Virus record (IMG/VR): IMGVR_UViG_3300030012_001393
Coordinates: 1-30,207 of that record
Reading direction: 5' to 3' (one strand)
Length of the DNA stretch: 30,207 bases
Source of the DNA: a virus
Both the position numbers and the translations under genes were made by a program. This document shows, piece by piece, positions 1 to 30,207 of the stretch (the first letter of the stretch is position 1; each line of letters begins with the position of its first letter). The notes under the pieces are model-generated. The model did not search any database. It worked only from the letters and a program-made list of their open reading frames with translations, and had not been told where the DNA came from.

Positions 1-14
1 ATTATCTATGCTCT

Positions 15-1469
15 ATGAGTAACGATTATACAGAAGTATATCAAAACATTAACAAGGTAGACAATACAGATGGTTTTATAGAACTAGCGACACTATCTAA
101 AACAAATGCAAGTGCATTAAAAGGTTCTAAACTACTTGTTATTAAAAACAATAGTCCTGTTGGGGTTGAACTACAATTTCATATTAATGAATTTAATGAC
201 AGTAGTAATATTGATCAATACACAGAAGATTTAAGAATAACACAACTATTAGGTGCTGAAGAATATATGGTAATACCAAATCAATATATGGTAGGTTATG
301 CAGCAGACGCTTCGGCTGCTAATGCTAAAACTATTGATAATAAAGGTGGATTCGATATTAATAGTGGTAACTTATATGCAGTAGCCACAGCACCTGTAGG
401 AAATATACTAATTGATGATGCAAGTGGTATAAATAGTACAGTAACAACAGTAGGTGTAGATGATGGTGATTTTTTTAGAGTTGGCGATTTATTAAGACTA
501 GGTGATGAAATCATAGAAGTTACTGCTATATCAACTAATACTTTAACTATAAGACGTGGATTGTATGGATCTACTGCTGCTTCACACGCTGATGATGCAG
601 TAATAAGATTTCCATTTTTTAATGCTTACTCTAATTTTGACAAATATACACATACACAAACTGATGAAAGTGGTAAGTGTAAAATACATAATTTATTCGG
701 TTATGGTAGAAGTAAGACCTATCCAACAGGTATTGTTAAGGGTTCTTTTGCTATGAAGTTTTATAACAATGGTTATCAAGAATTTGGATTATCTGGTATT
801 ACACCAAACACAGAATCAGGACTAGCAGCTTCAACAGCGTATGCTTTTAACATAACAGTAGATGGTGGAAGCACATTTGTTGATTTATCATTTACAACAG
901 ATGCTAGTAATACTAAATTTGGTGGAAATAATGGTGTTTTAAGCAAGATTCAGTCTGCACTTGACACTCAGTTCTATACATCAGGAAACTTGTTTGAAAA
1001 AGGCGTTACAGTAAGTATTGTAAATGGCGATATAAGATTTGCTTCTACTAACAGAACAAGAGCAAGTGCAATATTATTGGCTGCTCCAGGATCAGGAACA
1101 ACACCATTTGGTGTAGGTAGAATACCTGCTATTGGCGACATTGAAAGTGCTGTCGAAGCATTACTACCTGATGATACAGTATTTGATAAAGCAACTTATA
1201 TTGAAATGAAGAATCAAGCAACATTTGCTTATGATGATGGTAAAGGTAATATTGTTGGATCAGCAACAGGTACTATTAACTATGAAACAGGAATGTTAGA
1301 CTTTACAGGCCCTGCTAATGCAGAATTTGTAGCAAGTTTTAATTATGATTCTGCTCATAGTGGTGGATTAAACGATTTGAGCAACCAAGAAAATGGTATT
1401 GTTACAATATCGGCACGAAGCGTAAACAGTAAAATTAATGCAGAAGTAGAACTATTAGGATTCGTATAG
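15..1469 (+). CDS. Virion structural protein (possible decoration or capsid-associated protein)
   Basis: 484 residues from the first ATG. The frame is open to the window edge and no Shine-Dalgarno precedes this ATG, so the true start may lie upstream. The N-terminal third (about residues 35-100) is beta-rich around LVIKNNSPVGVELQF. A central segment near residues 150-190 (VGDLLRLGDEIIEVTAI, then RRGLYGSTAASHADDA) is a beta module I associate with structural proteins of marine tailed phages. There is no signal peptide or membrane segment. It is followed at once by basic mini-proteins and neck/tail genes, the usual place for a product that sits on or next to the capsid. The exact role is inferred from position; a capsid, decoration or fibre role cannot be separated here. 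Confidence 0.6.
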   Translation: MSNDYTEVYQNINKVDNTDGFIELATLSKTNASALKGSKLLVIKNNSPVGVELQFHINEFNDSSNIDQYTEDLRITQLLGAEEYMVIPNQYMVGYAADASAANAKTIDNKGGFDINSGNLYAVATAPVGNILIDDASGINSTVTTVGVDDGDFFRVGDLLRLGDEIIEVTAISTNTLTIRRGLYGSTAASHADDAVIRFPFFNAYSNFDKYTHTQTDESGKCKIHNLFGYGRSKTYPTGIVKGSFAMKFYNNGYQEFGLSGITPNTESGLAASTAYAFNITVDGGSTFVDLSFTTDASNTKFGGNNGVLSKIQSALDTQFYTSGNLFEKGVTVSIVNGDIRFASTNRTRASAILLAAPGSGTTPFGVGRIPAIGDIESAVEALLPDDTVFDKATYIEMKNQATFAYDDGKGNIVGSATGTINYETGMLDFTGPANAEFVASFNYDSAHSGGLNDLSNQENGIVTISARSVNSKINAEVELLGFV

Positions 1470-1478
1470 GAGGAAAAT

Positions 1479-1547
1479 ATGCCAAGTTATATGTATAAAA
1501 ATAAAAAGAAAAAAATGAAAAAGACTAAACGTAGAAAGAAGAAGTGA
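1479..1547 (+). CDS. 22-residue lysine/arginine-rich mini-protein
   Basis: A very short reading frame starting MPSYMYKNKKKK and ending KKTKRRKKK. About two thirds of its residues are Lys or Arg. An excellent ribosome site, AGGAGG, sits 5 bases before the ATG and overlaps the stop of the preceding structural gene. The stop lies one base before the ATG of the next basic protein, so it fits the translational coupling of this operon. I recognise no family. The strong ribosome site and the three further basic proteins behind it are the reasons to call it real. A nucleic-acid-binding or capsid-interior role is inference from charge only. Confidence 0.6.
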   Translation: MPSYMYKNKKKKMKKTKRRKKK

Positions 1548-1548
1548 A

Positions 1549-1806
1549 ATGGCTAAATATAGAGGAAGGTCAGTTAGACTTGGTAAGCCAAGAAGAATAA
1601 CAAAAGGAAATCCTGGATATGGTAGAAAAAAATTTGAAGTATTTGTAAGATCAGGAAGTAAAGTAAAAAGAGTTGCTTTTGGTGATCCTAATATGAAGAT
1701 TAAAAAAAATCAACCAGGTAGAAGAAAGTCTTTTAGAGCAAGACATCGTTGTGCAACTGCTAAAGATAGAACAACTGCAAGATATTGGTCTTGCAAAATG
1801 TGGTAA
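1549..1806 (+). CDS. Small basic conserved phage protein (GDPNM / ARYWSCKMW family)
   Basis: 85 residues, strongly basic. It carries a conserved-looking block: FGDPNMKIKKNQ, then RRKSFRARHRC, then the C-terminal TARYWSCKMW. I recall this arrangement from many marine phage genomes, where it often sits beside or is fused to head maturation genes; its biochemical function is unknown to me. Two cysteines (in RHRC and WSCKMW) and a His could bind metal, but this is not shown. The start is one base after the stop of the 22-residue protein. The next gene begins four bases after its stop. Confidence 0.75.
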   Translation: MAKYRGRSVRLGKPRRITKGNPGYGRKKFEVFVRSGSKVKRVAFGDPNMKIKKNQPGRRKSFRARHRCATAKDRTTARYWSCKMW

Positions 1807-1810
1807 TATT

Positions 1811-2002
1811 ATGGCAAGAAAAAAAAGAAAAAAGAAAAGTACAGTAAACAAAGCGGGTAATTATACTAAACCTACTATGCGTAAAAGATTATTTAATAAA
1901 ATATTGCGTGGTAGCAAAGGTGGTAGAGCAGGGCAATGGTCGGCTCGTAAAGCACAAATGTTAGCCAGAATGTACAAGGCTAGAGGTGGAGGGTATAAAT
2001 AA
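1811..2002 (+). CDS. Small basic conserved phage protein (KPTMRKRL / QWSARKAQ family)
   Basis: 63 residues starting MARKKRKKKST. I chose this ATG over an upstream in-frame ATG at 1751, because the upstream one would overlap the preceding gene by 56 bases and add a non-basic leader unlike the rest. The core reads YTKPTMRKRLFNKI, then GSKGGRAGQWSARKAQ and YKARGGGYK. I recognise this Gly/Lys-rich pattern from marine phages and some algal viruses, but know no function. The stop TAA overlaps the next ATG (TAATG), so translation is probably coupled. Binding to nucleic acid is plausible from charge but unproven. Confidence 0.75.
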   Translation: MARKKRKKKSTVNKAGNYTKPTMRKRLFNKILRGSKGGRAGQWSARKAQMLARMYKARGGGYK

Positions 2003-2247
2003 TGGCTTTAAAAAAATCACAGAAATCTTTAAAAAAGTGGACTGCTCAAAAATGGGATTATGTTTCTAAAGGTGATAAAAAGAAACCAAAATCTAAAAGA
2101 GGTAGATATTTACCTAAATCTGTGAGAGATAGCCTTACTCCTTCACAAAAAGCATACGAAAATAGAAAAAAAAGACGTGCTACAAAAGCAGGTAAACAAA
2201 GAGCAAGTTACTCAAAAAAGGTAAGAAGAAAGATGAGAGGTAAGTAA
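2002..2247 (+). CDS. Small basic conserved phage protein (KPKSKRGRYLP family)
   Basis: 81 residues, strongly basic. Contains SLKKWTAQKWDYVSKGD, KPKSKRGRYLPKSVRDSLTP and a basic tail KKVRRKMRGK. This is the fourth basic protein in succession and a type I recall from marine phage genomes without known function. Both ends overlap neighbours by one base (TAATG), so the gene is embedded in the structural operon and probably made with virion proteins. A role in genome packaging, or as an internal virion protein, is inference from location and charge. Confidence 0.75.
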   Translation: MALKKSQKSLKKWTAQKWDYVSKGDKKKPKSKRGRYLPKSVRDSLTPSQKAYENRKKRRATKAGKQRASYSKKVRRKMRGK

Positions 2248-3209
2248 TGGCAGCACCAATATATTGTACACATAAAGAATTAAAAAGAGTATTTCCACAA
2301 CTTGATAGTTTTGATAATAAAAAAGCAGTTTATGGTTGGACAGAAGTTACAAGTAATAAATTTGCTGCTCATAATAGTGGTTTAGTAACTCAATTATTTG
2401 CAGATGGAGAAGATTTAGGCCCTGCACAATCAGCACATACTGATTTAAATGTTGAAGGAGAATGGTTTTATAATTCTGCTGAAGATGTTCTTTATTATTA
2501 TTCTGCTACTAATCCTAACGATAAGTTAATGGAAGCGGGTGAAGAATTTACTGCTATGGTTACACAGTACAGAACTGATGCAAGTAGATACCTTGATAGT
2601 ATGTTAGACCCTAATATGCCTAAAGAGGCTTGGAAAGACAAGGAAGGTAACTACGACTTTATTATTATTCGTACTACGGCTTTGATTTCTGCTAACTTTA
2701 TGATTAAATCACATGATCCTAATAGTGAACTTGCTAACGCTTTAATGCAAGAAGCAATGCAAAATATAGAAAACATAAATCAAGGAAAAGCAGCATTATC
2801 TTGGCAAACAACTAGGGATTCATCTCAAGGTGTAGTTAGAGATGTTACATATACAGATGGCAAAATAAGACCTGTAGACACAAGAGGCGAATGGAGAGGT
2901 AGTTATGATTTAATTAAAGTTATTATTACTACTGGTGGTGTTTTAGGTACTGCTAAATATAGTGTTTATGTTAAAGATGATGATAAATTAAAAAATAACT
3001 TAGTAGTAGAAAATGAAGTTATTAATGGAGATTATCAACAATTAGCAGGAGGAATGCAAATTAGATTTGCTGGCGCTGATGATTCTACTGTGGCTACACA
3101 AGATAATGAATGGGAAATAGAAGTTTTTGGTGCTTATGAAGAAACAGATTCTTCTAGTGGTAGAACTGTTAAAATGACAAGATATAAAAAACACGGAAGA
3201 GTATATTAA
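2247..3209 (+). CDS. Probable head-tail connector (neck) protein
   Basis: 320 residues. The N-terminal part (about 1-110) opens with a helical 'CTHKELKRVFPQLDSF' segment like adaptor proteins that count residues between portal and tail. A middle helical region (about 100-180, ending NALMQEAMQNIENINQGKAAL) is followed by a beta-rich C-terminal domain (about 215-310). Start and stop overlap the neighbours by one base. Its place between the basic proteins and a tail-terminator-like gene fits a neck adaptor. It is longer than typical gp6/gp15-type adaptors because of the extra beta domain. The family assignment is by pattern and position, not by a diagnostic motif. Confidence 0.5.
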   Translation: MAAPIYCTHKELKRVFPQLDSFDNKKAVYGWTEVTSNKFAAHNSGLVTQLFADGEDLGPAQSAHTDLNVEGEWFYNSAEDVLYYYSATNPNDKLMEAGEEFTAMVTQYRTDASRYLDSMLDPNMPKEAWKDKEGNYDFIIIRTTALISANFMIKSHDPNSELANALMQEAMQNIENINQGKAALSWQTTRDSSQGVVRDVTYTDGKIRPVDTRGEWRGSYDLIKVIITTGGVLGTAKYSVYVKDDDKLKNNLVVENEVINGDYQQLAGGMQIRFAGADDSTVATQDNEWEIEVFGAYEETDSSSGRTVKMTRYKKHGRVY

Positions 3210-3646
3210 TGGCTATAACTTTTACTAACAACTTTAAGAATATTCTTGATAAATTAAGAAGTATACTGAGAACAGAATTTAAAGGTGCTTTACCTGTATA
3301 TATAGGACACGAAACTAAAGATGTGGGAACACAGTTTTTAAGATTAAACCCAACAGGTAGCGACTTACTAGAATATAATATATCTTCTGAATTAAGAGAA
3401 TTTACGATTGAAATGTATTTTTACTTTTCAGAGCCTAATGTAAATAAAACTGCTTTAGATCAGGTTCTAAGAGTAACTTCAAGGATTGAGGCATTGGTAC
3501 ACGATAATATCTCAATGACACTTACTGACAACTCTAAATGTATTAATTGTCGGATTGAAACTACAGAGTTGAATGCCTTAGATGACGAAAACGAATATGT
3601 TGTTCAACTACAATGGGTAGGGCAACATTTAGCAAATGTAGGATAG
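3209..3646 (+). CDS. Probable tail terminator / tail completion protein
   Basis: 145 residues with an N-terminal helix (NNFKNILDKLRSILRTEF) followed by alternating strands, among them LREFTIEMYFYF, and a long central helix (ALDQVLRVTSRIEALVHDN), ending in EYVVQLQWVGQHL. This alpha/beta layout and size match tail terminator proteins (lambda gpU and HK97 gp10-neighbour types), which cap the tail tube. It lies between the neck candidate and the tail tube gene, exactly where such genes normally sit. The start overlaps the preceding stop. Family membership is inferred from layout. Confidence 0.55.
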   Translation: MAITFTNNFKNILDKLRSILRTEFKGALPVYIGHETKDVGTQFLRLNPTGSDLLEYNISSELREFTIEMYFYFSEPNVNKTALDQVLRVTSRIEALVHDNISMTLTDNSKCINCRIETTELNALDDENEYVVQLQWVGQHLANVG

Positions 3647-3655
3647 GAGGGTTTT

Positions 3656-3841
3656 ATGAAAGTAAAACTAAAAAAAGGAGTAAACTTATCATCTATGGAT
3701 AATCATTGTGGATTAGAGTATGATGTATGGGTTGCTTTAAATCAAGGGAAAACTGTTGAACTTGATGAAATTAACAAACATATAGAAGATAAAATAGAAA
3801 AACCAATTGCCCAAAAGCAATTTAAGAAGGAGGATAAATAG
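3656..3841 (+). CDS. Small protein preceding the tail tube gene, unknown
   Basis: 61 residues, highly charged, with a C-terminal coiled region (LDEINKHIEDKIEKPIAQKQF). A strong ribosome site (AGGAGG) lies 5 bases before the ATG. Its 3' end carries an AAGGAGG that serves the next gene. I recognise no family. Its position directly before the tail tube gene and its strong translation signal suggest a virion or tail assembly role. Confidence 0.6.
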   Translation: MKVKLKKGVNLSSMDNHCGLEYDVWVALNQGKTVELDEINKHIEDKIEKPIAQKQFKKEDK

Positions 3842-4867
3842 ATGTCAGTATTTTCACCAAGAGATTTTAAAGTTTGGGTGATTGAGGAAACAACTACTGG
3901 TAACACAGCTCACGCAAGTACAATTAACGCACCTGCTATTACAAGTAATATGTATCAGTTAGATGTAGATTCTGTTGGTTTCCCAAGTTTAAATGTAAAT
4001 CAAGTTATGAATGTTAGATCACAAACTGGTAGAATATTACATGCTAACGATTTTTTCCAAGATAATGATATGAGGTCGACAGAATTGTCTTTATCTGGAA
4101 CATTTCATAAAGATGGTGGGCATGTTATGTTGATGCAAAGCGTTACAGGTAATAACTTAACACCAAATTCAGTTGCTGATCCTAATATAGCAAGTGGAGC
4201 AACATCAAAATCAGGTAAATATGGTGCTAGTGAAGAAGAAAAAACATTTACTTTAGTTATTGCACCACCAGACCTTAATGATGGTAGAAACTTAGTTATG
4301 AGAGGTTGTTTATGTACTAACTTTGTTTTAAGTGCAGATATGGGTACAGATGGTGGACAATATAAATTTAGTGCTACAATAAGTTCTGGTAGAGTTCCAA
4401 TTATGAACAATGCACAAACTGCCGCTGGTAACGCTTATGATGCTAATCATATTGATATGGCTGGAATTGATGTTTCTGCAGTTAAAATTGCAAGTGTAAC
4501 AGCACCTGTATTATCAGCTTTTAGTTTAACTATTGACAGTCCTGCAGTTTATACAGGAGTTGCAGAAGGTTTTGGTTACGCTTGTTTTGGTAGAGGTGAA
4601 GAAATAGCAGTTACAACAAGTGCTACACTTAAATATGATGCAGACACAAGAGATATAATTACTAATTTCGATACACAAACAACGCATGATGCTGCAGACG
4701 CATTTATAATACCACAAGTAACTACAGGAAAATGTGATATTACAGTAACAAGTGGAATTATAACTAACGCTGCACTTAATGAAGGTGATATTATGATGTT
4801 AGATGTAGAGCATAAAGGCGTAGATATAGGATCTGGCAACGTATTAGCACTTGACATAACTGAATAA
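3842..4867 (+). CDS. Major tail tube protein
   Basis: 341 residues, beta-rich throughout, no membrane segment. It opens MSVFSPRDFKVWVIEETTTGN, and strands such as STELSLSGTFHKDGG and KFSATISSGRVP are of the kind seen in siphovirus tube proteins. The C-terminal part (about 225-340) looks like an added Ig-like or decorating domain. It lies directly upstream of the G/T frameshift genes and the tape measure gene, the almost invariant order of tail genes in siphoviruses. The start is set by AAGGAGG about 8 bases upstream. High expression is expected. Identification rests on gene order plus fold-like pattern. Confidence 0.7.
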   Translation: MSVFSPRDFKVWVIEETTTGNTAHASTINAPAITSNMYQLDVDSVGFPSLNVNQVMNVRSQTGRILHANDFFQDNDMRSTELSLSGTFHKDGGHVMLMQSVTGNNLTPNSVADPNIASGATSKSGKYGASEEEKTFTLVIAPPDLNDGRNLVMRGCLCTNFVLSADMGTDGGQYKFSATISSGRVPIMNNAQTAAGNAYDANHIDMAGIDVSAVKIASVTAPVLSAFSLTIDSPAVYTGVAEGFGYACFGRGEEIAVTTSATLKYDADTRDIITNFDTQTTHDAADAFIIPQVTTGKCDITVTSGIITNAALNEGDIMMLDVEHKGVDIGSGNVLALDITE

Positions 4868-4886
4868 TAAAATAAGGAATATATAA

Positions 4887-5177
4887 ATGGAATTTAAACT
4901 CAAATCAGGTAGAAAATTAAAACTTAAAGATGTTTCTATTGATGAGCGTGATGAGATGATGGATTCGGTAAAGTGGGAAATGGATAAAGATGGAAAACCA
5001 ACGCAAATTAGTATGATGCACTCAACTATGACTAAATGGATTAGATTGGGTATTGATGGAGATACATCTGATAAATTTATAAAATCATTAAAATTCGAGG
5101 AAAAAGTCGAGATATTCACACTTATGCAAAATGAGTTTATGTCTTCGGGGGAAGAGAATCCCTCCAACTCAAAATAG
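4887..5177 (+). CDS. Tail assembly chaperone G (short product)
   Basis: 96 residues starting MEFKLKSGRKLKLKDVSIDE, with a ribosome site AAGGAA before the ATG. The opening beta strand followed by helices (MTKWIRLGIDGDTSDKFIKSL, then FEEKVEIFTLMQNEF) is the usual form of G-type chaperones, which bind the tape measure protein while the tail tube polymerises. It ends SSGEENPSNSK. A predicted -1 frameshift near its 3' end joins it to the next reading frame to make the longer GT product. The gene is between the tail tube and tape measure genes, as expected. Confidence 0.75.
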   Translation: MEFKLKSGRKLKLKDVSIDERDEMMDSVKWEMDKDGKPTQISMMHSTMTKWIRLGIDGDTSDKFIKSLKFEEKVEIFTLMQNEFMSSGEENPSNSK

Positions 5178-5203
5178 CAGTACTTGCTAATGGGTGTGGA
5201 GGG
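5147..5203 (+). promoter_or_regulatory. Programmed -1 ribosomal frameshift signal
   Basis: A run of five G followed by AA (5147-5153, in frame as G GGG GAA) is a candidate slip site. After a 6-base spacer, CCCTCCA (5160-5166) pairs perfectly with TGGAGGG (5197-5203), 7 bp. Inside that loop TAGCA (5175-5179) pairs with TGCTA (5185-5189), 5 bp around a 5-base loop. The zero frame stops at 5177 and the -1 frame runs on to 5596. The slip heptamer is not a perfect XXXYYYZ; a second weaker possibility is AAAA before the TAG at 5175. Confidence 0.7.
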
Positions 5204-5596
5204 TGTTCCTACCACCATTTTCCTTATAAAGCCAAACCACCTATAAAAATAGATGGTAAAATAAAAACTATTGAATTTAATAGTTTAGAGGATGTGTGGG
5301 GCATTGTTGATTTACTTATAGATGAGATAAACCAATATGATGGTAATTTTGATTTAGATAAATCTTTAATCGCACAATTGCCACATTTTACTTGCCCCAA
5401 CCATTTTTACACAAAAGGTATAAATAGGTTGCTACAAAGGTATAGTTACTGTACAGAAAATAACGTATCGCCATATCCAGGTACATATGGTGAACAACCT
5501 TATAAATGGGTACAGTCATTTTTTACAATTAAAAATGCTTATGCCAAAAAAGAGAGTATAATGATAGATAAAGCAAAGGCGAAAAATGGCAAATAA
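5150..5596 (+). CDS. Tail assembly chaperone T part, expressed as G-T fusion by -1 frameshift
   Basis: This frame lies -1 relative to G. It opens only after a TGA at 5132 and contains no ATG before a late GTG at 5294, so independent initiation would lose the first third. Read from the slip at 5150 it gives GRESLQLKIAVLANGCGGC and continues through FPYKAKPPIKIDGKIKTI to KAKAKNGK, 148 residues. The fusion with the first 88 residues of G would be about 236 residues, a normal GT size. The CGGC followed by YHH is a possible metal site. The end overlaps the tape measure start by 11 bases. The GT protein is an assembly factor and is not expected in the finished virion. Confidence 0.72.
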   Translation, partial: GRESLQLKIAVLANGCGGCSYHHFPYKAKPPIKIDGKIKTIEFNSLEDVWGIVDLLIDEINQYDGNFDLDKSLIAQLPHFTCPNHFYTKGINRLLQRYSYCTENNVSPYPGTYGEQPYKWVQSFFTIKNAYAKKESIMIDKAKAKNGK

Positions 5597-8213
5597 GATT
5601 AGTATAGAATTTGTTGCAAAAGGCAATAAAGGTGTTACAGCTGCGGTTGCAGCATTAAATAAACAAGTACAACAATTAGCAGCGGCTAATGCTATGCTTA
5701 CAAAAGGTACAGGTAACCTTACAGTAGCACAAAAAGCACTTGTTGGTCAATTGTTAGACACACAAAGAAGTTTAAGAAATACTGCTAAAACAGCAGGTTC
5801 TACAGGTGCTACATTTTCTGTGTTACGTTCAAAGTTATTATTAGCGTCATTTGGTGCTTCTTTAGTTTCCGCCTCTTTACTAAGGCTTACAAATATGGCT
5901 GGTGATGCAAATGAGCAATTCTCAAAAGCGTCTGTTGTATTTGGAAATTCTTTCGATGATATGGAACAATTTACCAGATCATTTGGAGATGAAGTAAACA
6001 GATCAAGATTCCAACTTATGGAAATGGCAGCATCAGTACAAGACATACTTGTTCCAATGGGTATGATGAGAGGTGAAGCCGCAACATTATCACAAAATAT
6101 AGTAAAACTAGCAGTAGACGTAGGTTCATTTAGTAATGCCGCATCTGCTACAGTTATGAGAGATTTCAATTCTGCTCTTGTAGGTAATCACGAAACAGTT
6201 AGGAAGTATGGTATAGTCATATCAGAGGCTAGGATGCAACAAGTTGCACTTGCTGAAGGTATAATTAAATCAGGGGAAACTCTTGATGACCAACAAAAAA
6301 TATTAGCAAGATTGGCAATACTGCACAAAGATTCAAGTGACGCAGTAGGTGATGCAGCAAGAACAGCAGATTCCTATGCTAATGTAATGCAAGGTTTAGC
6401 AGCACAAGTAGAAGAAACAGCTATTATTATGGGCCAAGCATTACTACCAATAGTAAAAACAATTGCAATAGCATTAAATGCTTTATTAGAAATTGTAGCA
6501 AGGCCATCTGTATGGGCAGTAGCAGCAGTTGCAATAGCCACATACACAAAAAGATTATTAGTTGCACATATGGCAACATTTGGTTTTAAACGTCAATTAG
6601 TTGCATCAAGAAAAGCAGTAATATTGTTTGGAGCATCTTTAAAAAGGTTGTTTCCAATATTCTTAGCAGCCGAAGGTCTAATGTTTATTTTTGAAAAATT
6701 TAATATTCCTAATAAAGTCAAAGATGATATTGTTGAAGTAGAGGAGAGAATTAAAACTTTAATTGGCTTAATGCAAGATATGTCTGTAGAAGAAATAAAA
6801 ATGAATATATCTGTAAATGAGCAAATTATTAAAGATGCTGAAAATAGAATTGCAGAACTAAATAAAGAATTAAAAAATGTACAAGATAATGCACCTGAAG
6901 ATTTGCCTGACGCTCAACAACATCTAGCAGATATAGAAACTGCAAAAGAAGTAAACAGATTAAATCAACTTATAGATGTTCAAAATGGTATTGTCAAAAA
7001 AGCAACCGAAAATTCTAAAGCATACTCTCAAGAACTTGAGAAAGTTGCAGGGGCTGCTACTACTTTTGCTAAAACTCAAGTAAAATTGAATGATGATTTG
7101 GCTGGGGTTGAATTAAAATTAAAATTAATGACATTTGCAATGCAAACCAATCAACAAGAGGCAACTTTAAATGCAGAATCTATGAAAAGATTTGGTATGT
7201 CTTTTGGAGATTTAGAAAAGCAAAGTTCTGATTCAGCAAAAAATTTAAAGGCTTTTGTTGAGAAAACAGGCGAACTGACAGTAGCAAACAAAAAATTAAA
7301 TCTTGAATTACAAATAAAGAAACTAAAAGGTATGTCAGATGCAGAGATATTCCTTGCCCAACAAAGACAGAAAAATATTTTCATAAGTAAAGAAGATGCA
7401 GGTATTATTGAAGAACTATTTGCCAAAAAAGAAAAAGAAATGCAATTAGTTAAAGATAAAGCAGAAGGTGAAAAGATATTACAAGAAATTATGCAAGAAG
7501 GTGCAAACCTTGAATTGTTAGAGATTGAGCGTAAGTTAGAAAAATTAGAAATACTTGCAGCAGAAACTGAACTTACCAAAGAGCAAATTGAAACCATAGA
7601 AGAATTAAAGAATAAAAAGCAAGAGATAGAAGATCTGGATGGTAAGACACACAAGTTATCTCTTTTTAGAAGTGAATCACAAAGAGATCAAATGCTTCTT
7701 CTTATGAACGCTATGGCATCTGTAGCAGAACAACATAAGCAAGGTCAAAAAGTTGCAGCAAGAATATCACAATTAGCAGCCATTATTAATACTTATGAAG
7801 GTGTTACAGAGGCACTATCTAAACAAGATTATATAGGTGCTGCTACTGTACTTGCTCAAGGACTTGCTGCTGTGGGTCAAATAGAAAATGCTATGGGCCA
7901 AATGGGAGCAACAGGAGGACAACAAGGTGGCCCTATAGGAACATTTGAACATGGAGGTTATGTTGGTGGTAGAAGACACTCACAAGGTGGAACATTAATA
8001 GAGGCAGAACAAGGCGAATTTGTAATGAGCAGAAATGCAGTAAATACTATTGGTCTTGAAACTATGAATGCTTTAAACAGAGGCAACTCTGTAGGTAGTA
8101 ATTTAGTAATAAATGTTTCAGGAAATGTATTAACACAAGATTATGTAGAGGGTGAACTCGCAGAATCAATTAAAGAGGCTGTCCGTAGAGGTAGCGATTT
8201 TGGTATGATTTAA
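5586..8213 (+). CDS. Tail tape measure protein
   Basis: 875 residues. The N-terminal part opens with MANKISIEFVAKGNKGVTAAV, typical of tape measure proteins, followed by long helical and coiled-coil stretches (strong between about 390 and 640). Hydrophobic segments lie near 275-335 and at about 355-367, as expected for a protein that enters the host envelope. The C-terminus carries the familiar tape measure ending GGTLIEAEQGEFVMSRNAV followed by IGLETMNALNRG. Tail length scales with this protein; 875 residues would suggest a tail of roughly 120-140 nm by the usual rule of thumb (inference). It overlaps the chaperone T frame upstream and shares its stop region with the tail hub gene (TAATG). 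Confidence 0.9.
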   Translation: MANKISIEFVAKGNKGVTAAVAALNKQVQQLAAANAMLTKGTGNLTVAQKALVGQLLDTQRSLRNTAKTAGSTGATFSVLRSKLLLASFGASLVSASLLRLTNMAGDANEQFSKASVVFGNSFDDMEQFTRSFGDEVNRSRFQLMEMAASVQDILVPMGMMRGEAATLSQNIVKLAVDVGSFSNAASATVMRDFNSALVGNHETVRKYGIVISEARMQQVALAEGIIKSGETLDDQQKILARLAILHKDSSDAVGDAARTADSYANVMQGLAAQVEETAIIMGQALLPIVKTIAIALNALLEIVARPSVWAVAAVAIATYTKRLLVAHMATFGFKRQLVASRKAVILFGASLKRLFPIFLAAEGLMFIFEKFNIPNKVKDDIVEVEERIKTLIGLMQDMSVEEIKMNISVNEQIIKDAENRIAELNKELKNVQDNAPEDLPDAQQHLADIETAKEVNRLNQLIDVQNGIVKKATENSKAYSQELEKVAGAATTFAKTQVKLNDDLAGVELKLKLMTFAMQTNQQEATLNAESMKRFGMSFGDLEKQSSDSAKNLKAFVEKTGELTVANKKLNLELQIKKLKGMSDAEIFLAQQRQKNIFISKEDAGIIEELFAKKEKEMQLVKDKAEGEKILQEIMQEGANLELLEIERKLEKLEILAAETELTKEQIETIEELKNKKQEIEDLDGKTHKLSLFRSESQRDQMLLLMNAMASVAEQHKQGQKVAARISQLAAIINTYEGVTEALSKQDYIGAATVLAQGLAAVGQIENAMGQMGATGGQQGGPIGTFEHGGYVGGRRHSQGGTLIEAEQGEFVMSRNAVNTIGLETMNALNRGNSVGSNLVINVSGNVLTQDYVEGELAESIKEAVRRGSDFGMI

Positions 8214-11200
8214 TGATAGACTTACCGATTAAATTAGAACAAGCAATAAAAAATAGTAGGGTTACATCATTATATCCTGTAATTAGATTTTTTAAAAACG
8301 TCAAAATAGATGAAAAGGATTTATGGGGTGAGGCAGAATCAGTTAATATATCAATAAAATCTACAACATTAGATAATATAAATTATGATCCTATTCTTTT
8401 AAACGAGCCTAATATAAAATCATCAGCAGAAATTATAGATAACAAATATACTATATCAAGTGTAGACGTTAAAATATCTAATATTAAATATAACAACAAA
8501 GTGTTTAGTGATGAAATACAATCATTGTTAAATGCAGTATGTCAAATTTATTATACTGCTAATGGTATAGACTCATTAGATGATAGTTTATTAGTATACA
8601 CAGGAATAGTCAGAAGATTTAAACAATCAAGAAATCAAGTTTCATTAATGATTGAAGATGCTAGTGATCAAATATTAGATAATGAAATTCCAACACAGAT
8701 AGTTTCCGATGAGGGTATTTATTCAAAAAAAGATATAGGCAACCCTTACCCTATGGTTTATGGATTTGTAGATAAATCGCCTTTAATAAAACAGTTTTCA
8801 GGTTTAAATGACATAGGAGAGTTAGAAAATAAACTAGCGCAATTACATATTGACAAGCCAAGTGTTTTTATAAGAGGTTTATGGGATAACAATCAATTAG
8901 ATTATAATTTACCATCAGAACATAGATTATTTACACAAGGAATATTATCTACATCAAACGCTCATTTGTACGTTTATGAAACAAATTTTACGCCAATACA
9001 TAGAACAATCCCTTCTGATTGGGGATTTGGTCAATTTACTGCCAATTCTAATGAATCAAAAAGAACAATTTATGGTTTTAATTTACAATTTACCAATGAA
9101 TCAGAATCTGCTATTATTTTATTTACAGGAGCAATAGATGGTAATTCTAATTTGGGTATACCATCAAGAATATATAGACCTATAGAAAAATGTGAATTTT
9201 TTACATTTAATGATAATAATAATCCTGTTCAAGGACATTCAATAAACAAAATATATGGATTTACAGAATTTACAAGCGGTCAATTAGCATACCAAAAATA
9301 TTATAAAGATGAAAATATATATGATGATGTTTATTATCAAAATAATTGGGATAACAGCCAAACTTGGTGGCAACCTACTGCTTGTAATGAAAATCTTATG
9401 GGTGGTGTTTTTTCTTCTATAGATAAAGAATGGATAAGAAATGGTAGAATTGGAGAGTTTCCAGTAGAAAGATTGCAAGATGGTACATTAGGTACAGGAT
9501 TATGGTTTACCGCAAAAAATGAAGATGGAGCAAGAGATGATGGTGCAAAATCTGGAGGTTGTTTTGTAAGAATGATATTAAAGGATAATGTGGGAGAGCA
9601 TGATTGCGGTACAGCGGTATATTATGATGCAGAATGCCATTCATTTTCTTATATGGATCAACCTACTGAAATGCCATATCACGCACAATTTTGGACTAAC
9701 AGAGAAGTGATAGAACAACTAGATCAAGTGTCAGATTTAATAGATAATGATAATTGTGAAACAGTAGGAGAAATAAAAGATGTTGGCTTTCCTGTAACAT
9801 CAACTTCAGGATATGTTCCAAATCCTCAATTTGAAGATGTTGTATATACTGACCAAGTTGGAGATGAAGATTCTGTTAGGAAATTGACTGGCAAAGCCAT
9901 AGCCAATACTTTTATAAAAACAAATGAATTTGATAGTATACAATTTGGCATTCCACAATACAATAAATTAGGTAATGCTCCTGGAGGTCATACAGGTTAT
10001 AATTCTACTCAATTATTTAACGCTTGGGTAGTGCAAGATGCAATTATACAAAACCCAATAAACCAGGATTTTTATGGTAGTGTAGTAGGAAGAAGCAACT
10101 TATTAAACAATCCAAATATAACAGATATTTACAGATGCCAAAAAATTGATGTTGAGCCAGTAGGTGATGGTATATATGATGAGTTTACTTACAATTTACG
10201 GATTGGTAATAATGTTGAAGAAAGTGCTACATTTGCACAAACAATAGATCAATTTATTGAAGAATCTACAGAGCAATTATTTTTAGATATAATAACTAAT
10301 GGAATTTGGAAAAACTCGTACGACAATTTTGAAAGACCACAAATAAATGAAGATGGTTTTTATTATATTAAAATAATAGATTTACCAGCGGGCAGTTATA
10401 CAGGAGAAGGAGAATACCAAGTTGCAATAGATTTTTTTATAAGAGATGTTTTACCTGTTATGGAAGCAATTACTAATTCCAACGAAATATTAGAAGACAT
10501 TTTAAAAAATGAATTACAATTTAATGGTGATGTAATAATTAGCCCTACGGAAGATGATTGGCAATTTTCTTTTACATTAAACGAAAGAATAAATACAAAA
10601 GAATTTTTTGAAGATTTTTTTAAATCTACTTTACAGATACCATCATTTAATCAGTTTGGACAATTTAAATTTATACCTATAAAACAAATTATTAGCAGTT
10701 ATAATGATATAAGTATTATTAAAAATGAAGATATTATAAAGTATTCATATGACATAACTGATATAGATGATATATATACTAGCGTAAATGTTAAATATCA
10801 TAAAAATTATGCTACAGGTAAATATGATAAAGAAACTGGATATGAACTTATAGATGGGAATGGTAATTTATATGATAACTATCAAGAATTGTCAGAGTAT
10901 ATGTATACAAATCAAAATTTATCATATAACTTAGATTACTACAAATTGAAACATTCTCAAACTAAATTAGAATTTACTTCAGATTATATAAGAGATGAAG
11001 ATACAGCCAGAAAACTACAAAAAAAACTTTTGTTATGGTATGCAAATCAACATCTTAAATTAAAACTAGAGTTGCCTATAAAGTATTTGAATTATGAAGT
11101 TGGTGATTATGTTAAATTTACAGAATTAATTGATGGTAAATTAGCATTTGGGTATGATTATACTATACCACAGGCTCGTAATGGACAATTAATATATGAC

Positions 11201-12031
11201 GTATTTTTCATAACAGGAATACAAAAAAAACTAGACAAGGTTACTTTGAATTTAGTACAAGTACATAGAGGCGAGTATGGATATCCAAACAATGTGAGTG
11301 AAGACCCAAATATTCCTCTTGCTGATGATGGATCAATAGATGGTATAGGTAACCATACATTGCCTGATCCTAGTGATAACCCTAATTATGATAATGAAAA
11401 CATTACAGATGAATTTGAAGAAGATGTAGAAGCTGAAGATTTTTTTAATTGTTATTTGTTAAACAACCAAAATAATATAGATAATATAATAACCTCTGTA
11501 ATAAACACTAATATAAATGAAGATTGGGATTATAAGATATATGTTTCAAATGTAGTATCAAGTCAAGGTTATATTGACTTTCCTGAAGGATCGGGAATTA
11601 TAAACGACAGGCTGTATGATGGTATATATAATGAAGAAAACAATATAGGAAATGATTTAGTTTATCACTACAAATCTGTATCTAATATGTTTGAAAACTT
11701 CAATGGCACATTAGAGTTAAGCAAAAAGTACGAAATACAATTAGAAACAGAAGATGATTACGCTAGAATTGATTTTATTATTAAAATATACAACTCACAA
11801 CAATCAGAGTACCTAACATTTTATCAAGAAGCAAATTATGTAGAAGAATATGAAGTAGGAGATGTAAATAACGACACGATAATAAATATATTGGATATAG
11901 TGTTATTAATTCAGTATATAATAGGTAATGAACAATTTAATCAATCTCAAATAAATGCAGCAGATATTAATGGAGATAATGTGATTAATGTATTAGATAT
12001 TGTTACATTAATAAATAACATATTGGAATAA
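8213..12031 (+). CDS. Tail hub/tip protein with C-terminal dockerin-like domain
   Basis: 1272 residues, the largest protein of the window, directly downstream of the tape measure gene where tail tip proteins are encoded. The N-terminal part (about 1-180) resembles hub/baseplate proteins: LLVYTGIVRRFKQ, then VSLMIEDASDQIL and GNPYPMVYGF. A region near 790-1030 (IPSFNQFGQFKFIPI; LQKKLLLWYANQHLKLKLEL; LNYEVGDYVKFTELIDG) looks like the ring-forming hub domain. The last 57 residues hold two calcium-loop repeats, GDVNNDTIINILDIVLL and ADINGDNVINVLDIVTL, the type I dockerin pattern. Just before it is an acidic linker and a beta segment. The dockerin-like end may bind a cohesin-like or surface partner on the host; that is inference. 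Confidence 0.78.
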   Translation: MIDLPIKLEQAIKNSRVTSLYPVIRFFKNVKIDEKDLWGEAESVNISIKSTTLDNINYDPILLNEPNIKSSAEIIDNKYTISSVDVKISNIKYNNKVFSDEIQSLLNAVCQIYYTANGIDSLDDSLLVYTGIVRRFKQSRNQVSLMIEDASDQILDNEIPTQIVSDEGIYSKKDIGNPYPMVYGFVDKSPLIKQFSGLNDIGELENKLAQLHIDKPSVFIRGLWDNNQLDYNLPSEHRLFTQGILSTSNAHLYVYETNFTPIHRTIPSDWGFGQFTANSNESKRTIYGFNLQFTNESESAIILFTGAIDGNSNLGIPSRIYRPIEKCEFFTFNDNNNPVQGHSINKIYGFTEFTSGQLAYQKYYKDENIYDDVYYQNNWDNSQTWWQPTACNENLMGGVFSSIDKEWIRNGRIGEFPVERLQDGTLGTGLWFTAKNEDGARDDGAKSGGCFVRMILKDNVGEHDCGTAVYYDAECHSFSYMDQPTEMPYHAQFWTNREVIEQLDQVSDLIDNDNCETVGEIKDVGFPVTSTSGYVPNPQFEDVVYTDQVGDEDSVRKLTGKAIANTFIKTNEFDSIQFGIPQYNKLGNAPGGHTGYNSTQLFNAWVVQDAIIQNPINQDFYGSVVGRSNLLNNPNITDIYRCQKIDVEPVGDGIYDEFTYNLRIGNNVEESATFAQTIDQFIEESTEQLFLDIITNGIWKNSYDNFERPQINEDGFYYIKIIDLPAGSYTGEGEYQVAIDFFIRDVLPVMEAITNSNEILEDILKNELQFNGDVIISPTEDDWQFSFTLNERINTKEFFEDFFKSTLQIPSFNQFGQFKFIPIKQIISSYNDISIIKNEDIIKYSYDITDIDDIYTSVNVKYHKNYATGKYDKETGYELIDGNGNLYDNYQELSEYMYTNQNLSYNLDYYKLKHSQTKLEFTSDYIRDEDTARKLQKKLLLWYANQHLKLKLELPIKYLNYEVGDYVKFTELIDGKLAFGYDYTIPQARNGQLIYDVFFITGIQKKLDKVTLNLVQVHRGEYGYPNNVSEDPNIPLADDGSIDGIGNHTLPDPSDNPNYDNENITDEFEEDVEAEDFFNCYLLNNQNNIDNIITSVINTNINEDWDYKIYVSNVVSSQGYIDFPEGSGIINDRLYDGIYNEENNIGNDLVYHYKSVSNMFENFNGTLELSKKYEIQLETEDDYARIDFIIKIYNSQQSEYLTFYQEANYVEEYEVGDVNNDTIINILDIVLLIQYIIGNEQFNQSQINAADINGDNVINVLDIVTLINNILE
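11858..12028 (+). other. Dockerin-like domain (two EF-hand-type calcium loops) within the tail hub protein
   Basis: Residues 1216-1272 of the hub. Two near-copies, DVNNDTIINILD and DINGDNVINVLD, each keep Asp/Asn at loop positions 1, 3, 5 and an Asp at 12, followed by a hydrophobic helix (IVLLIQYIIG and IVTLINNILE). Spacing between the loops is about 36 residues. This is the duplicated dockerin layout used for calcium-dependent binding to cohesin modules. Confidence 0.75.
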
Positions 12032-12032
12032 A

Positions 12033-12611
12033 ATGAAAACTATTAAAATAAACGACAATTATAAAAAAACAGCTAAACTCAATAAGTTTGCATCTATTAT
12101 ATGTAATGATGGAGAGTGTTATTTAGAAAGTGAAATAGGAGTTGCTGGCATAGAAATAAGTTTTACAGGCAAAGTTCAAATTACACCAACATTACCAGAA
12201 GAGTTTATAATGCAAGGTAATAACAACAAAATATTAATTTTTTCTTTACAAAACAATCTTTTGCATTCAAGTTTGTTGTTTACTTATCAAGGTAATATTA
12301 AAATTACAAATTTAATTGTATGTAATGAGCGTGGGGAAAGGTTACAAGAAATATTTCAAAAAAAAGATACGTCTTGGGACACTTTGACATACAACGTGGA
12401 CATTGAAAATATAAAATGGGGCGAACAAAAAGATAATACAAAAAAAGGTAATGTTTTTCAAACTAAATATAATTTACCTGATTACAATTTACCGAAAGTA
12501 GACAAAACAAAAACAAATGTAGACAAAACAAAAATTAAAAGAAGAAGAAGAAGAGCAACAACATCTACATATACAGGTGGTAGTAGTTCAAGAGGATCAG
12601 GAGGATATTAA
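12033..12611 (+). CDS. Tail-associated protein with basic, Gly/Ser-rich tail, unknown
   Basis: 192 residues. Residues 1-105 are predicted beta-rich (ICNDGECYLESEIGVAGIEI, LLFTYQGNIKITNLIVC) and could be a small carbohydrate-binding or adhesion-type sandwich. From about residue 140 the chain becomes low-complexity: a repeat VDKTKTNVDKTKI, then KRRRRRAT and a Gly/Ser-rich end (GGSSSRGSGGY). It lies between the hub gene and another tail protein, overlapping the latter by one base. There is no clear ribosome site, so coupling with the hub is likely. A tip or fibre accessory role is inferred from position. Confidence 0.5.
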   Translation: MKTIKINDNYKKTAKLNKFASIICNDGECYLESEIGVAGIEISFTGKVQITPTLPEEFIMQGNNNKILIFSLQNNLLHSSLLFTYQGNIKITNLIVCNERGERLQEIFQKKDTSWDTLTYNVDIENIKWGEQKDNTKKGNVFQTKYNLPDYNLPKVDKTKTNVDKTKIKRRRRRATTSTYTGGSSSRGSGGY

Positions 12612-13612
12612 TGGGAAAACAAGTTAAAACGCCAAGATTTTATGTAGATATGGTAACATTTTTACACGCCACAGGACAACTAGGTTGGGATAGTGGTAAT
12701 GGTGGAGCAGAATTATTATATATGAATTGTGCTAATCCTTACTTAGGAACATCATTTCAAATAGGTGTAGATGACAACATAAAAACATCTTTTCCAATTA
12801 ATTTTTGTGCTTTATTAAATCATAATTTAGCAGGTACTGGCATAACAATAAATGGTAATGGTACTGAAATAATACCAACTGCTAGTGTCATTAATTACGA
12901 TAATTCATCAGGAATTACATACAATGGAACAAGCATATTTTTATTAACAGAAGATAATCAAGTTTGGGAAAAGTTCACAATAGAACAAGTCCTACAAGGT
13001 GATGAAGCAGCAACTTCAAAACAATTAGGTTCTTTTGTGGTAGGCAAGTATTTTGATTGTCCTAATTCTCCTGACCTTAATCTTACAATGTCAAGACGAT
13101 TTGATGGTATTAAACGTCAAAAAACAATAGGTGGTAAAACACTTGCTAACATATACTATGATGGGCCAACAGAATGGACTATGAACAATGTTGATGGTAC
13201 TACTTATAAATACCCACCATTTGAACTTGATACTACTGACAGTAGCCAATTTGATCAAAGAGTTAAAAGTGGTTTAGGTAGGAAAGGTTTAAGAAGCTGG
13301 GATCTTACATTTAGTTATATATCTGAATCTAATATGTGGATAGATCATGAGGTTTCTAATACAATAGTATCGGATAATACAGATTTTACAAATACAGAGC
13401 CTAATCCAATGCTATCAGACAATAGTTTTAATTTTGTATGGAATTGTACATTAGGTGGCACTCTGCCATTTATATTTCAACCTGACAATAGTGAAGATGG
13501 TAGAAATCCAGATAGATTTTCTATTTGTAATTTTAGAGATAACACTTTTAATGTTGAGCAAGTTGCTCCTAACATTTATAATGTTTCAATGACTATTGAT
13601 GAGATTTCTTAG
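12611..13612 (+). CDS. Tail-associated structural protein, possible receptor-contact protein
   Basis: 333 residues, Asn/Gly/Thr-rich and predicted beta throughout, starting MGKQVKTPRFYVDMVTFL. Blocks such as SFPINFCALLNHNLAGTGI and GLGRKGLRSWDLTFSYIS suggest repeated beta sandwiches. I recall similar proteins at the end of tail modules of marine phages, without a proven role. It is the last gene of the plus-strand structural block, a place often used for receptor-contacting proteins. Its 3' end overlaps the convergent NinB-like gene by 20 bases. Confidence 0.5.
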   Translation: MGKQVKTPRFYVDMVTFLHATGQLGWDSGNGGAELLYMNCANPYLGTSFQIGVDDNIKTSFPINFCALLNHNLAGTGITINGNGTEIIPTASVINYDNSSGITYNGTSIFLLTEDNQVWEKFTIEQVLQGDEAATSKQLGSFVVGKYFDCPNSPDLNLTMSRRFDGIKRQKTIGGKTLANIYYDGPTEWTMNNVDGTTYKYPPFELDTTDSSQFDQRVKSGLGRKGLRSWDLTFSYISESNMWIDHEVSNTIVSDNTDFTNTEPNPMLSDNSFNFVWNCTLGGTLPFIFQPDNSEDGRNPDRFSICNFRDNTFNVEQVAPNIYNVSMTIDEIS

Positions 13613-13943
13613 GATCTGGTAAAACTATACCCATTTCAGTTGCGGCCCAACGAATTATAAGGTCAATATACTCTGTAAATTCTTCTTGTGTCAATTCTTT
13701 TGTATTAGCAATATTAAAATGTTCTTTTAAAGTTTGGTGCATTTCATATTCTGAATAACCTAATTCTTTAGATAAATGTCTACATAATATCCTATAATAT
13801 GAATTTTGTTGCGTAGAACGCTTTTTTTCGGTAGGATTTATAACTAACTCTACATCACCATCATAATTATATAAATGTCTTTTAAACCCATCGATATCAT
13901 ATAATGTCAATTTACCATTTTTAACACTACCAATAAATTTCAT
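13593..13943 (-). CDS. NinB-like recombination protein
   Basis: 116 residues. The segment KKRSTQQNSYYRILCRHLSK matches the RS-x-QQN-x-Y pattern of the NinB/Orf family of phage recombination mediators, which help load recombinases on SSB-coated DNA. It is followed by YEMHQTLKEHFNI and an ending IIRWAATEMGIVLPDP, also familiar in relatives. It is the last gene of the minus-strand replication operon, with an ATGA overlap to the methyltransferase upstream. Its 3' end runs 20 bases into the convergent tail gene, and no terminator is visible there. Confidence 0.65.
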   Translation of the reverse strand: MKFIGSVKNGKLTLYDIDGFKRHLYNYDGDVELVINPTEKKRSTQQNSYYRILCRHLSKELGYSEYEMHQTLKEHFNIANTKELTQEEFTEYIDLIIRWAATEMGIVLPDPKKSHQ

Positions 13944-15055
13944 AATCTAAATAGTTTCTTAAATATAACTTCTGCAACATTAACAGTTATTGCATTGCCA
14001 CATTGTTTATATCTTTGCGTGTCTGACTGTCCATCAGTCCAATGATCAGGAAAACCTTGTAATCTTTCACATTCTATAGGTGTTAATCTTCTTATGTGGC
14101 TAAAACTTTTATCTAATATAACTTTTGGCTTGTTGCCACTACCTTCACTTGATTTAAGGCTTCTTGATACACTATCTTCACTATATACGTTTTGTTCAAA
14201 GTGCCAACCATAATCTGTTTTATCTTTTAATGGGTTTTTAATGACTAATGGTGGCATAGTAGATAAATCTGTCTCTGAAGTTCTTCTTGCTGGTAAACAA
14301 GGAGATATAGGTTCTTTTCTTATTCTTAAACCCTCATCATTTCTAAAATCTGCAACTTTTACCCATTTAGGGTCTTTATAATCTCTAGCACATAAAGTAG
14401 GCGACTCATCTCTCCAACTGAACTCTCTAGGAGAAGAATTTGTTATTTGGAATTTTTTTTGGCCTTTTCCATTTTGTCTAATCGTTCTGTCATCTTTTGT
14501 GATAGGAAATACTTTTGGTCTACTTCCTCCTCTAGTATATCTGCCAACGAAATAGATTCGCTCTCTGTTTTGTGGTACACCGAAGAACTTACTATTAAGC
14601 AGTTCGCACTCAACGGAATAACCAATGTCGGTGAGAATTTTATAGATTGCAGGAAAGACTGATCTATTTCCCGCACTATATAAGCCTTTAACATTTTCGA
14701 GAACAATATATTGTATCGGTCTTCCTTCTTGTATATAGAATTTGAGAATCCGTACGATTTCATAAAAGAGAGTACCTCTTGTGTCCTCAAAGGCGAGGCG
14801 ACTGCCTGCGATAGAAAATGGTTGGCATGGGAATCCTCCAGTAAGCAATTCAATGTCTTTTGGGAGTTCTTCAAGTTTAATTCTGGAAACATCTCCAAGT
14901 TGTTCTGCATTCTTAAACCTCCTTTGAAATAATGCGTTTGCGTATTTATCTATATCACTAAAACCTATCCAATTAGGTTCTATTCCTACTTTTTTAAGAG
15001 CAAGAGAAAAACCACCTATGCCACTAAATAAGTCTAAATGTCCATTAATAGTCAT
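13940..15055 (-). CDS. DNA (cytosine-5) methyltransferase
   Basis: 371 residues with all main C5-methyltransferase motifs in order: I, DLFSGIGGF (8-16); IV, GGFPCQPFS (73-81) with catalytic Cys77; VI, ENVKGL (120-125); VIII, QNRERIYFVG (162-171); IX, RRLTPIECERLQGFP near 320; and X, GNAITVNV near 355. The variable region between VIII and IX (about 175-315) should set target choice, which cannot be read from sequence. It probably methylates phage DNA to resist host restriction, or marks it; no cognate restriction gene is evident, although an HNH protein lies upstream in the same operon. Overlaps the gene before it by 11 bases. Confidence 0.95.
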   Translation of the reverse strand: MTINGHLDLFSGIGGFSLALKKVGIEPNWIGFSDIDKYANALFQRRFKNAEQLGDVSRIKLEELPKDIELLTGGFPCQPFSIAGSRLAFEDTRGTLFYEIVRILKFYIQEGRPIQYIVLENVKGLYSAGNRSVFPAIYKILTDIGYSVECELLNSKFFGVPQNRERIYFVGRYTRGGSRPKVFPITKDDRTIRQNGKGQKKFQITNSSPREFSWRDESPTLCARDYKDPKWVKVADFRNDEGLRIRKEPISPCLPARRTSETDLSTMPPLVIKNPLKDKTDYGWHFEQNVYSEDSVSRSLKSSEGSGNKPKVILDKSFSHIRRLTPIECERLQGFPDHWTDGQSDTQRYKQCGNAITVNVAEVIFKKLFRL

Positions 15056-15344
15056 AGCCTAAGTCCTTACGCACATCACGTTGTTGTTCGTGTCGTTCTT
15101 TCCATACCTTACCTCTAGTTTCAACATTATGTTGTTGCACTTTTCTTCTAGCCCTCATTATTGCAGATGGGTGTGATATTTTTTTATTTTTCCATAGACT
15201 AAAAGTGTCTAGTAAAGATATTTTGTTTATATTTACTTTCATTTCTTTAGACCATATTTCGTAAATTAAATAAACATCACAATCTCTGCATCTTGGTATA
15301 TTTATAAGGATTTTTTCTACCCTATCTTGCATATTGATTTTCAT
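15045..15344 (-). CDS. Small conserved phage protein (SAIMRARRKVQ type), unknown
   Basis: 99 residues with a Cys pair (RCRDCDVYLIYEIW) and a basic helix (SHPSAIMRARRKVQQ, then RGKVWKERHEQQRDVRKDLGY). I recall this combination as a frequent hypothetical protein in phage replication regions. The basic helical C-terminus suggests DNA or RNA contact, which is inference. The start is fixed by AAGGAG 6 bases before the ATG, embedded in the 3' end of the gene upstream, whose stop touches this start. Confidence 0.6.
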   Translation of the reverse strand: MKINMQDRVEKILINIPRCRDCDVYLIYEIWSKEMKVNINKISLLDTFSLWKNKKISHPSAIMRARRKVQQHNVETRGKVWKERHEQQRDVRKDLGYDY

Positions 15345-15482
15345 TTATTCTCCTTCGTTTTCTATGATATCAAAATCTATGTTATGCACGTCTTTTAAAT
15401 ATTCTTTATATAATTCATAAATCTTAACCTCTATTATAAAGTCTATTGTTGCATCAAATATTCTTGTTTCAAAATCATCCAT
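15345..15482 (-). CDS. Small acidic protein, unknown
   Basis: 45 residues, MDDFETRIFDATIDFIIE at the start and IDFDIIENEGE at the end, strongly acidic and probably helical. I chose this ATG because it overlaps the stop of the HNH gene as TAATG; a longer version would start 45 bases earlier inside that gene. Its 3' end carries the ribosome site of the next gene. No family recognised. Acidic mini-proteins of phages sometimes inhibit host DNA-binding proteins, but nothing here proves that. Confidence 0.5.
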   Translation of the reverse strand: MDDFETRIFDATIDFIIEVKIYELYKEYLKDVHNIDFDIIENEGE

Positions 15483-15745
15483 TATGATATAAAATACTTT
15501 CTGATCAAAAAGAAAGCCTCTTTCCATAAGTTTATGTTATACTTTTCTTCAAATCTTTTGTTGCCTATATCGTGCCTTTCACGATGATGAATACGGCAAA
15601 TTGGCAAACAACTCCAATCCTTTGAGTTTTTTCCTGATCCACCCATACCTAAATGCTCTAAATGATCGGGGTCTACGGGGCTTTTTCCACATATAATACA
15701 ATAATGCGACTTTACATATTTTATATAATCTTTACTATTTACCAC
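15482..15745 (-). CDS. HNH endonuclease-like protein
   Basis: 87 residues from a GTG start that overlaps the stop of the membrane mini-gene upstream (GTGGTAA). An in-frame ATG at 15787 exists but lies inside that gene without a ribosome site. The core has a CxxC (YCIICGKSP), then PVDPDHLEHLGMGG, SCLPICRIHH and HRERHDIG. This is the layout of small HNH proteins that use a Cys-bound zinc and His/Asn for DNA cleavage. It probably nicks or cuts DNA in replication, recombination or packaging. It is too short and too embedded in the operon to look like a homing endonuclease. Confidence 0.75.
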   Translation of the reverse strand: MVNSKDYIKYVKSHYCIICGKSPVDPDHLEHLGMGGSGKNSKDWSCLPICRIHHRERHDIGNKRFEEKYNINLWKEAFFLIRKYFIS

Positions 15746-15843
15746 AAACCAAACCAATCCATGATATAATAAACAAACAAATACCAAAAAGAAGCGCCTA
15801 GTAAAAACATACCTCCATAAATAAACAAGTTAAACCAATTCAT
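15739..15843 (-). CDS. 34-residue membrane mini-protein
   Basis: Short frame starting MNWFNLFIYGGMFLLGASFW and ending MDWFGLW, almost entirely hydrophobic and aromatic, so a single membrane-spanning helix. A near-perfect ribosome site AGGAGG lies 6 bases before the ATG, just behind the stop of the gene upstream. It overlaps the start of the HNH gene. No family recognised. Confidence 0.55.
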   Translation of the reverse strand: MNWFNLFIYGGMFLLGASFWYLFVYYIMDWFGLW

Positions 15844-15853
15844 AATTAACCTC

Positions 15854-16051
15854 CTACATTTCTATATTATGAATGTTATACAACCTACCAATAATCATTT
15901 TTCCATTATTGCTTAATTTTTCAAAGTCTTCATAACTTAAACCCATTAGCATTTTCTGACAATGAAGGAATCTCATAATTCCATATTCAAACTCATCATC
16001 TCCTTCGTGCCAATATTTATGTTTTTTCTTTATTTCAATATCATCAGACAT
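15854..16051 (-). CDS. Small protein, unknown
   Basis: 65 residues starting MSDDIEIKKKHKYW. This ATG has GGAGG 5 bases upstream, so it is preferred to an in-frame ATG 12 bases earlier. The protein is charged at the start and helical later (YEDFEKLSNNGKMIIGRLY). I recognise no domain. It sits in the replication operon between the resolvase-like gene and the membrane mini-gene, and its stop is followed by the ribosome site of the latter. Confidence 0.55.
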   Translation of the reverse strand: MSDDIEIKKKHKYWHEGDDEFEYGIMRFLHCQKMLMGLSYEDFEKLSNNGKMIIGRLYNIHNIEM

Positions 16052-16072
16052 ATTAACCTCCATTTTAAAGTG

Positions 16073-16387
16073 TTACTTAAACTCCTCTTTAATACCTAAA
16101 ATCCAATCATTTAGTTCTTGAACAACATATATTTTGCCCCGATCTTCTTTTATAATCTGTATATCTACATTCTCTGATGGCCTGATCCATTTAGGTAAAG
16201 CCTTACGCACTTTTGCCTGAACTTTAATCTCATCATTTATAAGTATATCTACCTCTTCGTGATGGCCAAACGCACGACCATTAGAACCCCAACTACGAAC
16301 TGCCTTCATACCTTCGTGTAATTCTACTGCGCCTACAATTTCTTTTTCAAATCTATTGCCCTTTGCTTTGCTTTTGTTTGCCGCCAT
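16073..16387 (-). CDS. PD-(D/E)XK nuclease, Holliday-junction-resolvase-like (Hjc type)
   Basis: 104 residues. It begins with a basic segment and KGNRFEKEIVGAVE (residues 9-22), then RSWGSNGRAFG (31-41), EEVDILIND (44-52) and KVQAKVRK (55-62). The spacing Glu14/Glu16, Asp47 and Gln57-x-Lys59 matches the nuclease core of archaeal Hjc-type resolvases and similar phage enzymes. It likely cuts branched DNA during replication or before packaging. The gene start lies inside the 3' end of the upstream gene (overlap of 55 bases). Confidence 0.65.
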   Translation of the reverse strand: MAANKSKAKGNRFEKEIVGAVELHEGMKAVRSWGSNGRAFGHHEEVDILINDEIKVQAKVRKALPKWIRPSENVDIQIIKEDRGKIYVVQELNDWILGIKEEFK

Positions 16388-16578
16388 ATCCTCTCCAATT
16401 CATTATAATTAGTATGTTCTTCTATATCGAAACTATAATCAAATTCTTTTAAAATTTGATCATCTACTCGATTTAAATGATCTTGCCAAAATTTAGCCTC
16501 ATCTTTACATAAAAATTTACAGCCATCACTTGTAATATAAACCTTGGTTAGTTCTGTTTTTATTTTTTTTGTCGCCAT
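16333..16578 (-). CDS. Small protein, unknown
   Basis: 81 residues. The opening MATKKIKTELTKVYITSDG is followed by CKFLCKDEAKFWQDHLNR, a pattern I have seen in small phage proteins that begin with a strand-turn-strand and a helix; function unknown. The C-terminus is basic and helical (RQTKAKQRAIDLKKKL). It overlaps the zinc-finger gene upstream by 19 bases and the resolvase-like gene downstream by 55 bases, both in different frames. The long overlap makes the exact 3' end a little surprising, but each frame has its own plausible protein. Confidence 0.5.
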   Translation of the reverse strand: MATKKIKTELTKVYITSDGCKFLCKDEAKFWQDHLNRVDDQILKEFDYSFDIEEHTNYNELERIWRQTKAKQRAIDLKKKL

Positions 16579-16784
16579 GCTACCCTATCTGCCATGATAG
16601 ATTGATATAACCACCATACACGACCTCCATCAGTTGCTTTAAGTATTTTATCTTTAATTTTTGCTGTTTTTTTATTGTTAAATATACGTTGGCACAATTT
16701 ACAGTATGTATTATTAACTGCACCACCTTTGTTATATTCACTATTGTGTTTTGATTTTTTACACATAGGACATTTTTTTGCCAT
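16560..16784 (-). CDS. Small zinc-ribbon protein
   Basis: 74 residues with two CxxC pairs, MAKKCPMCKK and NTYCKLCQR, 20 residues apart, which should bind one zinc. The rest is basic and ends DRVAWRQKK. Such proteins occur often in phage replication regions and usually contact nucleic acids. The start is set by AGGAG followed by TATATATG. Directly upstream lies the structured element at 16801-16867, so this gene, and those behind it, may be controlled by that leader. Confidence 0.6.
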   Translation of the reverse strand: MAKKCPMCKKSKHNSEYNKGGAVNNTYCKLCQRIFNNKKTAKIKDKILKATDGGRVWWLYQSIMADRVAWRQKK

Positions 16785-16800
16785 ATATACTCCTAATTGA

Positions 16801-16867
16801 AGGGTGGGTATCTCTAAAGGAGGAGACGATTGAGTGTGCGAAACTCAGATGTTGTAAAACCCACCCT
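16801..16867 (-). promoter_or_regulatory. Structured leader candidate A (three-way-junction-like)
   Basis: AGGGTGGGT (16801-16809) and ACCCACCCT (16859-16867) form a perfect 9-bp stem closing 49 bases. Inside are TCTC/GAGA (16811-16814 with 16823-16826) and TGAGT/ACTCA (16831-16835 with 16843-16847). It lies between two minus-strand genes, just before the ribosome site of the zinc-ribbon gene. No run of T follows, so it is not a simple terminator. Confidence 0.5.
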
Positions 16868-16872
16868 ATGTT

Positions 16873-16983
16873 TTAATTAATATGTTCTAATGTTTGCTCT
16901 GCAATTTTAACTGCGATTGTATCATTTGATTCATTTATAATCGCTTGTAAACCTTGCCTTGCTATTTCTAATCTATCATCCAT
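16873..16983 (-). CDS. 36-residue mini-protein, unknown
   Basis: Reads MDDRLEIARQGLQAIINESN and ends IAEQTLEHIN, an acidic amphipathic helix pair. The ATG lies 2 bases after the stop of the replication-initiation-like gene, with TATAGG as a weak ribosome site, so translation is probably coupled. No family recognised. Confidence 0.45.
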   Translation of the reverse strand: MDDRLEIARQGLQAIINESNDTIAVKIAEQTLEHIN

Positions 16984-16985
16984 AG

Positions 16986-17480
16986 TTACCTATATTGTTT
17001 TATTTTAGCGCCACAACAACTGTCGTCTTTGTGTATAGTGTATTTATTACCAAATACTATTGAATTACATTTGCTACATCTTCCAAGCCTACTATTACCA
17101 GTTTTATCAAACGGATATAATTCGTCAAGATCAACTTTCTTTTCTGCCGATATAATCTCATCTTCCCATACCCGATCCCTTAAATATCTGATGGGGTCTT
17201 TTCTATAAACCTTCTCTCTATCTTTAATATAAAGTTTTGTATGCTGCATAATTTTTGGAATCATATCTTTTGTTATATTTTTATGCCAATACAAAGATGC
17301 CTGCTTTTTAGTTGTTTTCTTATTATAAAGATTATACCAATTACCAAAGCCTTCCAGATCTTTAAGAGATGGTGGAGAGGGGGAATAAGTTTTAGGAGTC
17401 CCTACCCTACCCAAAACTTTTGAAGCAGCAACCCACTTCGGCTCTCCACCTTTATCTCTTATTAAGATTTCAAAATCCAT
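16986..17480 (-). CDS. Replication-initiation-like protein with C-terminal zinc ribbon
   Basis: 164 residues. Residues about 45-110 contain FGNWYNLYNKKTTKKQASLYWHK and later KDPIRYLRDRVWEDEI. This is the pattern (a tyrosine-rich helix, a Lys-rich turn, Ala and Trp, then a 'P..YL.....WEDEI' end) common to phage replisome organiser and DnaA-N-like helper domains. It ends with a zinc ribbon, GRCSKCNS and DSCCGAKIK. It lies next to an SSB-like gene, with a one-base overlap, which supports a replication role. The N-terminal 40 residues are Pro-rich. No polymerase or helicase is visible, so the phage may rely on the host machinery. Confidence 0.55.
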   Translation of the reverse strand: MDFEILIRDKGGEPKWVAASKVLGRVGTPKTYSPSPPSLKDLEGFGNWYNLYNKKTTKKQASLYWHKNITKDMIPKIMQHTKLYIKDREKVYRKDPIRYLRDRVWEDEIISAEKKVDLDELYPFDKTGNSRLGRCSKCNSIVFGNKYTIHKDDSCCGAKIKQYR

Positions 17481-17785
17481 TAAAATGGAATATTCTCATC
17501 TTTGTCTACATTATAAGAAGAACCTTGAGTTTGTTTCTTATAATTACTATCTGAACCTACTGCATCTGCCGCAGTTTCTCCAACTTTAGATGAAAAAGAT
17601 AAGCCTAAACTTTTTACTACTTCGCCTTGTTTATTAACCCATCCTGCTATTCTTATAACAGTTCCAGTTGGTATGTCTTTGTCAATGACAATCTTGCCTC
17701 TAAATTGAGGTTGTCTGTTTTCTTCTGTGGCATCATCATTTTTAAAAATACCACCTTTGCCATAGTTTATATATTGGTCTGACAT
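17480..17785 (-). CDS. SSB-like protein
   Basis: 101 residues. It opens MSDQYINYGKGGIFKND, then RGKIVIDKDIPTGTVIRIAG, an OB-like set of strands. It ends in a flexible acidic tail finishing DKDENIPF, very close to the DDDIPF tip by which bacterial single-strand binding proteins recruit partners. It therefore probably coats single-stranded DNA or docks on replication proteins. The gene is shorter than bacterial SSB (about 170 residues). It lies just upstream of the replication-initiation-like gene in the same operon; the ribosome site is AAGGAG. Confidence 0.55.
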   Translation of the reverse strand: MSDQYINYGKGGIFKNDDATEENRQPQFRGKIVIDKDIPTGTVIRIAGWVNKQGEVVKSLGLSFSSKVGETAADAVGSDSNYKKQTQGSSYNVDKDENIPF

Positions 17786-17803
17786 TTATTCTCCTTTTTT
17801 TTG

Positions 17804-18361
17804 CTAATATGACTTATTAGCCTTTTCTTCATTATATAAGTCTATTAATTTAGAGGCATCTACTCCTGTCATATTATCATAGTCTTCATCCTCTAACGGT
17901 TGGTTTCCAGTCTCATTTATAAGCCTTGCTATTAATTTTTTTTGCTTATCTGAAGCCATCTTTACATTAGTTGTTTTTGGTGTATCATCAACAAAATCTT
18001 CTGTATCAGAATATATCTCACCATATACACCAATTAACTTTAATATAAGTCTATCTTTACAGCGCTTTTCAGCCATAGAATGAACATACTTATTAAAGCA
18101 ATTAGATTTTAAATCTGCCTCTCCAATAGTCCATTCCATTTTATCATTTAATGTTGCAGCACAATATAAAACAGAGTGATCTCTTTGAACTGTTAAGAAT
18201 CTTGGTTCTGAATATTTTATACCTTCATTTCTTGCAATTCTTTCACATCCCATGTGCTTTATAACATCTTTGCCACTTTTACTTTCAACATAAAAATCAT
18301 TTTCTGTAAGATAATTATAATCTTTAAGTAATTGTTGTTTTATTGTTAATTTGGTAGCCAT
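17804..18361 (-). CDS. Recombination/replication-associated protein (possible single-strand annealing type)
   Basis: 185 residues. The central region has HMGCERIARNEGIKYSEPRF, a strand-rich part, and the motif MAEKRCKDRLILKLIGVYGE near residues 95-115. That 'MAEKR.KDR.ILKL' block recurs in phage proteins encoded beside SSB and recombination genes. Some are proposed to be Rad52-like annealing proteins, but I cannot confirm that here. The C-terminal 50 residues (KQKKLIARLINETGNQ and onwards) form a small helical module. The start overlaps the stop of the gene before it (TAATG). It sits immediately upstream of the SSB-like gene. Confidence 0.45.
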   Translation of the reverse strand: MATKLTIKQQLLKDYNYLTENDFYVESKSGKDVIKHMGCERIARNEGIKYSEPRFLTVQRDHSVLYCAATLNDKMEWTIGEADLKSNCFNKYVHSMAEKRCKDRLILKLIGVYGEIYSDTEDFVDDTPKTTNVKMASDKQKKLIARLINETGNQPLEDEDYDNMTGVDASKLIDLYNEEKANKSY

Positions 18362-18702
18362 TAAGCAATGCCCCTTTCGTTATTATTTTTTATTTTTGAA
18401 AAGTCGCCCTGATCTAAGATTTCTTGAAACTCCTCCATAAAGCCTTTTCTACTTATTCCCATATCACTCAAATATATATTCCATGCGTCTTTTTGTAAAT
18501 CATCTAAGTTAGTGTTTTTATCAAATTGCTCCATATATAATTGCATTTGTTTGAAATATTCTTTTCCTTGTGAATAAACCCATACTTTAAATGCACAATA
18601 TTCTTGCAAACATACGTCTGTCCATATATCTTTCTTCCAATTTTCTAACAATTCAAACATCCATCTATCTCTATTCTGATTATAATAATCCATTAAATTC
18701 AT
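18361..18702 (-). CDS. Small helical protein, unknown
   Basis: 113 residues, predicted helical, rich in aromatic residues (MNLMDYYNQNRDRWMFELLE, CAFKVWVYSQGKEYFKQM). No motif recognised. ATGA overlap with the XRE regulator upstream and TAATG overlap with the recombination-associated gene downstream, so all three are translated together. It could be a partner of the regulator or a replication accessory protein; nothing in the sequence decides. Confidence 0.5.
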   Translation of the reverse strand: MNLMDYYNQNRDRWMFELLENWKKDIWTDVCLQEYCAFKVWVYSQGKEYFKQMQLYMEQFDKNTNLDDLQKDAWNIYLSDMGISRKGFMEEFQEILDQGDFSKIKNNNERGIA

Positions 18703-18899
18703 ACTTGCTCCTTATTATATAAGTCTGACATCTTACAATTTAACTTTCTAGCCAGTTTACCTTTTTTATCTTTCGGTATCTCTCTCCTACCAGAAATCCA
18801 TTGTGAAATTTCAGTTTGGTGTACATCTAAAAATTTTGCCAAATATTTGTTTGTGTAACCAGACTCTATTATTTTTTCTTTGATGCGATTATAAGTCAT
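18699..18899 (-). CDS. XRE/Cro-type transcriptional regulator
   Basis: 66 residues starting MTYNRIKEKIIESGYTNKYL. The helix-turn-helix spans about 13-45 (YLAKFLDVHQTEISQWISG, then REIPKDKKGKLARKL), the usual pattern of small Cro/XRE proteins with Gln/Ser in the recognition helix. The start is fixed by AAGGAG followed by TATATATG; an in-frame ATG 90 bases upstream would run through the structured leader and is rejected. It likely binds phage operators such as the palindromes in the intergenic regions (inference), and it may control the operon it lies in. A single such gene does not prove lysogeny. Confidence 0.75.
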   Translation of the reverse strand: MTYNRIKEKIIESGYTNKYLAKFLDVHQTEISQWISGRREIPKDKKGKLARKLNCKMSDLYNKEQV

Positions 18900-18929
18900 A
18901 TATACTCCTTCTAAAATATAATGGGGGTA

Positions 18930-18993
18930 GGGGGTGTTATCAATAGGCACGAAAGGTAGCCCACCAAACATCTTACGATATAAGGACACCCCC
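18930..18993 (-). promoter_or_regulatory. Structured leader candidate B (same layout as candidate A)
   Basis: GGGGGTGT (18930-18937) pairs with ACACCCCC (18986-18993), 8 bp closing 48 bases. Inside lie GGC/GCC (18946-18948 with 18959-18961) and CTTA/TAAG (18972-18975 with 18981-18984). It fills the gap before the XRE regulator, whose ribosome site and TATATATG start match those behind candidate A. It could act as an RNA switch, a protein site or an operator. Confidence 0.45.
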
Positions 18994-19003
18994 CAATTAA
19001 TTA

Positions 19004-19483
19004 TTATTCTATCCTTCCGTTAAACTTTTCCATAATTTCTTTAAATAATGGATGAGTGTTATCTTTATATGATTTGTTTTTAGTAACATTTTTTGCCAAA
19101 TCGTCAAATTTTGATATAGGTTTATCATCAGATATAACCTTAACTTTATCGCTGCTTATTGTAACTACATTTTTCATGTAGAACGGCCTTATGTTGAAGT
19201 TGCCATTGTCTGCATCTTCAAATATACTGCTACAAACCCAACATTTAGAGCCATAAAGTCCACTAGATCTGGTAGTGGCGCATTGTTTCAACCAATCAAA
19301 ATGTTTCTTATTGTCAGATATAAACTTGCCATTTATAATTTTACCAGTAAGCGCAACATTTCTAAGTAATGTGTAATTAGGGTCTAATTCGCCATCGTTA
19401 TCAAAATGATTAGATAAACCCAAAGCATAATTATCTCTATTATAAATAATAAAATTGGAGTATCGTTTTGTCATTCTGTCCAT
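19004..19483 (-). CDS. Phage protein, unknown
   Basis: 159 residues starting MDRMTKRYSNFIIYNRDNYA. A Cys pair in YGSKCWVCSS (about residue 80) may be structural. The rest has no recognisable domain. The C-terminal 40 residues are polar and helical. The start lies 2 bases after the stop of the upstream gene. The pair forms the first two genes behind the operon promoter, so early expression is likely. Confidence 0.45.
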   Translation of the reverse strand: MDRMTKRYSNFIIYNRDNYALGLSNHFDNDGELDPNYTLLRNVALTGKIINGKFISDNKKHFDWLKQCATTRSSGLYGSKCWVCSSIFEDADNGNFNIRPFYMKNVVTISSDKVKVISDDKPISKFDDLAKNVTKNKSYKDNTHPLFKEIMEKFNGRIE

Positions 19484-19485
19484 AC

Positions 19486-20337
19486 TTACCCCCTATCTCT
19501 AAAATTAATATGGCTACTATGTTTTGCTATTTGTAATTGCTCTGTAATCTCTTTAAGTTCTTCCGATTTTAAAGTGTAAGCCGACAAAGTCATTAACATC
19601 TGATCATCGTCATTAGTTAGTGTTTTCATATAATCTTTTATAATAGCAAGACTATCAATTGCCTTTTTTTCTAACTTGTTAATAGTTTTTGTCTTTCTTG
19701 ATTTCAATAACTTTTCATACTTTTTTTGTTCGTTGATAACAATCTTTTGTATTCTATCAACACATTCTCTGTCGGCATTTGTGCCACCAATATGCCAATC
19801 CATAATTTCCCACACCTCTAAACCATCGTTGTCGCCTAAATAGTTTTTACCATCTTTCCAATTATAAATACAACATTTTAATCCATCTTCAAATTCAATT
19901 GCCCACTCTGCATCTGTTTTATAATCGCAATCTTCCATTGGTTTACCAAATAACTTTACTAATACATCATAGTTTGCTTTAACGTAGCCTTGAAGATGCC
20001 CTCCAACACCAACATTTTTTTCGTTATGTGTTACAAGACCAATCTCAAATTCACTTACAATACTTGTAGTAAATCCATTAGCATATGAATAATAGCCATT
20101 TATTTTAGGTTGTGGTAGTGGTAGTTGGCCGCCTTGCCCTAAACCAAAGACATCTGATAACATATCTTCAAAATCGTAATGATATGTTCTTGCAAGGTTC
20201 TCTATAATTAATAAATGTGTTTCCTCATTTACTATAACATTATCAAATCCATTCCATTTAGTGCCATTTGATAATCCATCAAATATAACACCATCATTGA
20301 AACTAAATTTTACTTTTTTATTGTATTGTTTTTTCAT
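19486..20337 (-). CDS. Conserved phage early protein, unknown
   Basis: 283 residues. Residues about 112-195 (GHLQGYVKANYDVLVKLFGK, then TDAEWAIEFEDGLKCCIYNW and EIMDWHIGG) form a domain I recall from many phage early regions, with no known activity. The N-terminal 50 residues (NDGVIFDGLSNGTKWNGFDN) form a second small domain. The C-terminal 75 residues are charged and coiled. It is the first gene of the minus-strand early operon, with AAAGGAATAAAA before the ATG and the promoter at 20370-20398. Confidence 0.55.
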   Translation of the reverse strand: MKKQYNKKVKFSFNDGVIFDGLSNGTKWNGFDNVIVNEETHLLIIENLARTYHYDFEDMLSDVFGLGQGGQLPLPQPKINGYYSYANGFTTSIVSEFEIGLVTHNEKNVGVGGHLQGYVKANYDVLVKLFGKPMEDCDYKTDAEWAIEFEDGLKCCIYNWKDGKNYLGDNDGLEVWEIMDWHIGGTNADRECVDRIQKIVINEQKKYEKLLKSRKTKTINKLEKKAIDSLAIIKDYMKTLTNDDDQMLMTLSAYTLKSEELKEITEQLQIAKHSSHINFRDRG

Positions 20338-20710
20338 TTTTATTCCTTTTTGTTTTTATTGACTGCCTTATATTAAATAATTATTTGCATCCATGCAAGT
20401 AATTTCTTTCAAATAAATATAATATAAAAAGTTCTTGCAAAATTATAAGCCCTAATTATAAGTTATAAGCCCATTATCGTTTGGTTTGAATCTTTTAGGG
20501 TAATGGTTAAATATAAGCGCTACTAAAAGGGGTTTTCAACATAAGCGCAACACAAACCGAAGGCAATTGAGTGTGTTGATATATTATAACTGATAAATAA
20601 AGAGTTGCCCGATCATTATAAGTTATTATAAGTGATTATCCAGATCGAGAATTTAGGTTCGTAGGTCAAAGGTTTGAGGGGTAGGGGTAGGGATACCTCT
20701 ATCCAAAATC
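20338..20710 (-). repeat. Non-coding region with clustered TATAAG repeats; origin or control region candidate
   Basis: No credible gene in 373 bases. TATAAG occurs at 20444, 20457, 20464, 20512, 20617 and 20627, and CATAAGCGC at 20540 mirrors TATAAGCGC at 20512. The G-rich motif at 20676-20697 and a small hairpin (GGATA/TATCC around CCTC) lie near the cyclotransferase stop. The cluster resembles iterons or a multi-site promoter region. Confidence 0.4.
20370..20398 (-). promoter_or_regulatory. Early operon promoter with overlapping palindromic operator
   Basis: On the minus strand TTGCAT (20398-20393) and TAATAT (20375-20370) are separated by 17 bases, a fair sigma-70-type promoter. It lies about 33 bases before the first early gene. 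The -35 box is one arm of the palindrome TTGCATCCATGCAA (20385-20398), a likely operator for a repressor, possibly the small XRE protein. Confidence 0.45.
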
Positions 20711-21121
20711 TCAAATTTTTTCATAAGTCAAAAGGTTTTTAGTATTCAAATACACATTGTCATAATTATAATTATAAGGCATATCTTTAAGTATATAAAT
20801 CCAACATTTTAAATTTTGTCCATTTTTGCGTGGTTTATTGTTTACCATAAAAAAATTGTCTTCTACTCTATTATAAAAAGTGCCTTCACCTTCCAAAATA
20901 TCTAATCTCTGTAAAATTTTTGGCGTTACCTGGTATATTTCTCCTGAGATCTGGTATCCATCATCTGAATTATATAAAACGGCAGGAAAGCCGCCTAAAT
21001 TTATCATGTTAAATTTTTCAACAGACTGAGCCGTGCCAATATAATTGCCGCCGTCGATAATATCATGGTTATGAAAACCTTTTTTTAGTGTGCCGTATAC
21101 AAAAACTTTATCTATGTCCAT
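20711..21121 (-). CDS. Gamma-glutamylcyclotransferase-like (AIG2/GGCT family) protein
   Basis: 136 residues with the family signature KVFVYGTLKKGFHNH (residues 5-19), a conserved GGFPAVLY strand (43-50) and LDILEGEGTFYNR (73-85), in which Glu77 is the likely catalytic acid. Family members open gamma-glutamyl bonds, releasing 5-oxoproline, or act on related gamma-glutamylamines. No membrane or signal segment. It lies alone, downstream of the long repeat region and the cassette terminator, but points the same way as the amidoligase operon. In other phages and bacteria, cyclotransferase, amidoligase and amidotransferase genes are reported to occur together, so it may trim the product of the amidoligase (inference). 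Confidence 0.8.
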   Translation of the reverse strand: MDIDKVFVYGTLKKGFHNHDIIDGGNYIGTAQSVEKFNMINLGGFPAVLYNSDDGYQISGEIYQVTPKILQRLDILEGEGTFYNRVEDNFFMVNNKPRKNGQNLKCWIYILKDMPYNYNYDNVYLNTKNLLTYEKI

Positions 21122-21141
21122 ATTATAATTTACGCTAAGTA

Positions 21142-21446
21142 GATCAGAAAAACACGATTAACTTTGATTTAAAGTAATACTTTAAGTCTACTTTAATGGC
21201 TAAATACGGATCAGAAAATATAATGATCTGGTACGCTTCTCGTCGTGAACCTAATTCCAGGAGACATCCGATCAGGAAAAATTGATTCCAGATCAAAAAT
21301 ATAACGACCAGGTGACATAGGTGAGTGGCAGATATAAAAAAAATTAGGGTGAGCCTAAAATATAATAGGGGGGGTTTGTAAATTCGCTCTCTCGACAGAA
21401 AAATCAAAAAAAAACTTCAAAAAATTTAGATCAGGATTATGATCAG
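21142..21446. repeat. Degenerate GATCAG-containing repeats
   Basis: GATCAG starts at 21142, 21209, 21270, 21429 and 21441, with a related GATCA at 21291. The copies at 21209 and 21291 continue as AAAATATAATGATCTGG and AAAATATAACGACCAGG, so the unit is about 22 bases with partial dyad symmetry. Candidate binding sites of a phage regulator or initiator. Confidence 0.4.
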
Positions 21447-21490
21447 GATTGAATATTGGTATTAGTCATTTTTGACAATTTTAAAAAATA

Positions 21491-21561
21491 TTATTTTGGA
21501 GATTTTGACACATTATTTTAGAGATTTTGACACATTTTTAAATTTATGACACATTGTGTCA
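21491..21561. repeat. 22-bp tandem repeat plus TGACAC palindrome
   Basis: The unit TTATTTTGGAGATTTTGACA continues CA and begins at 21491; it is repeated with one mismatch from 21513. A third, shortened TTTATGACACA leads into TGACAC-ATT-GTGTCA (21547-21561). Such iteron-plus-palindrome blocks are typical of origins or multi-site operators. Confidence 0.5.
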
Positions 21562-21660
21562 AATGTTAAAATGGCGCAGCTTGGGCAATGATAGCATTTG
21601 CGCAACATCATATATTTGTGTATATGACCCAATTTTAGGGCCTTTTTTTTGGGGTTTTTA

Positions 21661-21780
21661 ATGATTTATGGCATTTTTAATATATTTGCCAATATCATGC
21701 CAATTATGGGTTTAATGATTTATGTGTTTATGTGTGATATTTTAAAGATATTATTTAATGCGCTTAAATTGCTTTTTTAA
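21661..21780 (+). CDS. Possible 39-residue hydrophobic protein on the plus strand
   Basis: Reads MIYGIFNIFANIMPIMGLMI and ends ILFNALKLLF, one or two membrane helices. GGGG lies 6 bases before the ATG, similar to the G-run ribosome sites of the neighbouring cassette. No promoter or family is recognised, and AT-rich DNA easily yields hydrophobic frames, so this stays doubtful. Confidence 0.25.
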   Translation: MIYGIFNIFANIMPIMGLMIYVFMCDILKILFNALKLLF

Positions 21781-21816
21781 GGCCTTTTATTTATTGGTTG
21801 GATGTCTAATTGTGGG

Positions 21817-21846
21817 CAAAAAAAAACCCCCAAATTAATGGGGGTC
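21817..21846 (-). terminator. Intrinsic terminator of the amidoligase operon
   Basis: On the minus strand ACCCCC (21831-21826 complement side) pairs with GGGGGT around an 8-base loop (21832-21839), followed by a run of nine T (plus-strand A run 21818-21826). It lies 21 bases after the stop of the small membrane protein. This is the clearest terminator of the window. Confidence 0.85.
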
Positions 21847-21866
21847 TTTTAATGTTTATGATTTTA

Positions 21867-22052
21867 TTAAATATTCATAAACAAACCAATTAAGACAAAC
21901 ACACATACAACAATTGTCCAAATTGAAATCATTGATATTATTTCAATATTAAGCCCCCTTTCATTTTTGATTTGTGGCGCAAAGTGTGCCATATCACATA
22001 CATATGATTTTTGCCCCTTTTTAAGTTTTTGAATATATACTATTTTTTTCAT
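21867..22052 (-). CDS. Small membrane protein of the amidoligase operon
   Basis: 61 residues starting MKKIVYIQKLKKGQKSYVCD. The ATG overlaps the stop of the amidotransferase gene (TAATG) with GGGGG 6 bases upstream; an in-frame ATG 18 bases earlier lies inside that gene. The N-terminal half is basic and soluble, and residues about 38-60 form one membrane helix (ISMISIWTIVVCVFVLIGLF). It is therefore probably anchored in the inner membrane with the basic part inside. It is translated with the two enzymes and ends just before the terminator, so it may tether them at the membrane or export their product; this is inference. No family recognised. Confidence 0.6.
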   Translation of the reverse strand: MKKIVYIQKLKKGQKSYVCDMAHFAPQIKNERGLNIEIISMISIWTIVVCVFVLIGLFMNI

Positions 22053-22777
22053 TAAATGCCCCCATTCCATTGTTTATTGCATACACCACACAAATTCATG
22101 TCCTCATTGACATGACGTTTTGATGTGTATGTGTTACACCAATCACAAAATCCATTTTTATATATTGTTAATTGGTTTACTTTTTTATTTGTTGGTATTT
22201 CACACATTGAACTAAACCCACCAAAATCAAATGTATTTTTTTTGTATGATGAATTTGAAAACCATGTATTGTTGACCCAATGACCCATGTGTTGATTGAC
22301 AATTTTGAAATTGCAATCAGATGCCAAAAAAATTAATTTTGATTGCCCAATAAAATCAGACATCAATTTGATTATTGATTTATTATGTATAAATCGATTT
22401 GGCAAATGTTTCAAAACATCATCATTAAAAACGCGTGTGTCACTACGTTTTTTACAATTATCAACATTGTTGATTATACCATTATGACAAAAAACCAAAT
22501 TGTCATTTACCTTGAAAGGGTGGACATTATATTTTGATTTTTGGCCATGTGTGCCAATTCTATAGTGTAACAATATTGGACTTGTTTTTGCAAAATTATT
22601 ATACACTTTATCGTACATGTTGACATGATCCATTTTGTTCATGGTTTTATGTACTTTGATTGTGCCATTTTCAACGTATGCAATACCACACCCATCATCA
22701 TTATTGTCAAATGATGTTTTTAATGTTTTTTCACTTAGTTTTGGCGCGTTTATTTTAGAAATAGATGCTAAACACAT
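22052..22777 (-). CDS. Class II glutamine amidotransferase-like protein with C-terminal zinc finger
   Basis: 241 residues from an ATG that places Cys at position 2, as needed for an Ntn-type nucleophile after Met removal. It has GGGGGT about 10 bases upstream; a start 18 bases earlier would bury the Cys. Family features follow in order: NDDGCGIAYV (26-35), LLHYRIGTHG (69-78) with Arg73, NVHPF (84-88), FCHNGII (96-102) with the oxyanion Asn99-Gly100, and SDTRVFNDDVL. These enzymes hydrolyse glutamine and pass on ammonia, or cut related amides. The last 30 residues hold FCDWCNT and NLCGVCNK, a zinc finger not usual for the family. It starts 4 bases after the amidoligase stop, so both are translated as a pair. 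Confidence 0.8.
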   Translation of the reverse strand: MCLASISKINAPKLSEKTLKTSFDNNDDGCGIAYVENGTIKVHKTMNKMDHVNMYDKVYNNFAKTSPILLHYRIGTHGQKSKYNVHPFKVNDNLVFCHNGIINNVDNCKKRSDTRVFNDDVLKHLPNRFIHNKSIIKLMSDFIGQSKLIFLASDCNFKIVNQHMGHWVNNTWFSNSSYKKNTFDFGGFSSMCEIPTNKKVNQLTIYKNGFCDWCNTYTSKRHVNEDMNLCGVCNKQWNGGI

Positions 22778-22781
22778 ATGA

Positions 22782-24398
22782 TTATTTACCCCCATTTATT
22801 ATTTGATTTAATGATTTGTTGAATTGATTTAAAAACCTATTCAAATTCATATATGATTTGAAATTTGATTTTACAAACCCAACAAAGTTTTTAATATTAA
22901 TATTTGAATATGAATTGACTTCACAAAATTCCTTCATTGCCATTAAATACTCAATATTCTTTTTCAATCTATCTGATTTTAAATTGCCCTTAAATATACG
23001 ACATTCTATTGTTGCACTATTTTGAAAATTTAGGGCCTTATATCTATTGCCAAAATTAGCCTTGATAAATTTTTCATAATTGTCACTATATACGTGCTTA
23101 TTTACAATTGTTGATTTCATAAACCTTTTAATATCGCCCTTGTCAATTTCGGCCCAATCATTAGAATTACGTTGCGCAATCAATTCAGTAAATTCAACAT
23201 TTTCATACATTAAGCGCATAAATTTGGACATCGTATAGTCTGACATGAAATTCCTTGACATATGGATGTGAATGCCACATCTATTATCAGAATAAGATGA
23301 AAGCATTGAACGGAATTTGGCAAACATTTCATCCCAATCAATTTTCATAAAACATTTGTATGTCATTGGATGACTTACAAACTCGACACCACGTTGGCCC
23401 AATGATGAATCATATTTGGCATAAAATAGCGCTTTACCATTTAATTCTGTTGCGCGTATGACCCTATCAACAACTTTTGCAATTTCGTGCCGATATTCAC
23501 GTTTTATGTTGGTTTCAATTTCATATCCAAAATATTTATTTTTATTAAAATGAGGACTCAAAAAACCCATTGGATTTCCGTTTGCCAATCTAAAAAAACG
23601 TGGATGGGGTTTATATGAATAGTCATTGATTTTATATTTTAAATTTGTCTTGTTGCAATGTGTACATGTGCAATCATCATCCAAATATTTATCCATTGTA
23701 AAATTGCCACAATCTCCACATGCAACCAAATTAAAAGCGCGTAGAATATATGATGAAATCGGCAATAAATTTTCTGTACAAGGTACGCCACAATATGTTG
23801 GATATTCTTTTCTTTGACCATCATGTAACATAGACCCATGTTCATTAAAATTTATATATGAAAAGTCACGTTTTAATGTCATAAAAGCATTTAATGAAAT
23901 TGCACTAATCTCATGAGGTTTTAAAAGATTTTTATCTAAACCAACCCATGTTGTACTTTCATTAAAATCAGACCCCAAAACATACGCGCGTGTGAAATTG
24001 TGATATTTGCCAACACCCATTGTCATGGGCAAATTTGTGGTGTTATTTATCATATTTTCAACATTTACAAGTGAATTATTTAACATTGTGTAAATGTCAA
24101 AATCTTTTAAATATTTTCTAAATTCAAGTCTTTGCACATTGTTAAAACCATACAAACCAACTATTGGCAAATATGTTAAAAACAACCTTTTATTGTAGTC
24201 ATTTTGGATTAATTTTTTTATACTTTCAAAACGTCTAATTGTATTAGAAAAATTGAAATCTGTATCACTTCTGTAAGAACTTGTTGAACTTGTTGCAAAT
24301 TCTTTAATGCCCTCATATGTTATTGAAATTTCAAGATTGAAATTTGTTCTAGTAAACCCAACATCATATTTATGTAAATTTTCTGTTGTGATATCCAT
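22782..24398 (-). CDS. Amidoligase-family (COOH-NH2 ligase) enzyme with internal zinc ribbon
   Basis: 538 residues from the ATG preceded by AAAGGA; an in-frame ATG 33 bases earlier lacks a ribosome site. The C-terminal half shows the amidoligase pattern, related to glutamine synthetase/GCS folds: FGYEIET (290-296), AKYDSSLGQRGVEFVSHP (327-344), CGIHIHMSRNFM (374-385) and NSATIECRIFKGNLK (460-474). The acidic and His residues there are expected to bind ATP, metal and substrate. Before it lies a zinc ribbon (CGDC 227-230; CTCTHC 243-248). The N-terminal 200 residues match nothing I know. The enzyme should join a carboxylate and an amine using ATP, but the substrates are unknown. Downstream is an amidotransferase in the same operon. 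Confidence 0.8.
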   Translation of the reverse strand: MDITTENLHKYDVGFTRTNFNLEISITYEGIKEFATSSTSSYRSDTDFNFSNTIRRFESIKKLIQNDYNKRLFLTYLPIVGLYGFNNVQRLEFRKYLKDFDIYTMLNNSLVNVENMINNTTNLPMTMGVGKYHNFTRAYVLGSDFNESTTWVGLDKNLLKPHEISAISLNAFMTLKRDFSYINFNEHGSMLHDGQRKEYPTYCGVPCTENLLPISSYILRAFNLVACGDCGNFTMDKYLDDDCTCTHCNKTNLKYKINDYSYKPHPRFFRLANGNPMGFLSPHFNKNKYFGYEIETNIKREYRHEIAKVVDRVIRATELNGKALFYAKYDSSLGQRGVEFVSHPMTYKCFMKIDWDEMFAKFRSMLSSYSDNRCGIHIHMSRNFMSDYTMSKFMRLMYENVEFTELIAQRNSNDWAEIDKGDIKRFMKSTIVNKHVYSDNYEKFIKANFGNRYKALNFQNSATIECRIFKGNLKSDRLKKNIEYLMAMKEFCEVNSYSNINIKNFVGFVKSNFKSYMNLNRFLNQFNKSLNQIINGGK

Positions 24399-24478
24399 GT
24401 GTTTCCTTTCGTATTTTTTAATGTGTAACATTTGACCCCTTAATATATCAAATATTTTAATATTAGCAAATATTTATT

Positions 24479-24520
24479 TGCGCGTGTATGTGTGCATGTG
24501 ATGCGCGTGCGCGTGTATAC
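24479..24520. other. 42-bp alternating purine-pyrimidine tract (Z-DNA-prone)
   Basis: From TG at 24479 to AC at 24520 purines and pyrimidines alternate with one phase break at 24500-24501, with many CG and TG/CA steps (for example GCGCGTGTATGTGTGC). It stands out in AT-rich DNA and lies 80-120 bases upstream of the amidoligase start. Confidence 0.7.
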
Positions 24521-24711
24521 AATCGATCCAATGACAAAGTCAAGCATTATTTTTGTCCTCGTCGATGACTCTATATTTCGTAATATTATTGATTTTTTGA
24601 TGTGGTGTTCAAGCAATTATTTATTTGCTTAAATGGCCTATTTATGGCGCTCAAATGGCTTTTTAAATATTCCAAGTATTATTTTAATTATTTTGTAACA
24701 AAATTAATTTT

Positions 24712-24844
24712 ACTTGACTTTATGATGCAAATTATTGTATGCAAATTCCTGATCCTATTTTTTAATATTTTACTTGACTTTGTGTTTAGTTTTGTTGTAT
24801 CGATCAAAAAAAACTTGACTTTTTGTTGCAAAGTATTGTATGCA
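24712..24844. repeat. Direct repeats ACTTGACTT with GCAAA-TATTGTATGCA
   Basis: ACTTGACTT occurs at 24712, 24772 and 24813. The first and third copies continue with matching 23-base segments (24721-24743 and 24822-24844, 20 of 23 identical, both ending TATTGTATGCA). Iteron or repeated operator/promoter candidate. Confidence 0.5.
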
Positions 24845-25227
24845 CATTGCAAAGCAATGCCAAATCCAAATATGCTAAATCATACATACAATGATAAAAC
24901 AAATCAATCAAAATTAAATATCAAATCAATGCACGTTTTGCACATCACAAAAATCACAATTAATTGGCACTTAATGTAAAACTTTAAGTCTTATTTAATG
25001 CCACTTAAACAACTACTTTAAATGGGTTTTAACACCCCACCCACACGCAACTAAATCTATGAAATGTCACGTCGAGGATGAAACGTTTTGTCGACGAGGG
25101 GGTAAGGGGGATACGTATAGTACCTTCGTGGCAGATCGCATTACCCACAAAATACAAAAAAGAACTATGAAAAAACGCATTTCCAAAAAAACTATGAAAA
25201 TATCTATGAAACTCATTATATTAAGAT

Positions 25228-25881
25228 ATGTCAAATATAATGAAAAACCCCGTAAAAACACTTGCTATCGAGATTTTTGCTACAGAGCCTGATCTGTCAG
25301 TTGCTCAAGTTGCGGAAAGATGTAAAATAAAAAAAGAAACCTTATATGAGTGGCGTAGGAATCCTAATTTTATGGAGGCTATATATGATCGTTATATGGT
25401 AAAGTTTAGCGGTGAGTTGGCTTCAGTATTGGATGCTACGTTACGCGAGGCAAAATCGGGCAATGTACAAGCACAGAGGTTAATATTAGAGCATAGTGGT
25501 AAACTTGTTAAGAACGTCAATGTAACTATAGATAGTCCGTTTGAGAAATACTTAAAGAATGTAGATGCTATTGATGTAGAGTTTGTAGATGATGAAAAGG
25601 TTAATGAAATATTTCAATCGCTACCAGATCCAGAGGATTTACCACCTCGTAATGATATAAGTCCGCGTAAAAAAGTCCTTGATGATAAAAGAAATTTAGA
25701 AAGATCTATAAAAGAAGATAAAAAACGTCAAGAGTATAACCAAAAGCAAAAAGAGTGGTATAATTGGAAAAAACGTGCTAAAAAAATGGGTGTAGAACCT
25801 TTAAAAGCCAAAAGACCTACAAAAGGTCAAAGAAAAGCATGGGAACAAAAAATAATAGAAGCAGAGCAGTCTAATCGCTAA
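25228..25881 (+). CDS. Terminase small subunit candidate
   Basis: 217 residues. The N-terminal helix-turn-helix (about 15-48: FATEPDLSVAQVAERCKIKK, then ETLYEWRRNPNFMEAIYDRY) and the following helices (LASVLDATLREAKSGNVQAQ, RLILEHSGKLV) are the common form of small terminase subunits of the phBC6A51/HTH type. These bind the packaging site and stimulate the large subunit. The C-terminal 80 residues are charged and basic. The start lacks a good ribosome site; a second ATG lies 12 bases later. It is on the strand opposite to the large terminase, alone, and its end overlaps the convergent membrane gene by 11 bases. A non-terminase DNA-binding role is possible. Confidence 0.65.
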   Translation: MSNIMKNPVKTLAIEIFATEPDLSVAQVAERCKIKKETLYEWRRNPNFMEAIYDRYMVKFSGELASVLDATLREAKSGNVQAQRLILEHSGKLVKNVNVTIDSPFEKYLKNVDAIDVEFVDDEKVNEIFQSLPDPEDLPPRNDISPRKKVLDDKRNLERSIKEDKKRQEYNQKQKEWYNWKKRAKKMGVEPLKAKRPTKGQRKAWEQKIIEAEQSNR

Positions 25882-26122
25882 TTTCCATTAATAATTCTTC
25901 TACTCTATCAAATCTTTCATCTAACTTAGTTTCAATTCTAGCAGTAGTTACTTTAAGATCAGTTATGTCAGATTCTGACTTTTTAACTCTTACTACTGTT
26001 TTTTCTTGTTGTGTTTCTATGTTATCTATTTTTGTAGTGTAATTACCTGTAGTAAACATTAAAGTGCCAGCAACACCTACTATTGTTATTATAGAACTAA
26101 TATTTATTGTTGTATCTATCAT
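25871..26122 (-). CDS. Membrane protein with coiled-coil tail, possible lysis (holin-like) protein
   Basis: 83 residues. One membrane helix at about 8-25 (ISSIITIVGVAGTLMFTTG) is followed by a coiled coil to the end (KIDNIETQQEKTVVRVKKSE, TARIETKLDERFDRVEELLM). ATGA overlap with the MscS-like gene upstream. The shape recalls small phage lysis proteins that combine a helix and a coiled coil, but the order is reversed relative to XhlA. No endolysin is seen nearby, so a lysis role is only a suggestion. Confidence 0.5.
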   Translation of the reverse strand: MIDTTINISSIITIVGVAGTLMFTTGNYTTKIDNIETQQEKTVVRVKKSESDITDLKVTTARIETKLDERFDRVEELLMEISD

Positions 26123-26502
26123 TTTTCTCTTTCTTTCTCACATTCTTCTTCCCATTTACTTAAATCTAGCATTGGTAATGGCTTTTCTATAGAATGTTCT
26201 TTTAATTTATCGTTTTGTATTGCCATTTTACTGCCACCTTTAACATAAGGTTTGCCTTTTACACATCCAATATTATAAACAAAAAAAATTGTTTTAAATA
26301 TGCCCACTCTTACAATTCTAGCGGGTCTATCATCTATTGTTACAACATCATCTGTATTTAAATCATTTCCTAAAAATACTTTTAATCCCTCAACAATACC
26401 CTCAATTGCAGATCTGAATGTAAATACAGCTATACCAACTATCAACATCCATCCATAATTTCCTAAGAAATCTTGCATTATATTTTCTAACTCTTTTTCC
26501 AT
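26119..26502 (-). CDS. Minimal MscS-like mechanosensitive channel-type protein
   Basis: 127 residues. A single hydrophobic helix (about 14-40, GNYGWMLIVGIAVFTFRSAI) is followed by GLKVFLGNDLNTDDVVTIDD, RPARIVRVGIFKTIFF and IQNDKLKEHSIEKPLP. This follows the pore-lining helix and beta domain of MscS (a 'GD.V...G..G.V..I....T' strand pattern followed by 'PN..L....I.N'). The first two membrane helices and the C-terminal cage of MscS are absent. It lies between the head morphogenesis gene and a membrane/coiled-coil gene, in late-gene context. It may form a pore in lysis or respond to membrane stress; both are inference. Confidence 0.6.
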   Translation of the reverse strand: MEKELENIMQDFLGNYGWMLIVGIAVFTFRSAIEGIVEGLKVFLGNDLNTDDVVTIDDRPARIVRVGIFKTIFFVYNIGCVKGKPYVKGGSKMAIQNDKLKEHSIEKPLPMLDLSKWEEECEKEREK

Positions 26503-26508
26503 TCTGCC

Positions 26509-27006
26509 TCATTTTACTATCACTCTATCTTCTATAGGATAAGATGTTGGTATTAATTGACAATAACAATAACTTTTACAAACTGAAAAACCACTTGCAG
26601 GCAATCCAACGCTTTCCCATACTTCCCACGATTCTATTCTACCTACTCTTTTTTCACAATCAGGGCAAATATTAGGTGATCCTACACTTACCCATTTCAT
26701 TTTTAAGCGATCCCCATAAACTCTATCTTGTCCGACCCTGTAGCCTTGCATAATTCCTGATATAACTCCTCGCTTAACGGAATTTCTAAAACTTCCAAAT
26801 ATTCTCCCGTTTGATTGGAGGTCTGTATCAATGATTCTACCAATCTCCGCATCTGCAATACCTGCTGCTCTAAGTTTTCTAATTTCTGCTCTAATTTCTT
26901 GTCCAAATGCTTCAATAGCAAACGATATATTGAACGCTGCAAACGTAAAGATTGATCTGTCTTCTTGGCTAAGTTCTTCTTGGTTGATTTTTTCTTCATC
27001 TGCCAT
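26509..27006 (-). CDS. Head morphogenesis protein (SPP1 gp7-like C-terminal type)
   Basis: 165 residues. The N-terminal half is helical (FGQEIRAEIRKLRAAGIADA). The C-terminal half has KWVSVGSPNICPDCEKRVGR, then SWEVWESVGLPASG and CKSYCYCQLIP, the Cys-rich ending of phage head morphogenesis proteins that associate with the portal. It is shorter than SPP1 gp7 because the N-terminal domain is reduced. A ribosome site GGAGATAGGAG directly precedes the ATG. A second frame on the same strand (26703-27020) is a shadow. Position after the portal operon fits. Confidence 0.75.
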   Translation of the reverse strand: MADEEKINQEELSQEDRSIFTFAAFNISFAIEAFGQEIRAEIRKLRAAGIADAEIGRIIDTDLQSNGRIFGSFRNSVKRGVISGIMQGYRVGQDRVYGDRLKMKWVSVGSPNICPDCEKRVGRIESWEVWESVGLPASGFSVCKSYCYCQLIPTSYPIEDRVIVK

Positions 27007-27009
27007 CTC

Positions 27010-27576
27010 CTATCTCCCAATAGTTTTATTAGGTTGTTTCATTATGTCGTTTATTGTTCTAACTATTGTAGCACTTTCTGCTTGTGTAGTTTTAACATCC
27101 AGATCTTGATACCTTACTTGTAAAAAGTTTCTAGCAGGCACATTTGTACCAGCCTTAATGTTCCATTTTTTTGTAAATTTATTTGCTTTAATTTTATAAC
27201 CATCTAAATGATGTTGTCCATAATCTTCCATTTCTATACCAGTTTTAGTTGCTTTTATGCTATTAAGCAATTTACCTGTCTCTATCAAAGGTGGGGTTTC
27301 ACGATTACCACGCCATTTTCTTATATATTTTGTAGAATCTCTTAAATCTAATGTTTTAGTACCTGTCATGGTATCCCAATTAACATTGATTTTATTACCG
27401 CTAAATCTTGAGTTTTTAATGTTATTTTTAGCATTTTTTGCTATAGATTTGTACAATTTTTGCTTGATTGGTTTTGTAATCAAAAAATTAGCATTTTTAC
27501 GCAATCTTTTCTCTAATTTACTTAAATTAAAGTTAATTTTTATATCTTTTATGCCACTTCTGTTCTTAAATGCCAT
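27010..27576 (-). CDS. Phage virion morphogenesis / tail completion protein (gpG/HK97 gp10-like)
   Basis: 188 residues. An N-terminal basic helical region (INFNLSKLEKRLRKNANFLI) is followed by the family hallmark PPLIETGKLLNSIKATKTG and, near the end, GTNVPARNFLQV. This order ('L..TG.L..SI' then 'P.R.FL') is typical of head-tail completion proteins. The basic surface suggests contact with DNA or other neck proteins. It overlaps the preceding small gene by 11 bases. Combined with the portal upstream, it belongs to the head/neck set. Confidence 0.7.
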   Translation of the reverse strand: MAFKNRSGIKDIKINFNLSKLEKRLRKNANFLITKPIKQKLYKSIAKNAKNNIKNSRFSGNKINVNWDTMTGTKTLDLRDSTKYIRKWRGNRETPPLIETGKLLNSIKATKTGIEMEDYGQHHLDGYKIKANKFTKKWNIKAGTNVPARNFLQVRYQDLDVKTTQAESATIVRTINDIMKQPNKTIGR

Positions 27577-27820
27577 TTTTTTCCTCTAATAATGATTTTG
27601 CAAATGATGATCCTAATTTTTTAGCAGTTAAAATCTTAGAACCTTGTATTTCAAGTGCATTTTGAGCAAATCTTTCCCCAAATGCCTCTGGATTATCTAA
27701 TATTTCTAAAATATTACTATTCTTCGGAAATGTTAGGTTGAAATCCTGTAGCCCCTTCAACTTCTTGACGTGCTTGGCTAAAGATAGACTGTTTTCTGTT
27801 TTTTTGTTTGTTTTCGGCAA
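27566..27820 (-). CDS. Small portal-adjacent protein, start uncertain
   Basis: 84 residues from the first ATG, which lies 104 bases inside the portal gene. The conserved-looking part is the second half (SNILEILDNPEAFGERFAQN, ALEIQGSKILTAKKLGSSFA). The first 30 residues could be out-of-frame portal sequence; a TTG inside the overlap would give a shorter start. It is helical, without known motif. The end overlaps the next gene. Possibly a head or scaffold helper; function unknown. Confidence 0.5.
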   Translation of the reverse strand: MPKTNKKTENSLSLAKHVKKLKGLQDFNLTFPKNSNILEILDNPEAFGERFAQNALEIQGSKILTAKKLGSSFAKSLLEEKNGI

Positions 27821-29051
27821 CTTTTAACTCCGCTTCTTCAATTGTTAAGTCTTTATTGTATTCAACCATTAATTCTGGTTCTGAGATTAAATTTAAGTTT
27901 AATCTATGTACGTCTAAGGCAATTTGATCTTGAACTGTCATAGGATAATCAGGTTCATTAAAGTCTATTTTTAGGTTATCTGGCAAAGATATACCATTTA
28001 CACGTGCTAAATTACGCTCTATTTCGTACATATGATGCTCATAAAGATTCCATAAGGCTAAATCGTCTTGATAGTCCTCAAATCTTTCCAAATCTTTAAT
28101 TTTAAGAGCAATGCCACTAGGTGTTTCGCCACCATCTTGTGCAAATTGGACAAATAAGTGATTATTTTGTGCTACAAGTTCCATTTGAAATTTAACATTT
28201 TCAATGACTTTATCAATATCTCCAGCAGGAGATTTTATGTCATAATCTGCGTCTGCAGGTAGTTCTAATATAACATCTGAGCCAAATCTTTGCCTATTTC
28301 CTAAATCTGCACCAGAAACAATAGGTTGTCCAAACATTTGAAACCTTAAACCTAGTTGCATTTCTGTCATTGTAATATTTATATGCTCATTAGCGTTCAT
28401 TATGTCATTTGCTCCCTCGACATAGAAGTCATCACATTGATGCTCTCTATGAGTAAAAACAAAAGGTAATACACCTAATCCGTGAGGTTGTTGCTCTAAA
28501 ATATCGCCATTTTCGTTAAAAATAATGTATTCTTGATCGTTCCAATGTATATATTCCATTTGTTCTGTATTTGTAGCGTCTGATGTTTTTGTTAATAAAG
28601 GGTATGTGATTGCAACAGGCATAAAAGGATCCATTCCAAAAAATGGGTGAAAGTAATAAATAGGTTGGTAGTCAAAATATTTTTTGTCATCAAAATCTTT
28701 TAACATAATTCTGACAGCTATTGTACCTAATAATCTTGTCATTCTTTCAATATGTTTCATTTTAGAATCTTTAAGCATGATCATATCATTATATCGTTTA
28801 CTCACATTTCTATCTGCACCTACTGTATATATCCTAGACATTTTGTTAATAAACTTTTTAGTTATATTAGCCTCGTAAGGAGGAACTTCTCTAAAAGCAT
28901 CTAAATCAAATCTATCAGCTATATAGTTAGCGGTATTATTACCACTATAATAGTCTAATAGTTTATGAACGTAATGCTCTCTTTCTTTATGATTGAATAC
29001 TTTTAAATTTTCTAAACTTTCTTTAATTACTGTGTCTGCACTATAAATCAT
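27717..29051 (-). CDS. Portal protein
   Basis: 444 residues. It is acidic and helical, with the usual portal layout: an N-terminal region (MIYSADTVIKESLENLKVFN), a central wing/stem part (YYFHPFFGMDPFMPVAITYP, PFVFTHREHQCDDFY, NDIMNANEHINITMTEMQLG) and a helical crown end. The motif ETPSGIALKIKDLERFEDYQ is typical of SPP1/HK97-like portals. It forms the ring through which the terminase pumps DNA. ATGA overlap with the large terminase upstream supports the call. It is slightly shorter than SPP1 gp6 (about 500). Confidence 0.88.
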   Translation of the reverse strand: MIYSADTVIKESLENLKVFNHKEREHYVHKLLDYYSGNNTANYIADRFDLDAFREVPPYEANITKKFINKMSRIYTVGADRNVSKRYNDMIMLKDSKMKHIERMTRLLGTIAVRIMLKDFDDKKYFDYQPIYYFHPFFGMDPFMPVAITYPLLTKTSDATNTEQMEYIHWNDQEYIIFNENGDILEQQPHGLGVLPFVFTHREHQCDDFYVEGANDIMNANEHINITMTEMQLGLRFQMFGQPIVSGADLGNRQRFGSDVILELPADADYDIKSPAGDIDKVIENVKFQMELVAQNNHLFVQFAQDGGETPSGIALKIKDLERFEDYQDDLALWNLYEHHMYEIERNLARVNGISLPDNLKIDFNEPDYPMTVQDQIALDVHRLNLNLISEPELMVEYNKDLTIEEAELKVAENKQKNRKQSIFSQARQEVEGATGFQPNISEE

Positions 29052-30207
29052 CTGTTCCTTACCTTTATCTCTCTGTTTCTAATTGGAAAATGGTTAATAA
29101 AAAAATACCTTAATTGGTCGCAACCATGATCATGATAACCATCTTTTAATGGCTCTGTTTTTAAATCTTTACCATCTGCTTCTGGGTATCTGTAACTTTC
29201 TAAATCTTCTGCCATACCTATACAATTATTATTCAAATGTAAAAACCTATCTCCACTTGCGTTTTCTATATAACTTCTTACATGGTTAATACCAGCAGAT
29301 AAACTTCTTGACGCTTTGTCTGTCACTGTCCTTACAATCAAACCTTTTTTTCTAAATACTTCTATATCACCTATACCTGATTGGCTAGACGCTTGTAATC
29401 CTGCTGGATCACCATAATATCTTGATATTTTATAAGGTTTAGATTTTATCATATCTGCTAGTTCATCTGTCTTTATATTTGTTTGATGTGCTATTTCATC
29501 TATCATATTTATATGCCATAGCCCATTTACTCTGTGAGTTTGATAGAATCCCACAGAAGGCATCCTATACCCAAAATCAATGCTACAAAAAACAGGCAGG
29601 TAAGGATTGTAAGGATAATAACCAACGTCAATATTTCTGTCGAACGGATAAACCCTGCCCTCAAAACTTGTAAACTGAGCCCCATACTCCTGATCAAAGA
29701 GTTCTTTAGACATATTCCTTTTTCTTTCAATGATAAACTGATCATCTTTGCCAGCAGGAAATGCGTACTGATTGTCCCAACTTGGGGCTTGATGCGACTC
29801 CCAAAGTTCATCACTTTTTCCCAATAAATATAAATCATATAACCAATTGAACCCTTCTGGTGTAGAAATAAATATTCCTTTACCTTTTCTGTCAGATAAA
29901 GTGGGTGATAAATACATATCCCAAATTTTTGGTTTTACTTTTGCTGCTTCATCAATTATAAGTAAATCTAAACCCTCACCTACTAAAGAATCAGGGTTAT
30001 CTGCTGATTTAGCCTCAACTGTAGTGCCCCACTTAAACTTTATGTATCTTTCTTTTTCTGAAGCCTTGATAATGTCATTAGAACGCCCAACTACCATTAG
30101 TTGCCATATTTCTCTAAACATTAAATCGGCTTTATCGTATGATAAACCTACTAACCATATTCGTTTGTTCGGCTGGGAGGCGTAGAACGCCGCTTCCATT
30201 GCCGATG
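29048..30207 (-). CDS. Terminase large subunit, truncated by the window edge
   Basis: Partial: the frame is open to the last base, and the residues at the edge (SAMEAAFYA) look like the helix right behind the Walker A lysine, so roughly 50-90 N-terminal residues are missing. Counting from the first ATG (30199), Walker B is LDLLIIDEA (77-85), motif III is ISTPEGFNW (111-119), and the nuclease acids are in CSIDFG (Asp208), YYGDPAG (Asp264) and the C-terminal YHDHGCDQLRYFF. It is the ATP-driven DNA packaging motor and cuts concatemers. It is followed by the portal with an ATGA overlap. Confidence 0.9.
   Translation of the reverse strand, partial: SAMEAAFYASQPNKRIWLVGLSYDKADLMFREIWQLMVVGRSNDIIKASEKERYIKFKWGTTVEAKSADNPDSLVGEGLDLLIIDEAAKVKPKIWDMYLSPTLSDRKGKGIFISTPEGFNWLYDLYLLGKSDELWESHQAPSWDNQYAFPAGKDDQFIIERKRNMSKELFDQEYGAQFTSFEGRVYPFDRNIDVGYYPYNPYLPVFCSIDFGYRMPSVGFYQTHRVNGLWHINMIDEIAHQTNIKTDELADMIKSKPYKISRYYGDPAGLQASSQSGIGDIEVFRKKGLIVRTVTDKASRSLSAGINHVRSYIENASGDRFLHLNNNCIGMAEDLESYRYPEADGKDLKTEPLKDGYHDHGCDQLRYFFINHFPIRNREIKVRNR

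Follow-up and report, generated by a model that had tools for sequence, protein, structure and literature searches.

An amidoligase and a class II glutamine amidotransferase encoded as a phage gene pair, with zinc ribbons and an optional cyclotransferase

Gene organization and protein families

The window analysed here is a 30,207-nucleotide stretch of viral DNA (IMG/VR record IMGVR_UViG_3300030012_001393, positions 1 to 30,207). One part of it encodes an amidoligase (AML), a glutamine amidotransferase (GAT), a small membrane protein and a cyclotransferase-like protein (GGCT), all on the same strand (Table 1). The four open reading frames are located where the initial annotation had called them, and its family assignments agree with Pfam profile matches to PF12224, PF13230 and PF06094.

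Table 1. Features of the AML-GAT locus (window coordinates)
Feature	Position	Strand	Remarks
GGCT, gamma-glutamylamine cyclotransferase-like (GGACT/AIG2)	20711-21121	-	PF06094 match
58-nt duplicated element, copy 2	21143-21198		~20 nt upstream of GGCT start codon
Intrinsic terminator of the AML-GAT-membrane protein unit	~21818-21850	-	hairpin and T run
Membrane protein, single-pass, 61 aa	21867-22052	-	one hydrophobic segment
GAT, class II glutamine amidotransferase (Ntn), 241 aa	22052-22777	-	PF13230 match; Cys2 nucleophile
AML, Amidoligase_2 (GS/GCS-like carboxylate-amine ligase), 538 aa	22782-24398	-	PF12224 match
58-nt duplicated element, copy 1	24944-25000		~545 nt upstream of AML

AML starts at the ATG at 24398, just after AAAGGAAAC, and matches PF12224 with 28.8 bits (curated cut-off 22). 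The same profile matches 33 of 35 AML family members. The catalytic core spans approximately residues 285–510, in which Glu293, Glu295, Asp330, Glu339, His377, Asn457, Glu465 and Arg467 are kept in 43/43 non-redundant relatives. The corresponding ligase-core motifs (GxExE, D, E, HxH, N and TxExR) are present in 42–43 of the 43, with Thr463 in 40/42. Fold and profile matches are to the carboxylate-amine ligases YbdK, GS, PafA and GCS. Nine of the ten best Foldseek matches are YbdK, GS, PafA, Dop or GCS, and the remaining one is 1tt4, a predicted glutathione synthase (TM 0.2–0.33 for a model with pLDDT 66). Against PDB sequences the AML profile gave weak matches alone, for the most part to zinc-finger proteins.

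The N-terminus of GAT reads MC. Class II glutamine amidotransferases require a cysteine directly behind the initiator methionine, and the ATG at 22795 is therefore an unlikely start. GAT matches PF13230 with 28.4 bits (cut-off 23) and contains the N-terminal cysteine (Cys2, 39/39 relatives), as the initial annotation had noted, together with the glutamine-binding Arg73 and Asp113 (40/41 each) and the oxyanion residues Asn99-Gly100 (41/41 each). That annotation had made its reading depend on profile matches and on retention of key residues in close relatives; the cut-offs were passed, and the expected catalytic residues of both proteins are near-invariant among 41–43 non-redundant relatives.

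Structure prediction was also proposed there. The AlphaFold model of GAT (pLDDT 88) has an Ntn fold, matching 1xff with an E-value of 3.5e-7, a probability of 1.00 and a TM-score of 0.51. The top Foldseek groups were the GlmS glutaminase domain (glutamate bound), followed by EgtC. In profile comparison the GlmS model scored far above the EgtC model for the window GAT; the EgtC model matches 6/37 GAT family members.

The start codon of the membrane protein shares one base with the GAT stop codon (TAATG), such that its translation is coupled to that of GAT. This 61-residue protein has no family assignment. Small transmembrane ORFs are found right behind GAT in the nearest relatives, L095 and L098, and small membrane ORFs follow GAT in 12/41 clusters, compared to 25/251 control genes (Fisher p 0.0017). 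The terminator, described in the annotation as clean, is indeed strong (-20.3 kcal/mol, z = -4.97, with 9–10 T behind the hairpin). Since the membrane-protein stop and the GGCT start are some 745 nt apart, an interval that lacks any convincing gene and on which the annotation was silent, GGCT lies outside the AML-GAT transcription unit. The two copies of the 58-nt element align with a local score of 55, compared to a maximum of 33 in 300 Markov-shuffle trials. They are the only strong copies in the window, and the element was not found in relatives.

Pairing of AML and GAT, and the optional GGCT

Scans of IMG/VR using the single window AML or GAT protein as query gave no matches. With GAT as the only query, 70 viral loci were recruited; AML is directly upstream in 68 of them, and the other two are cut by a contig edge. 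Conversely, GAT is directly downstream in 71 of 80 viral loci recruited by AML alone, with a contig edge cutting seven more. The pair is also found in 11/12 bacterial-genome loci, and the twelfth stops inside GAT. PF12224 by itself misses one relative (G002); absence elsewhere was rechecked with profile A6, which recovers it. The distance from AML stop to GAT start is commonly -26 to +5 nt, as expected for subunits of one enzyme. AML and GAT look fused in L173, a metagenome-assembled genome, where an indel is the probable cause: the sister L171 encodes them as separate ORFs, and a fusion would bury the N-terminal cysteine. In the AML tree, the window protein clusters with L095 and L098 (99/92, 97/95). 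The pair recurs in many unrelated phages, and on comparative grounds AML and GAT are a real functional unit of fixed order and obligate pairing.

GGCT matches PF06094 with 82.4 bits (cut-off 22.8), and its best PDB sequence matches are the AIG2-like domain structures 2kl2, 1vkb and 3jub. The YGTLKKG motif begins at residue 9, and the catalytic Glu77 aligns with a glutamate retained in AML-linked copies. GGCT accompanies AML-GAT in 12/71 loci; on all 12 contigs shared with the pair it is downstream on the same strand, in five of them 44–46 nt after GAT. It occurs in 143 of 50,697 phage records, chiefly Pseudomonas phages of the amidoligase-cassette type. In L014, a close phage without AML-GAT, GGCT is kept and its catalytic glutamate and YGTL motif are gone, with a lysine at position 77 in place of the glutamate. 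An apparent decoupling of GGCT in the relative L022 was rejected because its GGCT sits just outside the locus examined; a solitary GGCT is found only in L014. Relatives differ in what they carry between TerS and the early genes, with AML in 1/16 and GGCT in 2/20.

The initial annotation's single four-gene cassette is not supported as such: GGCT is optional and, in the window, transcribed separately, and the membrane ORF recurs in a minority of clusters. The functional linkage that it proposed is supported for AML-GAT and more weakly for GGCT.

Zinc ribbons and comparison with known systems

A zinc ribbon (Cys227, Cys230, Cys245 and Cys248) is located immediately N-terminal to the AML catalytic core, and its cysteines are invariant or at least 90% conserved in 35 relatives. 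Among 60 AMLs compared, the ribbon is found in 48 and is missing in phiEco32-type proteins and in the solitary AMLs L007 and L010. The L142 protein, labelled as lacking a ribbon in the tree, contains one at 253/270, and the label is a domain-boundary artefact. In this branch the region is frequently enlarged to 4–12 CxxC knuckles. GAT has a C-terminal CxxC...CxxC of its own (Cys211, Cys214, Cys230 and Cys233). The ribbons of both proteins are missing from the initial annotation, and the zinc-finger arrays marking this AML branch seem undescribed so far.

The association of amidoligase, class II amidotransferase and AIG2/GGCT families by comparative genomics, correctly mentioned in the annotation, is already published for phiEco32, LUZ24-like phages, PSA-HP1 and ZRK32 (PMC5498523, PMC3890496, PMC10945688, PMC10580990). 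The gene set is thus of a known kind, of which the window locus is a distinct branch. Cassettes of the phiEco32/LUZ24/PSA-HP1 type consist of a COOH-NH2 ligase, Amidoligase_2, a long GATase, an ATP-grasp protein and GGCT (PMC5498523, PMC3890496). As in the window, Amidoligase_2 precedes the class II GATase, with GGCT nearby, in the early region of tailed phages. In contrast, their GATases have ~378–846 residues, compared to 241 in the window, and their AMLs lack the ribbon and form their own clade (100/96). In the window's 33,690-base contig, which is possibly incomplete, neither COOH-NH2_lig (PF14395; found in the UFV-P2 control) nor a RimK-type ATP-grasp (sought through its family and also with the UFV-P2 protein, each of which was detected in controls) was found.

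A close likeness in organization is to the Marvin-cluster mycobacteriophages (gp105/gp106) and the OM43 phages MEP401/402 (MEP402 gp06/gp07), which have the same pair, order and ribbon before the AML core, at 23–27% (AML) and 26–37% (GAT) identity to the window. These pairs were reported as auxiliary metabolic genes, with the ribbon not mentioned (PMC10580990); no GGCT adjoins the pair in MEP402 or Gattaca. Phage-ZRK32, by its published description, has the same three families and an extra glutathione-synthase gene, and its authors propose a role in nitrogen metabolism (PMC10945688). PADLOC models gave no match for the four window proteins or two relative pairs, and the label of a known anti-phage defence system was dropped.

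Possible functions of the AML-GAT pair

The families, catalytic residues, obligate pairing, ribbons and gene order are established from sequence. We infer that AML and GAT form a complex, and tentatively prefer, at somewhat less than an even chance, a two-component amide synthetase that depends on glutamine and that its ribbons would bring to a host macromolecule. GAT would hydrolyse glutamine at its N-terminal cysteine and pass ammonia to AML, which would activate a carboxylate with ATP and form the amide. The ribbon before the AML core and that at the GAT C-terminus would dock the pair on a host protein, nucleoprotein or envelope-associated polymer. Through the small membrane protein the pair may be brought to the membrane, and GGCT, if present, may clear or reverse the resulting gamma-glutamyl amides. 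The fixed-order pairing, near-invariant glutamine-binding and oxyanion residues, GlmS-like GAT fold, AML ligase matches and ribbon distribution argue for such a synthetase. Against it, the AML model is poor (TM to YbdK 0.23–0.32). In addition, the GAT fold and some family members match EgtC, a class II GATase homologue whose role is to cleave off gamma-glutamyl groups, such that hydrolysis without ammonia transfer is possible. No gene for a putative target is encoded near the pair.

A possible but somewhat unlikely alternative is gamma-glutamyl editing, in which AML would join the glutamate gamma-carboxyl to an amine (like GCS or EgtA), GAT would strip the gamma-glutamyl group (like EgtC) and GGCT would cyclise gamma-glutamylamines, all three acting on one bond type, either to shield an intermediate or to keep a reversible mark in balance. 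Ergothioneine synthesis offers a precedent for such a ligase and hydrolase in one pathway: EgtA is homologous to gamma-glutamylcysteine ligase, and the glutamyl residue is taken off by EgtC, a homologue of class II GATases (PMC9103826). The EgtC group among the GAT matches, the AIG2-like (GGACT) resemblance of GGCT and its motifs, intact beside AML-GAT and lost in L014, are consistent with editing. However, EgtB acts between EgtA and EgtC, whereas the AML and GAT genes adjoin without a third enzyme, and an opposed ligase and hydrolase would be odd as an obligate, often overlapping pair with no intervening step. Most AML-GAT loci also lack GGCT, and GlmS is by far the better model for the window GAT.

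Superinfection exclusion by modification of the cell surface or peptidoglycan, suggested for phages that encode these families (PMC5498523, PMC10580990), agrees with the excess of membrane ORFs behind GAT. We regard it as quite unlikely: AML and GAT both look cytosolic, zinc ribbons are better suited to a protein or nucleic-acid target, no wall gene recurring next to the pair was found, and the literature on these cassettes yielded no experimental test. A last reading, in which AML-GAT and GGCT would be accessory genes that have nothing to do with one another and lie close by chance, is very improbable: the variable locus, the solitary GGCT and the intervening terminator would fit, but the pairing counts already exclude it for AML and GAT, and the rarity of GGCT, its constant placement relative to the pair and the loss of its catalytic glutamate where the pair is absent speak against it for GGCT.

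Phage amidoligase/GATase pairs have been noted for years, with no tested function found in the literature. A minimal unit of two genes, instead of a long cassette, is more testable, and the near-universal AML ribbon points to where the target should be sought. In a bolder reading, which we consider unlikely as a whole, the pair would be a widespread phage-encoded device that runs on glutamine and amidates host macromolecules or adds gamma-glutamyl groups to them. An evolvable array of zinc knuckles would guide it, and by changing this array different phages would direct one two-subunit enzyme to other host proteins or nucleoproteins. If the pair does amidate or gamma-glutamylate a host macromolecule, it would represent a new route of host modification by phages.

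Gene set and repeats of the window

The enzymes, membrane protein and terminator of the initial annotation were all found on the minus strand at the coordinates it had assigned, and its family assignments were borne out by profile searches, in which the 538-, 241- and 136-residue proteins exceeded the curated Pfam cut-offs for Amidoligase_2 (AML), GATase_4 (GAT) and GGACT (GGCT), respectively. The 61-residue protein contains a single hydrophobic segment and received no Pfam family assignment. Its start codon overlaps the GAT stop (TAATG), and the terminator that follows has a folding energy of -20.3 kcal/mol (z -4.97). Since GGCT starts ~745 nt past the membrane protein stop, it must be a transcription unit of its own, apart from AML, GAT and the membrane protein.

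The two copies of a 58-nt element align with a score of 55, while none of 300 shuffles scored above 33; no copy was found in relatives. The 34-nt repeat, with boxes ACTTGACTTT and TATTGTAT, forms an operator- or iteron-like array of three copies (76-100% alike, spacing 60 and 41). The DNA methyltransferase of the window has no counterpart in loci fetched around 80 related terminases.

Coordinates of features in the window
Feature	Position	Strand	Remarks
AML	22782-24398	-	538 residues
GAT	22052-22777	-	241 residues
Membrane protein	21867-22052	-	61 residues
Terminator	21818-21850	-	
GGCT	20711-21121	-	136 residues
58-nt element, copy 1	24944-25000		~545 nt before AML
58-nt element, copy 2	21143-21198		~20 nt before GGCT
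34-nt repeat array	24707-24841		between AML and divergent terminase small subunit
DNA methyltransferase	13940-15055		phrog_116, E 4e-85

Gene neighborhoods of AML and GAT

A GAT-only scan of IMG/VR recovered 70 loci, with AML directly upstream on the same strand in 68; the remaining two start at GAT itself. In the reverse direction, an AML-only scan gave 80 loci, with GAT directly downstream in 71, seven ending at a contig edge and two without GAT (L193, with room for just 374 nt, and L225). Bacterial-genome loci show AML then GAT in 11 of 12, the other (L178) stopping within GAT. The AML-GAT gap is often -26 to +5 nt. The AML-GAT pair is the unit. A single 681-residue ORF holds both in a MAG (L173, 5173-7218), probably through an indel because its sister L171 has two ORFs. 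A Brachyspira contig (L169, 5490-10806) carries three Amidoligase_2-like genes, one GAT and one GGCT consecutively.

The proposed four-gene set is supported for this near-constant pairing, but less so for its other members. Counting the window with the 70 GAT-recruited loci, 12 of 71 have GGCT; when loci are clustered at 70% GAT identity, these fall into 6 of 41 clusters. GGCT is invariably downstream on the same strand, 44 to 4,080 nt past GAT. A small membrane ORF follows GAT in 12 of the 41 clusters, versus 25 of 251 control genes (p 0.0017), and in all three members of the window clade; the proteins are mutually dissimilar, and their recurrence lends modest support to a membrane association. 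Neighborhoods with GATase-like or AIG2 genes are reportedly mentioned in the Pfam text on PF12224.

Among terminase-related phages, AML, GAT and GGCT occur together in the window and in G002, and GGCT occurs without AML-GAT in G001 (L014). In the G001 GGCT the motif reads YGNS and the catalytic Glu is replaced by Lys; AML-linked GGCTs keep YGTL, and the Glu in those aligned. This motif loss in one lone GGCT points to a functional link of GGCT with AML-GAT. The best structure match of GGCT is AIG2-like (GGACT), a family acting on gamma-glutamylamines. In G001, whose TerL is 90% identical to that of the window, the variable locus that holds AML-GAT in the window contains an ORF (L014, 8487-8966) reading by eye as a peptide deformylase.

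Phage cassettes of amidoligase, GATase, ATP-grasp and GGCT are already published for PSA-HP1 and relatives, where they are described as peptidoglycan-modification cassettes (PMC5498523), UFV-P2 (PMC3890496) and ZRK32 (PMC10945688). These include COOH-NH2 and ATP-grasp ligases, whereas the window contig contains neither. The AML-GAT pair was reported in OM43 phages, in a paper that cites the phiEco32 and Marvin proposals (PMC10580990).

Conserved residues, zinc ribbons and proposed chemistry

The key residues are near-invariant in relatives. AML E293, E295, D330, E339, H377, N457, E465 and R467 are present in all 43 non-redundant AMLs and H379 in 42; among 41 GATs, C2 is conserved in 39/39, N99 and G100 in 41/41, and R73 and D113 each in 40/41. 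The predicted GAT model (pLDDT 88) is nearest to the GlmS glutaminase domain with bound glutamate, followed by EgtC. Confidence in the AML model is low (pLDDT 66 overall, higher in the core); nine of its best ten structural matches are YbdK, glutamine synthetase, PafA, Dop or gamma-glutamylcysteine synthetase and the other a predicted glutathione synthase, all with low TM. Among AML relatives, three hit the NCBIfam model of YbdK.

Directly N-terminal of the catalytic core, AML carries a zinc ribbon. Across 35 aligned AMLs, its C230 and C245 never vary, and C227 and C248 are kept in at least 90%. Arrays of 4-12 CxxC motifs are present in many AMLs, with no convincing Pfam match among ten scanned, and C-terminal CxxC pairs in many GATs, including that of the window. 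In a 60-row tree, the window AML clusters with L095 (99/92) and L098 (97/95), whereas AMLs of the published phiEco32-type cassette, which lack the ribbon, form their own clade (100/96) apart from ribbon AMLs. Two solitary AMLs with no GAT neighbor (L007, L010) likewise lack it. None of the papers in the collection searched combined 'amidoligase' with 'zinc ribbon'; a description in Iyer et al. 2009 is possible.

Gamma-glutamyl editing by AML, GAT and GGCT is a serious rival because of the analogy that may be drawn with EgtA/EgtC (PMC9103826) and the GGCT link. We favor instead a two-subunit, glutamine-dependent amide synthetase, which AML and GAT would form together, because their pairing is fixed, their overlap frequent and the glutamine site near-invariant. 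The ribbon suggests that the target is a macromolecule.
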